Below, piece after piece: positions 1 through 64,000 of a stretch of 64,000 nucleotides of DNA (its first letter is position 1; the number at the start of each line of letters is the position of its first letter). The DNA comes from an uncultured Treponema sp. (GTDB lineage Bacteria; Spirochaetota; Spirochaetia; Treponematales; Treponemataceae). Under the pieces are notes generated by a model that saw only the letters and a program-made list of their open reading frames with translations, was not told the DNA's origin and did not search any database. The stretch lies in NCBI GenBank assembly GCA_946411505.1, contig CAMKEG010000001.1, positions 744,001 through 808,000 of the forward strand, read 5' to 3'. The position numbers were made by a program, and so were the translations under genes.

Positions 1-69
1 TTTGTACGCAAGGCCGGCTTTCCAGGCGGAAAAACGCGACACCTTGTTGCCAAAAATCTCGTTGAACAT
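1..69 (-). CDS. 5' end of an unidentified gene leaving the left edge
   Basis: An open frame of 23 codons begins with ATG at 69 on the minus strand and runs off the window; the peptide starts MFNEIFGNKVSRF. Too little is present to name it. The start is supported by a promoter (TTGTCA, 17 bases, TAATAT) whose -10 box ends 7 bases before the ATG, so the mRNA would be leaderless. AAAGG directly abuts the ATG and is too close to act as a normal ribosome-binding site. Confidence 0.5.
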   Translation of the reverse strand, partial: MFNEIFGNKVSRFSAWKAGLAYK

Positions 70-105
70 CCTTTCTATATTAGCGCATTATTCGCAAATT
101 GACAA
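69..105 (-). promoter_or_regulatory. Promoter of the left-edge gene, leaderless type
   Basis: On the minus strand TTGTCA (100-105) and TAATAT (77-82) are 17 bases apart, and the ATG follows 7 bases after the -10 box. The -35 box overlaps the -35 box of the divergent plus-strand promoter at 99-104. Confidence 0.5.
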
Positions 106-127
106 GTTCATTTCAATGCAATATACT
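99..127 (+). promoter_or_regulatory. Promoter of the GH3-family gene
   Basis: A consensus -35 TTGACA (99-104) and a -10 TATACT (122-127) are separated by 17 bases. Predicted transcription start is near 134, giving a leader of about 22 bases that carries GGGAGA just before the ATG at 156. Confidence 0.65.
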
Positions 128-155
128 GATTGTTCAACACAATCGGGAGAACGCC

Positions 156-1853
156 ATGAGAAAAGAAAAAAACGCCGGACTCATCACATTCGCGTTGAGT
201 TGGGTCGGAAAAAAGAACAAAAAAATATTGGACAAAGCCGCAAAAAATTGCGCCAAAACTGAAGAAGCGACCTTGCGCGGAATATTGGAATACGCAAAAG
301 ACTCCGAGTGGGGAAAGCTCCACGACTTTGAAACGATTCTAAAGGCCAAAAGCGCGGACGAACTTTACGCCTTGTACCAGAAGAACGTTCCGCTTCAAGA
401 CTACGAAGACCTGCGCCCCTACATCGAGCGCCACAAGAAGGGAGAGGAAAACGTCCTCTTCCCCGGAAAGCCGATGATGTACGCGACGACAAGCGGAACG
501 ACAAAAGAGCCAAAATGGATTCCGATAACCCACGCCTACTACAACAACATTTTCAGCAAGATGTCAAAGCTTTGGCTTTACACTTTCATCATGCACAGGC
601 CAAAAACATTCTGGGGAAAGTGCGTTTCAATCGTAGGAAAGTCCATCGAAGGCTACGCGGCTGACGGAACTGTTTGCGGCTCCGTTTCCGGCGTGACCCA
701 GCGCGACTGCCCGGAATTCATCAAGGGCCTCTACTCCGCCCCCAGCGAAGTGTTCGCGATAAAGGACTACACGGCCCGTTACTACGCGCTCATGAGAACC
801 GGAATCGAGCAAAACGTGACGCTTTTGATTACCGCCAACCCTTCCACAATCATCGAATTGCAGAAGAACGTTGACGCATACCTTGACGACTACATCGACG
901 ACATCGAGCATGGAACCTTGAGCGCAAAGATGAACATAGAGCCCGAAAACCGCGCCGCCTTGGAAAAATGCTACAAGCCCAATCCAAAGCGCGCCGCCGA
1001 ATTGAAGGCGTTAAAAGCTAAGTTGGGAAGGCTTCTTCCAAAAGACTATTGGCCAAACTTGCAAACATTGACCACTTGGAAATGCGGAAACACCCGCGTG
1101 TACATGGACAAAATAAAAGGCTTTTTCCCGGAAAGCGCGCTGCACCAGGAATTCGGCTACTTTGCCAGCGAATGCCGCGCCGGCCTTGTGATGAACGGCG
1201 GCGACGACACGGTCCTCTTCCCTCACAACCACTACTTTGAATTCGTCGACGCGGACGAAATGGAAAGCGAAAATCCAAAGTTCTTCCAATTGAGCCAGCT
1301 GCAAAAAGGCAAGCGCTACATCGTTTACGTCACTACATACGGCGGCCTTTACCGCTACAACATGAACGACATGGTTGAATGCACGGGGTATTACGGCTCA
1401 ATTCCGACAATCCAGTTCATACAAAAAATAAACGGAATCGTTTCCATGACAGGCGAAAAAGTTCACGAAAAGCAATTCATCGACGCCGTCACCGAAACGG
1501 AAAAAGAGATGGGCGAAAAGCTTCAATTCTTTGTGGGCTTCGCGGACTTGCAGGAAAGCATCTACCACTTCTACTTTGAATTCCAAAAGAGCGGCCTTTC
1601 GCAGGACTTTTGCGACGCATTCACAAGCGCCGTCGACCAAAAGCTAAAGGCCGAAAACGTGGAATACGCGACAAAGAGGGACTCCTTCCGCCTGAAAGAG
1701 CCTGTGGGCCGCATGCTTGTGGAAAATTCATTTGAAAAATACAAGGCCCTGATGATACAAAACGGAGCGCGCGACGGCCAGTTTAAGATGAACCTCTTGA
1801 TGCAGGACGACAAGCGCCACGAACATTTCAAGAAGCTGGTCATCAACGGATGA
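156..1853 (+). CDS. GH3 auxin-responsive-promoter family acyl-adenylating enzyme
   Basis: 565-residue protein of the GH3 family in the ANL adenylating superfamily. Plant members join amino acids to acyl acids through an acyl-AMP; the substrate of bacterial members is generally unknown. The ATP/AMP-binding motif YATTSGTTKEPKWIP lies at about residues 109-123 and a second conserved block, GGLYRYNMNDMVE, near 395-410. The ATG at 156 is preferred over an upstream ATG at 99 because GGGAGA precedes it and the upstream ATG overlaps the promoter. The next gene, a HAD phosphatase, overlaps by four bases, so the two are co-translated. A lipid or acyl-amide role is only suggested by the convergent PlsC gene. 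Confidence 0.85.
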   Translation: MRKEKNAGLITFALSWVGKKNKKILDKAAKNCAKTEEATLRGILEYAKDSEWGKLHDFETILKAKSADELYALYQKNVPLQDYEDLRPYIERHKKGEENVLFPGKPMMYATTSGTTKEPKWIPITHAYYNNIFSKMSKLWLYTFIMHRPKTFWGKCVSIVGKSIEGYAADGTVCGSVSGVTQRDCPEFIKGLYSAPSEVFAIKDYTARYYALMRTGIEQNVTLLITANPSTIIELQKNVDAYLDDYIDDIEHGTLSAKMNIEPENRAALEKCYKPNPKRAAELKALKAKLGRLLPKDYWPNLQTLTTWKCGNTRVYMDKIKGFFPESALHQEFGYFASECRAGLVMNGGDDTVLFPHNHYFEFVDADEMESENPKFFQLSQLQKGKRYIVYVTTYGGLYRYNMNDMVECTGYYGSIPTIQFIQKINGIVSMTGEKVHEKQFIDAVTETEKEMGEKLQFFVGFADLQESIYHFYFEFQKSGLSQDFCDAFTSAVDQKLKAENVEYATKRDSFRLKEPVGRMLVENSFEKYKALMIQNGARDGQFKMNLLMQDDKRHEHFKKLVING

Positions 1854-2539
1854 AGCCTCTAGATTTCAAGGCCTTCATTTTTGACTTTGACGGCACCCTT
1901 TATGACAACAGCGGCATAGCGAAGGCGCTGATTTTAGGAAACCCCTTCCGCTTTTTTTTCATGAAGGCAGAGCGCAACGCCCGAAGAATTTTCAAGGGCC
2001 GCGACTTTGAAACGCCCGAAAACTTTAAGCGGGAGTACTACCAAAGGGCCGCGAAGGACGCTTTTACAAACCCCGCATCCTTCGCGCATTGGTACGAAGA
2101 CCGCTACATCAAGCGCATGGAAAGAGCGCTTAGAAAAAAAGAATTTCACGCGCATCCAAAGGTTGACGAAGTCTTTGAATTTCTTTCAAAGGCCGGAAAA
2201 AAAATCGCGCTCTATTCCGACTACAACTCAATTCAGGAACGGGCGCTCGCCTGCGGAATCAAGCAAGAAAGCCTGAACTTGTGCCAGGGCTTTTATTCGT
2301 CGGAATCATTCGGCTGCCTAAAGCCCGCGCCAAGGGCTTTTTTGCAAATCGCGGCCTACATGGAAACGCGGCCCAAGGATTGCCTTGTGGTCGGCGACCG
2401 CGACGACACGGACGGATTTGGCGCCAGAATGTCCGGGATGAGCTTTGTTCAAATCAAGACAAAAAGGCCGCGCGAGATTTTGGACGACAATCATCCAGTC
2501 ATGTCATGGGGAGAATTTGCCGCGGGGATTTTAGGCTAA
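1850..2539 (+). CDS. HAD superfamily hydrolase
   Basis: 229-residue soluble protein of the haloacid dehalogenase superfamily, probably a phosphatase. Motif I is DFDGTLYDN at residues 12-20, with Asp12 the expected nucleophile and Asp14 the acid/base. The C-terminal acidic motif is VVGDRDDTDGFGA near residue 180, which binds Mg2+. A helical cap lies between them, as in the subfamily I phosphoglycolate-phosphatase-like enzymes. The start overlaps the GH3 gene stop as ATGA and the end overlaps the convergent plsC end. The substrate cannot be told from sequence. Confidence 0.85.
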   Translation: MKPLDFKAFIFDFDGTLYDNSGIAKALILGNPFRFFFMKAERNARRIFKGRDFETPENFKREYYQRAAKDAFTNPASFAHWYEDRYIKRMERALRKKEFHAHPKVDEVFEFLSKAGKKIALYSDYNSIQERALACGIKQESLNLCQGFYSSESFGCLKPAPRAFLQIAAYMETRPKDCLVVGDRDDTDGFGARMSGMSFVQIKTKRPREILDDNHPVMSWGEFAAGILG

Positions 2540-3348
2540 AAGATTTCCGGCCATTGATTTTGGACGATTCCCGCCAACTCGACGACGCGCTTGTGGCAGT
2601 CCTTTAAAAGCCTTGTGGAATCCTGCTTTAACGAAAGCGATTTGTCAGGCATTATGGGGCTTCCGACAGTCAGCGTCACAAGCGGATGCTTCACTCCAAA
2701 AAAACGGCGGATGGCGCCGGGCTTTCTGTAGCTTATCGCCATCGGAACCACAGGAATGTCGTAGCGGTGGGCAAACTCAAAGGCGCCGCGCTTAAAGGGC
2801 CGGATCGGCTGGTACCAAGTCCAACGGCAGCTTTCGGGGAAAACGTGAATCCACTTTTTCTTCTGGTGAAGCTCGTCAAAGGCCTCGTAAAATTTTTTTG
2901 TTCCGCTAAAATTTCGCGCGACGGGAATTCCGCCCACCGCGCGAATCAAGCCGGCGTCTTTTCCCATCAAGTTTTCGGCGCGTGCGGGAAACCACAGGCG
3001 CTTTTTTACGGCTTGGACAACCGCCAAAAAGTCCCAGCGATAAACGTGGTTGCAAACAGTCACCGCTCCGTTTTTAAAAAGCACCTTGTTCTCGCGCAAA
3101 TTTTCCAAGCCCTTAAACTTAATGCCAAAACGCAAGCGCTGCAAAGGAAAGACAAGCAGCCAAACGCCCGCGTAAATCAAGTTGCGCCACAAGAAAAATT
3201 TAAAGGATTTGTCGATGAAAGGATAGTTTTCGTCCACGACCACTTGCCGCAAATGCGCGGGCTTTAAAAGCGGCTCGTCCGGCTTTTGAGGCCAGACGCA
3301 GCCCGTGTCGGGAACGTAGACGCCGTCCCGGTTTATTTGCCCTTGCAT
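2536..3348 (-). CDS. plsC: 1-acyl-sn-glycerol-3-phosphate acyltransferase (PlsC/LPLAT family)
   Basis: 270-residue membrane-associated acyltransferase of phospholipid synthesis. The catalytic NHxxxxD motif is NHVYRWD (His101, Asp106) and the later acyl-acceptor motif appears as FPES at 170-173 instead of the usual FPEG. A hydrophobic stretch near residues 52-70 fits membrane attachment. Its start overlaps the fliE stop as TAATG, so it is translationally coupled to the flagellar genes, which is an unusual partner. Because the LPLAT family is broad, a lysophospholipid or other acyl acceptor is possible. Confidence 0.8.
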   Translation of the reverse strand: MQGQINRDGVYVPDTGCVWPQKPDEPLLKPAHLRQVVVDENYPFIDKSFKFFLWRNLIYAGVWLLVFPLQRLRFGIKFKGLENLRENKVLFKNGAVTVCNHVYRWDFLAVVQAVKKRLWFPARAENLMGKDAGLIRAVGGIPVARNFSGTKKFYEAFDELHQKKKWIHVFPESCRWTWYQPIRPFKRGAFEFAHRYDIPVVPMAISYRKPGAIRRFFGVKHPLVTLTVGSPIMPDKSLSLKQDSTRLLKDCHKRVVELAGIVQNQWPEIF

Positions 3349-3695
3349 TAGCGTGTCGTCGTGATTTCGTTCCAGCCGCTGACAACGCGGTCAACGACAG
3401 TCTTGGCGAGCGTCATTGACATTTGCGCCTTTGCCATCGCGGTGGTCACGTCGTGAATGTCAACGCTGTCGGGGTCAGTGATTAGCTGGCGGGTAAGATT
3501 GCTGGTGTCGTTTTGCTGCTTGTTCATCGCGGCAAAGGCTTCAGACAAATATTCGCCAAAAGACTTTTCCTTTACGCGCTGGTTCTCTTCCGCGGAAGAA
3601 AGAATGTTCACATGGGGAGCGGCCTTAAGCGGATTTGTGTCCTTGATATTTTCTAAGCCTTGCATTTGCAAGACAGGCATTTCGTTAATTTTCAT
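3348..3695 (-). CDS. fliE: Flagellar hook-basal body complex protein FliE
   Basis: 115-residue protein that links the MS ring to the rod of the flagellar basal body. The C-terminal half carries the conserved FliE region (DPDSVDIHDVTTAMAKAQMS and a following helix ending VSGWNEI). The ATG at 3695 is chosen because AGGGG sits five bases upstream; an upstream in-frame extension to 3773 lies in a stem-loop-rich leader. It follows flgB and flgC as in other spirochaetes, but fliF does not follow; plsC does. Confidence 0.9.
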   Translation of the reverse strand: MKINEMPVLQMQGLENIKDTNPLKAAPHVNILSSAEENQRVKEKSFGEYLSEAFAAMNKQQNDTSNLTRQLITDPDSVDIHDVTTAMAKAQMSMTLAKTVVDRVVSGWNEITTTR

Positions 3696-3706
3696 TTTTT
3701 CCCCTA

Positions 3707-3753
3707 GTCCGCGGGAGCGGACCTTAAAATGCGCGAGTTGCGCGGCAACTCGC
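3707..3753 (-). other. Two stem-loops in the fliE leader
   Basis: GTCCGC/GCGGAC (3707-3712 with 3717-3722, four-base loop) and GCGAGTTG/CAACTCGC (3733-3740 with 3746-3753) are both perfect. They lie between flgC and the fliE ribosome-binding site. They may affect mRNA processing or fliE translation; this is an inference. Confidence 0.45.
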
Positions 3754-3820
3754 CAGGCAAAAAAGGCCGACAAGTTATTGGCGGACTTTTTGCCATCACC
3801 CTACCCTTATCTTAGCGCGA

Positions 3821-4279
3821 TTAGCGTCCAATTTCAAGAGCGGAATTGAACATGTCCTTTGAGCCTTCGATTACGGTCGTGTTGGCCTCGTAGGCGCGGC
3901 TGGCTGAAATCAAGTCGACCATTTCGTTGACGATGTTTACGTTGGGGTACTCGACATAGCCCGCGCGGGGTCCGGTCTTTATCGCGTCCGGATGGTCGGG
4001 GTCGTACACCAATTTTCCTTCGCTTGTGTCGACGACGATTTCGCGGACTTTAACGCCCTTTCCAGGTCCGTTGTCCAAGTTGCTTGGAAGATACGGCGTG
4101 CGGAAGGTGGGATTTGAGTCGGCGACCGGCTGGAAAATGACGCGGCTTCTTTTGAAGGGGCCGCCGTCCTGGGTGCGGGTTGTGGACGCGTTGGCGATGT
4201 TGTTTGAAATGACATCCGTTCTAAGGCGCTCGGCGCTGAGGCCAGTCGAAGCTATGTTAATCGCAGAAAAAAGTCCCAT
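3821..4279 (-). CDS. flgC: Flagellar basal-body rod protein FlgC
   Basis: 152-residue proximal rod protein of the periplasmic flagellum. The N-terminal flagellar rod motif SNNIANASTTRT is near residues 25-36, and the C-terminus ends with the heptad-rich segment ISASRAYEANTTVIEGSKDM that packs against the N-terminus in rod proteins. AGGAG precedes the ATG at 4279. It lies between flgB and fliE in the usual order. Confidence 0.95.
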   Translation of the reverse strand: MGLFSAINIASTGLSAERLRTDVISNNIANASTTRTQDGGPFKRSRVIFQPVADSNPTFRTPYLPSNLDNGPGKGVKVREIVVDTSEGKLVYDPDHPDAIKTGPRAGYVEYPNVNIVNEMVDLISASRAYEANTTVIEGSKDMFNSALEIGR

Positions 4280-4331
4280 GATAATCTCCTAACAAAAATC
4301 TTTATGACTGACCGAGCCGGTTTCTTAGCCA

Positions 4332-4365
4332 GAACGGTCAGACTTGCGCAAGCCTAAGACCGTTC
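4332..4365 (-). other. Stem-loop between flgB and flgC
   Basis: GAACGGTC (4332-4339) pairs perfectly with GACCGTTC (4358-4365) and encloses a small CTTGCGCAAG palindrome. The structure begins right after the flgB stop. No T-run follows, so an intercistronic mRNA structure is more likely than a terminator. Confidence 0.45.
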
Positions 4366-4788
4366 CTAGCGATTAGGGCTCATGGCTGTCTTTACTTGGC
4401 TGAACTCAAAGTTTTCCAGCTGGCTGAGCAAGCGGTACTGCATCTGGATTTTGATGATGTTCATCGCTTCTGTCTCCACGTCAACGCTGTTTCCGTTGGC
4501 GTTCTCCGTTGAGTTCCAATCGACGACGCGGCGCGGCTTGACTTCCTGCCAGTCCATAACGTTATGTATTGAAAAATGGCGTGGGTCGGTTCTCGTAAGG
4601 TCAAAGGAATTGCGGGCGTTCTCCTCGGATTCAAAGGCGCGCTTTAGCTCGCTTTCAAAATTGACGGAGGAACGCTTGAAGTTGGGAACCTCGGCGTTGG
4701 CGATGTTGTTGGCCGTAACCTGATAGCGCAAGGCGTTTACATCCAGGGCCTTGTGCAACAAGTCAATTGATCGATTGAATGAGTTCAT
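4366..4788 (-). CDS. flgB: Flagellar basal-body rod protein FlgB
   Basis: 140-residue proximal rod protein. The family motif NNIANAEVPNFKRSSV is at about residues 26-41. The C-terminal helix (EAMNIIKIQMQYRLLSQLEN) matches rod proteins. It is the first gene of the flgB-flgC-fliE-plsC run, with TTTAGGT as a weak ribosome-binding site before the ATG. Confidence 0.95.
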   Translation of the reverse strand: MNSFNRSIDLLHKALDVNALRYQVTANNIANAEVPNFKRSSVNFESELKRAFESEENARNSFDLTRTDPRHFSIHNVMDWQEVKPRRVVDWNSTENANGNSVDVETEAMNIIKIQMQYRLLSQLENFEFSQVKTAMSPNR

Positions 4789-4834
4789 ACCTAAATTGTC
4801 GGAATTTTAGCGGCGAAGTTTAGGGGTAGAATGA

Positions 4835-5476
4835 CTATAATTGGCGGGCGGCCTTGGCAAGACAAAAAACGGCGCCGGCGGAATAAATCAGAACAAACAA
4901 AATTGTTAGAAAAGCGTTCATTCCCAAAATCCAAAGGGCCTCGACCGCCGCCGGCATAAGCAGGTCCACGGCCAACAAAAACCACTCAAGGACCAAGTCG
5001 CGGGCGCCTAAAAGAGCGCGGCGGCTGGGAACGAACAAAACTTTTTGCCGCTCGTTGACGGACAAAAGCATAAGGACAAAGAAAATCGGCTTGGCAAAAA
5101 GCGCGAAGGCCGGATGCGGAAGCGCGTCGTTCAACACCCTAAAGGGAAGGTAAACGGCGTAAAAGCCCGCGCAAAAAGGAAAGAGGCTTTCCAAGCGGTC
5201 GGCCAGCTTGTCCTTTTTATAGACGAACATAAAGGCGGCCGTCAAAACTCCCAACGGCAAAAATATTTGCTCCAAAAAGACACGCAAAAAATTTCGGAAA
5301 AACGAGTCCGGCGTCAAAAAATAAAAGGGGGAAAAAAAATATTTGTAGGCGCAGAAAAGAGCCGCCAGCAAAATTCCCAAAAAAGCGTTGAAGAGGCAAG
5401 GCTCCTTAGCGCCCTCCTTTTTTAAAATCCAAAGGGCCGTGACAATCGGGAATGACAGCAGCAAAAACAAATACAT
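4835..5476 (-). CDS. Hypothetical multi-spanning membrane protein
   Basis: 213-residue protein with about six hydrophobic segments, including the first (MYLFLLLSFPIVTALWIL) and others near FPFCAGFYAVYLPF, PIFFVLMLLS and the C-terminus. I do not recognise a family. The reading frame stays open upstream to 5644, but that part crosses a palindromic repeat. I place the start at ATG 5476 because a promoter (TTGAAT, 17 bases, TACTAT) ends 7 bases before it. It ends 46 bases before flgB on the same strand. Confidence 0.6.
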   Translation of the reverse strand: MYLFLLLSFPIVTALWILKKEGAKEPCLFNAFLGILLAALFCAYKYFFSPFYFLTPDSFFRNFLRVFLEQIFLPLGVLTAAFMFVYKKDKLADRLESLFPFCAGFYAVYLPFRVLNDALPHPAFALFAKPIFFVLMLLSVNERQKVLFVPSRRALLGARDLVLEWFLLAVDLLMPAAVEALWILGMNAFLTILFVLIYSAGAVFCLAKAARQL

Positions 5477-5483
5477 GGAAGCC

Positions 5484-5512
5484 ATAGTAGCGCAAAGGAG
5501 GAATAAATTCAA
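5484..5512 (-). promoter_or_regulatory. Promoter of the membrane protein gene, leaderless type
   Basis: TTGAAT (5507-5512) and TACTAT (5484-5489) are 17 bases apart on the minus strand. The ATG at 5476 starts 7 bases after the -10 box, and no ribosome-binding site is visible. Confidence 0.5.
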
Positions 5513-5569
5513 GCCAAAAAACATGCGCGGGCGACGGCGAAAAAATGGGTCCCAGCGACGAAAAAAAAG

Positions 5570-5646
5570 CCTTAGGTTCCCCCCGTCATTCGCTATCGGC
5601 TTGCAGCCTGCGGCCAAGCCGCGTCGCTGACGGGGCCCCACCAAGG
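5570..5646. repeat. 77-bp nested palindromic element
   Basis: CCTTAGGT (5570-5577) faces ACCAAGG (5640-5646), CCCCGTCA (5581-5588) pairs with TGACGGGG (5628-5635), and CGGCTTG (5597-5603) pairs with CAAGCCG (5615-5621). On the minus strand the element is open in one frame and encodes a peptide containing RRGLAAGCKPIANDGG. It lies just upstream of the membrane protein promoter and looks like a mobile palindromic repeat. Confidence 0.6.
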
Positions 5647-5803
5647 ATTTTTTTTCTGCGACTCATCCCTTTGGAATGAGGCCTATTATGGTTTTGCACT
5701 CGCGCTTACGCGCTCGGCACGGCTCCCATTTTTTCGCCGCCGCCCGCGCGCGTTTTGGGATGCGTAAAATTTTGTTGCCGCTACTTCAGTCGCCTCAACC
5801 ATT

Positions 5804-5948
5804 CCGCAAGCGGAGCGTTGCGGCTTATTGCCCGGCGCTCGTAAGAGCGCAAGTAAATAATTTCAATCTTGCAAAACGGCGGGCTTGCCCGACCGTATGC
5901 GGCAATCATACGATTATGGTCTTGTCATTTTTCTTCTTGCCGCTACTA
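5804..5948 (+). repeat. Structured dispersed repeat, family I, copy A
   Basis: The element contains hairpin GCGCTC-GTAA-GAGCGC, a linker with AAGTAAATAATTTCA and GCAAAACGG, hairpin CGGGC-TT-GCCCG, and an end segment closed by GCGGCAA/TTGCCGC. Its first 24 bases recur exactly at 5966-5989 and its last 53 bases recur with one mismatch at 5988-6040. Related copies lie at 32837-32903, 34644-34839 and 51530-51594. The 5477-6119 interval holds no convincing gene; it is made up of this and neighbouring repeats. Confidence 0.75.
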
Positions 5949-5965
5949 TTCGACGTGAAAACCGT

Positions 5966-6040
5966 CCGCAAGCGGAGCGTTGCGGCTTATGCGGCAATCA
6001 TACGATTATGGTCTTGTCATTTTTCTTTTTGCCGCTACTA
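5966..6040 (+). repeat. Structured dispersed repeat, family I, internally deleted copy
   Basis: This copy joins the first 24 bases of copy A directly to its last 53 bases, so the central two hairpins are missing. The junction falls in the shared sequence around TTATGCGGC. It ends just where the infC promoter begins. Confidence 0.75.
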
Positions 6041-6068
6041 GACATAACGCCGCGTTTTACGGTATAAT
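6039..6068 (+). promoter_or_regulatory. Promoter of the infC-rpmI-rplT operon
   Basis: TAGACA (6039-6044) and a perfect TATAAT (6063-6068) are 18 bases apart. The leader is about 45 bases and contains a small hairpin GTGTT/AACAC (6093-6108) just before the AGGAGG ribosome-binding site. Confidence 0.65.
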
Positions 6069-6119
6069 CTACTTTACGCTTAATTTACATGTGTGTTTTT
6101 TGTAACACGAGGAGGCCAG

Positions 6120-6644
6120 TTGGCAGACAATAATAAGGGACCCCGAATCAATGAACGGATTCGCGTCAGAGAAGTGCGTCTTATCGATAACGAGGGCAAC
6201 CAGATGGGAATCGTTCCCACATTGGAAGCTCTCAAGATGGCAAAAGACCGGGAACTCGACCTTGTTGAAGTCGCGCCTACCGCAAACCCTCCAGTTTGCA
6301 AAATACTCGATTTCGGAAAATACCGCTTTGAACAGGAGAAAAAACTCCGTGACTCCAAGAAAAAGCAGAAGGTATTAAAACTAAAAGAGATCAGGATGCA
6401 GCCCAAAATTGGACCGGGCGATCTTGACACGAAAGCTAAGCATGTACAAGAATTCCTTGAAGAAGGCAACAAGGTAAAAGTAACGATTCGTTTCCGCGGA
6501 CGCGAACTTGCCCACACTGACTTGGGATTTGGAGTTCTTGAAGAAGTTCTAAAAAGGCTTACTTCGGCGTATGTCATCGAAAAGCCGGCCGCGATGGAAG
6601 GCAAGTTCATGTCGATGACAATATCATCAAAAGCCAAAAATTAA
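6120..6644 (+). CDS. infC: Translation initiation factor IF-3
   Basis: 174-residue IF-3, which binds the 30S subunit and checks start-codon pairing. The N-terminal domain begins near [17 protein letters not shown] and the C-terminal domain contains the signature [20 protein letters not shown]. The start is TTG at 6120, with AGGAGG at 6110-6115 four bases upstream; no ATG fits. A non-ATG start is typical of infC and in other bacteria takes part in self-control by IF-3. It heads the conserved infC-rpmI-rplT operon. Confidence 0.95.
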
Positions 6645-6657
6645 AGAGGTGTTGGCC

Positions 6658-6858
6658 ATGCCAAAGATGAAGACAAAGAAATCCGCTTCAAAGCGCTTTT
6701 CGCTTACCGGAACAGGAAAGGTAAAGTACAAGAAGATGAACTTGCGTCATATTTTGACCAAGCGTTCGCCCAAGAGAAAGAGACAGCTCCGCCAGACAGG
6801 AATTCTTGCGGAATCAGAAGCAGCAAAAGTCAGGAAGCAGATGCTTCCCTACGGTTGA
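6658..6858 (+). CDS. rpmI: Ribosomal protein bL35
   Basis: 66-residue basic protein of the large ribosomal subunit. The N-terminus MPKMKTKKSASKRF and the block RHILTKRSPKRKRQLR are characteristic. AGAGGTG precedes the ATG at 6658, which is preferred over an upstream ATG nine bases earlier. It lies between infC and rplT in the canonical order. Confidence 0.97.
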   Translation: MPKMKTKKSASKRFSLTGTGKVKYKKMNLRHILTKRSPKRKRQLRQTGILAESEAAKVRKQMLPYG

Positions 6859-6870
6859 TAGGAGCAAAAA

Positions 6871-7227
6871 ATGTCAAGAGCAGTAGACGGAACAAGAAGA
6901 GCCGACAGGCGCAAGAAAATCCTTAAGTTGGCAAAAGGCTTTAAGGGCCGCAGAGGAACAAACTTTAAGGCCGCCAAAGACGCGGTGACAAAGGCGCTTG
7001 ACCACGCTTATGTCGGACGCAAGGACAAAAAAGGCGAGTACCGCTCATTGTGGATTGCCCGTATCAACGCGGCTGTTCGCGACGAAGGCTTGTCTTACTC
7101 ACGCTTTATTGACGGCGTGACAAAAGCCGGAATCAAAGTAAACCGCAAGGCCTTGTCAAACATGGCCATTGAAGATCCCAAAGCTTTCAAGGCTGTCGTA
7201 GAGGCCGCCAAAAAGGCTTTGGCCTAA
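6871..7227 (+). CDS. rplT: Ribosomal protein bL20
   Basis: 118-residue 23S rRNA-binding protein needed early in large-subunit assembly. The sequence shows the usual lysine/arginine-rich N-terminal arm ([20 protein letters not shown]) followed by the conserved globular domain ([30 protein letters not shown]). In other bacteria bL20 represses its own operon; no obvious bL20 decoy structure is visible here. Confidence 0.97.
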
Positions 7228-7242
7228 TAAAAGAGGACGCCG

Positions 7243-7779
7243 ATGATTTCCGTTGACACAATCCTTCTTTTGCAGCAAAAAGTCGAAAGCGCTGTTCAAA
7301 AAATCGAACAGCTGAAGGCAGAAAACGATGCTCTGCGCGCCGAGCGTTCAGAGCTCACAAAAGCGCTTTCTGAAAAAACGGAGTTGCTTTCGCGCTTTAG
7401 CGCTGACGAAAAAAAGATTGAGGACGGAATCCTCGGCGCCCTTACCCGCTTGGACGCGGTGGAAAACGCATTGCTCGACTCGGGCGGAGGCTTCAACAAA
7501 GTTGAAGCCGACTGCAATGCCTTGAAAGAGCGGCAAGCCCCGCTTGCTGACTCGGGCGGAAGCGCCACTGCCCCAAGCGCGCCTGAGATGACAAGCCCTG
7601 CCCCTGAGCAGGCAGCTCCCGAACAGGCCGCCCCGGCGCAGACAACGCAAATCGCGGAAGCGGCGCCTGCCCAAACTGAGGCCCCAAGCGCCCCCGCCAA
7701 ACCGCAAGAAGACAACGACGGCCTCTTTGGCGACGACAGCTTTGAAACGCAGGAAGAGGGCGTTCCCGACATCTTCTAA
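7243..7779 (+). CDS. Coiled-coil protein, ZapB-like, with low-complexity tail
   Basis: 178-residue protein. Residues 1-60 form a predicted coiled coil rich in heptads (LLQQKVESAVQKIEQLKAEN). Residues about 105-160 are a repetitive Ala/Pro/Gln/Glu linker (APEQAAPEQAAPAQ) and the end is acidic. AGAGGA precedes the ATG. It is 15 bases after rplT and 6 bases before a ZapA-type gene, which suggests a FtsZ-ring accessory role by analogy with ZapB. The low-complexity tail is far from E. coli ZapB (about 80 residues), so the family assignment is tentative. Confidence 0.55.
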   Translation: MISVDTILLLQQKVESAVQKIEQLKAENDALRAERSELTKALSEKTELLSRFSADEKKIEDGILGALTRLDAVENALLDSGGGFNKVEADCNALKERQAPLADSGGSATAPSAPEMTSPAPEQAAPEQAAPAQTTQIAEAAPAQTEAPSAPAKPQEDNDGLFGDDSFETQEEGVPDIF

Positions 7780-7785
7780 AAACTG

Positions 7786-8109
7786 ATGGCCGTAGTTCAA
7801 ATAAACATCTTAGGAACATCGTTCGCGCTCAGCGCCGAAGAAAACCTCCCATACCTTGAAAAAATTCGCGACTACTACAAGAACGTTTGCGACGAAATAC
7901 AAAAAAACGACGGCATACAAGACCAAAAAAAGGCCGCCGTCCTTGCCGGAATCTTAATCGCCGACGAGCTTTTTAAGGAAAAGCAAAAGGCGCTGGAAGA
8001 CAAGGACGCCGCGCAAAAAAACAGCGACGGCTACGACCCCTTGGCCGACATGGAAGCCGACCGCCTTACAAAAAAAATGATAGAAAAAATCGACAAGGCG
8101 CTTGAATGA
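7786..8109 (+). CDS. zapA: Cell division protein ZapA family
   Basis: 107-residue protein. The N-terminal segment VVQINILGTSFALSAEENLPYLEKI is the ZapA fold that begins with a short strand recalling the substrate for FtsZ binding, and the C-terminal half is a charged helix (ELFKEKQKALEDKD) for coiled-coil tetramer formation. ZapA cross-links FtsZ filaments in the cytoplasm. It follows the coiled-coil gene by 6 bases and overlaps the YaiI-family gene by four bases. Confidence 0.75.
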   Translation: MAVVQINILGTSFALSAEENLPYLEKIRDYYKNVCDEIQKNDGIQDQKKAAVLAGILIADELFKEKQKALEDKDAAQKNSDGYDPLADMEADRLTKKMIEKIDKALE

Positions 8110-8564
8110 AACGTGTTTTGGTCGACGCCGATTCCTGCCCGCAACGGGTTCGCGGCTGGCTCTTGTCTAGGGCAAAAAAAAATCTTATTGAACTTGCGTT
8201 CGTCGCAAACCGCGACCTGACGCCGGACGAAAAGGCGCCCGGCCAGATTCCAAACTTTAAAATGCTTGTATGCCCAAAGGAGAGCCAAGCGGCCGACAAT
8301 TGGATTTTGCAAAACGCAGGCGGAGACGACATTGTCGTCACCCGCGACATTCCCTTGGCCGCCGCGCTCTTGGAAAAAGGAGTCGCGGTGATTAACGACC
8401 GCGGAAAAATTTTTGACAAAGAAAACATCGTCCGCGCCTTGAAGGAGCGCGAGCTAAGCCTTCAAATGACGGAACTTGGCTTGGGCACAAAAAGGCGGGA
8501 TTCTTACGGACAAAAAAATTTCGAGCTTTTTGCCGAGGCTTTCAACAAAAAAATCCAAGAGTAA
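8106..8564 (+). CDS. YaiI/YqxD family protein (UPF0178)
   Basis: 152-residue protein of the YaiI/YqxD (DUF188) family, a PIN-like fold of unknown biochemical role. The hallmarks are VDADSCP at the N-terminus, the middle block VVTRDIPLAAALLEKG and the following NDRGKIFDKENI. The start overlaps zapA as ATGA. The family is small and conserved, so the name is safe while the function is not. Confidence 0.85.
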   Translation: MKRVLVDADSCPQRVRGWLLSRAKKNLIELAFVANRDLTPDEKAPGQIPNFKMLVCPKESQAADNWILQNAGGDDIVVTRDIPLAAALLEKGVAVINDRGKIFDKENIVRALKERELSLQMTELGLGTKRRDSYGQKNFELFAEAFNKKIQE

Positions 8565-8579
8565 AACGGAGCGCGCCGC

Positions 8580-10355
8580 TTATTCGCCGTAAGAATTGCT
8601 GATGGCAATCAAGCGGTCCTTGATTTGCATGAAGGCTTCGACGACTTCAGGGTCAAACTGGGTTCCCGCCGACTTTTTTATTTCATTTACGGCGTCTTCC
8701 ATTGTCCACGCCGGCTTGTAAACGCGCGCGTGGCTCAAGGCGTCAAACACGTCGGCCACCGAAACGATTCGCGCGGCGAGCGGGATTTCCTCGCCCTTAA
8801 GGGCTTCTGCCTTTGGAAGCGGATTGCCCTGCTCGTATGACATCCAGTCAATGTTTCCAGGATAGCCGCGCGAGCCGTCCCACCATTCATGGTGACGCAA
8901 GTTGATGTCCTTGCACATTTCAAAGAGCGGCGAACTGAAGGCCTTGAACAATTGCGCGCCCAAACAAGTGTGGCTGTTCATAATGGCGCGCTCGTCGTCG
9001 TCAAAACGGCCTGGCTTTTTAAGAATTTTGTCTTCGATTCCAATCTTTCCAAAGTCGTGGCACTTGCTGGCGGTGGCCAAAAAGTCGCGGAATTTTTCGC
9101 GCTCGGACTCGCCAACCTGATGGTTGAAGGCCCAGCGGTCGTAAATTTCCACCGAAAATTTTGAGACGCGGGTTACGTGCATTCCCGTTTCTTTTGGGTC
9201 GCGCATGTTGGCCATGGAAGTCATCGCCTCGACCAAGTCGCGGCGGCTTTTGGCTTGTCCCAAAGCGTTGGCGGCGTTGGCGGCAAAGTGGTTTATGTAA
9301 AGTTCGGCGTCTTCGTCAAATTCGATGTACTCGCCGTCCTCGTTCTTTGCGTTGATGATTTGAAGGACGCCAAGCAAGCTGGAATCCGCGATTTTTAGCG
9401 GAATCGTGAGCATTGACTTTGTGTGGTATCCTGTCGCCGTGTCCGACGCCGGGTTAAAGGAATACGGAACGCCATCTGGAATTTTATATGCGTCGTGAAT
9501 GTTCAAGGTTTCGCCGCTCAAGGCGACATAGCCCGAAATTGACTTTTCCGTTATCGGGAAGGAAAAGGCCAAGAAGGGAAGCTTTTCGCCGGGCTGAAGC
9601 TTGGCGCTTTGCGTGTCGTTTTGCGCGTACTTAATCGCAAGGTTCTTTCCTTGGACTTCGTAAATAGAGCCCGCGTCGGCGTTGACGATTTTTCGAGCCT
9701 CGGTAAGAATGCGTTCGAGCAAAACGTCGATGTCTTGTATTTCGTTGAGCTTTTGGTCAATTTCAAAAATGCTCTGCAAGTGCTTTCCGCGATACGCCGC
9801 GCTTGAAAGTTCCGCCGACTCCGCCATTTCCAAAGCGGAAGAAATGCTCAAGGTCAAGTCTTGGGCCAACTCCAAGTCTTCGTCGGAGAAGGTCGTGACG
9901 TTTCCGTCTTTGTCAAGCCTGTTTATAAGCTGCAAAACGCCGAGAACCCGGCCGCCGGCGACAAACAAGGGAAGCGCGATTGAGGACTTGGTTTTGTAGC
10001 CCGTGACCACGTCCGTTCCGATGTTGAATTTGTACGGCTTGTCAGGCGGAATGTTGTAAGCGTCCAAAACGTTCAAGGGCTCTTTTGAAAGAACGCAATA
10101 GCCCGCGATTGAAGTTTTTGTTATGGGGAATGAAAAAGACACAAAAGGCAAGTCCTCGCCCTCAGCCAAATCCTTTTGCTGAGTGTCGTTTTGCGCCCGC
10201 CTTATGGTGAGTTTTTTGTCGTCTACAATATAGATGGAGCCCGCGTCCGAGGGAATCACCTTGCGGGTCTGCGTCAAAAGAGAATCCAATAAATCGTCAA
10301 AATCCTTAATGCTTGACAGCTTATTTGTGACTTTTTTCAACTCTTCCTTTTCCAT
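8580..10355 (-). CDS. GAF-GAF-HD-GYP cyclic-di-GMP phosphodiesterase-like protein
   Basis: 591-residue cytoplasmic signalling protein. Two closely similar GAF domains occupy about residues 15-185 and 205-370 (each with an AGSIY motif and a PFxxFSFPITxxSIxGY block), so they arose by duplication. The C-terminal HD-GYP domain holds CHDFGK, then HHEWWDGSRGYPG, then VSVADVFDALSH. HD-GYP enzymes hydrolyse cyclic-di-GMP. The ATG at 10355 is chosen because the ATG at 10367 overlaps the -10 box. GAF ligands cannot be told from sequence. Confidence 0.85.
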   Translation of the reverse strand: MEKEELKKVTNKLSSIKDFDDLLDSLLTQTRKVIPSDAGSIYIVDDKKLTIRRAQNDTQQKDLAEGEDLPFVSFSFPITKTSIAGYCVLSKEPLNVLDAYNIPPDKPYKFNIGTDVVTGYKTKSSIALPLFVAGGRVLGVLQLINRLDKDGNVTTFSDEDLELAQDLTLSISSALEMAESAELSSAAYRGKHLQSIFEIDQKLNEIQDIDVLLERILTEARKIVNADAGSIYEVQGKNLAIKYAQNDTQSAKLQPGEKLPFLAFSFPITEKSISGYVALSGETLNIHDAYKIPDGVPYSFNPASDTATGYHTKSMLTIPLKIADSSLLGVLQIINAKNEDGEYIEFDEDAELYINHFAANAANALGQAKSRRDLVEAMTSMANMRDPKETGMHVTRVSKFSVEIYDRWAFNHQVGESEREKFRDFLATASKCHDFGKIGIEDKILKKPGRFDDDERAIMNSHTCLGAQLFKAFSSPLFEMCKDINLRHHEWWDGSRGYPGNIDWMSYEQGNPLPKAEALKGEEIPLAARIVSVADVFDALSHARVYKPAWTMEDAVNEIKKSAGTQFDPEVVEAFMQIKDRLIAISNSYGE

Positions 10356-10365
10356 ATGCGAATCC

Positions 10366-10394
10366 ATTATAAAATATTCATAAAACTTTGTCTA
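10366..10394 (-). promoter_or_regulatory. Promoter of the HD-GYP gene, leaderless type
   Basis: TAGACA (10389-10394) and TATAAT (10366-10371) are 17 bases apart on the minus strand. The ATG at 10355 starts 10 bases after the -10 box, leaving a leader of about 3 bases; no ribosome-binding site is visible. Confidence 0.55.
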
Positions 10395-10435
10395 CAATAA
10401 TTTTTTGTTTTTTTCTTTGGCGGAAAATCTGGCTT

Positions 10436-11293
10436 TCATTTCGCCGAGGCCTTTTGGAAAAGGCAAAAATATATGGGGCCCGCGCCGCCTTGCATGTCCG
10501 GCAATATCGAAAAGCCCAAAGTTTTTTCCTCAAATTTTGGCAATAAAGAAAGGTCAAAAAAGGGCGCAATTTCTTTCCTGCCCTTCTCTTGCGCGGCAAA
10601 AAGTTCCTGGACCGGAACGGCGCGGGCCTCGGGAAATTTTTTCAGCAAGCGCTCCGCGACTCCTTCGTTTTCCGCGCGGTCAAGGGCGCAAGTTGAATAA
10701 AGCAAATGGCCGCCCTCGTTAAGGATTCTAAAGGCCGACGACAAAAGCGCCCATTGCTGCATCGCAAGGCTTTTTACCCGCGCCGGCGACCATTCGGCCA
10801 AATATTTTGGGTCGTTCAAAACATGGCGCTCGGAGGAACAAGGCGCGTCAAGCAAAATCGCGTCATAAGAGGCGTCCTCCTTTTTGCACAAAAGCGCTCC
10901 GTCGCCGCAAGACAGCTGGACGCGCTCCTGGACGGAAGCCGGCAAGTTTTCGGCCACAACTTTTTTCAGCCGCTGGAACCTGTCAAAAGAGCGCTCGTTG
11001 CACCTTAACGAAGCGCCGCGCTCCATTCGGCTGGCAAGAACAAGGCTCTTTCCGCCCGGGGCAGCGCACATGTCAAGAATTTTATTGGCCTTTTCCAAAG
11101 GCAGGCTTATTGCGGCCAAGACGCTGGCGGAATCCAAAAAATACGCGGCCCCTTCTTGGGCTTTAAATTCCTTTGGCTCGCTTTCCTTAAGGAGCGCGGC
11201 TTTTAGGCCTTGCCAACGTTCCGCAAAAACAGATGCGTAATATTCTTCAAAAGCTTCCGCGCCGCGAGGGGAAGCGCCCTTATTCTTGGACAT
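10436..11293 (-). CDS. RsmB/RsmF-type RNA (cytosine-5) methyltransferase
   Basis: 285-residue NOL1/NOP2/Sun family enzyme that methylates cytosine C5 in rRNA or tRNA with SAM. The SAM motif is DMCAAPGGKS, motif IV is DAPCSSERHV with one catalytic cysteine, and motif VI is STCAL with the second. Upstream RNA-binding domains (NusB or PUA) are absent, so it is a short form. It contains a KAQEG segment encoded by the short repeat GCCCAAGA. The ATG at 11293 overlaps the upstream gene end by 14 bases; a longer frame to 11452 is antisense-like and rejected. Confidence 0.85.
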   Translation of the reverse strand: MSKNKGASPRGAEAFEEYYASVFAERWQGLKAALLKESEPKEFKAQEGAAYFLDSASVLAAISLPLEKANKILDMCAAPGGKSLVLASRMERGASLRCNERSFDRFQRLKKVVAENLPASVQERVQLSCGDGALLCKKEDASYDAILLDAPCSSERHVLNDPKYLAEWSPARVKSLAMQQWALLSSAFRILNEGGHLLYSTCALDRAENEGVAERLLKKFPEARAVPVQELFAAQEKGRKEIAPFFDLSLLPKFEEKTLGFSILPDMQGGAGPIYFCLFQKASAK

Positions 11294-12674
11294 ATTTTTC
11301 AACAAGCTCCTGGTTGAGTTTTTTTGCTCCGTAAAAGCGCTCCATCCGTTCTTCAAGGGAGGAGCCTGCGTAAAAGTTTTTTGCCGGGCAAGGCCGAACC
11401 GTCCGCGCCTTAAAATCCCATTCAAGGATGCCGGCGGAAAGCTTAAAGGCAAAGACGCGCTTTATCGAGTCGTCGGCCGCCGTCTTGAAAGCGGCGTCGG
11501 ACTGGTATAATTTCTTGACGATTTTCCATTCGTTCACAAAGCGCTTTTCGCTCATCAAAATGCAGTTGACGCCCGCAAGAATCGCGGCCTTGACCGCGCG
11601 CTCGGACGGCCAGCCGTTTTTTTCAAGCGCGGCCATAAAAATGTCGTCCGAAAAAACAAGGCCTTCAAAGCCCGCTTTTTTTCGCAGCGTTTCTTTTATC
11701 CAAAAAGCGCTAAGGCTCGCGGGCGTTTGGGCGGCGGCGTTTTCCCCAAAACCGTCTACGCTTGCCAAGGCGTGGCTCATCAAGACGCCGCAAGGCCTTA
11801 GCGCGCAAAGTTCGGAAAAAGGCTTCAAGACGTCGCGGTCAAAGCCGTCGCCAGAAAACGAAATGACCGGAAGCGCCCTGTGGGGATCCACGCTGTTGTT
11901 GCCGGGAAAATGCTTTAAGACGGCGCCAACCTTGTTTGTCTGATAGGCCAGGACTGCCGCCGAGCCGTATTCAACGACTTGCCGAGCGCCGCCAAAAGAG
12001 CGGCCGTCCAAAAATTTTTGGTTGCTTTCATTTTGAACTTCGACGACAGGCGAAAGGTTCATGTCAAAGCCAAGCGCGCACAATTGAATCGCGTTCAAAG
12101 AATAAAGGGAAAAGGCCTCTTTTGGATTGACGTTGCCGGAGACCCATTCGTTTTCGGGCAAGGGGCCGGCCACGCCGCGCAAACGGTTTACGTAGCCGCC
12201 TTCCGCGTCAAGGCACAAAAAAGGCGCCGGCTCGCCGTTCTCCAAAGCGAAGGCGCGGACGGAATCTGTGAAGGCGGCGATTTTTTCCGGCTCTTTTGCT
12301 ATGTTGAAGGAAAAGAAAATGTAGCCGCCAGGAATCAGGGGCGCGTCTTTGACTTTCGCGTCGTCATCGTCCAAGCGTTCGACAAAGAAAAATTTTTCGT
12401 TTCCCTCAAGGTTTATCACAAAAAGCTGCGCCAAGCGTTCCCGCAAGCTGACGCTTTGAATGTAGGAGTCAAGCGCGGCGGATTTTTCATCGCGCAGCTC
12501 GCGGGCGGCAAGTTCCGCGCGCGCCGCCGCCTCTCGCGATTTTTTTTCGCGTAAAAGGATTTTTGCGTCTTTTTGGCAAGAAGAAAAAAAGGAAAGGCAA
12601 ATAAAAGCGGCGGCAACAATCCAAGCCAAAGGCCGGGAAAAGCGCCGCCCTTTGATTTTTACTTTATGAGGCAC
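11280..12674 (-). CDS. Glycoside hydrolase family 3 lipoprotein (beta-N-acetylhexosaminidase-like)
   Basis: 464-residue exported lipoprotein. The N-terminus (KIKGRRFSRPLAWI, then a hydrophobic core ending FFSSC) is a lipoprotein signal. The family 3 landmarks are present: KHFPGNNSVDPHRALP (related to the NagZ KHFPGHG...DxH loop, with GHG changed to GNN) and the nucleophile motif GLVFSDDIFM. NagZ-type enzymes cut GlcNAc from muropeptides. The start is GTG at 12674, inside the end of the TRAP permease gene; the frame stays open to 13289 only by reading antisense-like sequence. It is the fourth gene of the TRAP operon. Confidence 0.75.
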   Translation of the reverse strand: MPHKVKIKGRRFSRPLAWIVAAAFICLSFFSSCQKDAKILLREKKSREAAARAELAARELRDEKSAALDSYIQSVSLRERLAQLFVINLEGNEKFFFVERLDDDDAKVKDAPLIPGGYIFFSFNIAKEPEKIAAFTDSVRAFALENGEPAPFLCLDAEGGYVNRLRGVAGPLPENEWVSGNVNPKEAFSLYSLNAIQLCALGFDMNLSPVVEVQNESNQKFLDGRSFGGARQVVEYGSAAVLAYQTNKVGAVLKHFPGNNSVDPHRALPVISFSGDGFDRDVLKPFSELCALRPCGVLMSHALASVDGFGENAAAQTPASLSAFWIKETLRKKAGFEGLVFSDDIFMAALEKNGWPSERAVKAAILAGVNCILMSEKRFVNEWKIVKKLYQSDAAFKTAADDSIKRVFAFKLSAGILEWDFKARTVRPCPAKNFYAGSSLEERMERFYGAKKLNQELVEKYVQE

Positions 12675-14521
12675 GTCGTGAAAGCCGGAATGTAAGTTAT
12701 GAGCAAGAGGACGACCAACTGGACAATCAAGAAAGGCAAAACGCCCTTTATCACTTGTCCGACCGGCTTTTTGAACGTGTAAGAAGAAATGAACAAGTCC
12801 ATTCCGACCGGCGGCGTCAAGAAGCCGATGCTCAAGTTCATTATGAATATGACTCCCGCCTGAACCACCGGAACGCCAAAGGCGGCCGCGCTGTAAAGAA
12901 AAAGCGGAGAGACTAGCAGTATGGCCGAATAAATGTCCATCAAGCAGCCAACGACCAAGAGAGCCAAGTTCATCAAGAACAAAAAGACATACTTGTTCTT
13001 TACATAGCTTGTGATGAACAAGGTGACAGTCTCGGGAATGTTGGCGTCCTGCATCCAATAGCTTAAGCCGGCGGCAGCTCCGATGATGAAAAGGATTCCT
13101 CCTGAAACAGGAACGCTGTCCGCAATGACCCGCGCGGTTTGCTTTACGCCAAAGTCGCGGCGGAACAAGAAGACCAAGGCCACCGCGTAGATGACCGCGA
13201 AAGAGGCCACTTGGAACAAGTTGAAGAAGCCGGTGAAGTACGTGACGCAAATCAAAACCGGCAAAAGAAGTTCGGGAACGCAGTTGCAAAAAGACTTTGC
13301 GATTGCCTTCAATGAAAAGGCGGGCCTGTCCTGCTTGTTGTCAAAAACGATTCCCAAGACAATCATAGAAAGCGCCATGACAGCGCCGGGAATCAAGGCT
13401 CCGACAAAAAGGGTTATGACGTCAAAGCCCGGCTCAAACTGCGTGATGACCGTGTAGTTGGAAGAAGCGTACATGATGATGGCTACGCTGGGCGGGAACA
13501 AAAGTCCGACCGCCCCGCAAGAAGTGATGAGGCTTTCGGCCCTGTCCTTTTCGTAGCCGGAGCCGGTCAAGATTACGGCGAGCAAGGAGCCGAGCGCCAA
13601 AATCGTCACGCCGGAAACTCCCGTGAACGTGGAGAAGAACGTCAAAACCAAAACCGCCGCGACAACCGTACCGCCCCTGAACCAGCCGAAAAGCGCGCGG
13701 AACAATTCCACAAAGCGCTTGCCCGCGCTGCCTTGCGCCAAAACATAGCCCGCGATTGTGAACAAGGGAATAGCGGCGATGGACTTGTCGGCGAGCTTTG
13801 AATAGGCTTCAATCGGAATTACGTCGATGTAGCCGCCCGCCTTTGAAAAAATCACGTAAGTGATTCCGCTGATGACGACAAAAAGCGGAACGCCGGCAAA
13901 AGCCAGGACGACAAGGACAACGACCAAAAGCAAAACGGACTTGTCGCAAAAGGCGTTCCAGCCGTCGGCCAGCGCGTACAAGGCCGGCAAATCAGAGTTG
14001 CCGGTCCAGTACCAAATGATTCCGGTTACGGCGCTCATCGAAGTCAAGACGCCGAAGACTGTTCCGGCTGACACAGCGACAATTCCCGCCTTGCCTTCCG
14101 CGCATTGGAAAAGCAAAATCAGAATCATCAAGAAGCAAAGGGGATAAAAGGCGAAATAAACTTTTTCCGCGAAAAAGAGGGCCCTTGCGGTGAACTGGTC
14201 GGGATTTGTTATTTGCAAAAACGAAGCGAAAAAAAGCTGGGTGATTATGAGCGCCGTGGCAAAAGAGGCGACGGCCTTAAAGACCTTCCGCGCCTTTTCC
14301 GGAAACTTGTCCGTCACGTTGGCCAAACTCAGCGCGCGTTTTTCGCGCCAAGTAATCAAGCCCGCGACGCAAGCGAAGACAAAGGCGATGTTGACTATTA
14401 TCCTGTCGGCGTCCATGACTTGCAAATGCAAGTTGTCCTGCATCACCTTGATTACAAGCGCCGTTACGCTCAACAGAGCGACAAGCGCGACCGCAAACGT
14501 GTCCTCAATCTTCTTAAGCAT
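12659..14521 (-). CDS. TRAP transporter permease, fused small (DctQ) and large (DctM) subunits
   Basis: 620-residue inner-membrane protein. The first 190 residues give four hydrophobic spans like DctQ, and the rest about twelve spans like DctM, with the conserved loop ALGSLLAVILTGSGYEKDRAESLITSCG and the end motif FLTPPVGMDLF. TRAP transporters import organic acids using an ion gradient and a periplasmic binding protein. The gene starts at the stop of the binding-protein gene (overlap of one base). The fused form corresponds to the T. pallidum arrangement next to TatP. Confidence 0.9.
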   Translation of the reverse strand: MLKKIEDTFAVALVALLSVTALVIKVMQDNLHLQVMDADRIIVNIAFVFACVAGLITWREKRALSLANVTDKFPEKARKVFKAVASFATALIITQLFFASFLQITNPDQFTARALFFAEKVYFAFYPLCFLMILILLFQCAEGKAGIVAVSAGTVFGVLTSMSAVTGIIWYWTGNSDLPALYALADGWNAFCDKSVLLLVVVLVVLAFAGVPLFVVISGITYVIFSKAGGYIDVIPIEAYSKLADKSIAAIPLFTIAGYVLAQGSAGKRFVELFRALFGWFRGGTVVAAVLVLTFFSTFTGVSGVTILALGSLLAVILTGSGYEKDRAESLITSCGAVGLLFPPSVAIIMYASSNYTVITQFEPGFDVITLFVGALIPGAVMALSMIVLGIVFDNKQDRPAFSLKAIAKSFCNCVPELLLPVLICVTYFTGFFNLFQVASFAVIYAVALVFLFRRDFGVKQTARVIADSVPVSGGILFIIGAAAGLSYWMQDANIPETVTLFITSYVKNKYVFLFLMNLALLVVGCLMDIYSAILLVSPLFLYSAAAFGVPVVQAGVIFIMNLSIGFLTPPVGMDLFISSYTFKKPVGQVIKGVLPFLIVQLVVLLLITYIPAFTTCLIK

Positions 14522-15555
14522 TAGTTGCCCCTAAATTTATTAAGGAATGCCGCGATGCGCTCGTACAAATCCTTGTCGGCCACAGGAGTCTTTGAGTCGT
14601 ACATGTAGCGGGCCGCGACGGTGAACTCGTCGTTCCAAACCTTAAGCTGGCTGTCGTTGGGCGTGAACACGGTGGCTCCGCCGCTTTCGCATCTTTTCTT
14701 ATACTCAATGTCGTTCTTTTGCTGGGCCTCGATGAATTTTCTCTCGGCCTTCTTGATGCTGGCCATAAGCTCGGGCTTGAACTTGTCGGGAATGGCGTCC
14801 CATTCGGCCTTTGAGATGACGAACGTGACCATTACAGGGCAAAGAGGCACGTCCAAAATGTTTGTGAGAGTCTTGTAATATTGGGCGGCGTATCCGTACA
14901 TCGGAATCGTGAAGACGCCCTCGACTCCGCCCGGTGTCTTCATGCTCTGCAAAAGCTTGTCCGCGGGAACGTCCAGCGTAAGGTAGCCGGCGGCCTTGAA
15001 GGCGTTGGCCAGCAAGGGCGAGGTGTTTCCGCCTACGGTAAGGCGCTGCTTTTTAAGGTCGGCCGGAGTGTGGACGGGATTTTTTGTGAAGAAGTAGCAC
15101 CAGCCGATGTTGAAGAATCCCAAGACGGTGTAGCCTTTGGCTTCAAGCGGCTTTTGCATTTCCGGAGTGAACTCGTCAAGGACGGCGTTGACTTCCTCCT
15201 GGTTTTTAAACATGAGGGGAACGCACAAGGTCATGATGTGGCTTTCCGGACAGAAGGAGTCGATTCCGAGCGAAGTGAAAACCGCTCCGCCAATAGGGGG
15301 CTTTTGTCCGGGGCGGACGGAATTTAGCTTTTTGATGACTCCGCCTTCTCCGCCCATAGAGTCGGAATTCATGAACTGCAGCTCCACTTCGCCGCCAGTG
15401 ATTCTGGCCCAGTCGGCGGAAATAGTCCGCTGGTCGACGTCCCAAGAGGAGCGGGCCGGAGCGACCGAAGCCACCTTTATTATTGTTTTTGCGGAAGCTG
15501 TTCCCGCCAAAGACGCCGCCAAAAGGACGGCCGCGATTTTCTTAAAAGTTTTCAT
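14521..15555 (-). CDS. tatP: TRAP transporter substrate-binding protein (DctP/TatP)
   Basis: 344-residue periplasmic binding protein. A signal peptide (MKTFKKIAAVLLAASLAGTASA) is cleaved after residue 22. The mature part follows the DctP fold (VASVAPARSSWD, then the TVGGN and TPGGVEGVFTIP regions in the hinge area). GGAGTG precedes the ATG. It lies 66 bases after tatT and overlaps the permease gene, like Tp0957 between Tp0956 and Tp0958. The ligand is unknown; hydrophobic ligands have been proposed for the T. pallidum system. Confidence 0.9.
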   Translation of the reverse strand: MKTFKKIAAVLLAASLAGTASAKTIIKVASVAPARSSWDVDQRTISADWARITGGEVELQFMNSDSMGGEGGVIKKLNSVRPGQKPPIGGAVFTSLGIDSFCPESHIMTLCVPLMFKNQEEVNAVLDEFTPEMQKPLEAKGYTVLGFFNIGWCYFFTKNPVHTPADLKKQRLTVGGNTSPLLANAFKAAGYLTLDVPADKLLQSMKTPGGVEGVFTIPMYGYAAQYYKTLTNILDVPLCPVMVTFVISKAEWDAIPDKFKPELMASIKKAERKFIEAQQKNDIEYKKRCESGGATVFTPNDSQLKVWNDEFTVAARYMYDSKTPVADKDLYERIAAFLNKFRGN

Positions 15556-15583
15556 ATTTCAACACTCCATATTTTTACGGCTG

Positions 15584-15608
15584 AACGCGCAAGCCTTGCG
15601 AGCGCGTT
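15584..15608 (-). other. Stem-loop between tatT and tatP
   Basis: AACGCGC (15584-15590) pairs with GCGCGTT (15602-15608) around a GCAAGGCTTGC core. It lies in the 66-base gap of the operon. It may be an mRNA stabilising or processing structure that adjusts the tatT to tatP ratio (inference). Confidence 0.45.
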
Positions 15609-15621
15609 TGTTTCCAATATT

Positions 15622-16590
15622 TTACCAAACGACAAAGTAATCGTCAACATGGTCCAAAAGGTACTGGGCCTTTTGCTGGTTCAAGACGCACATAAGGCGG
15701 TTTGAGGGGTCGTCGTCGGGATTTATGGACAAAGCCTTGTTCAAATACTCGATGAAGCCGTCCCTGTCGCCGGAAGGCTTTAAAACGCTTTGCGCGTAAG
15801 TGATGTAAACGCCCGGCGACTTTCCGCCGGAAGCCTTGAGCGCCTTTTCGTAACATTCAAGGCCGCGTTCGTAGTCGCCGCCAAAGTCCACCGGCGCGGC
15901 CGTGTAGAACTGGCAAAGCGCGTCCCAAATGGCCCCCCTGTTGTAGTCGGGGTCAAGGCTCGCCGCTTTTTCCAGCAAGGCCACAGGCCCTTGTATTGAA
16001 GAAAGCGCGTCAATGTCCAAGGGGTCGAGCGACCATGCGATGAGGCTGGCTCCGCCCGCCCAATAGGCCGCGTTGACGTCGTCCTTCGTGATTTTTGACA
16101 CCGCTTCCTTTATCGCGGCTTCGTCGCTGGACAAAAAGGCTTTTTCAAAGCCGGGCCAGCGGCTTTCAAAGACGTCAAGTATGTATTGGCGGCCTTTTAA
16201 GTAATGGTATTTGGCCCGGTTGAATTCCGAAACTTGCTTTTGGAGCTCGGCCACCGGCAAGGACTCGGCCGGCGTCTGGACGCAAAGGTTTCCGTACATC
16301 ACGTTAAGCTGGCCCGCCATTATTTGAAGGCCCTGATGGCTTGGATTTTGAAGCGCCAAGATTTCGTACATCTTCACAATCATCGGAAGAACTTCCGCTA
16401 TTATCTGCGGGTCCTTCTCTCCCATAAAGGCCATCATCATGTCGGGAGATCCGGCCTTTTTTGGAATGGCCGCGCCATTTTTATTGGAGCCAGCCGCCGC
16501 GTCGCCCAGCTTGTTGGCTATCATCGACTTGCAGGAAAAAAGCGCAAGGGAAAGAGCCGCCAGAGCGAAAATTTTTGAAAACATTCTCAT
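15622..16590 (-). CDS. tatT: TatT-like TPR lipoprotein associated with the TRAP transporter
   Basis: 322-residue lipoprotein. The signal MRMFSKIFALAALSLALFSC gives acylation at Cys20. The mature part is helical with TPR-like repeats (EYLNKALSINPDDDPSN; CYEKALKASGG). It resembles T. pallidum Tp0956 (TatT), which forms a trimer that binds TatP and offers a hydrophobic passage to it. The ATG at 16590 is chosen over 16626 because it begins 7 bases after a near-consensus promoter and starts a proper signal peptide. Confidence 0.85.
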   Translation of the reverse strand: MRMFSKIFALAALSLALFSCKSMIANKLGDAAAGSNKNGAAIPKKAGSPDMMMAFMGEKDPQIIAEVLPMIVKMYEILALQNPSHQGLQIMAGQLNVMYGNLCVQTPAESLPVAELQKQVSEFNRAKYHYLKGRQYILDVFESRWPGFEKAFLSSDEAAIKEAVSKITKDDVNAAYWAGGASLIAWSLDPLDIDALSSIQGPVALLEKAASLDPDYNRGAIWDALCQFYTAAPVDFGGDYERGLECYEKALKASGGKSPGVYITYAQSVLKPSGDRDGFIEYLNKALSINPDDDPSNRLMCVLNQQKAQYLLDHVDDYFVVW

Positions 16591-16597
16591 AATTAAA

Positions 16598-16626
16598 ATT
16601 ATAATAGAAGAATCCGCGTTGGTCAA
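16598..16626 (-). promoter_or_regulatory. Promoter of tatT, leaderless type, with symmetric -10
   Basis: TTGACC (16621-16626) and TATAAT (16598-16603) are 17 bases apart on the minus strand, and the ATG follows 7 bases after the -10 box. The -10 box is part of ATTATAAT (16598-16605), which reads the same on both strands. On the plus strand TTGAAA (16575-16580) precedes it by 19 bases, so it could also fire toward the ankyrin gene. Confidence 0.6.
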
Positions 16627-16701
16627 TTAAAAAATTAAAAGGCTAATATTGCGAATCAAATTTCCGATAATGAAAAAGAATGCCTATAAAAAAATTACGG
16701 G

Positions 16702-19569
16702 GTGGATTGTATGAAGAATAACCGTTTTATCGCGCCAATCACAGGACTTTTTCTGGCGGCAACGCTTCTTTGCTCTTGCGCCTCGGCTCCCAAAGAGCCC
16801 AGGGGGAAAACCGCGCAAGAATACATTTTGGCCGGAGAAATAGAAAAGGCCAAAGGCTTGTTCACAAACCAGGCCGAAATCAACATGGTTGACGAAGACG
16901 GAAACACCGCCCTGCACGCGGCCGCCCGAATAAACGACCCGGACTTGACGACCTTCCTAATCATAAAGGGGGCGGACACGGAGTTGAAGAACAATTCCGG
17001 CGACACTCCCCTTCACGTGGCCGTAAAGGGCGACGGATACGAGGCGGCCAGGTCTTTGACCAACATGGGCGCCGACATTTTCGCCCTTGACGCCGACGGC
17101 ATGAGCGCCTTGGAAACTTCAATAGAAAAGAGCGAAGTTTACTACGACATAATGATAAACGAAAAGACCGCCAAGCTTAAGGACGCCGGAAGCGGAAACG
17201 GAATCGTCCACTTTTTTGTGAACAGGCAGAACCAAAAGGCCGTCGACTACTGCATCAACAAAAAAATTCCGATTGACAACAAAAACTCCGCGGGACAAAC
17301 GCCCTTGGCCTTGGCGCTAAAGGACCCAAAAAGCTTGTCCCAAGCCCAAATCGCAGCCGACTTGATTTTGGCCGGAGCGGCGACTGTAAGGTGCAACGCG
17401 CAATATTTTGAGGACGCGGTTGAACAGCGCAACATGTCGCTAAGAATGAGCGACGGCCAGACCCCGCTCCACTTTGCGGCCATTTACGGACACACAGGCA
17501 TCTCGCAATACCTTTTGGACAACGGAGCCGACACAAAGGCGCAGGACATTTCCGGCGCCACGCCGCTCCATGAAGCGGTCCGCTACGGAAACGTCGAAAC
17601 CGCCAGACAGCTTATCGAAAAGGGAGCCAACGTCAACGGCCAGGATAGTTTGGGAAAAACGCCTTTGCTGCTTTTAATTCCAGAAGCAAGGCAAAGCGAA
17701 ATTTATTCGCTCCTTTTGGAGAACGGAGCCAACGTCAACCAAAAGGACATGTACGGAGACACAATCCTTCACATTTGCTCAATGTCAAATGTGGCGCCGG
17801 AAGTTTTGGGAATGTTCACGGGAGCGGGAGCGGACATCAACATAAGGAACAAAAAAGGCCTCACGCCGATAGCGACTTCAATCGAGCACGGAAGAAGCGA
17901 GCAAGTTAATTTCTTCGCCTCTAACGGAGCGGACATTCACGCGGAGGACGCCAAGAAAAACACGCCGTTGACAAGCGTTCTAAAGCGCCCCGACGACATG
18001 TACAAGTCGCTTGTAATCAAGCAAAACGCGTCTTCGATTGACTCAAAGGGAAACACGCCGCTGTTGGTCGCCTTGAAGAACAACGCTCCCTTTGAGAGAA
18101 TCCAATACATCGCCGACCTTGACTCAAACGTCAACGCAAGAAACATGGACGGAGAAAGCGCCCTCTTTGTGGCCGTGGAAAAAAACAACCGGGAGGCGGG
18201 AGAGCTTTTGCTTGCCCGCAACGCCGACATATTCGCCGCCAACACGCAGAACATCTCTCCGCTCAGAAAATCTCTTGAGAGCCAAAACGGAAGCGAACAA
18301 TGGCTTATAAACTCAAAGACAATCCAGGCCCGCGACGGAAGCGGAAACACAGTCCTCCACTACGCCTCCGAATGGATGCTGCCTAACGACACGATGAATT
18401 TCCTGATTCAAAAGGGAACGGACGTAAACGCGGTCAACGGAAACGGAGAGACGCCCTTGTTCAGCGCGGCCAAAGCCGACAACGCCGACGCCATCGTTTC
18501 TCTTGTAAAGAGCGGAGCCTCGTTGCAAGCCCGCGACAATTTGGGCAGCTCGCCCTTGCACGCCGCCGTCCGCTGGGACGCTTTGGCGGCCGCCGAAAAG
18601 CTTGTGGACATGGGACTGGACATCGACTGCCAAAACGTCGGCGGAAAGACGCCTTTGGCCGAGGCCGCCGTCGAAGGAAACATGACGATGGCAAAGCTTT
18701 TGCTTAAGCACGGCGCCAATCCAAACACATACGACCAAAACGGAAGGACTTGCCTTAGCGACGCGATTAGAGGCGGCCAATACGAAATGGTCAAGCTTTT
18801 GCTCTCGGCCAAGGCCAATCCTCAAATCCAAGATTTGGCCGGACGAACGCCCTACCACGAGGCCGCCAACTTGGGCGACAAGGAAATCATCGCGATGCTC
18901 CAAAGGGCGGGCGCCAATCCTTTGGCCCGCGACAAGGCCGGAAACACTCCCCTGTCCATCGCTTTTGGAAAGGACGAGGACATAATGTACGCCATTCTTG
19001 GAAACGACAGGATGATAGCGGACTCCGACGGAAACACGCCGATTCACATAGCCGTCCAAAAAAAGGCCAAGCATTCAATCCTTCAGTCGTTCATTCTAAA
19101 GGGCTACCCCTTTGACACAAGAAACTCATACGGTTGGACGCCGCTTTCAATCGCGGCCAGCGCGGGACAAAAAGACGCGGCGGCCTTGCTTTTGGAAAAC
19201 GGAGCGGACCCCTTCGCAAAAACGCCTTCAAAAGGCGGAAGCGTCCTCTCCTTGGCCTTCAACGAAAAGAGCGGCTATTTGCTTGGTTACATCGTGAAAA
19301 ACGCTTCAGGCAAGACCGACATTCGCGGAAACACAATTCTACACTACGCCGCCCGCCTTGCCGACGAGGCGACTGTCTCAAGGCTTTTGAAGCTGGGCTT
19401 AAACAAGCGCGCCAAGAACGTAAGCGGCGAGACGCCCTACGACGTGGCGGTAAGCTGGAAAAAAGAAGGCAACGCCGCGTTGTTGAGCCTTAACGAAAGC
19501 GTGTCGGAGCCGGCTGGCGAAAGCGCCGCCAACGAAGGCGCCGCCGAGGAAAGCTCCGCCAGCGATTAA
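16702..19569 (+). CDS. Giant ankyrin-repeat lipoprotein
   Basis: 955-residue exported protein. A lipoprotein signal ends at LLCSC near residue 25. From about residue 45 to 930 it is an almost unbroken array of 33-residue ankyrin repeats (recurring GNTALHxAA, GATPLHEAVRYGN, GADVNA/GANVNxxD), well over twenty. Ankyrin arrays bind other proteins; here it would be anchored in a membrane facing the periplasm or outside. GGGGTGGA is a good ribosome-binding site before the ATG. The last 25 residues are Ala/Glu/Ser-rich. Partners are unknown. Confidence 0.85.
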   Translation: MDCMKNNRFIAPITGLFLAATLLCSCASAPKEPRGKTAQEYILAGEIEKAKGLFTNQAEINMVDEDGNTALHAAARINDPDLTTFLIIKGADTELKNNSGDTPLHVAVKGDGYEAARSLTNMGADIFALDADGMSALETSIEKSEVYYDIMINEKTAKLKDAGSGNGIVHFFVNRQNQKAVDYCINKKIPIDNKNSAGQTPLALALKDPKSLSQAQIAADLILAGAATVRCNAQYFEDAVEQRNMSLRMSDGQTPLHFAAIYGHTGISQYLLDNGADTKAQDISGATPLHEAVRYGNVETARQLIEKGANVNGQDSLGKTPLLLLIPEARQSEIYSLLLENGANVNQKDMYGDTILHICSMSNVAPEVLGMFTGAGADINIRNKKGLTPIATSIEHGRSEQVNFFASNGADIHAEDAKKNTPLTSVLKRPDDMYKSLVIKQNASSIDSKGNTPLLVALKNNAPFERIQYIADLDSNVNARNMDGESALFVAVEKNNREAGELLLARNADIFAANTQNISPLRKSLESQNGSEQWLINSKTIQARDGSGNTVLHYASEWMLPNDTMNFLIQKGTDVNAVNGNGETPLFSAAKADNADAIVSLVKSGASLQARDNLGSSPLHAAVRWDALAAAEKLVDMGLDIDCQNVGGKTPLAEAAVEGNMTMAKLLLKHGANPNTYDQNGRTCLSDAIRGGQYEMVKLLLSAKANPQIQDLAGRTPYHEAANLGDKEIIAMLQRAGANPLARDKAGNTPLSIAFGKDEDIMYAILGNDRMIADSDGNTPIHIAVQKKAKHSILQSFILKGYPFDTRNSYGWTPLSIAASAGQKDAAALLLENGADPFAKTPSKGGSVLSLAFNEKSGYLLGYIVKNASGKTDIRGNTILHYAARLADEATVSRLLKLGLNKRAKNVSGETPYDVAVSWKKEGNAALLSLNESVSEPAGESAANEGAAEESSASD

Positions 19570-19602
19570 AGCCTTTAAAGCGAGGAAACGACTGCCAGCG
19601 TC

Positions 19603-21663
19603 TTACACCTTGAATTGGCCCAGCTCGTTTCCGATGCTGTCAATCGCGTTCTGCATTTCCACGGCCAAAGACTGAAGCTGGTCGCTGACGTTTGAAATCA
19701 TCGCGGCGCCAGTTTTCATGTCTTCCATTCCGCGCTTCATTCCGCCGGTGGCGTTTTCAAGCATTTCAACCTCATGCAAAATCGCCTGGCTTCCTTGCGT
19801 CATTTCATTGGAACTTTGCTTTACTTGCGTTGAATTGTTGTTCAACACGCTCAAGGCTTCGTTGATTTGCGCGGAGCCTTCAAGCTGCTCGCTCATGGCG
19901 CCGCTGATTTCCTGAACCAGCTCGTCGGTTTGCGAAATGCTGTCGGCCACGGCCTTTAGGGCTTCCTGCGAACTGCGGCTGGCCGAAACGATTTTGTCAA
20001 CCGATTCTTGTATGGTCTTTAGCTGGCTTCCGATTGTCTTTGTCTGCGCGCTGGAATTTTCGCTAAGCTTTCGAATTTCGTCGGCGACAACGCTAAAGCC
20101 CTTTCCCGCCTCGCCGGCGTGCGCGGCTTCGATGGCGGCGTTCATCGCGAGCAAGTTTGTCTGGCGCGCGATTCCGCTGATGACGCTGTTGGCGGTCTTA
20201 AGCATTTCGCTTTGCTGCTGGACGTCAAGCACCATCTTGTTGACTTCCTCCTGCTTTGAAACGCCGTCAGTGGCGCCGCGCTGCAAGATGGCGAAGGAGC
20301 CGCTCAACTTCTCAACCGAGCCGTTTACAGAATTGATGTTGCCTATCATTTCCTCAACGGCCGAGCTGGCCTGCGACACGCTCTGCGTTTGGTTTTCAAT
20401 CATTTTTCCCATCGCGTCGATGTTGCTGGAAATTTTTGTGACGGCTTCGGAAGTTTGGTCCACGGAGCCGGACTGGGCCTCAAGCCCGCTGCCCATATTG
20501 TCTATGTTCTCAATAATTTCCTTTATCGACGCGACCGTGTTCTGGGCGCTGTCCTTAAGGGCCACGCCGGTGTTGACCAAAGCGTCGTTGGATTTTTTTA
20601 CGTTGCTTACAATGCCCTGCAATTTTTCTATGAAACGGTTCAAGCTTTTTACAAGTTCGTTGATTACCGGCAAGGCGCTTTCGCTCTTAAGCTGGACGCG
20701 CTGGGTAAGGTCGGCGTTTCCGCTAGAAAGCTCGTCAACCGCCTTTTTTAGGGTGCCGGCGCTCAGAACGATATTGGACGTGTAAAAGACGATGAACAAA
20801 AGGACGACGGCCGCAAGGCAAATGGAAATAGGCGTCACCGCCGCGCTCCAAAATTCCTTCGCCGTGTAGCGGAGTTTCATCGCCATGTGCCAAGAAACCA
20901 AGTCCAAGGGACAGAGGACAAATTCCGCGTTTGGAGAGGCGCGAGTTTCGATTGCCTTTGGAACCGCGTCAAACTTAGCCAGCTCCGGCATTCTTGTCGT
21001 GACTTGGACATGGTCCTTTAAAATCGACTGGTCTGTCGCGCCGGTAATTTCAAGATTGTCGTTGTAAAGGTACATTTCGACATCGTCAGGAATTCCCTTG
21101 TACATGCTCTTGATGAAGTCAGTCAAAGGAATGCCGGTTCCGGCGATTCCCACGGGCTTTTTGTTTTCGTCGCGGACAACGGCGTTTACCCATAGCATCG
21201 TTTGGTTGAGGTCCGGGTTGTAGTTTATGTTGAAGTTGTATTCCTCGGTCTCGTACAAGGTCATCTTGTACCAGTAAGTGTCAGGGTCGTCAGGATCCAG
21301 CTTGTAGGCGTATTGCATGTTGCTCCAGAACTCATGGTCTTGGTCGCTGACCCAGAAAATGGATTTGCTCAAGAAAGAATTTTGATATGACAAAAACTCG
21401 ATTTTTCCCATGCGAGAGGCGTCGTCGTCCTTGGGGTTTTTCAAATAATTTTTTACAAGGGGGGAACGAACCATTTGCCGAACAAGAGTGAGCTGCTCGT
21501 TAAGGCTGGACTGGAATTCAAGCGTCTTGATTTGAGCGGCATGTTCCAGCAGAATGTCAGCCTGCTTTCTAAAAGATTTTTCCGACCAGAAAAAAGTGAC
21601 CACAACGGCGACCGCAAAAAGAATGACGGCGGACACGATGATTTTAAGCTTGAAGTTCTTCAT
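19603..21663 (-). CDS. Methyl-accepting chemotaxis protein
   Basis: 686-residue chemoreceptor. A transmembrane helix (about residues 7-27) is followed by a large periplasmic sensor of the double-Cache type (regions near [20 protein letters not shown] and [19 protein letters not shown]), a second transmembrane helix near 280-305, a HAMP region, and a long coiled coil with the signalling tip [20 protein letters not shown]. It signals to CheA/CheW. The ATG at 21663 is chosen because its promoter ends 7 bases upstream and the first membrane helix then starts properly. The ligand is unknown. Confidence 0.9.
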
Positions 21664-21670
21664 AAAAATA

Positions 21671-21698
21671 ATTTTACACCCTTTTTTAAAAAAATCAA
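21671..21698 (-). promoter_or_regulatory. Promoter of the chemoreceptor gene, leaderless type
   Basis: TTGATT (21693-21698) and TAAAAT (21671-21676) are 16 bases apart on the minus strand; the ATG follows 7 bases after the -10 box. AAGGGTG lies upstream of the -10 box and cannot act as a ribosome-binding site for this start. Confidence 0.5.
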
Positions 21699-21715
21699 GC
21701 CAAAAAGCGAACAAA

Positions 21716-21744
21716 TTGACAAGAGCGCAAAGTGGCGTTAAAAT
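21716..21744 (+). promoter_or_regulatory. Promoter of the M13 peptidase gene, leaderless type
   Basis: Consensus TTGACA (21716-21721) and TAAAAT (21739-21744) are 17 bases apart. The ATG at 21755 follows 10 bases after the -10 box, leaving a leader of about 4 bases. Confidence 0.6.
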
Positions 21745-21754
21745 CTTCCATACC

Positions 21755-23794
21755 ATGAGAGCGGAAGCAACATTTATTCACCGCGCAAGGGCGAAAATTC
21801 TTTTCGCGGCGCTTTTTTTCGCGCTTGCCCAAACGGCGGCCTTTGCCCAAGAAAAGCCCTGGCCCAACACGACTGTCGTCGGGGCGGCGCAAGGCTACAA
21901 TCCAAAAATGACCGACGACTTTTACGCGGCCGTAAACCGCGAATGGCTCTCTTCAGCTAAAATTCCCCAGGGATACCCAAGGACCGGCTCCTTCACCGAG
22001 CGCGCCATTCAAGTTGACAAAGAGCTTTTGTCCCTTATGACAAGAAAGGACATCAAAGGCCGCGACGCGCAAAACATCCAAAACCTTTACGAGCTTTTCC
22101 TTGACTGGGAAGGAAGAAAGGCTGGAATAGACGAACTAAAAAAAATCGTAGGCCGCGTTAATGAAATAAAAACGATTGAAGAATTCCGCGCCTACATCGC
22201 AAGCGACGCCTTCATTTACACCTGTGAGCCATTTTGCGGCTTTTACGCGGGAAACGACATGAGCGAGCCGATGAAAAGCGCTCTGACGATTTACCCGACA
22301 AGCCTTTCCTTGAACGACGCGTCGGAATACAAAGAGCTCACCCAAAACGGAAAGAACCAAAAGGCCTTTGTTGACGCGGCCACGCTTTTTGTCCTAAAAA
22401 AAATCGGCTTTGACGAACAAGAGGCAAGCGCGCTCTTGGAAAACAAATACCAATTTGAAAAAGAGCTCGCTTCCAGCATGATGACAACGGAAGAAATAAA
22501 CTCTCCCGACTACTACTCAAAATCCTTGAACAAAAAAAGCCTTGCGGAGCTTGCGGAACTTTCGCCGAATTTTCCGCTTGTCCAAATAATGAAAGCGCGC
22601 GGCATGGACAAAGCGAAAAGGATTTACCTGACCGAGCCGGACTGGCTGAAAAAGATAAACGCGCTTTTTGTCCAGGAAAATTTGGAAAAGGCCAAGGCCT
22701 ACGCCATCGCCTCAACCGCGCTTGCCGCCTCCGCCTTTTTGGACAAGGAAAGCTACGACTTTCACAAGGCCGCTTCAAACAAGCGCATGGGAATAGCGCA
22801 AGCGCAAGGCTACCAGGACGACGCGCGGGATTTTGTTTCCGACGCGCTTTCAGTTCCGCTTTCAAAGCTTTACGCAAAGCATTGCGTTGACAAAAGCGCA
22901 AAGAGCCGCGTCACAAAGCTCATCAAGGAAACGATAGCCGAATACAAGAAAATCGTCATGGCGCAAGACTGGCTTTGCGAAGCCACAAAGAAAAAGGCCG
23001 TCCAAAAGCTTTCGACGACAAAAATCCACGTGGCCTACCCCGCCCTTTGGGACAACTACAGCGCGCTTGACATCCGCTCCAAGGACGAAGGCGAAAACAT
23101 TTTTAGCGCCGTAAAAAAAATCGAAGCCTTTTACATAAAGAAAACCAACAAGCAGGTCAACAATCCGTTTGGAAGCGGAATGTGGAACGGCAAGGTTTAC
23201 GAAGTGAACGCCTTCAACGGCTTTACGAACAATTCAATCAACATCATCGCGGGCATTTTGGGCGGAGCTTTTTTTGGCCACGACATGAAGGACGAGGAGC
23301 TTTACGGAACTCTTGGCATGGTAATCGGACACGAAATAAGCCATTCATTTGACGCGACCGGAAGCCAGTTTGACAAACGGGGCGCGATGAGAAATTGGTG
23401 GACAGAAAAAGACTGGGCCGCCTTTGAGGAACGGACAAAGAAAATCGCCGGCTACTTTGACAGCATGAGCACGCTTGGAGACCGCCATCAAAGCGGAAAG
23501 ACAGTCCAAGGCGAGGCGGCCGCGGACATTGGCGGAGTCAAGGTGATGCTTGCGCTTTCAAAAAAGAAGAGCGGCTTTGACTACGACCTTTTCTTTAAAA
23601 GCTACGCCCGCCTTTGGGCCAGCCTCTGCCAAAAGGAATTCGCCGACATTCGCCTTAACAAAGACACGCATCCCTTTGACTACCTGCGCGTCAACGTGAC
23701 CTTGCAGCAATTTGAAGAGTTCCATCAATTCTACGGCATTAAGCCCGGCGACGGAATGTACCTGGCGCCGGAAAAGCGCGTGGGAATTTGGTAA
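21755..23794 (+). CDS. M13 family zinc metallopeptidase (PepO/neprilysin-like)
   Basis: 679-residue exported peptidase. A signal peptide (hydrophobic [17 protein letters not shown]) precedes the mature QEKPW. The zinc site is GHEISH (HExxH) with the following [12 protein letters not shown], and the third ligand lies in [11 protein letters not shown], where the usual ENxxD motif has Ala for Asn. The substrate-binding strand is [13 protein letters not shown]. The C-terminus ends RVGIW rather than the common CRVW. M13 enzymes cleave short peptides. Start at 21755 from promoter position and signal peptide; an open frame extends upstream over the chemoreceptor start. Confidence 0.9.
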
Positions 23795-23912
23795 GCCAAA
23801 AGGCGGCGGCGGGATTGGCCGCGGCCAGAACTTTTTTGCAAGACCATAAGCGAAGCGGCGCGCCCCCAACTTTTTGCAAGACCAAAAAGCGGCGGCCCAG
23901 CCGCAAGCCCGC
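23795..23912. other. Convergent spacer with two copies of a short dispersed motif
   Basis: Between two convergent genes the sequence repeats a GC-rich block: GCAAGACCATAAG (23838-23850) and GCAAGACCAAAAAGC (23876-23890), each preceded by a T-run and followed by GCGGCG. No gene or clear terminator hairpin is seen. The same motif appears inside several genes of this window. Confidence 0.5.
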
Positions 23913-25808
23913 CTAGGCTTCCACAAACTTCACGAGCAAGTTTGGAATGTCCACGCTCTTGGCCTTGACCATGACTTTGTCGTTAAGCTCAAGCTTTTTT
24001 GACGGCGCGAAGACCGTTTGCTGCGCCAATGACGGAATCATAAAGACGGCCTCGCTCCCCTTAAAGTCAACGCAAACGGCCTCGCCGGTCCAGTCGGGAT
24101 TTTGCAAAAGATAAACGAGCGTCCAATGCAAGTCGCTTTTTCGCTCGGCCTTTTTGCAGGCGTAGGCGGCTTGGTCTCCGGCCGAAAGGCGCTCAAGCAT
24201 AGCGTCCTTGTCAATCAATTCCCGGCCGTCCAAAAAGGCGCGCAATTGCTCGTGGCACAAAAGGTCTCCGTAGCGGCGAAGGGGGCTGGTGACCTGGCTG
24301 TAGATTCCCAAGCCAAGCCCCGCGTGCGGCCCTGGAGCCAAGCCCACTTCGCGCCTATGCATGCATTTAACGGTCCTAAACTCGCCCGCAAGTCCTTCCG
24401 GCAAGTCCTTGGGAATGTCTGGAGCTTCCTGGCGGACGTAGACAAAAGGAATCTTGTTGGCAAAAGCAAAGCGCGCCGCGCCTTCGCCGGCCAAAAGCAT
24501 CATCTCGCGCACAACGCCCGAACTTTGCGGATGCTCTTCCGGCGCTATCGAAACTTTTTTGTTTTCGTCAAGCGTGATATGGACTTCGGGCAAATTGATT
24601 TCCACGCTGCCGTTTTTCTTGCGCCGCTCCAAGTTGCGCGCGGCGATGGCGAACAAGTCCTTTAGCTCGCCGTCCTTTAGCGCGTCCGCCGCCTGGTAGG
24701 TCAAGCGCTGGACGTTGACAAGCGTTTTAAGGACTTGGCACTCTTCTATCGTTCCGTCGTCGTTTAGCAAAATGCGGAAGGAAAGCGCGCGGCTTTTTTG
24801 AGTCAAGCCCAGCGCGTAGTCTTCCAAGGAATTCTCGGCCAACATTCTCGCCGCGCCGTCAGGAATGTAAAGGGTGGCGCCACGGGCCATCGCGGCCCTG
24901 TCTATCGGACTTTGCGGAAGAATCGCGCTGGCCGGGTCCGCGATGTGGACCCAGACATACTTTCCGTCAAAGGCCACGGCGTCGTCAGGGTCGGCCGACC
25001 ATTCGTTGTCTATCGCGTAGGAAATTCCCGGAACCTCAAAGCGCTCCTCCTCCGGCGGCGAGGAAAGCGAAAGAGAGGCCGACTGCATCGAAAGGCCCCA
25101 GCGCGTTGGGTGCGGATTTTTTGTGATTTGCCAAACGCCTGTGTCAAGCAAAAGCTTGTGGGCGGCCTCAGGAGTCGCGGCCTTTTTGATTTCCTGCATG
25201 ACCTTTGACTTGTCGCTTTTTCCAAGCGCCACGGCCTCGACTTCGTTCATGAATTTTTGGTCGGAAGGAAGGTCCAGCGCGTTTTTCTTTAGGCGCTCGA
25301 TGAAGGCCGCGTAGTATTCGGCCTCATGCGCCTTTAGGTCCGCCTTGCTTTTTAGCGCCTCGATTTCTTCTGCGGAACGGGGGGCAAAAACAAGCGCGCC
25401 GTTTTTTAGCTCGTCTTCCAAAAAGGAAAATTCAAACGAGGCGCGAATCTTTTCAAAATAAAAAAACGCGGCTTCATTTGGCGCGGCGGAATCCACAAGC
25501 GACAAAAGTTCCTCAAAAGAAATTTTTTGTCCGGCCGTCGTTTCGTCGCTTTGCAAAAGCTCGTGGGCTTCGGCGATTTTCGCTCCGGCGGAATCGTCGC
25601 TAAAGGCCAAGACTTTTTCTATCGTCACGCCTTTTGACGGAAGCGCTGCGATGTCCTTTTCGCGGACTTTGACCGTCTCGTATTTTGCGGCCTTTCCTGT
25701 TTCAGTGGCCGCGGCCGTTCTATATTTTATGACGAACTTGTCGCCTTCAATTTCAGTGATTACGGCGGCGTTTTTTTTGTACAAAACCGCTTGATTTTTT
25801 TCCAACAT
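23913..25808 (-). CDS. RNB-domain exoribonuclease (RNase II/R family)
   Basis: 631-residue 3'-5' exoribonuclease. The RNB catalytic core begins near AIDNEWSADPDDAVAF, with the acidic cluster (Asp residues in DPDDA) that binds Mg2+, and continues through VHIADPASAI, the RSRALSF-like KSRALSFRI block and SPLRRYGDLLCHEQL. A short S1-like region may close the C-terminus. The N-terminal part (about 200 residues) is helical and unlike the E. coli cold-shock domains. It turns over mRNA in the cytoplasm. The ATG at 25808 lies 6 bases after a -10 box shared with the divergent gene. Confidence 0.85.
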   Translation of the reverse strand: MLEKNQAVLYKKNAAVITEIEGDKFVIKYRTAAATETGKAAKYETVKVREKDIAALPSKGVTIEKVLAFSDDSAGAKIAEAHELLQSDETTAGQKISFEELLSLVDSAAPNEAAFFYFEKIRASFEFSFLEDELKNGALVFAPRSAEEIEALKSKADLKAHEAEYYAAFIERLKKNALDLPSDQKFMNEVEAVALGKSDKSKVMQEIKKAATPEAAHKLLLDTGVWQITKNPHPTRWGLSMQSASLSLSSPPEEERFEVPGISYAIDNEWSADPDDAVAFDGKYVWVHIADPASAILPQSPIDRAAMARGATLYIPDGAARMLAENSLEDYALGLTQKSRALSFRILLNDDGTIEECQVLKTLVNVQRLTYQAADALKDGELKDLFAIAARNLERRKKNGSVEINLPEVHITLDENKKVSIAPEEHPQSSGVVREMMLLAGEGAARFAFANKIPFVYVRQEAPDIPKDLPEGLAGEFRTVKCMHRREVGLAPGPHAGLGLGIYSQVTSPLRRYGDLLCHEQLRAFLDGRELIDKDAMLERLSAGDQAAYACKKAERKSDLHWTLVYLLQNPDWTGEAVCVDFKGSEAVFMIPSLAQQTVFAPSKKLELNDKVMVKAKSVDIPNLLVKFVEA

Positions 25809-25814
25809 ATCTTC

Positions 25815-25822
25815 ATTATAAT
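25815..25822. promoter_or_regulatory. Symmetric -10 box between divergent genes
   Basis: ATTATAAT is its own reverse complement, so TATAAT can be read on both strands. The RNB exoribonuclease ATG (25808, minus) is 6 bases away on one side and the LRR gene ATG (25838, plus) 15 bases away on the other, in a 29-base gap. -35 boxes are poor on both sides. Symmetric bidirectional promoters of this sort are known in bacteria. Confidence 0.5.
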
Positions 25823-25837
25823 AAATAGAAGAATAAA

Positions 25838-26653
25838 ATGGAAGACAGTATTTTTTACATCGGGAACTTTTCTCAAAGCGGCCGCGAGGACTTGGAAGAC
25901 CTTGAATTCAACGAGCAAGTCCACGCGGTGGGAATCGGCGCCTTTTACGCCTGCCCCAATCTAAGCCGCGTCGTCTTGAACAAAAACCTAAATTACATCG
26001 CGCCCCTGGCCTTCGCCGCCTGCCCTTCCCTAAAGGAAGTCGCCGCCGGCTCAAACATAATCGCGCTGGCCCCATCCGCCTTCGCGCGCGAACAAAAATC
26101 GCTTCAAGACCAAAAGGCGCGCGACTTTGCCAAAAGCTTTTTGCTAAAAAACCCTTCCTACAAATGCGAAGGCGCGGTAGTCCACAACGCAAAGTGGCGC
26201 TCCCTTCTTTTTGCCGAAACAAAAGACTTGCGCTCGCTTTCTTTCCCGCGCGGAACAAAGTCAATCGGCTGGTTCGCCTTTGACGGCTGCGAACTTCTTG
26301 AAGAAATCGACATTCCGCCGACAGTCGAATGGATCGGCGAGCGCGCATTTTCAAACTGTTCCGGCCTAAAAAAAGTCACGCTAACAAAAAGCGTCCGTCA
26401 AATCGAGCAGGCGGCCTTCATGAACTGCCGCGCTCTTGAAGAGTTTAAAATCCCAAAAGGCTTGGAAGAAATCGCGCCGCTGGCTTTTAGCGGCTGCGAA
26501 AAATTAAGAGCCGTTGAAATACCTTTAAGCGTCCGCTCGATTGGCGAGGCCGCCTTTGAATTTTGTTCCAGCTTGGAAAAAGTGACGGTCTCCAAATGGT
26601 GCCAGATTGAAGACGGCGCCTTTGACAAGGGCGTGGAAATACACAGATTGTAG
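25838..26653 (+). CDS. BspA/TpLRR-type leucine-rich repeat protein
   Basis: 271-residue protein made of LRR_5 (BspA-like) repeats of about 23 residues, e.g. SIGWFAFDGCELLEEIDIPPTV followed by WIGERAFSNCSGLKKVTLTKSV in succession. No signal peptide is visible, unlike exported members such as T. pallidum LrrA, so it may be cytoplasmic or exported by another route. A region at about residues 80-125 interrupts the repeats and holds KSLQDQKARDF, encoded by the short CAAGACCAAAA motif. The family binds host or bacterial surface proteins. Confidence 0.8.
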   Translation: MEDSIFYIGNFSQSGREDLEDLEFNEQVHAVGIGAFYACPNLSRVVLNKNLNYIAPLAFAACPSLKEVAAGSNIIALAPSAFAREQKSLQDQKARDFAKSFLLKNPSYKCEGAVVHNAKWRSLLFAETKDLRSLSFPRGTKSIGWFAFDGCELLEEIDIPPTVEWIGERAFSNCSGLKKVTLTKSVRQIEQAAFMNCRALEEFKIPKGLEEIAPLAFSGCEKLRAVEIPLSVRSIGEAAFEFCSSLEKVTVSKWCQIEDGAFDKGVEIHRL

Positions 26654-26663
26654 CAACTACAAT

Positions 26664-26819
26664 AAAAAAACGCTTCCAGTTGCGGTGTGGCTTGTCGGCG
26701 CCGCTTGATATCGGCGCTACTCGCTGTTTGCGCTTGAAACTTTCTGATTCCGCCGCTTTTGCGGCGGCGCAAACAGAGAGTCGCCGCAAGCCACCCCGCG
26801 CCTTCGCACGTTTTTTTTT
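26664..26819. repeat. Structured dispersed repeat, family II, copy 1
   Basis: A 156-base cloverleaf-like element. The outer stem pairs AAAAAAACG (26664-26672) with CGTTTTTTT (26809-26817). Inside are GTGGCTTG/CAAGCCAC (26687-26694 with 26787-26794), CGGCG/CGCCG (26696-26700 with 26782-26786), CTGTTTGCG/CGCAAACAG (26724-26732 with 26768-26776) and a hairpin CCGCCGC-TTTT-GCGGCGG (26750-26767). It sits between convergent genes, and A- and T-runs at its ends suit a two-way terminator. A second copy is at 45441-45600. Confidence 0.75.
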
Positions 26820-26831
26820 CCTTAATTAAAA

Positions 26832-27692
26832 TTATCTATGATTTCTCAACACATCCACGATGTGGCTTCCGGCGCCCAAGAGTTCCGGCCTCTCTGAAAT
26901 TTCAAGCGCGTAGTTTTTAAAAAGCTCAAAGGTTTCTTGGTCCATCGCGTTAAGCTCGCGCCTCATGTAGTCGGCCGGGCCGTCGGGACTAAAAATTTTC
27001 ACGCGCTCAAGGCCGCTTTTTTCCTTTAGCGCGTTTATGTCTTCCAGGCGGACGTAGGAATACAAGTCGCCGTCGCGCGAAACGGTCTTAAAGGATTTGT
27101 CGATTTGTCCGGCCGCAAAGTTTTCCTTTATTTTGTTTTGGCCAAAGCAATATTGCGTGACGGCGTATTCGTTCATCGTGTAGGCGCAAAAAATCAGGCC
27201 GCCCTTTTTGGCCACGCGCGCCGCCTCTGACAGCGCCTTTAGCTTGTCTTCCTCCGCGTGAAGGTGGTAGAGAGGCCCCAAAAGCAAAACAATGTCAAAG
27301 GCCGCGCCGTCCAAAAAATGAAGGTCGCGCGCGTCGCCTTTCCAGCACTTTACTTTTTCATGCTTGGCGCGAAGTTTTTGAAGATTGCTTGGGACCAGCT
27401 CGACGGCGGTAACGTCAAAGCCTTGCCTGCTTAGGGGAACGGAGTAAGCGCCGGTGGCCGCGCCAACGTCAAGGATTTTCAGCGGAACGTTTGGGCGCGC
27501 GGGGGCGGCCCCTTCTTGGCCTTGCGAACGCTCCGAGGCAGAGGTCCCTTCTTGGGCTTTCAAAAAGTCTCCGTTTGCGGCGGCCAAAATGTTTTTCATC
27601 GTAACAAAAAATTCGACTTGGCCGTGCCGCGTTTTAAGGCGGTGGTCCTCGTCGAATTTTTCGTAGTATTTTTCTAATTCTGTTTTTTGCAT
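26832..27692 (-). CDS. Class I SAM-dependent methyltransferase
   Basis: 286-residue protein. The SAM-binding motif is ILDVGAATGAYSVPLS, with VELVPSNL as motif II and FDIVLLLGPLYHL as the acidic motif near the active site. It resembles UbiE/Tam-like enzymes but the methyl acceptor cannot be told. Ahead of the core, about residues 40-70 form an Ala/Glu/Gln/Ser-rich insertion (KAQEGTSASERSQGQEG) encoded by copies of the short GCCCAAGA/GGCCAAGA motif. No clear ribosome-binding site is seen. It follows argG after two hairpins. Confidence 0.8.
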   Translation of the reverse strand: MQKTELEKYYEKFDEDHRLKTRHGQVEFFVTMKNILAAANGDFLKAQEGTSASERSQGQEGAAPARPNVPLKILDVGAATGAYSVPLSRQGFDVTAVELVPSNLQKLRAKHEKVKCWKGDARDLHFLDGAAFDIVLLLGPLYHLHAEEDKLKALSEAARVAKKGGLIFCAYTMNEYAVTQYCFGQNKIKENFAAGQIDKSFKTVSRDGDLYSYVRLEDINALKEKSGLERVKIFSPDGPADYMRRELNAMDQETFELFKNYALEISERPELLGAGSHIVDVLRNHR

Positions 27693-27704
27693 TTTGCATA
27701 GCCG

Positions 27705-27772
27705 CGAGTTTTGATTCGCCGCTCAGGCGAATTAAAACTCGTCAACCTCAAAAGGCCTTTAGGCCTTTTGAG
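27705..27772 (-). terminator. Double hairpin after argG
   Basis: CTCAAAAGGCC/GGCCTTTTGAG (27747-27757 with 27762-27772) is a perfect 11-bp stem just after the argG stop, followed on the minus strand by a second long stem, CGAGTTTTRATTCGCC pairing across 27705-27741. No long T-run follows, so termination may need both hairpins or Rho. Confidence 0.5.
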
Positions 27773-27777
27773 CGTTA

Positions 27778-29049
27778 TTACTCAGTAGGGCGCTTTTTGA
27801 AAGACTTGCTTTCCAAGATGGCCTGGCCTTCGCCGACCTTTTGCTCCATCATCGCGCGGACTTTGAGCGGGAGGCCGAACAAGGTGATAAAGCCCTGCGC
27901 GTCCTTGTGGTCGTAAAGGTCGCCTGTTGTGAAGCTCGCGATGCTTTCGTTGTACAAGCTGTACTTGCTTCCAGAACCTGCGCCGCGAATCGAGCCTTTG
28001 TAAAGGTAAACTTTGGCCCAACCGGTGACGGTCTCCTCTGTCTTGTTTACAAAGGCCATCAAAGAGTCGAACAAAGTCGTGAACCATTTTCCGTCGTAGA
28101 TAAGCTCGGCGACCTTGATGGAAACCTGCTGCTTGTAGTGGTATGTGTCGCGGTCAAGGCAAATGTGATCCATCATGCGGTGGGCAAAGTACAAAATCGC
28201 TCCGCCGGGAGTCTCGTAAACGCCGCGGCTCTTCATTCCAACGCAGCGGTTTTCGCAAATGTCAACCAGGCCCACGCCGTGCTTTCCGCCAATCTTGTTC
28301 AATTTTTCCAAGAGAGAAAGCGCGTCCATTTTCTTTCCGTTCAAGGCGACGGGGATTCCCTTTTCAAAGTCAATCTTGACAAACTCGCCTTTTTCGGGAG
28401 CCTCTTCGGGAACGGTCGTGTTCTTGAGCATGTGAGGATAGTTGGGAGCGTTCTCGGTCTTCTCAAGCTCCAAGCCTTCGTGGCTAAGGTGCCAAATGTT
28501 TTCGTCGCGGCTGTAGGACTGGTCATGCTTCATCGGAACTTCAAGCTTTCTGTCCTGAAGGTACTTGATTTCGGCCTCGCGGCTGTCCATGTTCCATTTG
28601 GGGTCGCGCCAAGCGGCGATGACCTTAAGGTCGGGGGCAAAGGCTTTGATGGCAAGCTCAAAGCGAACTTGGTCGTTGCCCTTTCCAGTGGCTCCGTGGC
28701 AAATCGCGACGGCCTTTTCCTGGCGCGCGTACTCAACCAAAATTTTTCCGATAAGGGGACGGGCCGTTGAAGTGCCCAAAAGATATTCGTCTTCGTAAAC
28801 GGCGTTGGCCTTGAGGGCCGGCCAGCAGTATTCCTCGATGTATTCCTTTCGCGCGTCTACGACGTAGCAGGCCGAGGCGCCGGTCTTGAGGGCGCGGCTC
28901 TTGATTTGCTTCCAATTGTCGCCCTGTCCCAAGTCAATGCAAACCGCGATTACGTCGTAGTCGTAGTTTTCCTTTAGCCACGGAATGATGACGGTTGTGT
29001 CAAGTCCGCCTGAATAAGCCAAAACAACTTTGTCTTTCGCTTTTGCCAT
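27778..29049 (-). CDS. argG: Argininosuccinate synthase
   Basis: 423-residue enzyme that joins citrulline and aspartate with ATP, the penultimate step of arginine synthesis. The ATP-binding PP-loop is AYSGGLDTTVIIPWL at residues 10-24, and the citrulline/aspartate region is visible as GATGKGNDQVRFE. AGGAG precedes the ATG. No argH is adjacent in this window. Upstream are a promoter and two ARG-box-like operators, suggesting arginine repression. Confidence 0.97.
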   Translation of the reverse strand: MAKAKDKVVLAYSGGLDTTVIIPWLKENYDYDVIAVCIDLGQGDNWKQIKSRALKTGASACYVVDARKEYIEEYCWPALKANAVYEDEYLLGTSTARPLIGKILVEYARQEKAVAICHGATGKGNDQVRFELAIKAFAPDLKVIAAWRDPKWNMDSREAEIKYLQDRKLEVPMKHDQSYSRDENIWHLSHEGLELEKTENAPNYPHMLKNTTVPEEAPEKGEFVKIDFEKGIPVALNGKKMDALSLLEKLNKIGGKHGVGLVDICENRCVGMKSRGVYETPGGAILYFAHRMMDHICLDRDTYHYKQQVSIKVAELIYDGKWFTTLFDSLMAFVNKTEETVTGWAKVYLYKGSIRGAGSGSKYSLYNESIASFTTGDLYDHKDAQGFITLFGLPLKVRAMMEQKVGEGQAILESKSFKKRPTE

Positions 29050-29153
29050 AATTTTCTCCTATCCGCGCAAAAAACGGAACACTCAAACTCGCCGCAGAGC
29101 GCCGAGCTTGAGCTCTCTCAATGTATCGCACTCGGGCTTTCGCCCTCGGCACG

Positions 29154-29202
29154 AGTGAATATTTATGCAAAAAATTGTATATTTTTTCATTCAGAATGTC
29201 AA
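29154..29202 (-). promoter_or_regulatory. argG promoter with two ARG-box-like operators
   Basis: On the minus strand TTGACA (29197-29202) and TACAAT (29174-29179) are 17 bases apart. One operator-like site (29154-29171, core TGAATATTTATGCA) matches the ArgR consensus TNAATwwwwATTNA with one mismatch; a second (29176-29193), with one good TGAAT half, overlaps the spacer and -10 box. The sites are 4 bases apart, close to the 3-base spacing of E. coli ARG-box pairs. ArgR control is inferred. Confidence 0.55.
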
Positions 29203-29219
29203 TAGAAAAAAGCGTTTTT

Positions 29220-29248
29220 TTGACAATACGATAAATAAATGATATAAT
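29220..29248 (+). promoter_or_regulatory. Perfect-consensus promoter of the acetyltransferase-like gene
   Basis: TTGACA (29220-29225), 17 bases, TATAAT (29243-29248). The leader is about 23 bases with GGGAG before the TTG start. It is back to back with the argG promoter, their -35 boxes being 17 bases apart. Confidence 0.7.
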
Positions 29249-29277
29249 ATAAATTAGGAACAAGCGGGAGAAATCAA

Positions 29278-29802
29278 TTGGAAATTGACATTGAAATTGA
29301 TTCATTAACAGATTGTCTCATTGAACGCGCATCAGGCGAAAAATTCGACACTGAATTCCGGCTTGTCGCCAAGACCATAACAAAAGAAGATTCTGACAAG
29401 CTAAAAGCGGAAGGTTGGCTTTTTGATTGGAGCGTTCCCCATCAAGACGGCTGCGAAATATACGCTCTTACATTAAAAGATTCAACCGAGATAGAGGGCT
29501 TGATTGCGTTAAAGCATTTTAGAAGCCAATTTTTTACATTTGTTGAATTGGTTGAAGCTGCCCCGCGCAATTACGGACACAACGGAAAATTTATGGGCGT
29601 CGGAGCGCATCTTTTCGCCATTGCCTGCAAGTTAAGCTGGGACGTTGGAAACGAAGGATATGTTCAGTTTGTGGCAAAAACCGCGCTAATTGAACATTAT
29701 CAAAAAACACTTAATGCAAAACTTATAGATTCACAAAAGATGTATATCGATTCCGAAGGCGCAATTGAGTTGATAAAGAAGTATTTTCCACAGGAGAATT
29801 GA
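29278..29802 (+). CDS. GNAT-fold acetyltransferase-like protein
   Basis: 174-residue protein. The middle, GKFMGVGAHLFAIACKLS followed by EGYVQFVAK and HYQKTLNAKL, fits motif A/B of GNAT enzymes (glycine loop for acetyl-CoA, then the strand and the FYxxxGF-like end), though the usual QxxGxG/A is changed to KFMGVGA. The start is TTG with GGGAG eight bases upstream. The next gene starts one base after the stop region, so they form a two-gene unit under a perfect promoter. A toxin-like role is possible but unproven. Confidence 0.5.
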   Translation: MEIDIEIDSLTDCLIERASGEKFDTEFRLVAKTITKEDSDKLKAEGWLFDWSVPHQDGCEIYALTLKDSTEIEGLIALKHFRSQFFTFVELVEAAPRNYGHNGKFMGVGAHLFAIACKLSWDVGNEGYVQFVAKTALIEHYQKTLNAKLIDSQKMYIDSEGAIELIKKYFPQEN

Positions 29803-29803
29803 A

Positions 29804-30013
29804 ATGATTTTATGTCAAGCAAAGCCAATTGTGGCCGCCTTTATAACAACAACTTCCTCTGACAATTTTGATCATTTTGGCGAAGACATGCCAGACGGAA
29901 GGCTTGTAGAACCGTCATCTCCCAAGCCGTTCAGACTCCGTGAAGCGATTCTTCTATCAAAAAAAATGGGGCGACCTCTTACAGAGTCCGAAATGGAACA
30001 ATTCTCTATCTAA
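29804..30013 (+). CDS. Small protein paired with the acetyltransferase-like gene
   Basis: 69-residue protein of unknown function. The C-terminal part (FRLREAILLSKKMGRPLTESEMEQF) is a helical segment with a GRPLTxxEM motif; the N-terminus is less regular. GGAG precedes the ATG, and the gene follows its neighbour directly. It could be a partner or antitoxin of the upstream protein; only the operon arrangement supports this. Confidence 0.5.
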   Translation: MILCQAKPIVAAFITTTSSDNFDHFGEDMPDGRLVEPSSPKPFRLREAILLSKKMGRPLTESEMEQFSI

Positions 30014-30014
30014 A

Positions 30015-30060
30015 TAAAAAATCGCCGGACCCGCTCCGATGACAGGGCAGAATCCGGCGA
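30015..30060 (-). terminator. Intrinsic terminator of the orphan lipoprotein gene
   Basis: On the minus strand a perfect stem TCGCCGGA/TCCGGCGA (30053-30060 with 30022-30029) is followed by a run of T (30021 down to 30015). A further small hairpin of CGCGCAT/ATGCGCG lies between it and the stop codon at about 30067-30082. Confidence 0.65.
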
Positions 30061-30089
30061 GTTTCCGCGCATCCATGCGCGCGAACCGC

Positions 30090-31268
30090 TTAGCGAATTT
30101 TCTTTAAACCTTCAATTGCCGGAGCTCGGAACTGACTAAAGCCGGTGGCTTCCGGAACGTCAAAGTTAAAGAAGCAAAAAGCGTAAAGGGTATCTTTTTC
30201 CTTGGCGGCGAGGGCGGCGATTATGCCGCCTTTGTTGGCAAGCGGATCCACCGCGCATTCATATACAGCGCCTTCCGCTTTATGCTCGTCAAGCCATACC
30301 AGGGCATTGGGTGTGTCCCAATCAACATAGCCGCCTTTTAATTCGCTTTGGTTGGTCGCAAAGTATTGAAAAACAGTTTGAACAATTGTTACATTATCAG
30401 GGGCTTTGTAGTTCTTCAACGTCAAGATTGGCTTTGTTCCGTCGTAAGCCACGTCAACATATCCGTCTTTGCTAGAATTTGAAAAATCAACGTCGCCTTT
30501 TCCGTCAGCCGCAATCACAGAAAGAGATTCGTATTTGCAGAACTGCCTAAGGTCGCGATTAGACGGCTCCGTGGAAAGATGAAATTCATATTGTTTGCCG
30601 GGTTTGACCATAGGATAAAAACATTCCACAACTTCTTTGTTTTCATTATCTATTGCAAATGTCAGCCCATCGCTGCTGATGCTAGTGTAGCCCCAGCCGC
30701 CGCCTTTGTCCGGATTATAGCAATCATCCGACGGACGGGTAATCGTAAACTTGAGGCCGCCACTCACTTTTTCGATTTTGACATGTTCCGTCTGCAAGAC
30801 TTCCGGCTCAACGCCGATGCCGACCGTCTTGACATTCGCCTTGACGACCGGCTGGCCGCTCGCGGTGACTGTCGCGGGAATCGTTATCGACAATGTTACG
30901 GTACATTTTTTTGTCGCCGCCGTGCCGGTCACTTTTATCACAAGCTTGGTCTCGGTTGCCGAAACTATCACGGCCTTAAAGCCTACAAAGCCGTTTGCTA
31001 CCGAGCGGGAAACCGTCGTGTCAGAAAACCATTCGCTAACGTCCGTTCCCGCCACAAGGCTGGCCGCCCCCGCCGCGCTCAATTTGTCCGAGTCGGCGGA
31101 CAAGTCTATCGTCAACGTTTCTTCGTACGCGCCGCCCGGCGTTATTCCGCCGCCAGCTGTTTGAATAGTCGCGCCGCCAGTTCCGCCAGCCGCTGAATTA
31201 GAGCAGCCCGCAAGAGCCAGAACGAAAAGAGCCGCAAAAATCGCGGTCAAACCAAAAAACTTTCTCAT
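30090..31268 (-). CDS. Orphan lipoprotein with beta-rich domains
   Basis: 392-residue exported lipoprotein. The signal MRKFFGLTAIFAALFVLALAGC gives acylation at Cys22, followed by a Gly/Ala/Thr-rich linker. Residues about 45-150 resemble a repeated beta-sandwich of the kind seen in surface lipoproteins (TLTIDLSADSDKLSAAGAA; KCTVTLSITIPATVTASG). The rest is a beta-rich domain I do not recognise. GGAGGA four bases before the ATG is a strong ribosome-binding site. A 20-bp perfect palindrome upstream may be its operator. Confidence 0.65.
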   Translation of the reverse strand: MRKFFGLTAIFAALFVLALAGCSNSAAGGTGGATIQTAGGGITPGGAYEETLTIDLSADSDKLSAAGAASLVAGTDVSEWFSDTTVSRSVANGFVGFKAVIVSATETKLVIKVTGTAATKKCTVTLSITIPATVTASGQPVVKANVKTVGIGVEPEVLQTEHVKIEKVSGGLKFTITRPSDDCYNPDKGGGWGYTSISSDGLTFAIDNENKEVVECFYPMVKPGKQYEFHLSTEPSNRDLRQFCKYESLSVIAADGKGDVDFSNSSKDGYVDVAYDGTKPILTLKNYKAPDNVTIVQTVFQYFATNQSELKGGYVDWDTPNALVWLDEHKAEGAVYECAVDPLANKGGIIAALAAKEKDTLYAFCFFNFDVPEATGFSQFRAPAIEGLKKIR

Positions 31269-31285
31269 ATGTTCCTCCGTAATGC

Positions 31286-31316
31286 AATATAGTAATTACT
31301 ATATTTTATAGTAATA
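31286..31316. promoter_or_regulatory. 20-bp perfect palindrome, likely operator
   Basis: AATATAGTAATTACTATATT (31286-31305) is an exact palindrome, and a further half-site TATAGTAATA follows at 31307-31316. It lies in the leader of the lipoprotein gene and about 60 bases before the divergent XRE regulator gene, so that regulator is a natural candidate to bind it. Confidence 0.55.
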
Positions 31317-31363
31317 AGCATTTTTAATCAATACTAGCGTGACATTCAATGTAGAATAAAAAT

Positions 31364-31726
31364 ATGGGATTTTGGAAGAATGTTGAGGAACGACGGAACT
31401 ATCTTGGAATAACGCGAAAAGATTTGGCGCGGCAAGCCGGAATAAAATATGCCGCCATCGGAGCGGGCTTGGAACGGGATTCAATGCCGGCGGCAAACAC
31501 AGCCTTGCGAATTTCAAAGGCGCTTCACATTCCGCTCGAAAACCTATTGGACGAAGATTTTTCCGACCTTCCCAAACAAAGCGAAGTTTCCGACTTCATC
31601 AAAAAGCAACCTCTTTTGACAAAATATTGGAGCCTATACGAAGACTTGGAGCGCCTTCCAAAAAAATTCCGCCAAACAATAATCGAAATGGTGCACAAAC
31701 TTTCCTTGGATTCAGAAAAGCGTTAG
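31364..31726 (+). CDS. XRE family transcriptional regulator
   Basis: 120-residue protein. Residues 5-60 form a helix-turn-helix of the Cro/cI type (RRNYLGITRKDLARQAGIKY, then ALRISKALHIPLENLLDED). The C-terminal half is helical and may mediate dimer formation. The -10-like TAGAAT ends 6 bases before the ATG and no ribosome-binding site is seen, so the mRNA may be leaderless, though no good -35 box is present. It is divergent from the lipoprotein gene and precedes a broken toxin gene. Confidence 0.8.
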   Translation: MGFWKNVEERRNYLGITRKDLARQAGIKYAAIGAGLERDSMPAANTALRISKALHIPLENLLDEDFSDLPKQSEVSDFIKKQPLLTKYWSLYEDLERLPKKFRQTIIEMVHKLSLDSEKR

Positions 31727-31793
31727 AGGCGGCGCTATCAAAAAATAGCCTTTTTTTTGACAACCAGAGTTTTTTGCATTCTATTTATTTTAG

Positions 31794-32130
31794 AAGGTCT
31801 TCATTAACCTTGCCTGCGGCGAAGTGTATTACAAACCGTTTGGATATGAAACTAAGCCTTATATCGGAATTCTTGTTCAAGAAAATGATTCCGATAAAAA
31901 CAGGGCTTTATCCTGAAGTCAATTTAAACCCGTCAAAAAACGATTCCACCGAAGAAAGAAAATACAAAGTCCTTTTAAATATAGAATATTCATTCTGCCT
32001 TAAAATAATGCCTTCCATCATTCAAAAAGCGTCAAAGCTATATGAAAAACAAATAAAAACAAAGAAAGTCATAAAATTTTGTTGTGACTTTAAACTTCTT
32101 GAAAAAGAATGCGCCAACTATAAATCTTAG
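31794..32130 (+). pseudogene. Remnant of a ToxN/AbiQ-type (type III) toxin gene
   Basis: Two frames together resemble ToxN/AbiQ endoribonucleases. Frame one, from a stop at 31791 to a stop near 31915, reads CGEVYYKPFGYETKPYIGIL (the KPYIGI part of the family). The other frame, from about 31879, reads KKMIPI then KYKVLLNIEYSF, IIQKASKLYEKQ and CDFKLLEKECANY, matching the C-terminal part. The N-terminal strand and the middle (the PLTSPK region) are missing, so there is at least one frameshift and an internal deletion. No antitoxin RNA repeat array was found. Confidence 0.6.
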
Positions 32131-32145
32131 AAAGCTTGACTCCCC

Positions 32146-32925
32146 CTATTCCCTCACCGCGACGAACATCAAATGGTCGCTGTTGGGGAGGACGACGTTC
32201 CACAAGGCCTCAAAGTCTTTCCAAGACTCCTTGCGGTTGCACACCCCGCCGCTGGAATTGCGGAAGGACGGAACGGAATCCTGAATGTAGACAAAGCGCT
32301 GGTCGTAGCCGACGACTGGAACATAGTGCCAGCCGCCAGGGCAGTTTATCAAAACGATTACCGGGATGTTATGGCCCACGGCGCTTTTTAGAGCGGCGGC
32401 GTCGCCCTTAAAAACATTCATTTTATAGCCGAGCATTTTGTCCCAAAAATTTTTTAGCGGCTTGGGATTGATTGTTCCGTCGGGACTTTTTTCTTCAATT
32501 TGCCCGTAGATGTCCAAGCCCTTTGCGTCCTCGCCGTAAAAGCGCAAGACAAAGGCGGAGGACATCGCGCCGCACTCGTTATGCTCTTGGCTTTCGGCGG
32601 CGGGCATCGGGCTAATCGTAAAGGATTCCGCTTCCGGGCGGGAACCGGGAAGCGCGCTTTCGTCGTAGGCCAGGGCAACTATCATTCCGCGCTCGTAAAA
32701 GGCCTGGACAACCTCTTTGGGATAGCGCTTCAATACTTTTGAAAGGGAATCCTTTTTTTTGCAAGACGCAAAGAGCGCGAGGGCCGCGAGCGCGACAACG
32801 GCCACCATAATGCCGCGCTTGCGCGAAATCCGCTCGATTGCCAGCGCTCTGAAAGAGCGTGGTTGAATAAATTTCCATAAGCAAAACGGAGCGAAGCGAC
32901 GTAAACAACGATTAAGGTCTTTCAT
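32146..32925 (-). CDS. C39-like papain-fold lipoprotein
   Basis: 259-residue exported protein with a Peptidase_C39-like domain. Likely catalytic residues are Cys118 in HNECGAMSSAF, His200 in GGWHYVPVVGYD and Asp216 in VYIQDS. A lipoprotein signal (MVAVVALAALALFASC, Cys55) is preceded by 39 residues that come from a dispersed repeat (CLRRFAPFC...RALAI), so the repeat supplies the charged start of the signal. ATG 32925 lies 17 bases after the SPFH gene stop without a clear ribosome-binding site. It may process peptides or bind them. Confidence 0.75.
   Translation of the reverse strand: MKDLNRCLRRFAPFCLWKFIQPRSFRALAIERISRKRGIMVAVVALAALALFASCKKKDSLSKVLKRYPKEVVQAFYERGMIVALAYDESALPGSRPEAESFTISPMPAAESQEHNECGAMSSAFVLRFYGEDAKGLDIYGQIEEKSPDGTINPKPLKNFWDKMLGYKMNVFKGDAAALKSAVGHNIPVIVLINCPGGWHYVPVVGYDQRFVYIQDSVPSFRNSSGGVCNRKESWKDFEALWNVVLPNSDHLMFVAVRE
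32837..32903 (+). repeat. Structured dispersed repeat, family I, inside the C39-like gene
   Basis: Read on the plus strand it begins ATTGCCAGCGCTCTGAAAGA and continues to GCAAAACGGAGCGAAGCGACG, matching copy A at 5818-5897. The hairpin CGCTCT/AGAGCG replaces the GCGCTC/GAGCGC stem of copy A. On the coding (minus) strand it encodes LRRFAPFC and ALAI, the same frame as in the lytic transglycosylase gene. Confidence 0.7.
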
Positions 32926-32942
32926 ACAAAGATACGAGCGGT

Positions 32943-33827
32943 TTATTTTACCAATTCCTTAAGGCTTGCGGCAAGGCCGGCCATGTTCTGGATGTCGGCG
33001 GGAATGATAAGCTTTGTGGCTTGCCCTTGCGCGACTTTTTCAAGCGCCTCAAGGCTGCGGAGCTTTATGACAGCTTCGTCGATTTTGGCTTCTTTTATCA
33101 CGCGCAAGCCTTCGGCGGTGGCGGACTGGACTTCTCGAATCGCGGCGGCCTCGCCTTCTGCCTTTCTAATCTTGGCTTCCTTTTCGGCCTCGGCCTGCAA
33201 AATCATCGCCTGCTTTTGTCCTTCCGCGACAAGGATTTCGCTTTGCTTTTGTCCTTCGGCGATAAGGATTTTTTCGCGCCTTTCGCGTTCGGCTCGCATT
33301 TGCTTTTCCATCGCTTCACGAATCGCCTCGGGCGGCATAATGTTCTTGACTTCGACGCGGTTCACCTTGATGCCCCAAGGGTCTGTGGCCTCGTCGATGA
33401 TCGCGCGCATTTTTGTGTTTATGATGTCGCGGCTTGTGAGCGTTGTGTCCAAGTCCAGCTCGCCGATGATGTTTCGCAGCGTCGTCGCGCTAAGGTTTTC
33501 TATGGCCATCATCGGGGCCTCAACGCCGTAAGTGTAAAGCTTGGGCTCGGTGATTTGCATGTAGACGACGCTGTCGATTTTCATCGTGACGTTGTCCTTT
33601 GTGATTACAGGCTGGGGCGGAAAGTCCAGCACTTGCTCTTTAAGAGTGACTGTGTTGGCGATTCTGTCGATAAAGGGAATCTTCACGTGCAGGCCAGCCT
33701 GCCAAGTCGCGCAGTAAGTTCCAAGCCGTTCGATGATAAAGGCGCGGGACTGGGGAACAATCCTGATGTTAACGACAACCAACAAAAAAACGATTACGCA
33801 CAAGGCGATTAAAAAATATGAGCTCAT
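32943..33827 (-). CDS. SPFH/Band 7 (stomatin/QmcA-like) membrane protein
   Basis: 294-residue protein. One N-terminal membrane anchor (YFLIALCVIVFLLVVVNI) is followed by the Band 7 domain (VPQSRAFIIERLGTY, then PEAIREAMEKQMRAERERRE) and a coiled coil with repeated ILVAEGQKQ units. SPFH proteins form membrane-bound cages that scaffold or regulate proteases such as FtsH. No NfeD partner gene is adjacent. It lies 15 bases after map and 17 bases before the C39-like lipoprotein gene, so these three are likely one operon. Confidence 0.9.
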   Translation of the reverse strand: MSSYFLIALCVIVFLLVVVNIRIVPQSRAFIIERLGTYCATWQAGLHVKIPFIDRIANTVTLKEQVLDFPPQPVITKDNVTMKIDSVVYMQITEPKLYTYGVEAPMMAIENLSATTLRNIIGELDLDTTLTSRDIINTKMRAIIDEATDPWGIKVNRVEVKNIMPPEAIREAMEKQMRAERERREKILIAEGQKQSEILVAEGQKQAMILQAEAEKEAKIRKAEGEAAAIREVQSATAEGLRVIKEAKIDEAVIKLRSLEALEKVAQGQATKLIIPADIQNMAGLAASLKELVK

Positions 33828-33842
33828 AACTCTAATTATCCA

Positions 33843-34598
33843 TTAATAATTCAAATCCGTCAAGATTTCCGTGTGGTCGCGGAAAACGGCCACCGTGTGC
33901 TCTTCGTGCGCGCTGGGCTTTCCGTCGGCGGTCACGACCGTCCAGCCGTCGTCCAAAACTTTTACGTCGGCCGTTCCAAGGTTAATCATCGGCTCAATCG
34001 CCAAAACCATTCCGGCTTGGATGCGGGGGTTGGAGTCCAGCGCGTCAAGCGTGTTTGGAATGCTGGGGTCTTCGTGAACGTCAAGGCCTACACCGTGGCC
34101 GCAGTATTCGTAGACGATTCCGTAGCCGCGCTTTTCGGCGATGTCTTGGACGGCGCGCGCGATGTCGCCGATTCTGTTTCCGGGCTTGCAAGCGGCGATT
34201 CCGGCCTGCAGACACTGCAGGGTGACGTCGTCAAGCTTTTTAAGTTCCGGCTTTACGTTCCCCACCAAAACCGTGTGGCTTGAGTCGCTTATGTAGCCGT
34301 CAAGATTTATGCCAACGTCAAGGCTGACCAAGTCGCCGTCCTGGATTATTTTCTTTTTTGAAGGAATTCCGTGAATGACCTCTTCGTTAACAGAGATGCA
34401 AGCCGCTCCGGGAAAATCTTCCTTGTACCAAGCGGGCTTTCCGCCGTGGCTCACGATAAAATGCTTGCACAAATCGTCAACGTCTTTCGTTGACATTCCT
34501 GCCTTGACTTTAGGAATCACAAAGTTGAACATGTCCGCAAGCAAGTGGCATGATTTTCTGATGCCTTCAATTTGTTTGTCGTTCTTTAATCGTATCAT
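33843..34598 (-). CDS. map: Methionine aminopeptidase type I
   Basis: 251-residue metalloenzyme that removes N-terminal methionine. Metal ligands are seen in the expected blocks: SLDVGINLDGYISDSSHT (two Asp), the His in GHGVGLDVHEDP, and two Glu in LAIEPMI and HEEHTV-like AHEEHTVAVF. The ATG at 34598 follows GGAGA by six bases; a TTG upstream at 34610 is less likely. It starts downstream of the repeat-rich gap after the J-domain gene. Confidence 0.95.
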   Translation of the reverse strand: MIRLKNDKQIEGIRKSCHLLADMFNFVIPKVKAGMSTKDVDDLCKHFIVSHGGKPAWYKEDFPGAACISVNEEVIHGIPSKKKIIQDGDLVSLDVGINLDGYISDSSHTVLVGNVKPELKKLDDVTLQCLQAGIAACKPGNRIGDIARAVQDIAEKRGYGIVYEYCGHGVGLDVHEDPSIPNTLDALDSNPRIQAGMVLAIEPMINLGTADVKVLDDGWTVVTADGKPSAHEEHTVAVFRDHTEILTDLNY

Positions 34599-34643
34599 AT
34601 ATGTCTCCAATACCGCTGTTCGCGCGAGCTTGGTTGCAAGCGC

Positions 34644-34839
34644 GATTGCCCGCCCGCGTGAGCGGGCAAGTAAATCATTTCTTATCGCAAAACGGCAACG
34701 CCGTAATGTTGCGGCTTATTGCTTGGCGCTCGTGAGAGCGCTAGTAGATAATTTCATTTTTTGCAAAACGGCGGACTTTTGTCCGACGTATGCGGCTAGC
34801 CATCGTTTTTTGGCTTGCCTCAATTTTTTTTTGCCGCTA
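34644..34839 (+). repeat. Structured dispersed repeat, family I, copies D and B in tandem
   Basis: Copy D (34644-34704) has hairpin GCCCGC-GTGA-GCGGGC and CGGC-AAC-GCCG. Copy B (34709-34839) has GCGCTC-GTGA-GAGCGC, then CGGAC-TTTT-GTCCG, then GCGGC...GCCGC. Both keep the linkers AAGTARAT and GCAAAACGG of copy A at 5804-5948. The last bases provide the stop codon of the J-domain gene on the minus strand. Nothing else is seen between map and that gene. Confidence 0.75.
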
Positions 34840-35601
34840 TCCCTTTCCGCCCGCGCCGCCGATTCTGTCCGCTTCCTCAAAGCAAATGTCCGCCGTTCGC
34901 GCGTCGCCAATGCGCTTGTAGATGATTCCCATCTTCCGCAAGACAAAGGCGTCCTCCGCGTCGCCAAGCTCAAGCTCCAAGGCGCGCTCGTAAGCGTCAA
35001 GCGCAAGCTCGTCGCTTATGACGCCCTCTATGTGGTTTCGCAAAATGTTCTTCGCGAAAGAAAGCACTTCCGGAAAAAAAAGACGGAAGTAATCGTAAGA
35101 ATATTCCATCTTTATTATTTGCTCAAGCAGGCAAAAGGCGTCGTAATAGTCGCCGCGCAAGTGCAGCTCCTCGCTAAGAATAAAGCCGTAGTCCATGAAG
35201 TTTTCGCGCGTGAACCAATGCTTGAGCGAAAACTTTGACCGTTCCGTCTGCATCCGCTTGAATTCCGCGACGGCGTCGTCCTCGCGGCCATGCATCAAAT
35301 CAAAGAAAATCAGCTTGGCGCGGCTTTCGTCGTCTTCGCGCGCCAAAAGCCATTCGCGGTAGTCCCAGGAATTTACCTTGCGCCTTCTAAAATGCGCGGC
35401 GAACGAAGAGTCAAAAATGGAGCGCGCTTTTTGGTCGGTAAGAATTTCGTAGGCGCGGACGACTTTCTTAAAATGTTCGGCGGTCGCTTCGTCCCCAGAA
35501 ACGTCTGGATGATATTTTTTAACTTTTTCCCTGTAGGCGCGCCTAATTTCGGCAATCGTCGCGCCCGGCTTTACGCCAAGTATCCGGTAGCAGTCTTCCA
35601 T
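34837..35601 (-). CDS. J-domain protein (DnaJ-like)
   Basis: 254-residue protein. Residues 1-70 are a J-domain (CYRILGVKPGATIAEIRRAY) with the HPD motif in KKYHPDVSGDEAT, which stimulates the ATPase of Hsp70. The rest is helical with TPR-like features (ALDAYERALELELGDAEDAFV; YKRIGDARTADICFEEADRI) and lacks the Gly/Phe and zinc-finger parts of DnaJ, so it is a specialised co-chaperone. It follows the universal stress protein gene by three bases. The stop codon comes from a dispersed repeat. Confidence 0.85.
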   Translation of the reverse strand: MEDCYRILGVKPGATIAEIRRAYREKVKKYHPDVSGDEATAEHFKKVVRAYEILTDQKARSIFDSSFAAHFRRRKVNSWDYREWLLAREDDESRAKLIFFDLMHGREDDAVAEFKRMQTERSKFSLKHWFTRENFMDYGFILSEELHLRGDYYDAFCLLEQIIKMEYSYDYFRLFFPEVLSFAKNILRNHIEGVISDELALDAYERALELELGDAEDAFVLRKMGIIYKRIGDARTADICFEEADRIGGAGGKG

Positions 35602-35604
35602 CTT

Positions 35605-36111
35605 TTACAATATTCTGAACAAGTCTTCAATTTTTGGCTCGTACACAATCAGGGTCGAGCAGTTGGCGTTCAAGATAATGTCTTTGTCCGTCCTGGAAAA
35701 AACGTTGGAATCGTCGTGAACTTTTCCGGTGACCGCGTAGCGCGAAGGATGGCCTCCAAGCAAAATCAGTTTGGCGGCAAAAGAATCCGCGGCCTTCACA
35801 ACCTCAACCCAAACGCTTCCCTCGCGAAGCTCGGACTCGGCCTTGACGCCCTTCTTTTTGGCCAGCCCGGCGACGTAGTTCAAGTACTTTTCGCCGTCCG
35901 CGTGAAGGTTTGTCTCAAAGTCGGCGCATTCTTCCTGCACCAAAAATTTTCCGATTGTAAGGCGTTTCAAAGTGGCGGTGTCAACGACGTAAACAAACTT
36001 CAAGTTAAAATGATATTGCTTTGCCAAAATGATTCCATACATCGCGGCATGAATCGACGATTGAGAGCCGTTCACCGCGACCAACACATTTTTCACTAAA
36101 GGTTTGACCAT
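35605..36111 (-). CDS. Universal stress protein family
   Basis: 168-residue UspA-like protein. The N-terminal strand KNVLVAVNGSQSSIHAAMYG and a C-terminal NANCSTLIVYEP fit the Usp fold. The usual ATP-binding Gx2Gx9G(S/T) segment is only partly kept (LGGHPSRYAVTGKVHDDS). GGAGG precedes the ATG. It comes between the V/A-ATPase subunit D and a J-domain gene, so it probably responds to or modulates ATPase state (inference). Confidence 0.8.
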   Translation of the reverse strand: MVKPLVKNVLVAVNGSQSSIHAAMYGIILAKQYHFNLKFVYVVDTATLKRLTIGKFLVQEECADFETNLHADGEKYLNYVAGLAKKKGVKAESELREGSVWVEVVKAADSFAAKLILLGGHPSRYAVTGKVHDDSNVFSRTDKDIILNANCSTLIVYEPKIEDLFRIL

Positions 36112-36122
36112 TCGTCCTCCGC

Positions 36123-36743
36123 TTAACTTTTGACTTTATTTTTTAGAGCCTTAAGAACAAAGGTGTTGTCGCGCTCCCTTTCTTCCAATTGGCTTTCAAT
36201 GTATTTTTTAGTTTCCGACGCTTGCGGAATCACCATTTTGTCAAGCGCGTTGACGCGGCGCTGGGTCTTCTTCACCTCGCCCGCAAGGCGCCAAACAATC
36301 GTGCGAATGCTGGCCATGTCGGTCAAGAGGCGCAGCAAATTGAAAAAATCCACCATCACTTCGTCGCAGCTGGAAAATGTTCCCAAGAAAGAATAGAACA
36401 ATTGCCGCTCAGGAAGGTCAACGTCGATTGAGGAAAAATTCATGCCGCCGATTGTGACAGGCTTTTCCTTAATCTTAAAGTCGTAGCGGACGGCTCGCGC
36501 CATTTGCTCGACGCGGTCGCCGCCAACGCGCAGCAACATTCGCTTCAGGGCCGGATAGGCGCGGTTAATCAACTTGTCTATGTCGCGCTCAAGAACCTTG
36601 ACCTTGTCAACCATCCGCATCAACTCCATGACAAGAATTTCGCGCTTTTGCTCAAGCAGCTCATATCCGTTTTGGGCGGAGGCAAGCTGCTCTTTCATTG
36701 CGAGAAGGTTTGACTTTGTGGGCGCGATGTTAAGCTTTGCCAT
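36123..36743 (-). CDS. atpD: V/A-type ATPase subunit D
   Basis: 206-residue central-stalk subunit, which with F forms the rotating shaft. It is a long coiled coil beginning IAPTKSNLLAMKEQLASAQNGYELLEQKREIL and ending with the paired helices VWRLAGEVKKTQRRVNALDKMV, both typical. It begins directly after the subunit B stop in the ATPase operon. Confidence 0.92.
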   Translation of the reverse strand: MAKLNIAPTKSNLLAMKEQLASAQNGYELLEQKREILVMELMRMVDKVKVLERDIDKLINRAYPALKRMLLRVGGDRVEQMARAVRYDFKIKEKPVTIGGMNFSSIDVDLPERQLFYSFLGTFSSCDEVMVDFFNLLRLLTDMASIRTIVWRLAGEVKKTQRRVNALDKMVIPQASETKKYIESQLEERERDNTFVLKALKNKVKS

Positions 36744-38144
36744 TTATTCAGCGCTGTCCTTGGGAAGATATTTTTCGATGTATTCGGCCTTGACGCGGAG
36801 CAGTTCGTCGCGCGGCAAATACTTGAGCGTCCGCCAGCCGATGTCCAATGTTTCGTCAATCGAGCGGTCCTCGTATTCGCCCTGGCACAAGAACTCCCTT
36901 TCAAAGTGGTTTCCAAAGTTCAAGTACATTTTGTCAAGCTCGCCCAACTCTTCCTCGCCGATAATGGCCGCGAGGTTTCTGATGGACTTGACCTTTGAGT
37001 AGGAGGCGAAAAGCTGGCTTGAAACGCCGGCGTGGTCTTCGCGGGTCATCACGCGGCCGTCGTCCGCCACTCCGATTCCGTCCTTCATCAAGCGAGAAAG
37101 GCTTGGAAGTCCGGCGACGGGCGGATACATGTCCTTTTGGTAAAGCTCGCGGTCCAAAACGATTTGGCCCTCGGTGATGTAGCCTGTAAGGTCTGGAATC
37201 GGGTTTGAAATGTCGTCGTTGGGCATTGTCAAAATCGGAATCTGCGTGATGCTGCCCTCGCTTTCCTTTATGCGGCCCGCCCTCTCGTACAATTCGGCAA
37301 GGTCGGAATACAAGTATCCCGGATAGCCCTTGCGGCCCGGAACCTCGCCGCGCGTCGTGGAAATTTCGCGCAGGGCTTCGCAGTAGTTTGTCATGTCGGT
37401 CATAACGACCAAGACGTGCATTCCTTTTTTGTAAGCCAAATATTCCGCGGCGGTCAAAGCGCAGCGCGGAGTGATTATGCGCTCGATGCTGGGCGCGTCG
37501 GCCAGCGACTGGAACATGACTACTTTTGAAAGAACGCCGCTTTCCTCAAAGGTGTTGACAAAGAAACGCGCGACGTCGTACTTGATTCCCATTCCGGCAA
37601 AGACCATTACAAATTGGTCGTCGGAATTTTTCAATTTTGCTTGGCGTATGATTTGCGCGGCGAGCTTGTTGTGAGGCAATCCGTTTCCGCTAAAAATCGG
37701 AAGCTTTTGGCCGCGAATCAATGTGTTCATTCCGTCAATCGAAGAAATGCCGGTTTGTATGAAGTCGCGGGGATAAACGCGCGCGTAAGGATTTATAGGG
37801 CTTCCGTTTACGTCAAGCTTTTCGGAAGAAACGATTTGGCCGTAGCCGTCGATCGGCTCGCCAAGGCCGTTGAAGATGCGGCCCAAAAGGCCTTCGCCAA
37901 CGCGAAGCTCCAGCGGCTCCCCCAAAAATTCTATCGAAGATTCCTTCAAGTCAATGCCGGTCGTGCTTCCAAAAACTTGGACAATAGCGGCGTCCTCGTT
38001 CAAGTCGATGACGCGGCCGGTTTTCTTTTCGCCGTTTTTGTCGCGGACATAGACGACTTCATTGTACGAAACGTTTTCGCTGCGGCGGACGGCCACAATC
38101 GGGCCTTCGACAGAATTAATTCCTCTGTATTCAATTCCTTTCAT
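36744..38144 (-). CDS. atpB: V/A-type ATPase subunit B
   Basis: 466-residue non-catalytic nucleotide-binding subunit of the V1/A1 head. It shows [17 protein letters not shown], the P-loop-like but degenerate [13 protein letters not shown] and the conserved [20 protein letters not shown]-type block (here [20 protein letters not shown]). It starts by overlap with the subunit A stop. Confidence 0.95.
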
Positions 38145-39907
38145 TACAATTCCACCTTGCGGTAAGTCCGCTCCAAGTCAGCCATTTCCGTTTCCATGCG
38201 GCTTTCGATGTCCTTGATTTTGTCAAGCCTGTCGTTTTCAACTTCGCTCTTTATGCGGACAATTTCCTCGCGGCACTTTAGCGCGGAAATTTGTCCAAGC
38301 GGAGCGCCGGCCTTTACCAAAGCCAAGGTCCGCTCGTAAAAATTCATTATCAAGGACAAAATGACAATTTGCTTTTCGGCGGCGCAGTAAGAGTCAACCT
38401 TGTCGTAAGAGTTTTGCTGCAAAAAGCCGTTCTTAATCATTTCGGAAACAATCAAGACAAGGCGCTCCGAATCCGGCAAGGCGTCGGGGCCAATCAAGCG
38501 GACGATTTGCTGCAAGCGCTGCTCGGTCTTAAGAAGGTCCAAGGCCTTTTGGCGAATCGTGAGCCATTCGGGATTTTGCCTTTCCCACCAGTCCTTGACT
38601 TCGTCGGCGTATTCGCTGTATGAATCAATCCAGCCGATGGCCGGGTAGTGGCGCGCGTTGGCCAAGTCGCGGTCAAGCGCCCAAAAGCATCTGATAAAGC
38701 GCTTTGTGTGCTGGGTGACTGGTTCGCTAAAGTCGCCGCCGGGCGGGCTTACCGCTCCGATAACGCTTACGCTCCCTTCCTTTCCGTCCAAAGAAATCAC
38801 GCGGCCGGCGCGCTCGTAGAACTCCGCCAATCGTGTCGGAAGGTAGGCGGGGAATCCTTCTTCCGCCGGCATTTCTTCCATGCGTCCGCTAAGCTCGCGC
38901 AAGGCTTCCGCCCAGCGGCTTGTCGAGTCGGCCATAATCGCAACCGCCATTCCCATGTCTCGGTAATACTCGGCGAGCGTGATGCCTGAATAAAGGCTGA
39001 CCTCGCGCGCGGCCACCGGCATGTTGGAAGTGTTGGCGATTAAAATCGTTCGCTCCATGAGCGAGCGGCCGGTTCGCGGGTCTATGATTTCCGGGAACTC
39101 GGTCAAAACTTCGGTCATTTCGTTTCCGCGCTCGCCGCAACCTATGTAAATGATTAAGCCGGCGTCGCACCATTTGGCCACCGAGTGCTGGGTCATCGTC
39201 TTTCCAGTTCCAAAGCCGCCGGGGATTGCCGCCGTTCCGCCCTTTGAAAGCGGAAAGAAAACGTCGATTACGCGCAAGCCGGTAATCAAGGGCTCGGAAA
39301 CAGCGAGCTTTTCCGCGTAGGGGCGAGGCTTTCTAACCGGCCAATACTGGCTAAGCTTCAACTCCTCGCCAAGCTCCGTGACGCCGACAACATCCTCAAT
39401 CGTATAAGAGCCGCTTCCCTTGAACTCTTGCAAAACGCGGCCGCGAGTTTGCGGCGGAACCATTATCGAATGCAAAATCGAGGAAGTTTCCTGAACCGTT
39501 CCCAAAACCATTCCGGGCTTGATTGGGTCTCCGGCCTTAAGCGCCGCCTTGAACTCCCACTTTTTTTGGTCGTCCAAGGCCTTGGCCCTTTGTCCTGCAA
39601 GCAAAAAGGAGCCCTTGTCCTCGTACATCGTCTTAAGCGGCCTTTGAATTCCGTCATAAATCGCGCCGACCAGGCCGGGACCCAAATGCAATGAAAGAGG
39701 CCTGTCCGTGCACTCAACGTCCTCGCCCACTTTAAGGCCGGTTACGTCTTCGTAAACCTGAATCGTCGCCTTTCCTTGGTTTTGGCGAATGATTTCGCCC
39801 ATCAATTTTTTTTCGCCGACGTTCACCACATCGTAAAGGCCGGAACCTTCAAGCCCCTTGGCAAAAACAATCGGGCCAGAAACGCGCTCAATTTGTCCGT
39901 GCGTCAT
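38144..39907 (-). CDS. atpA: V/A-type ATPase subunit A (catalytic)
   Basis: 587-residue catalytic subunit. The Walker A motif is [13 protein letters not shown], and the Walker B region is [17 protein letters not shown] with the [13 protein letters not shown] block. The non-homologous region between residues about 110-210 found in A-type but not F-type subunits is present. The ATP to proton or sodium coupling direction cannot be told. Confidence 0.97.
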
Positions 39908-40510
39908 TTAGAGCCTCCCGCCAAAAAGCGCGGAGCACATTTCCTTATAGTGCTTGTCCTTCGCCGCGCCGATAATTTCATCTATAGTCAACCTGATTTT
40001 CACGCTTCTGTCTTCCGACTCCAAAATCATGCCGTCAGGGTCATGCGCATTTTGAACGCTTTCGCAAGAAAGCAATTTGCTTCCCAACTTTTTTTCAACC
40101 GCGTCTTGGGCTTCCTTCTTGTCAAAGCCGCAAACTTTGGCGGAGAATTTTTTGCCCTTCGTAAGCTCTTCCTTTCCGTCCAAAAGTTTTGTCACAAGCT
40201 GGACGCGCTGGGAAGAAGACAAATTTTTTAAATAAGATTCTATCGCTTGGTCGATGGAGCTTCCGATAAATGAAACCAAAAAACGCTCCTTTTCAAGCGG
40301 AAGCGAAGCTTCGGAATCCTTCAACTTTTTGGCTTCCTTGGCTCCGTAAAATTTTTCTTTTTGAACCTTCGCGGCATCCAACCTTTCTTGGACGCGGCCT
40401 AAAAGTTCGGCGGCCTTTTGCTTGCTTTGGTCAAGCAAGGCTTGGGCCTTCTTCCGGGCGTCGTTTTGAATTTCCTTGTCCAGGATGTCGGTTGAGCGTA
40501 ATTCTTCCAT
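39908..40510 (-). CDS. atpE: V/A-type ATPase subunit E (peripheral stalk)
   Basis: 200-residue peripheral stalk subunit. An N-terminal coiled coil (DILDKEIQNDARKKAQALLDQSKQKAAELL) is followed by a globular C-terminal domain, the normal E layout. It has little sequence identity to distant members and is assigned by coiled-coil form, size and its place between F and A. Confidence 0.82.
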   Translation of the reverse strand: MEELRSTDILDKEIQNDARKKAQALLDQSKQKAAELLGRVQERLDAAKVQKEKFYGAKEAKKLKDSEASLPLEKERFLVSFIGSSIDQAIESYLKNLSSSQRVQLVTKLLDGKEELTKGKKFSAKVCGFDKKEAQDAVEKKLGSKLLSCESVQNAHDPDGMILESEDRSVKIRLTIDEIIGAAKDKHYKEMCSALFGGRL

Positions 40511-40531
40511 AAAAAAACTTCCTAGGTTTCC

Positions 40532-40867
40532 CTAAACTTGAATTCCTATCGCCTCGCGGATAGAGTCCGTAAGCGTTTTGCGACCGCTCAAATGCCCGTT
40601 GATTCCGGGTATTTCAACAATCAGCGGATACTTCGCGCCCCTCTGCCAGTCAACCACTTCGTTTTCCAGCAGCATGGAAACCTCTTCCGTAAGAATGAGA
40701 ACTTTTGGGCGCTCTTCGATTGCGGGCGCGTTCACCGCTCCGCCCTTGCCTGTGACGCGGTTAAAGGCGTCAAGAGCCTCGCTTCGGTTTGCGGCCACCG
40801 CTCCCGAAACGCCGACCAAGCCAAAGGCCAGAACGATTTCGCGTTCGCCAATAACAAAGTATTTCAC
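40532..40867 (-). CDS. atpF: V/A-type ATPase subunit F
   Basis: 111-residue central-stalk subunit with a CheY-like fold. It starts YFVIGEREIVLAFGLVGVSG and contains VLILTEEVSMLLENEV and YPLIVEIPG, both usual landmarks. It lies between the membrane rotor gene K and E. Confidence 0.9.
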   Translation of the reverse strand: MKYFVIGEREIVLAFGLVGVSGAVAANRSEALDAFNRVTGKGGAVNAPAIEERPKVLILTEEVSMLLENEVVDWQRGAKYPLIVEIPGINGHLSGRKTLTDSIREAIGIQV

Positions 40868-40876
40868 TAAAAAGGC

Positions 40877-43200
<2,324 letters not shown>

Positions 43201-43201
43201 T

Positions 43202-44191
43202 TCAAATCTCCTGGACCTTGACGTTCAAGCGCAACGCTTCCGTGGCCATGCGTATGTAGTCCAACTCCTTCGCCTTCACAAAATACCAGCAAAGCAAAGA
43301 AGCCTCTCCGCACGGATTGGCGTGAAACTTTTTGGTCGCTTTTTTTATAAATTCTTTTTCCGAACTTTCCTCAACCCAACGGGGGTCGACGCTCCAAAGG
43401 GAGCCTTCCTCGCGCGGATTCAAGAATTTCGCGTATTTCCAATTCTTCCAATCGTCCCAATTTTCAACGTCCTTGTAAAGGATTTCAAGGGCGGCGCCTC
43501 CAAGTGGGTCCATTTTTCCGTTGCGCGGATCCAAAAAGGCCAAACGCTGGACAATCTTGTTCTTGTCCATCTTGTAATAAAGCTTAAGCCGCAAAACCCA
43601 TACCACGTTGCGCATCGAATAGCGCTCGGCGATTAAGTCCTGGACGATTTTCTTTTCTTCGCCAAAAAGCTCCTGGCTGGAAGACCAAAGTTTTTCTATA
43701 AATTGCAAGTCCAGCTCGTTGTCAAGCTGTTGCTGCTCCACAACTTCCGGCGCCTTGTCGTACCAAGCCAACTCGGAGTCTTGCGTCATTTTTTGGATTG
43801 AGGGCCAAGCCCCGTAATTTAAAAGATTGTACGGACTTATGTCGAACAAGGGCGGAACGTCCTTCTGCCCCATCGCGGCGGCCGCTCCCAAGGACTTTAA
43901 ATTTTCGTAGTCAAAATATTGAAGCAAGTCAACCAACGCCTGGGCTGGCTGGTCGTAAGCCGCCAAAAGCTTTTTGTATTCGCCGATGAATTTTTCCGCG
44001 GCTTTTTGCTCGATTGTTTTTGCCAAAATTATTTCGGGAACGGACGGCGCTTCTTCGTCAAAAACAAGCGTCCACAAGTCCGCCAATTTTTGGGCGCCAA
44101 AAAGTTTCGCGGCCTTGGCGCCCGTAAACGAGCGCGCCAAAATTCCGCTGGCCTTAGCGTAAACATAAGAAGAAGCGCTTGAAGTGTCCAT
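43202..44191 (-). CDS. atpC: V/A-type ATPase subunit C (AC39-like)
   Basis: 329-residue connector between the central stalk and the membrane ring. The start YVYAKASGILARSFTGAKAAKLF fits the AC39/C family, and the protein is mostly helical with the typical length. It sits two bases before subunit I and after the coiled-coil subunit, in the A-type order. Confidence 0.85.
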   Translation of the reverse strand: MDTSSASSYVYAKASGILARSFTGAKAAKLFGAQKLADLWTLVFDEEAPSVPEIILAKTIEQKAAEKFIGEYKKLLAAYDQPAQALVDLLQYFDYENLKSLGAAAAMGQKDVPPLFDISPYNLLNYGAWPSIQKMTQDSELAWYDKAPEVVEQQQLDNELDLQFIEKLWSSSQELFGEEKKIVQDLIAERYSMRNVVWVLRLKLYYKMDKNKIVQRLAFLDPRNGKMDPLGGAALEILYKDVENWDDWKNWKYAKFLNPREEGSLWSVDPRWVEESSEKEFIKKATKKFHANPCGEASLLCWYFVKAKELDYIRMATEALRLNVKVQEI

Positions 44192-44203
44192 GTCCGCCTT
44201 CTT

Positions 44204-44506
44204 TTACAAAATTTTTTCCAAAAACTTGTTGAACGTGTCAATGTCTTTTGGCGTTTGTTCTATCTGCGACTTGTATTCATCCAATTGATTTTTGTGCGAC
44301 TTCTCAATTTGGGCGATTTTTTCGTTGTATTCGCTTTCCATTTGGGAGGCCATGCTTTCATATTTTTGATTGTAGTCGGAATCAGCCTTCACTCTGGCGG
44401 CGTTGATTTCCTTTTCGCCCTCAATTTGGGCTTGGCTGATAAGTTCCGCGGCCTCTTCCTCAACTTGAAGAAGATGGGCGATAGTGTCCTGTTCGTCGTT
44501 AGGCAT
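44204..44506 (-). CDS. V/A-type ATPase subunit G/H-like coiled-coil protein
   Basis: 100-residue coiled-coil protein (TIAHLLQVEEEAAELISQAQIEGEKEINAARVKADSDYNQ...) with heptads along nearly the whole length. It matches the peripheral stalk subunit G/H by size, form and place before C. The ATG at 44506 overlaps the EIIA gene stop; an open frame to 44533 lies inside that gene. Confidence 0.75.
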   Translation of the reverse strand: MPNDEQDTIAHLLQVEEEAAELISQAQIEGEKEINAARVKADSDYNQKYESMASQMESEYNEKIAQIEKSHKNQLDEYKSQIEQTPKDIDTFNKFLEKIL

Positions 44507-44967
44507 TAGGCCAATGCCTCCTCTAGCGCGCAAAGTTCGTCATAAACTTCCCGCGCGGTCTTTTTTTCGGCAAGGCGGGAAGCGGCTTCGGGATTCTTAA
44601 GAATCAAGGCCAACTGCTGCATAACTTTCAAATGCAAGGCCGTGCCGTCGCTTCCGAACAAAAGCATGAAGACGACATGAACCGGCTTGGCGTCAAGCGA
44701 GCCGTATTCAATGCCGGCGCGGCTGATTCCAATCGCGCCGAAGCCGTTCTTTACGGACGGACAAGAGGCGTGCGGAATCGCAACCGACGGAATTATTCCT
44801 GTGGTCATCTTTTCTTCGCGGGCGATTAAAGCGTCCAAGGCTTCCTTGCGGTCAATTCCGCAAGCGCCGCGCTCAAAAAGCTCGACCATTTCCTCGAACA
44901 ATTCGTCCTTGTCAGAACTTTCAAGATTTACATTGATAAGTTCAGGCTTAAAAAAAGACTCCAACAT
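44506..44967 (-). CDS. PTS EIIA component, fructose/nitrogen (PtsN-like) type
   Basis: 153-residue EIIA-2 domain protein. The phosphorylated residue is expected to be His66 in VAIPHASCP. Other landmarks are EKMTTGIIPS and VFMLLFGSDGTALHLKVMQQLALIL. Stand-alone members regulate rather than transport sugar. It begins 11 bases after secG and overlaps the subunit G/H start, so it is placed inside the ATPase operon. No EIIB or EIIC gene is nearby. Confidence 0.85.
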   Translation of the reverse strand: MLESFFKPELINVNLESSDKDELFEEMVELFERGACGIDRKEALDALIAREEKMTTGIIPSVAIPHASCPSVKNGFGAIGISRAGIEYGSLDAKPVHVVFMLLFGSDGTALHLKVMQQLALILKNPEAASRLAEKKTAREVYDELCALEEALA

Positions 44968-44978
44968 AGGCTTTTGGA

Positions 44979-45365
44979 TTACTCCTCGGCGGGCGCGTCA
45001 ACGCTCTGCTTGGGGGCTTCCTTTGAAGATGAATCGTCAAGATACTTGTACCATTCAAAGTCCTCGGCGGCTTCGCCTGTCGTGGTGTCAACGGCTTCCT
45101 GAACTTCGGGAGAAAGGGTCTGCTTTACGGCAGGCTTTCTGTTCAAGCGCGCGATGAAAAAGGCGTCCAAAATAAAGAGGACCACAAGGACAAAAGTAGT
45201 CTTGCTGATTACGCTGGCGGAATGAGAGCCAAAGGCCGCGCTGCCTGAACCGCTCAAAAGGCCGCCAAGTCCGCCGCCCTCGTCGTTTTGAATCATTACC
45301 AAAAGAACCAAGAGAACGCAGATAATCACAAAGGCGACCATCAAAATTGCTTTTACAACACCCAT
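44979..45365 (-). CDS. secG: Preprotein translocase subunit SecG
   Basis: 128-residue membrane protein of the Sec translocon. Two hydrophobic helices (AILMVAFVIICVLLVLLVMI and VISKTTFVLVVLFILDAFFI) flank the glycine-rich loop EGGGLGGLLSGSGSAAFG, the SecG hallmark. A polar C-terminal tail of about 45 residues is longer than in E. coli. GGAG precedes the ATG. It heads the run of secG, EIIA and ATPase genes. Confidence 0.93.
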   Translation of the reverse strand: MGVVKAILMVAFVIICVLLVLLVMIQNDEGGGLGGLLSGSGSAAFGSHSASVISKTTFVLVVLFILDAFFIARLNRKPAVKQTLSPEVQEAVDTTTGEAAEDFEWYKYLDDSSSKEAPKQSVDAPAEE

Positions 45366-45401
45366 ATTTACTCCAAAAATAATTTTCTATTGTAGATAGT
45401 T

Positions 45402-45430
45402 ATTATAATGAAAAAAAGAAATATATTCAA
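45402..45430 (-). promoter_or_regulatory. Promoter of the secG-EIIA-ATPase operon
   Basis: TTGAAT (45425-45430) and TATAAT (45402-45407) are 17 bases apart on the minus strand. The -10 box lies within the symmetric ATTATAAT. The leader is about 30 bases with a GGAG ribosome-binding site. A family II structured repeat ends about 10 bases upstream of the -35 box. Confidence 0.6.
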
Positions 45431-45440
45431 GAGAAAAAAT

Positions 45441-45600
45441 AAAAAAACACGCTCCCAGTTGCGGATGCGACAGTTCGGCACCGCTAGCTAGCGTCGCTAC
45501 TCGCTGTTTGCGCTTGTAACTATTTAACTCCGCCGCTTTTGCGGCGGCGCAAAACAGAGAGTTGCCGCCTGTCGCCCCACGCCTTCGCGCGTGTTTTTTT
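45441..45600. repeat. Structured dispersed repeat, family II, copy 2
   Basis: Outer stem AAAAAAACACGC (45441-45452) pairs with GCGTGTTTTTTT (45589-45600). Inside are GCGACAG/CTGTCGC (45467-45473 with 45569-45575), CGGCA/TGCCG (45476-45480 with 45563-45567), CTGTTTGCG with CGCAAAACAG, and the same CCGCCGC-TTTT-GCGGCGG hairpin (45530-45547) as copy 1 at 26664-26819. Stems differ from copy 1 by paired changes. It fills part of the 382-base gap between secG and tpiA. Confidence 0.75.
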
Positions 45601-45604
45601 CTTT

Positions 45605-45706
45605 AATTCCCGCGAATGGATTCTTAAAAAAAATCCACTCGGCGGGAATTATTTTACAAATACGAGCGGACCGCGCTCGCAAGCGAAGCGTCGCGAAAAT
45701 CCGCTC
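45605..45706. other. Nested stem-loops after tpiA
   Basis: AATTCCCGC/GCGGGAATT (45605-45613 with 45642-45650) encloses TGGATT/AATCCA, and GAGCGGA/TCCGCTC (45664-45670 with 45700-45706) encloses CGCT-CGCA-AGCG. These lie between tpiA and the family II repeat. No open frame of note is seen in the gap. One may terminate tpiA transcription. Confidence 0.45.
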
Positions 45707-45747
45707 GAAAAAACAACGTCAATCTTTCAACCGACAATACGAGCGGA

Positions 45748-46497
45748 CTACTCGTTGCAGATGGGCTCGAAGGTCTCGGCTTTGAGCGAGGCGCCGCCAA
45801 TCAAGCCGCCGTCGATGTCGGGTTGGGCAAGCAAGTCTTTGGCGTTGGAGGCTTTCATTGAGCCGCCGTACTGGATGATTGTCTCGTCGGCGACCTTCTG
45901 GTTGTAAAGCTTGGCGATGTAGGCGCGGCAGAACTTGTGGATGGCCTCGGCGTCTTCGGGCGTCGCGGTCTTTCCTGTTCCGATGGCCCAAACAGGCTCG
46001 TAGGCGATTGTGACTTTCTTCATCTGCTCTTCGGTGACTCCGGCCAAGTCGGCCGAAAGCTGGAAGGCGCAAACCTGCTCGGCGTTTCCGGCCTCGCGGT
46101 CAGAAAGCAATTCGCCGATGCAAAGAACGACCTCAAGGCCTTCGTTGAGCGCGCGGCGAACCTTTTTGTTGATGAGCTCGTCGGACTCGCCGATTTCGTG
46201 GCGGCGCTCCGAGTGGCCGAGGATTACCGACTGAACGCCCAAATCCTTAAGCATTTCTGTAGAAACTTCGCCTGTGTGGGCGCCGTTGGCCGTTGCGGCC
46301 ACGTCCTGGGCTCCCAAAAGGATGTTGGATCCCTTGAGGACCTGTCCGACGGCGTCAAGGTAAACGAAAGGAACGCCGACCATGAATTTGTTGGTCTTTC
46401 CCTTAAGCGCGGCGACCAAGTCCTGGGCCAACTTCACGGCCTCGGCCTTGGATGTGTTCATCTTCCAGTTTCCTGCGATATAATGTGTTCTTGCCAT
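45748..46497 (-). CDS. tpiA: Triosephosphate isomerase
   Basis: 249-residue glycolytic enzyme that interconverts dihydroxyacetone phosphate and glyceraldehyde 3-phosphate. The substrate-binding Lys is in AGNWKMNTSK, the base Glu in YEPVWAIGTGKTATPEDAE (the family signature), and the electrophilic His in LGHSERR. AGGAGA precedes the ATG. It follows pgk on the same strand. Confidence 0.97.
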   Translation of the reverse strand: MARTHYIAGNWKMNTSKAEAVKLAQDLVAALKGKTNKFMVGVPFVYLDAVGQVLKGSNILLGAQDVAATANGAHTGEVSTEMLKDLGVQSVILGHSERRHEIGESDELINKKVRRALNEGLEVVLCIGELLSDREAGNAEQVCAFQLSADLAGVTEEQMKKVTIAYEPVWAIGTGKTATPEDAEAIHKFCRAYIAKLYNQKVADETIIQYGGSMKASNAKDLLAQPDIDGGLIGGASLKAETFEPICNE

Positions 46498-46536
46498 TTT
46501 ATGTGTCTCCTATAGTTATGGTTATAAAAAGCGCGG

Positions 46537-46595
46537 CGAGTTTTGGCGCTTTTCGCGAAGCGAAAATGCGAGCCTTGCGAGCAAGCCAAAACTCG
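46537..46595 (-). other. Long stem-loop between pgk and tpiA
   Basis: CGAGTTTTGGC (46537-46547) pairs perfectly with GCCAAAACTCG (46585-46595) and encloses two smaller hairpins. On the minus strand a CTTTTT run follows a few bases later, so it may be a pgk terminator or partial attenuator. Confidence 0.5.
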
Positions 46596-46612
46596 AATCT
46601 TGGCGCGAAAGT

Positions 46613-47884
46613 TTACTTTTGCGCCAAGATAGCGATGCCAGGAAGGGTTTTGCCCTCAAGGAACTCCAAGCTGGCTCCGCCGCCTGTAGAGACGTGGGTC
46701 ATCTTGTCGGCAAGGTGGAACTTGTTGACGGCGGCGACAGAATCTCCGCCTCCGACTACTGTCATGGCTCCGCGGCCTGTGGCTTCGGCTACCAAGCGGG
46801 CAACCTGCTCGGTTCCCCTGGCAAAAGCGTCAAACTCAAAGACTCCGACCGGTCCGTTCCAAACGATGGACTTGGCAGTGGAAAGAACTTCCTTGTAAGC
46901 CTCGACAGTCTTGGGGCCTACGTCCATGGCCATCAAGTTTTCGGGAATGTCGATGTTGTCAACGGCGACGGCCTTTGCGTCGGGAGAGAACTCTTCGGCG
47001 CCGACGTGGTCAACAGGAAGAATGATCTTCACGTTCTTGGCGGCCGCGTCGCTCAAAAGCTTTTTGGCTGTGTCGATGAAGTCGTCCTCAACCAAAGACT
47101 TTCCCACCTTGTGGCCCTGGGCCTTGAGGAATGTGTAAGCCATTCCGCCTCCGATGACAAGAGCGCTGGCGTTTTTCATCAATGATTCCAAAACCGCGAT
47201 CTTTGAAGAAACCTTGGCGCCTCCGATGATGGCAACCTGCGGCTTGGGCGGGTTTGTGACCATGGGCTCGATGTTGGCGACTTCCTTTTCCATCAAGAAG
47301 CCTCCGACCGGCTTTTCGGCCATGAACTTGGCGATTGTGGCCGTTGAAGCCTGGTCGCGGTGGGCGGTTCCAAAGGCGTCGTTTACAAAAATGTCGCCGT
47401 ATGTTGAAAGCTCTTTGGCCATTGTCTCGCGCTCGGCGTCAACCTTGCTGGTCTCTTCCGGGTGGAAGCGGACGTTTTCAAGCATGGCCACGGCTCCTTC
47501 CGGCAAAGCGTCGATGGCGGCCTTTTGTCCGAGGGCGTCGGGCAAGAAAGTCACGGGCTTTCCAAGCTTTGAGGCAAAGTATTCGACGACCGGCTTCATG
47601 CGGTTCTTTCCGTTGATGAACTTTTCCTTGTCGGCGTCTGTCCAAGTCTTTCCGGCTTTTTCGGCCTTTTCCTGGGCCTTCTTGACGTCCTTTTTGGGGT
47701 CGCCCAAGTGGCTCATCAAAACGAGCGAGCGGGGGCTTTGCTCAAGAATGTATTTGATTGTAGGAAGGGCGGCCATAATGCGGGTGTCGTCCTGCACGAC
47801 TCCGTCCTTCATCGGAACGTTAAAATCAACGCGCATAATCACGCGCTTGCCTTTGAGGTCAACGTCTTTGACTGTCTTAATCAT
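46613..47884 (-). CDS. pgk: Phosphoglycerate kinase
   Basis: 423-residue glycolytic enzyme making ATP from 1,3-bisphosphoglycerate. The N-terminal signature is RVDFNVPMKDG with the LMSHLGDPK block, and the C-terminal nucleotide-binding part shows VVGGGDSVAAVNK. Slightly longer than E. coli (387) through a Lys-rich stretch near residues 65-90. AAGGAG precedes the ATG and a promoter lies upstream. Confidence 0.97.
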   Translation of the reverse strand: MIKTVKDVDLKGKRVIMRVDFNVPMKDGVVQDDTRIMAALPTIKYILEQSPRSLVLMSHLGDPKKDVKKAQEKAEKAGKTWTDADKEKFINGKNRMKPVVEYFASKLGKPVTFLPDALGQKAAIDALPEGAVAMLENVRFHPEETSKVDAERETMAKELSTYGDIFVNDAFGTAHRDQASTATIAKFMAEKPVGGFLMEKEVANIEPMVTNPPKPQVAIIGGAKVSSKIAVLESLMKNASALVIGGGMAYTFLKAQGHKVGKSLVEDDFIDTAKKLLSDAAAKNVKIILPVDHVGAEEFSPDAKAVAVDNIDIPENLMAMDVGPKTVEAYKEVLSTAKSIVWNGPVGVFEFDAFARGTEQVARLVAEATGRGAMTVVGGGDSVAAVNKFHLADKMTHVSTGGGASLEFLEGKTLPGIAILAQK

Positions 47885-47923
47885 ATCATTTCTCCTTAAA
47901 AAGTATGAAAATTTATGGCTAAC

Positions 47924-47952
47924 ATTCTATACCATCTTGCGGAAACTTTCAA
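47924..47952 (-). promoter_or_regulatory. Promoter of pgk
   Basis: TTGAAA (47947-47952) and TAGAAT (47924-47929) are 17 bases apart on the minus strand, about 40 bases before the pgk ATG, with a normal ribosome-binding site between. Confidence 0.55.
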
Positions 47953-47969
47953 CAGATTTTGCGGAACTT

Positions 47970-49766
47970 TTAGCGCAAAAGCTTGTCCAAGTCGGAATTG
48001 AGCTTTAGGTAGTTTTGGTTGTTGGGATTGAGCGCGATGACTTGGCGCAAGTAGTACTGGGCCTTTCGCCAGTCCTGCTTGGCGAAATATATTCCGTACA
48101 TTCTGAAAAGCGCGTCGGAATTTCGCGGGTTCGCTATTACGGCGGAACGAAGGTCGGAAAGCTGAGCCGCCTCGCCGCCGGCCAAAAAGGAGCGCTGGTA
48201 ATAATAAAAGCTTTTCATCGAAGACGAGGCGGAATTAATCGAAGTGTTTATGAAGCGCGAAGCCTGCGCTCCCCTTCCGGTCCTGACCATGCACTCGACA
48301 TAAACTTGTATGGCCTTTTCGTCGTTGGGAAGGCGGGCGTACAAGGCGGAGGCGGTGTCCCAGGCCTCGGAGTTGTAGCCAAGGGAAAGGCAAACGCGCG
48401 CGTGGGTCGCTATCGCCTCGACGCCGGGATTTTGGGCGGCCATGACTTTTTTGCTGGCCGTGTAAGCCTCCGCCCATTTTCCTTCAAAAACAAGGGTCTT
48501 TATCAAAAATGAAAGCGCCTGAAGGTTGTTGGGGTCGGAGGCCAGAACTTGGTTGGCCAGCTGCGCGCCGTTCTTTCCGCCAATCGCGGAGCCGCTTTCG
48601 CCGGCCAATTCCGCGGCGGCCAAAATTACGCTCTTGTCGTCAGGGTAAAGGGACAGGGCTTTTTCCACGGTGGAAATGGCCAAGGGGGAATTTTTGTTCC
48701 ATTCCTTTTGGACGCGGGCGCGCAAAAGCAAATAATCCTTGGCAGTGGAATTGGTCTTTGAGTAAACGTCAAGGAGCGAAGTGGCCTTAAGGTATTCGCC
48801 GGTGGTGACAAAAATCTTGGCGCGGAACAAGACCATCTCCAAGTCCGAGGGATTTTGCTGAAGGACCAAGACGGCGTAGCGCTCCGCGGAAGAATAGTCC
48901 GCGATGTCGTAAGAATTGCGGGCCAAGAGCTTCAAGAGCTCGATGCTTGAAGGGTACAAGACGACAAGGCTGTCGGTGACGCTCTTGCTTTCTTCGTAGC
49001 GGCCCAAGACGTTAAGGGAACGGGCCAGGGCGAACATAATTTCAAAGGCCTTGCTTTCCTGCGCGGCAAGCCGGAGCTTTTCGACGGCCTCCGAGTCGCG
49101 GCTGGTCTTTGAATAAAGGAGCGCCAAAAGATAGTTGGCCAAAACGCTCTTGGGCCTTAAGGCGAGCGCTTGGTTCAAGCAGGATTCTGCCTCGGCGTAA
49201 TAGTCCGAGTTGCTGATGACTCCGCACAAGACGAGGGACGGCAGGACCATTCCCAAAAAATCCTTGTTGCCGGTGCTGGTGTCGTAAATGCCGTTTTTAG
49301 CCGACTCGATGGCGCCGGTGTAGACGTTTTTCATGGTGACTTCCGGCTCGTCAATGGAAATGGACTGGACTTGGCTGGGCCAAACAATCTTTAAGATTTG
49401 CGAAATTATAAAGACAAGGACGCGCTCGTTGTCAAGGTAGTCGACGTTGGCTTTTTTTAGCCCGTTGTAGGCTTGCGCCAGGGATTCGGCGGAACCGTTT
49501 TCCACAAGCTCCAAAAGTCCCTTGTTGATTCCGGCAAAATATCCGGAGTCGCCCCGCCCCTTTTCAACGCTGATGGCGGTGACTTCGCCGACAATCTCCT
49601 CTTCAGGCGGCTCCTCTTTCTTTGATTTTTTTTTGGAAGGCTTCTTTGACGATTTTGCGACCAAAAGGCTCTCCGCCGACGAGCCGCCGACATAGTAGTC
49701 GGCCGAAAAAAGCGCGGCGGCAAAAAAGAGAAAAATCAACAAAAGGCAAAGAACCTTTTTTAGCAT
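47970..49766 (-). CDS. Exported TPR-repeat protein
   Basis: 598-residue periplasmic or surface protein. A signal peptide (KKVLCLLLIFLFFAAALFS) is followed by a Lys/Ser/Glu-rich linker and then a long array of TPR-like repeats (ALALRPKSVLANYLLALLYS; SLYPDDKSVILAAAELAGES; VLASDPNNLQALSFLIKTL). TPR arrays bind other proteins. It starts right at the stop of the preceding membrane protein gene. The exact role is unknown; many treponemal TPR proteins act at the envelope. Confidence 0.8.
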   Translation of the reverse strand: MLKKVLCLLLIFLFFAAALFSADYYVGGSSAESLLVAKSSKKPSKKKSKKEEPPEEEIVGEVTAISVEKGRGDSGYFAGINKGLLELVENGSAESLAQAYNGLKKANVDYLDNERVLVFIISQILKIVWPSQVQSISIDEPEVTMKNVYTGAIESAKNGIYDTSTGNKDFLGMVLPSLVLCGVISNSDYYAEAESCLNQALALRPKSVLANYLLALLYSKTSRDSEAVEKLRLAAQESKAFEIMFALARSLNVLGRYEESKSVTDSLVVLYPSSIELLKLLARNSYDIADYSSAERYAVLVLQQNPSDLEMVLFRAKIFVTTGEYLKATSLLDVYSKTNSTAKDYLLLRARVQKEWNKNSPLAISTVEKALSLYPDDKSVILAAAELAGESGSAIGGKNGAQLANQVLASDPNNLQALSFLIKTLVFEGKWAEAYTASKKVMAAQNPGVEAIATHARVCLSLGYNSEAWDTASALYARLPNDEKAIQVYVECMVRTGRGAQASRFINTSINSASSSMKSFYYYQRSFLAGGEAAQLSDLRSAVIANPRNSDALFRMYGIYFAKQDWRKAQYYLRQVIALNPNNQNYLKLNSDLDKLLR

Positions 49767-50366
49767 CTAGCAGTCTTCCTCCGAAAAAAGAAGGGGCTCG
49801 TCGTCCTCGTCCTCCGTTATGACAGGGAACTTGTCCTTTGCGTTCAAGCGAACGTAATAAAGAATTATAAGGGCGGCTCCGCTGGCGATAAAGAAAAATG
49901 GCAAAAAGTAAAAGAAGAATTCCCTCAGCGGCATTTTTATGATTTTAAAGGTGAACAAGAAAAAGAAGGCCCCCAAAATCGTGAGCGACGCGGACGGTAT
50001 GACGTAGACGGTTTTAAATTCCTTGTAATGGAAGCGGCCTACAGGAAGCAAGGTGACTCCAAAAATTATCACGACAAAGGGCCAAAACTGCTTGAACTGC
50101 AGCATCACTCCCTTTCCGTTTAAAATCAAGGACAGGAGCGAAAGAATGCAAAGGTTCATGAAAACGTAAAAAACAAAGGGCTTTTGCAAAAGAATCGAAA
50201 AATACACGCAAGCCGCGGTAACCAGCACAAGGGCGCAGTTAAGGAAAAAATGATAGGAGGCGATTTGGCCGACCGGCGGCAAGAAAGCCCACGCGACGCC
50301 AAGCAAAAAGAGAGCCAAGCCCAAAGCGAGCATAATTTTTTGGTTTTTTCTATTTTCTTTAGCCAT
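49767..50366 (-). CDS. Hypothetical membrane protein
   Basis: 199-residue protein with about six hydrophobic spans (MLALGLALFLLGVAWAFL; FVFYVFMNLCILSLLSLIL; VYVIPSASLTILGAFFFLF) and an acidic C-terminal tail (EDEDDEPLLFSEEDC). I see no catalytic motif. The pattern resembles small LiaF/LiaI-type membrane proteins, but this is weak. The ATG at 50366 lies 7 bases after a -10 box. It is co-transcribed with the TPR gene. Confidence 0.65.
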   Translation of the reverse strand: MAKENRKNQKIMLALGLALFLLGVAWAFLPPVGQIASYHFFLNCALVLVTAACVYFSILLQKPFVFYVFMNLCILSLLSLILNGKGVMLQFKQFWPFVVIIFGVTLLPVGRFHYKEFKTVYVIPSASLTILGAFFFLFTFKIIKMPLREFFFYFLPFFFIASGAALIILYYVRLNAKDKFPVITEDEDDEPLLFSEEDC

Positions 50367-50373
50367 AACTTTT

Positions 50374-50403
50374 ATCATAACATAAATAGCCGCAACAACG
50401 CAA
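50374..50403 (-). promoter_or_regulatory. Promoter of the membrane protein gene, leaderless type
   Basis: TTGCGT (50398-50403) and TATGAT (50374-50379) are 18 bases apart on the minus strand; the ATG follows after 7 bases. No ribosome-binding site is visible. Confidence 0.45.
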
Positions 50404-50434
50404 GATATCCGGCCGCGTGGCGGAAAAAAGGGAA

Positions 50435-50463
50435 TTGCGCAAAAGGGAAAAATGCGCTAAATT
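50435..50463 (+). promoter_or_regulatory. Promoter of the TPR lipoprotein gene, leaderless type
   Basis: TTGCGC (50435-50440) and TAAATT (50458-50463) are 17 bases apart; the ATG at 50474 follows 10 bases after the -10 box, giving a leader of about 3 bases. Confidence 0.45.
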
Positions 50464-50473
50464 CTTCAATTAA

Positions 50474-51523
50474 ATGAAAAAGCTTTTTAGAATTGGAACG
50501 GCGGCCTTCCTTTGCTTTTCCTTGGCGTTGGCCTCCTGCAAAAACGACGGCGCCGCAAAGGCAAAGACGGACAACGAGGTTCAAAAGCAGCTGGAAAACC
50601 TTTTGCGCCAGCCTTCCCTTTCAAACGAAAGCCGTTACGCGATAATAAACCGAATCGCGACAAAATGGCTTGACGACAAGCGCTACGACGACTTGATTTT
50701 GTACTTGACCGACTATGTGGAAAGGAACCCCAACGACAAATACAACGCCTATTGGCTTTTGATGACCGCCTACACTTACATACAGCTAAGGCAGGAACGG
50801 GTGGCCGAATATTACTTTGAGCGCATAATCCGCGACTACCAAGACCTAAAGGTCAAGGAGCAGTCGATTCATTTCATTTGCCTTGAGCGGCTGATTCAAA
50901 TTTCGACCAACCACGAAAACCGCATAAAATATTTCAACACGCTGATAAACCGCTTTCCGTCCAACGTAAGCATCACGGAAATGTACGTGCGCCTGGCGCG
51001 GGAATACGAGCAAATCGGAGAATGGACGCGGGCTCTCAAAACCTACAACATGTTCCTGGAGCAGCCGGACGCGAGCTCAATCCAAATAACCGACATGCAC
51101 GACATCTACAATTACGCGCGCAACTTGATTGACTTCAACAACTCCCCAAAAAACTGGACCTTCAAATCCTTGGATTCGCTCGCGTCCTCGGTAAAGACGG
51201 CCATCACCCGCTACCAGCCGCGCAAATTGGACGAATACCGTTCCAAGGTAAATTTCTTCGCCGTTTCCTGGAGGCAGGACGACAGCGTTCCTACAGGCTC
51301 GGTTGATTTTTCGATGAGAAACTTCATGCACGGAAACAGAATCAGCGTAACGGAAGAGCTGATTCCAGGGCCCACAATCAACGAAGCGTATTTAAAGACC
51401 AGGGGCTGGACGCTTGCCGTTCCGACTTGGTATTTTTATTTTAGAAAAGTAAACTTTCCGGCCGATCCGGATATTCACGGAACATGGGAATGGGCTGGCA
51501 TTTATATCGGCGAGATGATGTAA
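50474..51523 (+). CDS. TPR-like lipoprotein
   Basis: 349-residue exported lipoprotein. The signal MKKLFRIGTAAFLCFSLALASC gives Cys22. Residues about 50-230 are helical repeats of TPR type (DYVERNPNDKYNAYWLLMTA; LAREYEQIGEWTRALKTYNMF). The C-terminal 100 residues are beta-rich and I do not recognise them (GWTLAVPTWYFYFRKVNF). It heads a group of envelope genes. The start of the next gene overlaps its 3' end only if the upstream ATG of that gene is used. Confidence 0.75.
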   Translation: MKKLFRIGTAAFLCFSLALASCKNDGAAKAKTDNEVQKQLENLLRQPSLSNESRYAIINRIATKWLDDKRYDDLILYLTDYVERNPNDKYNAYWLLMTAYTYIQLRQERVAEYYFERIIRDYQDLKVKEQSIHFICLERLIQISTNHENRIKYFNTLINRFPSNVSITEMYVRLAREYEQIGEWTRALKTYNMFLEQPDASSIQITDMHDIYNYARNLIDFNNSPKNWTFKSLDSLASSVKTAITRYQPRKLDEYRSKVNFFAVSWRQDDSVPTGSVDFSMRNFMHGNRISVTEELIPGPTINEAYLKTRGWTLAVPTWYFYFRKVNFPADPDIHGTWEWAGIYIGEMM

Positions 51524-52596
51524 ACCGGCTACGTCGCTTCGCGCCGTTTTGCATAGGAAGACATCCACAGGCACGCTCCCGCGAGCTGGCAATCGCGCCT
51601 AATTGGAGCCTGCTCGTCATTGCTCTCGCGCTTCTCTTTGCGTCCTCCCTCTCTTTTTCGCAAGACCAAAAAGCCGGCGCGCCCCAAAACTCTTCGCAAG
51701 CCCAAGAAGCGCCGCAAGAATTCGCGCCCGAGGAATTTGTCTCCGAATGGGGCGGGAGCGGCTTTTACCGAAAGATAGACTTGCCCGGCGCCGAGCGGGA
51801 CGAGGTCAAGCCGTACAGGGCCCGATGGACCACAAGCTGGGGCCGCGCGGAACTCAAGGCGATTTTGGAAAACGGCTCCCAATACCGGCATTACGTAAAG
51901 CGCCGGCTGGCGGAAGAAGGCCTTCCTTCCTGCATTGAATACATTCCAGTAATAGAGTCAAGCTACAAGCCCTTGGCGAGCCCGGCCAGCGGAAAGTCAA
52001 TAGGCCTTTGGCAGTTCATGGAAAACAGCATTGAAAACTACCTGCGAAAGACAAAATGGATTGACGAGCGGCGCGACCCTTGGAAGTCCACCGACGCGGC
52101 GATAAAAAAGCTGAAGGCCAACCACAAGCAATTCGGCGACTGGCTTTTGGCCATCGCGGCCTACAACTGCGGCGCCGGCGCGGTGAAACGGGCGCTCAAA
52201 AAAACTTCCGAAAAAACTTTTTGGTCTCTGTCAAAAAACAAGCTGATTCCCGACCACGCCATCGCCTACGTTCCAAATTTAATAGCCGTAAGCGACCTGG
52301 CCGAAAACGCGGCCTACTACAACTTGGACTTGCCTAAAGCCTTTTACGAGCCGGAAAGCTATTCGCCGCTGGACGACTTTGACACGCTCGCCGTGAAGCA
52401 GGCGATTTCGATAAAGGCGCTGGCCAACGAGCTTAGAATAGACCCTCAAATTTTGGAGAGCCTCAACCCCGCGCTTTTATACGGAATCACGCCGCCCGAC
52501 GAAGAGTACGAGCTTAGGCTTCCAAGCGGAAAGAGGACGGCGGCGGAAGACGCGATTTTTACTATTATGTTGAAAAGCGATTTTGCCGATAACTAA
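51484..52596 (+). CDS. Lytic transglycosylase (MltD/Slt-like)
   Basis: 370-residue exported peptidoglycan enzyme. The catalytic Glu158 is in YIPVIESSYKP, followed by the SIGLWQFM and AYNCGAGAVKRALK motifs of family 1 transglycosylases. The C-terminal part (ANELRIDPQILESLNPAL) is LysM-like. A signal helix (SLLVIALALLFASSLS) follows about 24 residues encoded by a dispersed repeat (LRRFAPFC...RELAI). The only in-frame ATGs (51484, 51490) lie inside the preceding gene, so the start is uncertain. A Gln/Ala linker near residues 60-80 holds the short CAAGACC motif. Confidence 0.8.
   Translation: MGMGWHLYRRDDVNRLRRFAPFCIGRHPQARSRELAIAPNWSLLVIALALLFASSLSFSQDQKAGAPQNSSQAQEAPQEFAPEEFVSEWGGSGFYRKIDLPGAERDEVKPYRARWTTSWGRAELKAILENGSQYRHYVKRRLAEEGLPSCIEYIPVIESSYKPLASPASGKSIGLWQFMENSIENYLRKTKWIDERRDPWKSTDAAIKKLKANHKQFGDWLLAIAAYNCGAGAVKRALKKTSEKTFWSLSKNKLIPDHAIAYVPNLIAVSDLAENAAYYNLDLPKAFYEPESYSPLDDFDTLAVKQAISIKALANELRIDPQILESLNPALLYGITPPDEEYELRLPSGKRTAAEDAIFTIMLKSDFADN
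51530..51594 (-). repeat. Structured dispersed repeat, family I, inside the transglycosylase gene
   Basis: On the minus strand it reads GATTGCCAGCTCGCGGGAGC and ends GCAAAACGGCGCGAAGCGACG, aligning with copy A at 5804 and with the copy at 32837-32903. The coding strand gives LRRFAPFC and ELAI, the same frame as in the C39-like gene. It begins just after the stop codon of the TPR lipoprotein gene. Confidence 0.7.
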
Positions 52597-52600
52597 AAAG

Positions 52601-53977
52601 ATGAAAAGGAATTTATTTTTTTGCAAAAAAATTCATGCCGCGATATTTTTGGGCGGCTTTCTTTGCTCCGCCAGTCTGACGGCCCAAGGCCGCGCCGCTG
52701 GAGCAGACGCTCCGCTGGCTTCAAAAAGCTCAATAAACTGGATAGACAAGACATTCACATCGAACATAACATTGGACGTTGACAAGGTTGGAATCCCCAT
52801 GCCGAGCGGAAAAAATTCCGCGGTCAACACCGTGGCCTCGCGCCTTCCCAATTTGGTGAAGGATCCGCTCTTGACGATTTACGTGGATTCAAGCAACACT
52901 TTGGGCGACTACATTTTGGACAGAAAGCTTTCTCTCTCAAAAATCACGGACATAATCGAGTCCGGAAAAAAGACCTTGGGCTACTTTGACAACAAGACAT
53001 CCCTGTTCAACATGGACCACAAGCTTTTGTTGAACCAAGTGGGAAGCCTCTTTGTAAGGCACCAATCGCCCTACACCAGGCAAAAATCGATAGAAAGCGT
53101 TTCGTCGCGCCCCTACACGGGAATCATCATTGACGCGCGCGGAAAGCTTCCCGTCCACGGAGAATTTGTCGAAGGCGTCGCAGAGCCCTGCCTTTTTCCG
53201 CGCGTCTGGAACGCCAACATGGAAATTGTTTACGAGCGCAACATGATGGAAAGCGCGGGCGTAAAGTCAAGAAGCGTTTGCGGCTACGACTGGCGCGACG
53301 ACGAAAGCCGTTACAAGGACAGAATCGGCGACGACCCGATTCACATCACGGCGAAACAAATTTTCGGCCACAACAGGACGGACTTGGTAATCAGCAACGA
53401 GGACGCGCTCAGAATTTTCTCCGTTCCGGAAAACGCGGAGCTGTTGAAGCAAGGAAAAATCGTCCTGCTTTTAAACCAAGAAGTTTTGATTCACGACGTC
53501 GCGACGCCGCTAAAGGACGACTCATACTACACCGCCTACAAAACGGTAAAACAATATCCGCTCAAAAAGCCTGGAGCCGACGCGATTGACGACAGCCCGG
53601 ACGGAATCCGCTTCACATACAACCTAAAATTCATCGCCGACAGTCCGGAGCTTTTGCCGGAGGAACTTCCGCGCATAAAGGAACTGGCGGAACTTTTGCG
53701 CGAGGCGCTCAGCGAAAACGCCTTCACAATTTTTGTCGCCGGACACACGGCGGACATCGGCCAGCCGGAAAACCAAATGCGCCTTTCCATCGACAGAACG
53801 CAGACAATCATAGACTTGTTGATTGGCCAAGGCTTGGACAAAAACCTTTTCACCTACAGAGGCTACGGCGAAAGCCAGCCGGTCGGCGACAACAGCACAA
53901 AAGAAGGCCGCGCGCAAAACCGCCGCGTTGAAATCACTTTGCGGCCGCGCGTCACTTACATTCAACGCAGCTGGTAA
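52601..53977 (+). CDS. OmpA-family envelope protein
   Basis: 458-residue exported protein. A signal peptide covers about residues 1-30 (KKIHAAIFLGGFLCSASLTA). The C-terminal OmpA-like peptidoglycan-binding domain includes FTIFVAGHTADIGQPENQMRLS and YRGYGESQPVGDN, ending NRRVEITLRP. The central part is a beta-rich domain I do not recognise. The ATG at 52601 is preferred to an upstream TTG. It follows the transglycosylase gene by four bases; both act on the murein layer. Confidence 0.85.
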   Translation: MKRNLFFCKKIHAAIFLGGFLCSASLTAQGRAAGADAPLASKSSINWIDKTFTSNITLDVDKVGIPMPSGKNSAVNTVASRLPNLVKDPLLTIYVDSSNTLGDYILDRKLSLSKITDIIESGKKTLGYFDNKTSLFNMDHKLLLNQVGSLFVRHQSPYTRQKSIESVSSRPYTGIIIDARGKLPVHGEFVEGVAEPCLFPRVWNANMEIVYERNMMESAGVKSRSVCGYDWRDDESRYKDRIGDDPIHITAKQIFGHNRTDLVISNEDALRIFSVPENAELLKQGKIVLLLNQEVLIHDVATPLKDDSYYTAYKTVKQYPLKKPGADAIDDSPDGIRFTYNLKFIADSPELLPEELPRIKELAELLREALSENAFTIFVAGHTADIGQPENQMRLSIDRTQTIIDLLIGQGLDKNLFTYRGYGESQPVGDNSTKEGRAQNRRVEITLRPRVTYIQRSW

Positions 53978-54030
53978 AAAAAAAAACGGAAAAACGGGTG
54001 GGTCCCCGCGCCTTCGCGTGTTTTTTTTCC
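53976..54030. repeat. Short relative of structured repeat family II
   Basis: An A-run just after the OmpA-family stop, then GGGTGGGTCCCC, CGCG-CCTT-CGCG and a T-run match the outer parts of copies at 26664-26819 and 45441-45600 (shared tail CGCGCCTTCGCRYGT). The interior is missing. It lies between convergent genes and fits a two-way terminator. Confidence 0.5.
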
Positions 54031-54056
54031 ACAACTAAAAGGGTTAGATGCGCGGG

Positions 54057-55208
54057 CTAGCCCATACTGGCGGGAAATTCCGGCGGGAGCGGGGCCTCAA
54101 AATGGAGGGGCTTTCCTGTAAGCGGGTGCGGCAAGTCCAAGGTCAGCGCGTGCAGGAAAATCCTCTCCGCCGGCCGGCCGCCGTACAATTCGTCGCCCAA
54201 AATCGGAAGGCCGCGATGGCTAAGATGGACGCGGATTTGGTGGGTGCGGCCGGTGAAAAGTTCCGCTTGGACAAAAAAGCGGCCGCCCGACTTTTCCAAA
54301 ACCTTAAAGTCCGTCCGCGCGAATTTTCCGCCCTTTTCCTTAGGAACATTGCCCCACTTTGCGGCCTCGCTCTTTGGCGACACGCGGCCCAAATAATTTT
54401 GGACGGAAAAAAAGGCGCCGGCTTTTTGGCCTTGAACAAAATCTTTTGCAAGCCCAAGACTCGCAGCCGGTTGGCACACCGCAACGTAAATCTTTTTTGC
54501 CGCGCGCTCTTGGCTTGCAAGGCCTTCCTCAAGCCGCGACGAGTCAAAGGCATTGAAAAGAGCGGCGTTGGCGGCCCTTTGCTTGGAAAACAAAATCACG
54601 CCGCTAGTGTCGCGGTCAAGCCGGTGGACAATTCCGCAATAAGGCGGATTTTTGTCAAGGCCGGTTTTTTTATGCAAGTAGCGGATGACCGCCGCGCGCA
54701 AGTTGTCGCGGTCTTGGACAAACGTAGGCTCGGTCGGAAAACGCGGCGGCTTGTTGACTACGATTATCGCGTCGTCTTCGTATAAAACGCGCGAGCTGTC
54801 CAACTCAAATTTTATGTCGTCGTTTTGCTTTTCGTAAAAGAATTTTTCGCGGTCAAGCGACACTTTTATCCGCGCGTTTTTTCTTAACGCAAAGGCCGGG
54901 TTCTTGCAAACAAAAAAGCCGCCGCGTTGGTCTTGGGCTTGCGAGGCCTTTTTGCCGCCGCCTAACTTAAGGTCTTGCAAGCCCCTAATGTCGCCGCGCG
55001 CGTTTGTCGCGACCATGACGTTTCCGCTAAAAATCAAGCGGCGAATCTTTGAGTTGCTAAGCGCGGCTTTTTCGCGGGCGGCGTTTTGGTCTTGAACGAA
55101 GTCTCCGCAGGCCGCATTTTGGCCTTGCAAAAATTTTGGCAGCTCCCGCCGCAAAAATTCGTTTAGCGAAGATGAATCTGTCACCGTAAAAAAAAGAGCG
55201 TCGGCCAT
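54057..55208 (-). CDS. RluA-family RNA pseudouridine synthase
   Basis: 383-residue enzyme that converts uridine to pseudouridine in rRNA or tRNA. An N-terminal S4-like region (residues 10-70) is interrupted by Gln/Asn/Ala-rich insertions (FLQGQNAACGDFVQDQNAAR; KASQAQDQRGG) encoded by the short CAAGRCCAAAA motif. The catalytic block is GIVHRLDRDTSGVIL, with Asp in RLDRDT, and FTGRTHQIRVHLSH follows. ATG 55208 overlaps the previous stop by one base. Which RNA is modified is unknown. Confidence 0.85.
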   Translation of the reverse strand: MADALFFTVTDSSSLNEFLRRELPKFLQGQNAACGDFVQDQNAAREKAALSNSKIRRLIFSGNVMVATNARGDIRGLQDLKLGGGKKASQAQDQRGGFFVCKNPAFALRKNARIKVSLDREKFFYEKQNDDIKFELDSSRVLYEDDAIIVVNKPPRFPTEPTFVQDRDNLRAAVIRYLHKKTGLDKNPPYCGIVHRLDRDTSGVILFSKQRAANAALFNAFDSSRLEEGLASQERAAKKIYVAVCQPAASLGLAKDFVQGQKAGAFFSVQNYLGRVSPKSEAAKWGNVPKEKGGKFARTDFKVLEKSGGRFFVQAELFTGRTHQIRVHLSHRGLPILGDELYGGRPAERIFLHALTLDLPHPLTGKPLHFEAPLPPEFPASMG

Positions 55209-56191
55209 CACAAAAACTTATAGTCGGGCTGGCCGTTGGCCGCGAAGATTTTTATCCTGCAATCTTCCATGCAAACGTTGTCCGCGAACGAGGCTATGTC
55301 AAAGGCGGCGGGGCTCATCAAGTCGTCAGGATTGAAATTCAATTTAAGCTCGCATTCCTCGCCCTCTCCTTCCAAGCGGGAAAACGCTCCGTTCACTTTT
55401 ACAAGGTCCGTCACCAAAGGAATCAAATGCTCCAGGCGCTTTTCGGAATACTTTTCTTCCAAAAAAATTATTTGCATTTTTTCGATTTCCTTGTGGCTGG
55501 CCGCAAGAGTCTTTTCGCGCTCGTCATATCCGCAATTGTTGCAGCGCTGCCATTCGGCAAAGTCTGAAAAGAATTTTGACGGAGCGATTTTTAAGGGCTT
55601 TAGGACTGAATTGAACCAAGGAACCGCCCGTCCGTTTGAATAGAACACGCTTATGGCAAAAGCGACGTCGCGCGCCCAAGCTATGTCTTGGCTTGAAAAA
55701 ATCGCCGTGCTTTTGGCTTCCTTTTGGGCGGAATAAAGCTGCTCAAAGTCAATGTGGTTTGGATAAAGCGGAAGCGCGAAGTCCACGCGGTCGCGGAAGC
55801 CTTTTACCGAATCTCCTTCCGCGCGCGCCCAGTCCATCAAAAAGCCAAAGACAAGCCCTGAGTTGTTCAATAGCGCGGCCTTTTTTGAAAAGAGTTTTTT
55901 GTCAAGAAAATATTTTTTTCCAAGCTCGCCGCGCATAATCACGTCGACCGAGCAAAAAAGATTTTGCAAAAGGCCGATTATTTCCGAGTCAAGAATTTCA
56001 GCCTTCACTGGAATTGAATAGTAAACGTCGGGCGCAAGGCGCGCGGCCTTCCGCATGAATTCCGCCAACGCCTTTTTGTCCGAAGAAAAGCGCGCGTCAT
56101 GCAGCGCAAATTCCGTTATGCCTTTTTTGGAAAACGAAGCCAGCTCCGAATCCAAGTTGGAAAGGTCAAAATTATATTCGCCCTGCTTCAA
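55208..56191 (-). CDS. Hypothetical protein, weakly radical-SAM-barrel-like
   Basis: 327-residue protein. The order of elements (GITEFALHDARFSSDKKALAE, then VYYSIPVKAEILDSEIIGLL, then FGFLMDWARAEGDSVKGFRD) resembles the TIM barrel of B12-binding radical SAM proteins, but the CxxxCxxC iron-sulfur motif is missing, so it would be inactive in that role. A CNNCGYDERE motif near residue 220 may bind metal. The assignment is an inference from pattern. It starts 10 bases after asnA and overlaps the RluA gene. Confidence 0.55.
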   Translation of the reverse strand: MKQGEYNFDLSNLDSELASFSKKGITEFALHDARFSSDKKALAEFMRKAARLAPDVYYSIPVKAEILDSEIIGLLQNLFCSVDVIMRGELGKKYFLDKKLFSKKAALLNNSGLVFGFLMDWARAEGDSVKGFRDRVDFALPLYPNHIDFEQLYSAQKEAKSTAIFSSQDIAWARDVAFAISVFYSNGRAVPWFNSVLKPLKIAPSKFFSDFAEWQRCNNCGYDEREKTLAASHKEIEKMQIIFLEEKYSEKRLEHLIPLVTDLVKVNGAFSRLEGEGEECELKLNFNPDDLMSPAAFDIASFADNVCMEDCRIKIFAANGQPDYKFL

Positions 56192-56201
56192 GCGGCGCCG
56201 C

Positions 56202-57248
56202 CTAGTTAAGCTGCAAAAGCTTTATGCCGCGCTTTTTGCAGTCGGCCAAAATTTCTTCCGACCAAATGCTCACCTGAGTTTCGCCGATGTGCGCCTTTTT
56301 AAGAAGGAACATGCAAAGGCGCGACTGGCCGATTCCGCCGCCCAAAGTTTGGACAAGCTGGCCCTTTAGCAATTTGGAATGGAACATCAATTTTTCGCGG
56401 TCCTCGCAGCCGCGCTCCTTTAGCTGGGCCTTAAGGGATTCGGGCGAAACGCGGATTCCCATCGAGCTAAGCTCGAAGGGCTGCTGCAAAAGTTCGTTCC
56501 AAACGATGATGTCGCCGTTCAAGCCCTTGTGGCCGTCGCCGGTCTCGGTAATCCAGTCGTCGTAGTCGGGCGCGCGGCCGTCGTGCGGCTTTCCGTCGTC
56601 AAGCGCGGCTCCGATTCCGGTGATGAAAATGGCGCCGTATTTTTTGGCGGCCTCGCGCTCGCGCTCTTTTGGCGCAAGGTTGGGGTACTCGCGCTGCAAG
56701 TCGTCGCTGAACAAAAATTTAATGTTCTCGGGCAGCGTGGGCTTTAGCTTTGGATAAAAGTCGTATACGTAAAATTCCGCGCGCTTGATGCAGCGGTAAA
56801 CTTTCTTCACTATTTCATGCAAGTAGAAAACCGTGCGGTCAACGTCCTTTATCGCCATCTCCCAGTCCCACTGGTCAACGTAAAGGGAATGCAGCGCGTC
56901 CATGTCGTCATCGGGGCGGATCGCGTTCATGTCGGTGTAAATGCCAAAGCCCGGCTCAAGCCCAAGCTCGGTCACCTTAAGGCGCTTCCACTTGGCCAAA
57001 GACTGGACGATTTCAAGCTTTTGGTCGCCAAGCGTCTTTACCGGAAAGCGGACGGGCCGCTCCACGCCGTTAAGGTCGTCGTTGACTCCGGTTCCGCTTC
57101 GCACAAAAAGAGGCGCGGTGACTCGGGTCAAATTCAATTCAGTTGAAAGGGCTGTTTGAAAAAAGTTCTTCAAAAGAACAATCGCGTGTTCAGTTTCTTT
57201 TTCGCCAAGAATAGGCTTGTAATTTTTTGGGTATGCTTCCTTTGACAT
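56202..57248 (-). CDS. asnA: Aspartate-ammonia ligase (asparagine synthetase A)
   Basis: 348-residue enzyme making asparagine from aspartate, ammonia and ATP; related to class II aminoacyl-tRNA synthetases. Landmarks are SGTGVNDDLNGVERPVRF, IVQSLAKWKRL, SLYVDQWDWE and the end block LGGGIGQSRLCMFLLKK. AAGGAAA precedes the ATG at 57248, which is preferred to 57272. It is part of the minus-strand run from 61634 to 54057 with mostly overlapping genes. Confidence 0.96.
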   Translation of the reverse strand: MSKEAYPKNYKPILGEKETEHAIVLLKNFFQTALSTELNLTRVTAPLFVRSGTGVNDDLNGVERPVRFPVKTLGDQKLEIVQSLAKWKRLKVTELGLEPGFGIYTDMNAIRPDDDMDALHSLYVDQWDWEMAIKDVDRTVFYLHEIVKKVYRCIKRAEFYVYDFYPKLKPTLPENIKFLFSDDLQREYPNLAPKEREREAAKKYGAIFITGIGAALDDGKPHDGRAPDYDDWITETGDGHKGLNGDIIVWNELLQQPFELSSMGIRVSPESLKAQLKERGCEDREKLMFHSKLLKGQLVQTLGGGIGQSRLCMFLLKKAHIGETQVSIWSEEILADCKKRGIKLLQLN

Positions 57249-57341
57249 ATTCGGTTTCCTTATTAACCGCAATTATTCTAGCGCTTATTGATTTTTTTCA
57301 CAAGATGGCGGAATGAAAAAGTCCGCCCCGCGAACTTTTTT

Positions 57342-57794
57342 TTATCGACGGTAAACCGCCTCAAATTCCATGCAAACCAGCTTCATGTCCGGCGCGAAGT
57401 CAAAGCCCACAACGGCTCCCTCTTCCTCCAAATTTTCGCGCGTCCGCTCCCGCCATTCCTCCATGGAAGAGTCCTCGCCTTCGCGGGCGGCCATTTCCCA
57501 GGTCACTTGGTTAAATGGAAGAATTTTAACGCCGGTAATTTTTATCACGCACAAGGGCTCGCCGTCCGCGCCCCGGACAATGTAATGTTCGTCGGAAACA
57601 GGAAGCTCCTCGTTGTCAACCGCGAACGTGGCGTATGAAAAAAAGGCCGCCGTCTTTTTTCCGGCCAAAATGGAGGCCAAACGTTCCGCGCCCGCAAAGC
57701 CCTTCGCCTCAAAGCCAAAGTCGCCGGAATATTTGGCCTCGTCGCCAAGGCCTGATTCGTTCGCGTACTTTTCCCAAAATTCATTTTCCGTCAT
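57342..57794 (-). CDS. ASCH-domain protein
   Basis: 150-residue protein of the ASCH superfamily (PUA-like, RNA-related). The segments LAGKKTAAFFSYATF, LPVSDEHYIVRGADG, VIKITGVKILPFNQVTWEMA and EEWRERTRENL fit the family layout. It could bind RNA or hydrolyse a modified nucleoside as some members do. It begins 9 bases after the small membrane protein gene; a hairpin lies in the 93-base gap before asnA. Confidence 0.75.
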   Translation of the reverse strand: MTENEFWEKYANESGLGDEAKYSGDFGFEAKGFAGAERLASILAGKKTAAFFSYATFAVDNEELPVSDEHYIVRGADGEPLCVIKITGVKILPFNQVTWEMAAREGEDSSMEEWRERTRENLEEEGAVVGFDFAPDMKLVCMEFEAVYRR

Positions 57795-57803
57795 ATCGCG
57801 GCC

Positions 57804-58097
57804 TCACTTTTTTGAAAAAATGGCGATTGCAAGTCCAAGGAACAAAAACAAAAGCGGAACGGCCTCAAACGCAAGGGCGACGGCTGAAACGCCAAAAACG
57901 GCGGGGCCAAAATCCGTCACGATTCCCAAGTCGCAAAGAATTTTATACACGGAGCGAGCGTAATGCGTGAGAGTGAAAGTCAAAAGGCATATGACGCTGG
58001 CGCTCCTTTTTTTCGCGCAAAGCGCGATCGCGGCAAAGGCGCAGAGGCCGCCAAGAATAAGGCGGACGCAATGCAAAAGGATTTCAGAATCCAACAT
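57804..58097 (-). CDS. Small hypothetical membrane protein
   Basis: 97-residue protein with three hydrophobic spans (LHCVRLILGGLCAFAAIALC; ASVICLLTFTLTHYA; LAFEAVPLLFLFLGLAIAIF). No family is recognised. It overlaps the upstream gene by 14 bases, which supports translation as part of the operon. Confidence 0.6.
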   Translation of the reverse strand: MLDSEILLHCVRLILGGLCAFAAIALCAKKRSASVICLLTFTLTHYARSVYKILCDLGIVTDFGPAVFGVSAVALAFEAVPLLFLFLGLAIAIFSKK

Positions 58098-58917
58098 CTA
58101 TCTCCCCCATTTTTTTTAGGACGCCCTTGTCCGCTCCAAAGGGAACGATGGAATCCGCGTTGTAGTCCGGGTTTATCGCGACCCCCGCGTCAAGGCAGGC
58201 AAGGACAAAGTCGTCGTATTTTTCTTGCGGAACTTTGGGACGCAGCCAGCATGAACGGCGCTCAAAAAATTTTGCAAGAACTTTGTCGTAGATGAAAAAA
58301 TCTTTTTCCTGCCTAACTTTAAGCGCGGCGATTAAGTCGTAAACCGAGCGCGCCGCCGCGGCGACCAAGGCCGGCGCAAAGGGCTCGGAAACAAGCCCAG
58401 CCGCGGCGCCGTCATCGTTGGGTCGGCCAAAACTGCCAGCCGCGCCGTTTGCCGCGCCGCGATTTTCGTCCTGGCAAAAATCGCTTGTGGCCAAAATCCA
58501 AAAATTGTTTGTCCACGGAAGCGGCGGCGCCACAATCACGTTCTTCACCGCCGAATAGTCGACGCCGCTAAAAGGCTTGTAAACGCTCGCGCTGTTCGCG
58601 TCCAACAAAAGGGCGGCTTCCATGGCGGCCCTTTTATGCGTGAACAAAAATATTTTTCGCTTGCCATTTAAAAGTTCCGAAAGCGCTTTTTGAAGGCGCG
58701 GCAAGTGGGCGGTCTCAAAGGAGCCTGTCAAGCCCTTGCTCAAAAGGTTTTTAAATACAGCGCAGGCCGGAGAGTCCCAGCCCAAAATCGCCCGGCCGCC
58801 TTCTTGGTTCAAGTCCGTAAGGCGGACGTTTTTTTGCGTGTACAAAAAGGGGCCGCGCGCCCTGGTGATTATTCCGTAGCGTTTTTTTATTTCTGAATAG
58901 TAGCGTTCAATTTTCAT
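58084..58917 (-). CDS. Hypothetical protein with an aminotransferase-like N-terminus
   Basis: 277-residue protein. The first part (TRARGPFLYTQKNVRLTDLN, then RAILGWDSPACAVFKNLL, then KIFLFTHKRAAMEAALLL) recalls the N-terminal region of class III PLP-dependent aminotransferases, but no PLP-lysine motif is seen and the length is too short, so it may be a degenerate relative. A Gly/Ala-rich insertion (DENRGAANGAAGSFGRPNDD) lies in the middle. The function is unknown. Confidence 0.5.
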   Translation of the reverse strand: MKIERYYSEIKKRYGIITRARGPFLYTQKNVRLTDLNQEGGRAILGWDSPACAVFKNLLSKGLTGSFETAHLPRLQKALSELLNGKRKIFLFTHKRAAMEAALLLDANSASVYKPFSGVDYSAVKNVIVAPPLPWTNNFWILATSDFCQDENRGAANGAAGSFGRPNDDGAAAGLVSEPFAPALVAAAARSVYDLIAALKVRQEKDFFIYDKVLAKFFERRSCWLRPKVPQEKYDDFVLACLDAGVAINPDYNADSIVPFGADKGVLKKMGEIDVGF

Positions 58918-58932
58918 CTATTTGTTCCGCGT

Positions 58933-59913
58933 TCATTCCGCGCATTCCATTATAACGAAGGCGGCCTGGGTTGTAAACAAGCGCGACTTGTCCTGGCCGG
59001 GCCGGTCGGGCAGCGCGGCGGCCTCGCGCCTGAAGGAGCCGAAGCGGTCTTCGCAAGCGGTGCAGTTTTTTGCCGCCACGATGTTTTCTTCCAAAACGCC
59101 CGCGGACAGCAAGACGTTTATGTTGGCGCGCAAAAGGGAAAGCCTATAGAGGCCGCCGCCGTTTTGGGCCTGAACAAGATTTTGTTCATGGCCAAAAAGT
59201 CCCGGGCCGCCCGCGTCTTGGGCTTGCGAAGCCTCTCCTTCTTGCGAAGCCTCTTGGACGCAGTCGCTTCCAAAATTATCCGCAAAGTATTTGGCGCGTT
59301 CCTTGTCGACCAAGTAGCAGCAGTCGTGGATGTGCGGACCAATGGCGGCCAAAATGTCGCGCGGATTCGAGCCGTAATTTTTTTTCATCAACGCGACAAG
59401 TTCCGCCGCGATTCCGGTTCCCTTCCAGCCTGAATGGGCCGCGCCAAAGGCTCCGGTTCCCGCGTCGTAAAAATAAAGGGGAACGCAGTCGGCCGCCGTC
59501 ACGACGGGAACGAGCGATGGGTTTTGCGTGACGATTCCGTCGCCTTGTTTGTTGAACGTGTCGCCAGCCGAGCGGACGTCGTAAACTATTTTTGAGTGAA
59601 TCAACTCAAGCGGAACGGCTTGCTTTTGGCCTTTCCCCGCCGGGCCGCCAAAGAGAGCGCAAAGCTCGGCAAGGAATTGGTCGCGGTTGGGATTTGTTTC
59701 GTTCCACTTAAAGCGCATGGAGCCGGCGGCCTTCATCGTCATGCCCCAAAGGGGCCGCGCGATTTTTTGACTTGCGGAGACTTTTGGAGCGCGGCCTTCA
59801 AAGGGTGCGCCGTCTTTGTAAAAGGGAAAAAGCCGACAGCGCGGCCCTTCTTGGGCTTTCAGGCAATTTTCGGAGCTAGCGTCTTGGTCGCTAACAAAGT
59901 CCACGAAATTCAT
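58933..59913 (-). CDS. pgeF: Laccase-domain protein (YfiH/PgeF family)
   Basis: 326-residue protein. The metal-site motif is AHSGWKGTGIAAELV, with the paired block AAIGPHIHDCCYLVDKE and the earlier TAADCVPLYFYD. Members act as purine nucleoside phosphorylases or in peptidoglycan amino-acid editing. Compared with the family (about 240-260 residues) it carries insertions at the start (CLKAQEGPRCRL) and middle (SQEGEASQAQDAGG and HEQNLVQAQNGGG) from the short dispersed motif. It overlaps its upstream gene as ATGA. Confidence 0.85.
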   Translation of the reverse strand: MNFVDFVSDQDASSENCLKAQEGPRCRLFPFYKDGAPFEGRAPKVSASQKIARPLWGMTMKAAGSMRFKWNETNPNRDQFLAELCALFGGPAGKGQKQAVPLELIHSKIVYDVRSAGDTFNKQGDGIVTQNPSLVPVVTAADCVPLYFYDAGTGAFGAAHSGWKGTGIAAELVALMKKNYGSNPRDILAAIGPHIHDCCYLVDKERAKYFADNFGSDCVQEASQEGEASQAQDAGGPGLFGHEQNLVQAQNGGGLYRLSLLRANINVLLSAGVLEENIVAAKNCTACEDRFGSFRREAAALPDRPGQDKSRLFTTQAAFVIMECAE

Positions 59914-61634
59914 TTTGCGCCGTTGTTTGGAATGTCGATTTGCTCAAGCTCTTTAAGGACATCGAGCGCGGCGGCGAAAACTTTTTGGCTTTGCATAAGG
60001 CTGGCCCTAAAGTTTGCGTTTTGCCCGCCCTGGATTGACGCGAGGTTTTGGATTCCGTCGTAGCGGGTGTCCTTTTTTTCGGCGAAGATTCCGTTAAGAA
60101 TGTTAAGGACAGAACGCGCGCAGCCGCAAAATGAATTTTTCATCGACTTGACGATGGCTTCTTTTTCTATCACAAGCGTGTCGATTTTTGACTGCGCGGC
60201 CAGGCTGCGCAAATGCTCGCTCGCAAGCTTTTCAAAGACCAAGCCGGTCTGTCCCTTGTCGGAAACGTCCTCCTCAAAGTCATACATTCTGGAAGAAATC
60301 TGCGAAAGGTCGTTCAGCGTGTTGGCAAACTCAGCGCGATTTTCCTTGTTGACAAATTGGCCTTCAAGCAAAAGGGTTTTCAACGGCGCGACAACTTCGT
60401 TCTGCTTTTTTGAAACGAACCAAAGCAAGAAGCCCGCCGTGTTCTCAAAATGGAATTCAACTCCTCCCCAAATATGCGCCCAAGGACGCGACGGCAAAAG
60501 AGGAACTTTGTCAATGCCAAAATTTTCGTTTAGGCGCTTGTTCAAGCCGGCGCGGCGCTTTTCCTTTAGCCACCTGTTCCACTGCTCGTCAAAAAGCTTT
60601 TTCCACTGTTCCTTGTATCTTGCGAACCAATCTTCCGCGCCCGTGAATTGGTCGGGCTGCCATTGAATGTTGTTGTAGACGACCTTGTTCAAGTAACGCA
60701 AGGGAACGCTGTTTATGAACATATGGATTATCGTCATGTAGGAAGTGGCCTTGTCCATAAACTCCCTGGCGCGGGAATCTTCGTCCTTGGCCTCGCTTGA
60801 GTTGGGCACCATCTTCTTTGCCGAGAACAAAAAGATTGACTCCACCGCTTCCGTGGGAAGGCTGTTTCCGTTGCACAAAATTTTCGCGAAGGCGTTCAGC
60901 TCTCCCGTGACGTTCTCAAAGCGGGCCACTTGCGAATCCGTCAAGCCGCTTGAAAAGGCTCCGATAAAGCGCTCAAAAGGCAGCTTTGTAAATTGACAGA
61001 GCCAATCGACGGAAATCGCGCACTGGTACATGTAGCCTCTTCGGTGGGAAGGAATTTCTTTTATGATTTCGTCCATCTTTCTTAGGAACGAGGCTCGCAG
61101 TTCGCCGGTCACTTCCCTGTCAAGGGGAAGGCTCATCGGGTCAACTTCGGAATTCATTCTTTGCGTCACTTCGGGAACGACAAAGGAACCCAGAAAAACA
61201 TAGAAGGCGCCGATGTTTTCGTAAATCGCGTCGATGTAGGGCTTAAAAAAATCGGCGGCTTTTTTTAGCTCCAAAAGCTTTTCGTAAAAAATGCTCAAGA
61301 GGAGCGCGCCCCGATAGTCAACCAGGCCCGGATACTCCCTGTTGATTTTTCTGAAAAGCGACATAACTTTGTCGTCGTTGTAAAGCTGCTCCGCAGAGCT
61401 TGAAGTCAACAAGGAACGGAGCCAAAGGATGAAGCGGTAAAAAATTGACTCCTGCTTCAAGTTTTCCTCAAGGACGATTTCGTCCGCGTTCATCGAAGGG
61501 TCTTTGACCGACTCAAGGGAACGATTGTCGGGGTCGCCTTCCAAGGGCCGCATTTTTTCAAGCAAGGCCTTGCGCTCGTCTTCGCTTATAAGAGAAACAA
61601 GTCTTTCAAATGTCGTGGGGTCTTTTTCCGCCAT
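59910..61634 (-). CDS. Large hypothetical protein, spirochaete type
   Basis: 574-residue, mostly helical protein without signal or membrane spans apart from a hydrophobic stretch near FYRFILWLRSLL. It resembles a family I recall in treponemes, possibly that annotated as DUF5312, but I could not verify this. The C-terminal third is helical and charged (FEKLASEHLRSLAAQSKIDT). The ATG at 61634 is preferred over 61646. It is the first gene of the minus-strand run ending at the RluA gene. Confidence 0.6.
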   Translation of the reverse strand: MAEKDPTTFERLVSLISEDERKALLEKMRPLEGDPDNRSLESVKDPSMNADEIVLEENLKQESIFYRFILWLRSLLTSSSAEQLYNDDKVMSLFRKINREYPGLVDYRGALLLSIFYEKLLELKKAADFFKPYIDAIYENIGAFYVFLGSFVVPEVTQRMNSEVDPMSLPLDREVTGELRASFLRKMDEIIKEIPSHRRGYMYQCAISVDWLCQFTKLPFERFIGAFSSGLTDSQVARFENVTGELNAFAKILCNGNSLPTEAVESIFLFSAKKMVPNSSEAKDEDSRAREFMDKATSYMTIIHMFINSVPLRYLNKVVYNNIQWQPDQFTGAEDWFARYKEQWKKLFDEQWNRWLKEKRRAGLNKRLNENFGIDKVPLLPSRPWAHIWGGVEFHFENTAGFLLWFVSKKQNEVVAPLKTLLLEGQFVNKENRAEFANTLNDLSQISSRMYDFEEDVSDKGQTGLVFEKLASEHLRSLAAQSKIDTLVIEKEAIVKSMKNSFCGCARSVLNILNGIFAEKKDTRYDGIQNLASIQGGQNANFRASLMQSQKVFAAALDVLKELEQIDIPNNGAK

Positions 61635-61657
61635 ATAAAATTCCAATTCTTTTTAGT

Positions 61658-61954
61658 TTAACCGAAAGAAAAGATTTCCTTAAAGCCGGTCATTTCAAAA
61701 ACTTCCATAATGGAAGGCGAAACATTTAAAATTTTCAAACCGCCTTTTTTTGTCATATTTTTTTGCAAGACAAGAAGAACACGAAATCCAGCGGACGAAA
61801 CATATCCAACCTTTGCAAAATCCAAAACAACAAAATTATGGCTCAAGGCCTTTTCGACAATCGCATTCTCAAAATCTGGGGCGGTAGCGGAGTCAATTTT
61901 TCCTTCGACAAAGAATGTGATGGAATCGCCGTTTTCGTTTGAAGTCACTGTCAT
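61658..61954 (-). CDS. STAS-domain anti-anti-sigma factor
   Basis: 98-residue SpoIIAA/RsbV-like protein. The STAS fold includes DSATAPDFENAIVEKAL and the phosphorylation loop FAKVGYVSSAGFRVLL, where the Ser in SSAGFR is the expected kinase target. Such proteins bind anti-sigma factors when unphosphorylated. No anti-sigma or sigma gene is nearby. It starts 33 bases after fdhD with a -10 box 6 bases before the ATG. Confidence 0.85.
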   Translation of the reverse strand: MTVTSNENGDSITFFVEGKIDSATAPDFENAIVEKALSHNFVVLDFAKVGYVSSAGFRVLLVLQKNMTKKGGLKILNVSPSIMEVFEMTGFKEIFSFG

Positions 61955-61960
61955 AGACTC

Positions 61961-61989
61961 ATTATCGCGCTTTTTTCTATTTTTTTCTA
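61961..61989 (-). promoter_or_regulatory. Possible leaderless promoter of the STAS gene
   Basis: TAGAAA (61984-61989) and GATAAT (61961-61966) are 17 bases apart on the minus strand and the ATG follows after 6 bases. The -35 match is weak and overlaps the fdhD stop. Confidence 0.35.
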
Positions 61990-62733
61990 GACCTTCTCAT
62001 AACTATCCGGCCATGCGCGAAAAAAAAGTTTTAGGCCATGCTCTTTCGCAAACTGAACGCTCTGAGAGGTTGGAACGGATTTTGTAATCAAAACGCCCAC
62101 TCCGGCGCGAACAACCTTTTCAACCATATCCAACGGAACGCGTCCTGACGTAAAAATTGAGGCTTGACTTGCGGGGATGTCGTTCAAAAGCATCCAGCCA
62201 AGAACCTTGTCCATAGCGGTGTGACGGCCGATGTCTTCCGCCTCAAAAACCGCCTCGCCGTTTCGAGCTAAAATACAACGGTGGGTTCCGGAAGTTTTCC
62301 TGTGCAAATCACCGTCTTCCGCAAATTTTTTTGCCAACGCAAAAATCCATTTCTCCTCAAAGCCGCTTTTAGCTATTTTTTTTAACGGAATTCTTTCATC
62401 GTCCATTTCTAAAAATTTATTCTTTGGACAGCATGACTCTTGCTTTTGCAGGCTAGAAAAACAGTCCACTTCTTTTGAAAGAACGACAGAGGCGGCAATT
62501 TTTTGCGGACAAATCTCAATCGAAACGATTTGGTCTTTTTTTTCGATTACGCCAAAAGAAAGCAGACATCCTGCGACCAAGTCAACCAAATTTTCGTCAG
62601 AACAAACAATGGAAGCCCAAGGATTTCCATTCACTTTTATCAAGAGCCTTCGCTCGTTTAAAAAAAACGCAGTCCTTTCCTCAACCCTTCCGTCTAAAAA
62701 AACTCTGCTGATTTTTTTTGGCAAAAAGCTCAT
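61987..62733 (-). CDS. fdhD: Formate dehydrogenase accessory sulfurtransferase FdhD
   Basis: 248-residue protein that moves sulfur from a cysteine desulfurase to the molybdenum cofactor of formate dehydrogenase. The active cysteine pair is in QESCCPKN, and the cofactor-binding block is EDIGRHTAMDKVLGWML with IFTSGRVPLDMVEKVVRAGV. It overlaps the MOSC-MogA gene by four bases. The presence of this and moaA implies a molybdenum or tungsten formate dehydrogenase elsewhere in the genome. Confidence 0.93.
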   Translation of the reverse strand: MSFLPKKISRVFLDGRVEERTAFFLNERRLLIKVNGNPWASIVCSDENLVDLVAGCLLSFGVIEKKDQIVSIEICPQKIAASVVLSKEVDCFSSLQKQESCCPKNKFLEMDDERIPLKKIAKSGFEEKWIFALAKKFAEDGDLHRKTSGTHRCILARNGEAVFEAEDIGRHTAMDKVLGWMLLNDIPASQASIFTSGRVPLDMVEKVVRAGVGVLITKSVPTSQSVQFAKEHGLKLFFRAWPDSYEKV

Positions 62734-63653
62734 TCAACAATCTCCCCGCGCAAAAGACAAATCGCATGCTCTAAAACAGGAAGCAAATATTGGACGCATT
62801 CTCTTGCCGCTTTAGGGCTTCCCGGCAAATTCACTATCAATGTATTTCCTCGAATAACGCTCGCGCCTCGCGAAAGCATGGCATTTTTTGTAATCGTCAT
62901 GCTGTAAGCCCTTAAGGCCTCCGCGATTCCAGGAGCGTTTTTTGTTGAGGCGCGAAGAGTCGCTTCTGGAGTCACATCGCGAGGAGAGAATCCAGTTCCT
63001 CCTGACGTAAATATTACATCCGGCCTTTGAATGTCCGCCAAACTGCAAAGCGTCTTATACAAAGCCTCTTGATCGTCTGGAAGAAGAGAGCGTTGGCAAA
63101 CAAGAAAGCCGGAGTCGGACAAAATTTCTTTTAAAATAGGCCCGCTTTTATCCTCGCGCTCGCCTTTAAAAGAACGGTCGCTAGAAACGATTATCGCCGC
63201 GGAAAAACGTCTTTCGCGCAAAAGCTCAAGCCGATCGCCGGAAGCGACTACCCCACCGTGAACAACTCTGGCAAAAACACCTTCCGTGGGCATAAGACAT
63301 TTTCCGCTTATTTTTGAAATATCGCAAGCGGAATGACATTTTTTTCCAATTTGCGTTATTTCCAGCTCAACATCGTTGCATTTAAAACGAGAGCCGACTG
63401 GGAACGCCTTAAAGTCAAAGCCTTGCGCAAGGAGGTTTTCGCCAAACGCGCCGGGAAAAATTTTGTCTTTCAATCCTGACGTTTTTTTAAACTTTTCAAC
63501 TTCATCCCATGACAAAAGGCTCACCTGCCTCTCGCTTCCGGCATGAGCGTCGTTTTCCAAACCAAAATCCTCCAACAATCTGCAAGAGACTATATCTTTT
63601 TTTACAGTTCCTTTTTTTTCGCTTATGCAAACGGCGCGAATCGTTCCTGTCAT
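62730..63653 (-). CDS. MOSC domain fused to molybdopterin adenylyltransferase (MogA)
   Basis: 307-residue fusion. Residues about 1-155 are a MOSC domain (EDFGLENDAHAGSERQVSLL, FGENLLAQGFDF, GKKCHSACDI), a sulfur-carrier fold. Residues about 165-307 are MogA/MoaB-like (FTSGGTGFSPRDVTPEAT; VNLPGSPKAARECV), which activates molybdopterin with AMP before molybdenum insertion. The ATG at 63653 follows GGGGGC and comes one base after the moaA stop. MOSC-MogA fusions are known in other bacteria. Confidence 0.9.
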   Translation of the reverse strand: MTGTIRAVCISEKKGTVKKDIVSCRLLEDFGLENDAHAGSERQVSLLSWDEVEKFKKTSGLKDKIFPGAFGENLLAQGFDFKAFPVGSRFKCNDVELEITQIGKKCHSACDISKISGKCLMPTEGVFARVVHGGVVASGDRLELLRERRFSAAIIVSSDRSFKGEREDKSGPILKEILSDSGFLVCQRSLLPDDQEALYKTLCSLADIQRPDVIFTSGGTGFSPRDVTPEATLRASTKNAPGIAEALRAYSMTITKNAMLSRGASVIRGNTLIVNLPGSPKAARECVQYLLPVLEHAICLLRGEIVE

Positions 63654-63654
63654 T

Positions 63655-64000
63655 TCAGCCCCCAATTTGTGACATGTCTCCCAAAAGGCCGTTTGATTGA
63701 CAAGCAAACGAGCGCGCTTTAGGTTTTCTTTTTAGAGCCGCGAAAATTTTTTCACTCAAGCAATTTTCGATTGTATCAGCGTTTTGATTGGAGCGCAATA
63801 TATTTTTTGTGTCAATAAAATCGTTAGAGCAAAGACAGAGTTTTATACGGCCGTCAGAAAGCAGTCTAAGCCTGTCGCATTCATCGCAAAACGGCTTGCT
63901 AACCGGAGAAATAAAGCCCACCCTGCCTTTAAAACCGTCAAAATAAAAAAGACGGGCAGTTTCGCCCAAATTTTTTCTTGACGCGTTCGCCTTTCCAAAA
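63655..64000 (-). CDS. moaA: GTP 3',8-cyclase MoaA, C-terminal part
   Basis: The 3' end of moaA, which runs off the right edge. The second iron-sulfur cluster motif is FCDECDRLRLLSDGRIKLCL (CxxCx13C), preceded by ASRKNLGETARLFYF and FISPVSKPFC. MoaA is the radical SAM enzyme that starts molybdopterin synthesis from GTP. It is followed directly by MOSC-MogA and fdhD on the same strand. Confidence 0.93.
   Translation of the reverse strand, partial: FGKANASRKNLGETARLFYFDGFKGRVGFISPVSKPFCDECDRLRLLSDGRIKLCLCSNDFIDTKNILRSNQNADTIENCLSEKIFAALKRKPKARSFACQSNGLLGDMSQIGG

Follow-up and report, generated by a model that had tools for sequence, protein, structure and literature searches.

Nested palindromic mobile elements as the probable source of the N-terminal segment of a lipoprotein in rumen Treponema

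How did a lipoprotein gene of an uncultured Treponema acquire an N-terminal segment that some of its relatives carry only in part or not at all? The gene lies in a stretch of 64,000 nucleotides, referred to here as the window, whose positions are used throughout. Its open reading frame (32146-32925, minus strand) encodes 259 aa, about the first 37 codons of which are repeat-derived; the product has the lipobox LFASC and Pfam matches to PF13529 (7.6e-8, residues 113-217) and PF03412 (1.3e-5), in keeping with a C39-like peptidase fold, and the gene is located directly downstream of a qmcA/stomatin (Band_7) gene (32943-33827, minus strand; PF01145, 4e-40), a synteny also found in the related genome G045. 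An earlier note had recognised a repeat in frame inside this gene, and the repeat proved to be a dispersed one. We consider it very probable that the segment consists of nested, non-autonomous palindromic mobile elements, which inserted at the 5′ end of the gene in rumen Treponema.

The 67 bases at 32837-32903 (minus strand), which hold the 66-nt core (32837-32902), were searched at the DNA level against the genome of the window (G000; 2.82 Mb in 14 contigs), giving at least 20 matches with E ≤ 0.001, the best non-self match being 96% identical over 67/67 bases (E 6e-25). A profile search of the clade loci examined found at least 136 distinct copies; this and the other copy counts rest on searches and on examined stretches of clade genomes, and are lower bounds. 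Among the copies listed, 98 of 136 are intergenic. Three further copies are on the minus strand of the window, namely at 34645-34696, between the genes of a DnaJ-domain protein and methionine aminopeptidase (profile match 9.8e-11), at 34726-34773 (1.4e-6) and at 5827-5883 (2.8e-9), and an Rfam scan of the window matched no family. The copies have in common a terminal stem of six pairs, which is held by compensatory changes (669 of 683 cells paired, against a shuffle maximum of 569; at stem position 45-56, 69 copies have a GC pair, 38 have CG and 4 have TA). The core is, therefore, a constrained palindromic element and not a chance repeat.

To follow the history of the site, the lipoprotein locus was compared in five related rumen Treponema known from metagenome assemblies: RUG239 (G161), UBA4377 (G082), RUG14489 (G169), Tb.RUG.459 (G045) and RGIG7863 (G117), the names having been assigned through identity of gene 5′ regions. 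One carries a second palindrome, module A, without the core, one carries both, and in three neither is intact; orthologues lacking the segment, which the earlier note had expected, do exist. Module A is an outer element split by the core (32830-32941, minus strand), with arms CCGCTCG (32935-32941) and CGAGCGG (32830-32836). In G082, whose protein is 95% identical, it stands alone between the same flanks, with exactly 66 nt fewer and the frame kept, while in G000 and G161 the core lies within it, between TTGTTT and CGAGCGG, again as exactly 66 nt and with the frame kept. The insertion had been placed at 32837-32903; the repeat is indeed there, but the G082 flanks set its extent to 66 nt, 32837-32902. 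In frame with the open reading frame, these 22 codons translate to LRRFAPFCLWKFIQPRSFRALAI. That the N-terminal segment is repeat-derived thus holds, but it was ascribed to a single repeat, and two nested elements supply it, module A contributing even the ATG.

Module A is itself dispersed, with at least 48 distinct copies in the profile search of the clade loci examined, one of them without core at 45700-45746 of the window (minus strand; 1.7e-5), and five composites of module A and core in G035. A hairpin directly 3′ of module A, ATTTCGCGCAAGCGCGG (32813-32829, minus strand), is common to the composite copy of locus L001 and may be partly ancestral sequence, as G169 and G045 both have AAGCGCGG. 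The L001 copy (L001:2274-2340; G000:C1:628273) is the paralogue closest to the composite in the window, which it matches at 91% across 125 nt; it is apparently intergenic, and a copy of a third palindrome, module C (see below), is found about 25-40 nt off.

The presence or absence of the core at the lipoprotein locus is clean, unlike that of module A. In G169 the gene begins with a short 5′ end of another kind, which resembles module A weakly, and so the history of module A at this locus is uncertain; similarity was detected in G169 and perhaps in G045 (shuffle fractions 0.0015-0.004), and in view of these weak traces a polarity call for the module A insertion was set aside. The same traces are what could be expected if the segment were old protein sequence, deleted in the relatives, and the dispersed copies derived from the gene. 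We judge such a history highly improbable: more than 100 distinct copies are found, mostly intergenic and in other contexts, the hairpin covaries, and presence and absence differ by precisely 66 nt here and 63 nt elsewhere. As a separate observation, the lipoprotein copy of G161 (L055/L058, contig C55) changes frame after residue 105 and so falls into two parts, which may reflect a pseudogene or an assembly error.

Where translation of the lipoprotein begins bears directly on whether the elements are read as protein. In G045 and G117, which have no intact element, the start codon overlaps the qmcA stop and is a GTG in the former and an ATG in the latter; in G000, G161 and G082 this old start codon is now ATA. 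These three genomes have their first in-frame ATG within module A (32923-32925, minus strand), at a position that is non-ATG in most other module A copies, e.g., TTGCAAGACC; its nearest Shine-Dalgarno-like sequence is more than 30 nt away. The comparison of orthologues indicates that this ATG is most likely the new start, adopted after loss of the old GTG. The earlier note had raised a start downstream, at MVAVVAL (residue 40, M40), and for the lipoprotein this is compatible with the sequence alone. M40 is present in G000, G161, G082 and G169, and the element starts one base past the qmcA stop, in a position where REPs are typically found (PMC3733652). These facts would suit extragenic palindromes sitting in the gap between qmcA and the lipoprotein gene, with translation from M40, a coincidentally open frame and an effect at most on mRNA stability or folding, a reading that we regard as possible but rather unlikely. 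G045 and G117 lack M40, so that their translation has to begin upstream of the insertion site, and M40 is accompanied neither by a Shine-Dalgarno-like sequence nor, in MVAVVALAAL, by a positively charged n-region.

An open frame is by itself weak evidence on this point, since about one third of other core copies would also leave it open. When 59 other full-length copies were substituted at the same point, the lipoprotein frame stayed open in 22 of 59 in this orientation and in 17 of 59 reversed, counts that hold for either gene left open. The use of the same frame in two genes was, therefore, rejected as a proof of coding, in agreement with what the coincidental frame would require.

The second of these genes offers a further approach. 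It encodes an SLT-type lytic transglycosylase-like exported protein of 370 aa (51484-52596, plus strand), which, from motif recognition, we take to be a lytic transglycosylase, and its start is overlapped by an upstream lipoprotein gene (50474-51523, plus strand). The earlier note located the repeat at 51530-51594 in the same frame, and this was borne out: the core occupies 51531-51593 (plus strand, 63 nt), lies between the n-region and the hydrophobic stretch and translates, in the element frame used in the lipoprotein gene, to LRRFAPFCIGRHPQARSRELAI. Orthologues were found in 13 of the 13 genomes searched; the core is also present in that of G161 and absent in eight others of the clade. In the window, no ATG, GTG or TTG separates the core from the hydrophobic stretch, and none was seen in G161, thus the downstream start allowed for the lipoprotein has no counterpart here and the core must be translated if the transglycosylase is exported. 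The start of this gene is likely the ATG overlapping the upstream gene, because at the position that is GTG in G149 and G050 the element-free genomes G123 and G045 show GTA, and their proteins begin MGRHL.RRNDV with the hydrophobic stretch directly after. The frame argument is accordingly stronger for the second gene than for the lipoprotein gene.

Further in-gene insertions came to light when codon usage was scored on either flank of each copy. By this means the core was found inside RecG in G000 and G035 and, in G169, in the linker between IspD and IspF. Both genes also harbour module C, the third palindrome (GATTGCGGCGCG...CGCGCCGCAAAAGGAACGAGTCAAGG...CCTTGACCGTTCC; peptide DCGATI.DAPQKERVKALSEACLDRSY). 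Six species carry module C in frame in RecG, at three linker sites in all: in G000 and G045 it precedes the helicase core, in G082 and G123 it comes directly ahead of motif I, and in G035 and G050 it follows VYPAIG; in the IspD part of IspDF it occupies one site, in full in G169 and partially in G117. The aligned RecG and IspDF proteins of outgroup Treponema contain no element. The RecG flanks match 1GM5 well on both sides of the insert, and the variable length of these linkers against 1GM5 suggests that the inserted peptide may be solvent-exposed and translated. Insertions in RecG, IspDF and the transglycosylase are left unexplained by hairpins confined to an intercistronic gap. They also bear on two statements of the earlier note. 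Entry into genes in the manner of Rickettsia elements is upheld functionally, RecG and IspDF being interrupted in frame too, but insertion at signal peptides is not a rule: most copies lie between genes, and it is cytoplasmic enzymes that hold the clearest coding insertions.

Every in-gene copy of module C is read in one and the same frame. Among 62 full copies this frame is open in 29, more often than any of the other five, which are open in 3 to 11; 87 of the 121 copies listed are intergenic. The in-gene copies encode peptides of greater hydrophilicity than those translated conceptually from copies elsewhere (Mann-Whitney p 0.0014, n = 6 vs 46, the six being related to one another), which is consistent with selection for harmlessness, at or after insertion. 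Two further cases were noticed. In the RecG of G035 (L045), VSLSGATRQSF precedes the motif HLLMMSATP and has the look of another repeat-derived insertion, and an acetyltransferase-like reading frame of 391 codons in G123 (L169:1568-2741, contig C30) includes two core-plus-REP-like copies, reading SLTVRVSGPVNNFLDKTERSDV...KIAGS.PAMT in a frame that differs from that of RecG.

The same hydrophilicity could be invoked if the element peptides had been kept for their own sake, an Arg-rich peptide serving as a better signal-peptide n-region or as a useful linker. The predicted element-derived peptides (LRRFAPFC..., DCGATI.DAPQKER, DCQRSQERSEIISSSK) include basic ones such as LRRFAPFC...R and, with its old start lost, the lipoprotein gene appears to depend on the element for initiation. 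Nevertheless, element-free orthologues have charged n-regions of their own, and the in-gene copies are distributed patchily and erode from one related species to another, as in the RecG of G045, which has remnants such as DCGA and, at site 2, the trace LLKAQDCGA. We therefore hold such adaptive retention to be improbable.

The preferred reading, nested mobile elements, draws on the recurrence of nesting in other contexts. The core lies within module A at two different positions; the RecG of G035 differs from that of its sister G050 by exactly 63 nt of core cleanly inserted into module C, and in that of G000 the arrangement is the same at another site; in G123 it is found inside REP-like hairpins that resemble the CGTC type (attcccgcgt[core]cgcgggaatgaca). 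Nesting of one palindrome in another is thus recurrent. At the lipoprotein locus, module A, a 46-nt palindrome, would be the older element, and the core would have entered it immediately ahead of the 3′ arm, leaving the frame intact; once the old GTG was lost, the module A ATG at 32925 would have served as the start, and the core would then encode residues 8-29 of the lipoprotein precursor. Spread probably occurred by mobilisation of the DNA in trans by a putative enzyme, most copies persisting between genes. The minority within genes would survive where length and frame permit translation and where the site, for instance a signal-peptide n-region or an inter-domain linker, tolerates an extra peptide, with a presumably near-neutral effect on the protein.

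A tree built from RecG, IspDF, the transglycosylase and QmcA placed the ten element-bearing genomes in one clade with support 100, divided into two main groups (91 and 80). RecG site 3 is common to the sisters G035 and G050, site 2 to G082 and G123, and the lipoprotein composite to G000 and G161. Such a distribution fits insertion followed by erosion, and some of the sharing across groups could be due to horizontal exchange. A Y1/RAYT transposase gene (PF01797) was absent from 10 of 10 clade genomes and present in 2 of 3 outgroups searched, the genomes compared being incomplete MAGs; on this ground RAYT/Y1 was ruled out as the mobiliser. The exact insertion sites show no evident target-site duplication.

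Among known systems, the elements are best read as behaving like the palindromic elements of Rickettsia (RPEs), which enter genes with the frame intact and can leave the product functional, as in an RPE-bearing guanylate kinase that is active (PMC2229807, PMC3767692, PMC10969869). RPE-1/-2/-3 and others, and the Wolbachia WPE, are likewise dispersed palindromes found both between genes and, in frame, in conserved housekeeping genes, some families being patchy among orthologues (PMC3767692, PMC2229807, PMC10969869). The Treponema elements are dispersed palindromes with a stable stem-loop as well, and occur patchily and in frame in unrelated conserved genes (lipoprotein, transglycosylase, RecG, IspDF). 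Compared by description, however, their units appear shorter (46-79 nt) and nest in one another: the core measures 62-66 nt, module A 46-47 nt plus hairpin and module C 76-81 nt, the composite of module A and core reaching about 112-130 nt, against about 100-150 nt for the RPE unit. Moreover, their hosts are MAGs of Treponema, rumen spirochaetes, and not the obligate intracellular Rickettsia or Wolbachia, so that we did not file them as RPE. CGTC and GTAG REPs are also small palindromes, mostly intergenic, which occur within genes of several phyla, some in frame and especially in DNA-repair genes; CGTC REPs are known in Spirochaetes and have no dedicated transposase (PMC3733652). The core differs in lacking the terminal CGTC/TGTC, the 8-9 bp stem starting with AT and the CCA tail, and its consensus ACGTCGCTTCGCTCCG... 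has the conserved hairpin at the opposite end; the Y1_Tnp/RAYT gene that would point to the GTAG type was not found in the ten clade genomes. In Yersinia, the YPAL/RU-2 MITE is a mobile palindrome within a predicted signal peptide (YPO1552; PMC2229807), but there the repeat peptide is rich in hydrophobic residues, whereas in Treponema the repeat provides the n-region and the hydrophobic stretch is host-derived.

Protein-coding palindromes were first seen as a peculiarity of Rickettsia and Wolbachia, and were later extended to REPs. The phenomenon is thus known in kind; for these element families, this host lineage and nested in-gene insertions, we found no description in the open-access literature, nor any earlier account there of palindromic or miniature elements of Treponema. 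Whether several families of protein-coding palindromes insert into each other inside genes of a lineage that is not obligate intracellular, so that nested, frame-preserving insertion makes proteins grow stepwise and, in some genes, an element takes over the start codon once that of the host has been lost, is a wider proposition that we consider evenly balanced. Several sister species display filled, nested, partly eroded and empty sites of one gene, allowing gain, nesting and decay to be traced step by step, and RecG, with three linkers in six species, together with the signal-peptide n-regions, gives test cases for positions that accept new sequence. In practice, gene callers will misplace starts in such genomes. 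The window also contains repeats of other kinds: a separate 79-nt family with a GC-rich hairpin end (GCCGCTTTTGCGGCGGC) at 26695-26773 and 45475-45553, 87% identical, and a direct repeat of 53 nt at 5896-5948 and 5988-6040, 98% identical with a spacing of 92 nt.

Follow-up and report, generated by a model that had tools for sequence, protein, structure and literature searches.

Genes at the locus

The window, by which we mean the whole 64-kb stretch of DNA analysed here, carries on its minus strand a tight run of genes reading secG-EIIA-G-C-I-K-F-E-A-B-D-Usp-DnaJ, in which no intergenic gap from secG through DnaJ exceeds 21 nt (all genes and the promoter-like site described in this section lie on the minus strand, in window coordinates). 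The run begins with secG (44979..45365), whose identity is confirmed by a Pfam match of 50.2 bits against a cut-off of 29.2; the first-pass annotation of an EIIA gene after secG in an ATPase operon holds. secG ends 11 nt upstream of the gene for a stand-alone PTS EIIA protein of 153 amino acids (44506..44967), which we call EIIA-V. The 3'-terminal codons of secG contain a GAGGAG motif ahead of the EIIA-V start, and where EIIA-V ends, its stop has one base in common with the start of the following gene (position 44506, within TAATG). This following gene (44204..44506; 100 amino acids from the ATG at 44506) encodes a G/H-like peripheral-stalk subunit, an assignment made by position together with a V-ATPase_G match in Pfam that stays under the threshold (E 0.0017; 19.3 bits, where 28.6 is the cut-off). 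Two distant G-like proteins gave no Pfam match, and the position of G is constant across loci.

Subunits C (43202..44191), I (a; 41206..43200), K (c; 40877..41209) and F (40532..40867) follow, all recognised by Pfam scan, then E (39908..40510), which has no Pfam match and an NCBIfam match below the cut-off, and then A (38144..39907), B (36744..38144) and D (36123..36743); the operon thereby encodes the A, B, C, D, F, I and K subunits of a V/A-type ATPase. The run closes with a universal stress protein (Usp; 35605..36111), conserved after D, and a J-domain protein (DnaJ; 34837..35601), a less constant member of the operon. Upstream lie tpiA (45748..46497) and pgk (46613..47884), neighbours named by likeness whose link to the run is looser. 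Just upstream of secG is a promoter-like match, TTGAAT-17-TATAAT (45402..45430; 10/12), the best in the stretch, which is to be read as a consensus match only; 13 such sites were found where 6.3 were expected. Between tpiA and secG there is also one copy (45475-45553) of a 79-nt repeat whose other copy, 87% identical, is at 26695-26773; a 53-nt direct repeat, 98% identical and with a spacing of 92, occupies 5896-6040.

The EIIA-V protein

EIIA-V matches Pfam PTS_EIIA_2 (PF00359) with 110.6 bits (cut-off 27), and its residue 66 is the histidine of an 'AIPHA' motif. R50, H66 and H112 are all present, bearing out the earlier claim of a stand-alone EIIA with an intact His66; we take these columns to be the EIIA active site, the phosphorylatable histidine with its arginine and histidine partners. 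In 88 distinct EIIA-V sequences of the window's family R50, E51, T56, P65 and H66 never vary (R50 and H66 88/88 each), and H112 is kept in 83, being leucine in two and asparagine in one, with two sequences not covering it. Among 66 rows drawn from the family, the order and the phylum, R50 and H66 are found in 66/66 and H112 in 65/66. Tyrosine replaces H112 in two of 10 further family loci (L270, L277), and a class of EIIA with tyrosine in place of His112 also occurs in other spirochaete families (5/5 rows: L206, L207, L212, L213 and L214).

The AlphaFold2 model of EIIA-V (pLDDT 90.5) has the EIIA fold, with a TM-score of 0.86 to EIIA-Ntr (2a0j) in a Foldseek search of the 'pdb' set only, and EIIA-Ntr is also the nearest to EIIA-V by sequence among solved proteins. 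EIIA-V nevertheless falls under the NCBIfam cut-offs for PtsN (TIGR01419, 63.3 against 138.7 bits; PRK10896, 37.8 against 221), and its neighbours are secG and ATPase genes and not rpoN.

Gene order across relatives

A scan of one genome per species (84,980 species) returned 158 relatives; we retained the best 80, chosen by likeness of the EIIA and not by context. The titles of these 80 loci are those of treponemes or unplaced spirochaetes, including T. parvum, T. socranskii, T. lecithinolyticum, T. saccharophilum, T. berlinense and T. ruminis. Among these best 80 of the 158 relatives, secG adjoined EIIA in all 78 pairs in which both genes were found, EIIA adjoined G in 79/79 and G adjoined C in 79/79. 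Comparison across spirochaetes, which the first-pass annotation had called for, thus shows that the order is not unique to the strain. In the same best 80 of 158, Usp came directly after D in 54/55 pairs, which makes it a possible partner of the ATPase; DnaJ adjoined Usp in 20 of 25 named loci with both genes, many contigs or stretches ending before DnaJ. The proposed mixture of ATPase with stress functions therefore holds well for Usp and less constantly for DnaJ. tpiA was next to secG in 34/45 named pairs.

The search of the order covered 241 genomes, 148 of them outside the window's family; among these 148 a profile match with E of 1e-40 or better was found in 111 and none in 37, and one family (f4) mostly lacked an EIIA profile match at 1e-40 or better. 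Thirty stretches around strong matches in the order were taken and one, a second copy in the genome G183, was set aside, leaving 29 loci from other families, in which EIIA lies beside secG in 26 and beside G in all 29. The copy set aside (L171:5984-6475) is EIIA-V-like, and no ATPase gene was recognised in its 12-kb stretch.

The overlap of EIIA-V with the stalk gene, which the first-pass annotation took as coupling the two, is real in the window as the one shared base. As a conserved coupling it is ruled out, since, of the 78 named loci that could be measured, only 11 have an EIIA stop running into the start of G (the median gap is 26 nt), and none of the 29 loci from other families of the order has one. 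The overlap is lineage-specific; it is the order of the genes that is conserved.

In the phylum (296 genomes) the eight matches that fell outside the order and had E below 1e-44 were read as loci; seven of them show a recognisable G next to EIIA, and five continue with C. In L197, L200, L201, L202 and L203 the upstream sequence is long enough to show secG, and none is there; L196, L198 and L199 break off just before EIIA and cannot be judged for secG. As L197, L201 and L202 carry EIIA-G-C-I with room upstream and without secG, secG is not needed for the arrangement. In the draft genomes of L199, L200 and L203, C and I are on another contig, and the gene next after EIIA-G is convergent with it. 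These two-gene units lie at L199:4709-5511, L200:5301-6250 and L203:5195-6048, and the convergent gene looks hydrolase-like by eye ('LAHG').

In the EIIA tree the operon-linked EIIA-V proteins fall in one clade of 69 EIIAs (86/80). Most members of this clade sit in the V/A-ATPase operon, and they come from the window's family, from other families within the order and from some of the deeper spirochaetes. The best EIIA matches of four genomes (G070, G076, G019 and G020) proved by their place in the tree to be a general PtsN-like paralog and not EIIA-V.

A second EIIA lineage is found at the opposite, 3' end of the operon, where three genomes from three other families read ...B-D-Usp-EIIA (L245:12146-13228, L210:3549-4639 and L244:745-1776). 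These Usp-linked EIIAs form a clade of their own (99/92) outside the 69-row EIIA-V clade, and a single clade holding both ATPase-linked lineages is not rejected (p-AU 0.236); either an EIIA moved between the operon ends or EIIAs joined the operon twice. Relatives also carry a second, distant V-type ATPase (L236, L237, L238 and L243), with no EIIA recognised in these four loci, and the window's genome has two subunit I matches.

Presence and absence in the family

We compared the positions of EIIA, SecG and subunit I in 145 genomes of the window's family, with manual reading of the tables and a separate check of each unclear locus. Subunit I of the window's ATPase type is present in 118 of them; 102 of these have EIIA-V beside secG (four, G107, G141, G126 and G036, seen by locus check only), 14 show a clean absence and two (G065, G083) are undecidable at contig ends. 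A spot check of the 102 read secG-EIIA-G-C-I in 10/10 loci (L268, L270-L278). In G026 the EIIA match is on another contig (L215), and the operon locus (L229) is a clean absence of EIIA-V. A quick tree of subunit I that included 12 of the 14 absences required eight EIIA-V changes, seven of them forced by well-supported branches, which puts the losses of EIIA-V from genomes retaining the ATPase at about eight.

Among the 27 family genomes without this ATPase, no EIIA-V was found in 25, where diverged copies elsewhere are possible, and it was kept in two. The secG locus could be read in 19 of the 27, with no EIIA beside secG; seven of these 19 read secG-DnaJ-map (L247-L250, L255, L259 and L265), indicating that the block from EIIA to Usp was lost as one piece, and in other genomes too the joint loss of EIIA-V and ATPase may reflect single block deletions. 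For six (G011, G017, G022, G027, G044 and G082) no SecG was found and the absence of EIIA-V comes from search scores alone. The two genomes that kept EIIA-V, G030 and G040, belong to one genus and read secG-EIIA-DnaJ-map (L266:474-2930 and L267:290-2759); the ATPase-Usp block is gone, and EIIA-V retains R50, H66 and H112. From these absences and retentions it follows that EIIA-V is dispensable for the ATPase and is itself seldom, though not never, found without the ATPase; as the family genomes are related, the counts are not independent trials.

Phosphorelay genes and other EIIAs

The window's genome encodes one EI, one HPr and one HPr kinase, the last adjoining HPr, and in L241:3768-7001 the genes for HPr and its kinase adjoin an ORF that resembles RpoN by eye. 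EI is present in 141/145 family genomes, and the four without it (G016, G022, G038 and G070), two of which are only 81% and 51% complete, are also without EIIA-V. PF00359 has five matches in the window's genome. Besides EIIA-V, a separate PtsN-like EIIA (L001) is encoded; L002:1285-1932 looks by eye like a fusion in which the EIIA comes after a helix-turn-helix segment, and the EIIAs L004 and L005 sit on very long tree branches. Among EIIC proteins we searched for the family PF02378 only, which is found in 35 of the 145 family genomes; it has no match in the genome of the window, whose operon genes include no EIIC.

Rates of divergence

We also compared the divergence of EIIA with that of its neighbours, corrected for that of subunit A. 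Over all 86 sets secG gave the highest value of the operon genes (0.54), followed by G, C and I (0.32-0.33) and K, F and E (0.25-0.27); tpiA gave 0.43 over 42 loci. When the sets were split, the 66 Treponemataceae alone gave 0.33 for C, 0.35 for I, 0.27 for secG and 0.18 for G, and the 20 sets from outside the Treponemataceae 0.73, 0.65, 0.42 and 0.49, respectively. In the split sets C and I are thus level with or above secG, G is unremarkable and no partner is singled out.

Discussion

Based on the conserved gene order and the intact active site we tentatively propose, with a confidence that stops a little short of even, that EIIA-V is a dedicated, phosphorylation-switched regulator of the V/A-ATPase with which it is encoded, perhaps docking on its stalk. 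That the gene lies in the operon of the pump and is seldom found without it suggests a tuning of the pump to the energy supply of the cell. HPr would phosphorylate His66 at the expense of PEP, in which case the ratio of phosphorylated to unphosphorylated EIIA-V would report the PEP:pyruvate state; it is in this sense that we infer a link to sugar or PEP status, as the first-pass annotation had supposed. One of the two forms (the unphosphorylated one, if EIIA-V behaves like E. coli PtsN) would then bind a cytosolic part of the pump, and binding would change ATP hydrolysis or pumping to match the glycolytic energy supply. As EIIA stays beside G even where the other ATPase genes lie elsewhere, the E/G peripheral stalk is perhaps the docking site. 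Since the ATPase has survived without EIIA-V, we regard the protein as a regulator and not a core subunit, a role that is unlikely for it.

The alternative that survives best, one we hold to be unlikely though worth serious weighing, is that EIIA-V serves as an output of the regulatory PTS but acts chiefly elsewhere (on K+ balance, transcription, stress or the second V-type ATPase) and is only co-expressed with the ATPase. PtsN proteins elsewhere do have several targets, according to the available part of PMC13104625; intact EIIA-V persists in two genomes without an ATPase of the window's type, and the comparison of rates shows no clear preference for ATPase subunits. Yet the genome already encodes a separate PtsN-like EIIA, no EIIA-V was found in 25 of the 27 genomes that lack the ATPase, and the pairing of EIIA with G outlasts the separation from the remaining ATPase genes. 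The two retentions (L266 and L267) do weigh against a role confined to the ATPase, and as these genomes kept EIIA-V after the ATPase was lost, the protein probably has at least one further role; their genus is the best place to seek a second target.

It is improbable that the ancestral order of the operon simply persists by neutral inheritance, with no functional link. The order is inherited vertically, EIIA was repeatedly lost while the ATPase was retained, and the joint losses could be single deletions, all of which neutral inheritance would allow. It accounts poorly, however, for an order conserved in several families with the active site kept, for EIIA and G staying a pair apart from the other ATPase genes, and for a second EIIA lineage at the opposite end of the operon. 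Still less probable is a service of EIIA-V to SecG and membrane protein export in place of the ATPase: within the order EIIA nearly always adjoins secG, its divergence tracks that of secG best over all 86 sets, and it remained beside secG in L266 and L267 after the loss of the ATPase, but secG stands without an adjoining EIIA in 19 ATPase-less genomes, and L197, L201 and L202 join EIIA to the ATPase without secG. That EIIA-V, as a member of the fructose/mannitol EIIA family, works as the A component for some sugar PTS permease with its genes elsewhere is hardly to be expected, given that its gene is located with the ATPase and that an EIIC of the PF02378 family, the only one searched, is missing from the window's genome and from 110 of the 145 family genomes in all.

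The proposed regulation of the ATPase by EIIA-V would have its closest parallel in PtsN (EIIA-Ntr) of Proteobacteria, which EIIA-V resembles in fold, in the histidine and arginine columns and as the nearest solved sequence. According to the available parts of PMC13104625 and PMC11808508, PtsN binds TrkA, KdpD and YcgO, in E. coli it is the unphosphorylated form that binds K+ transport proteins, and ptsN2 lies within the kdpDE cluster. Regulation of ion transport by direct binding, described for PtsN in the part of PMC13104625 available, is for EIIA-V a proposal by analogy; unlike PtsN, EIIA-V scores below the PtsN cut-offs, is not beside rpoN and is encoded with a rotary ATPase. The ptsN2 of root-nodule bacteria, as described in the same part of PMC13104625, is likewise a stand-alone EIIA in the gene cluster of the ion-transport system that it regulates; its target is the sensor kinase KdpD, whereas EIIA-V belongs to the operon of a rotary V/A-ATPase, its putative target. 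HPr phosphorylation has been studied in Treponema denticola, which 'lacks PTS permeases' and whose PTS is regulatory (Gonzalez et al. 2005, cited in PMC2937029). PMC2937029 also comments on the HprK of T. denticola, and its available part mentions no ATPase-linked EIIA.

The cytosolic domains of SLC4 anion exchangers place an EIIA-like fold on an ion transporter, a weak and distant match (5jho, TM 0.70, rank 46), and there the domain is part of the transporter chain, unlike the stand-alone EIIA-V. To our knowledge no phosphorelay acts on these SLC4 domains. In eukaryotes, the glucose-regulated assembly of the V-ATPase ties pump activity to the glycolytic state; as this control uses other proteins and no phosphohistidine relay, it can serve for EIIA-V as an analogy only. 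We know of no rotary ATPase under phosphohistidine control.

In the literature that we searched, from which most subscription papers fell outside, no description of an EIIA within a V-type ATPase operon was found. Papers mentioning both a V-type ATPase and EIIA or ptsN concern other matters in their available parts (PMC6456747, PMC8359418 and PMC10533825), and the words 'ATPase' and 'Treponema' each count 0 in the available text of PMC2405797 and of PMC13104625. A stand-alone EIIA that controls ion transport and is encoded with its target is already known, and what would be new is a rotary ATPase as the target.

A bolder version of our proposal, which taken as a whole we consider unlikely, is that the PEP phosphorelay directly gates the spirochaete V/A-ATPase through its stalk, with EIIA-V as a detachable, phosphohistidine-switched accessory subunit, with EIIAs having entered opposite ends of the operon, possibly twice, and with the whole forming a bacterial counterpart of the glucose control of the eukaryotic V-ATPase. 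If EIIA-V does gate the V/A-ATPase, the phosphorelay would gain a concrete output in a genome with five EIIAs and no PF02378 permease; this would also illustrate a way for fermenting cells to adjust ion pumping to the PEP at hand.
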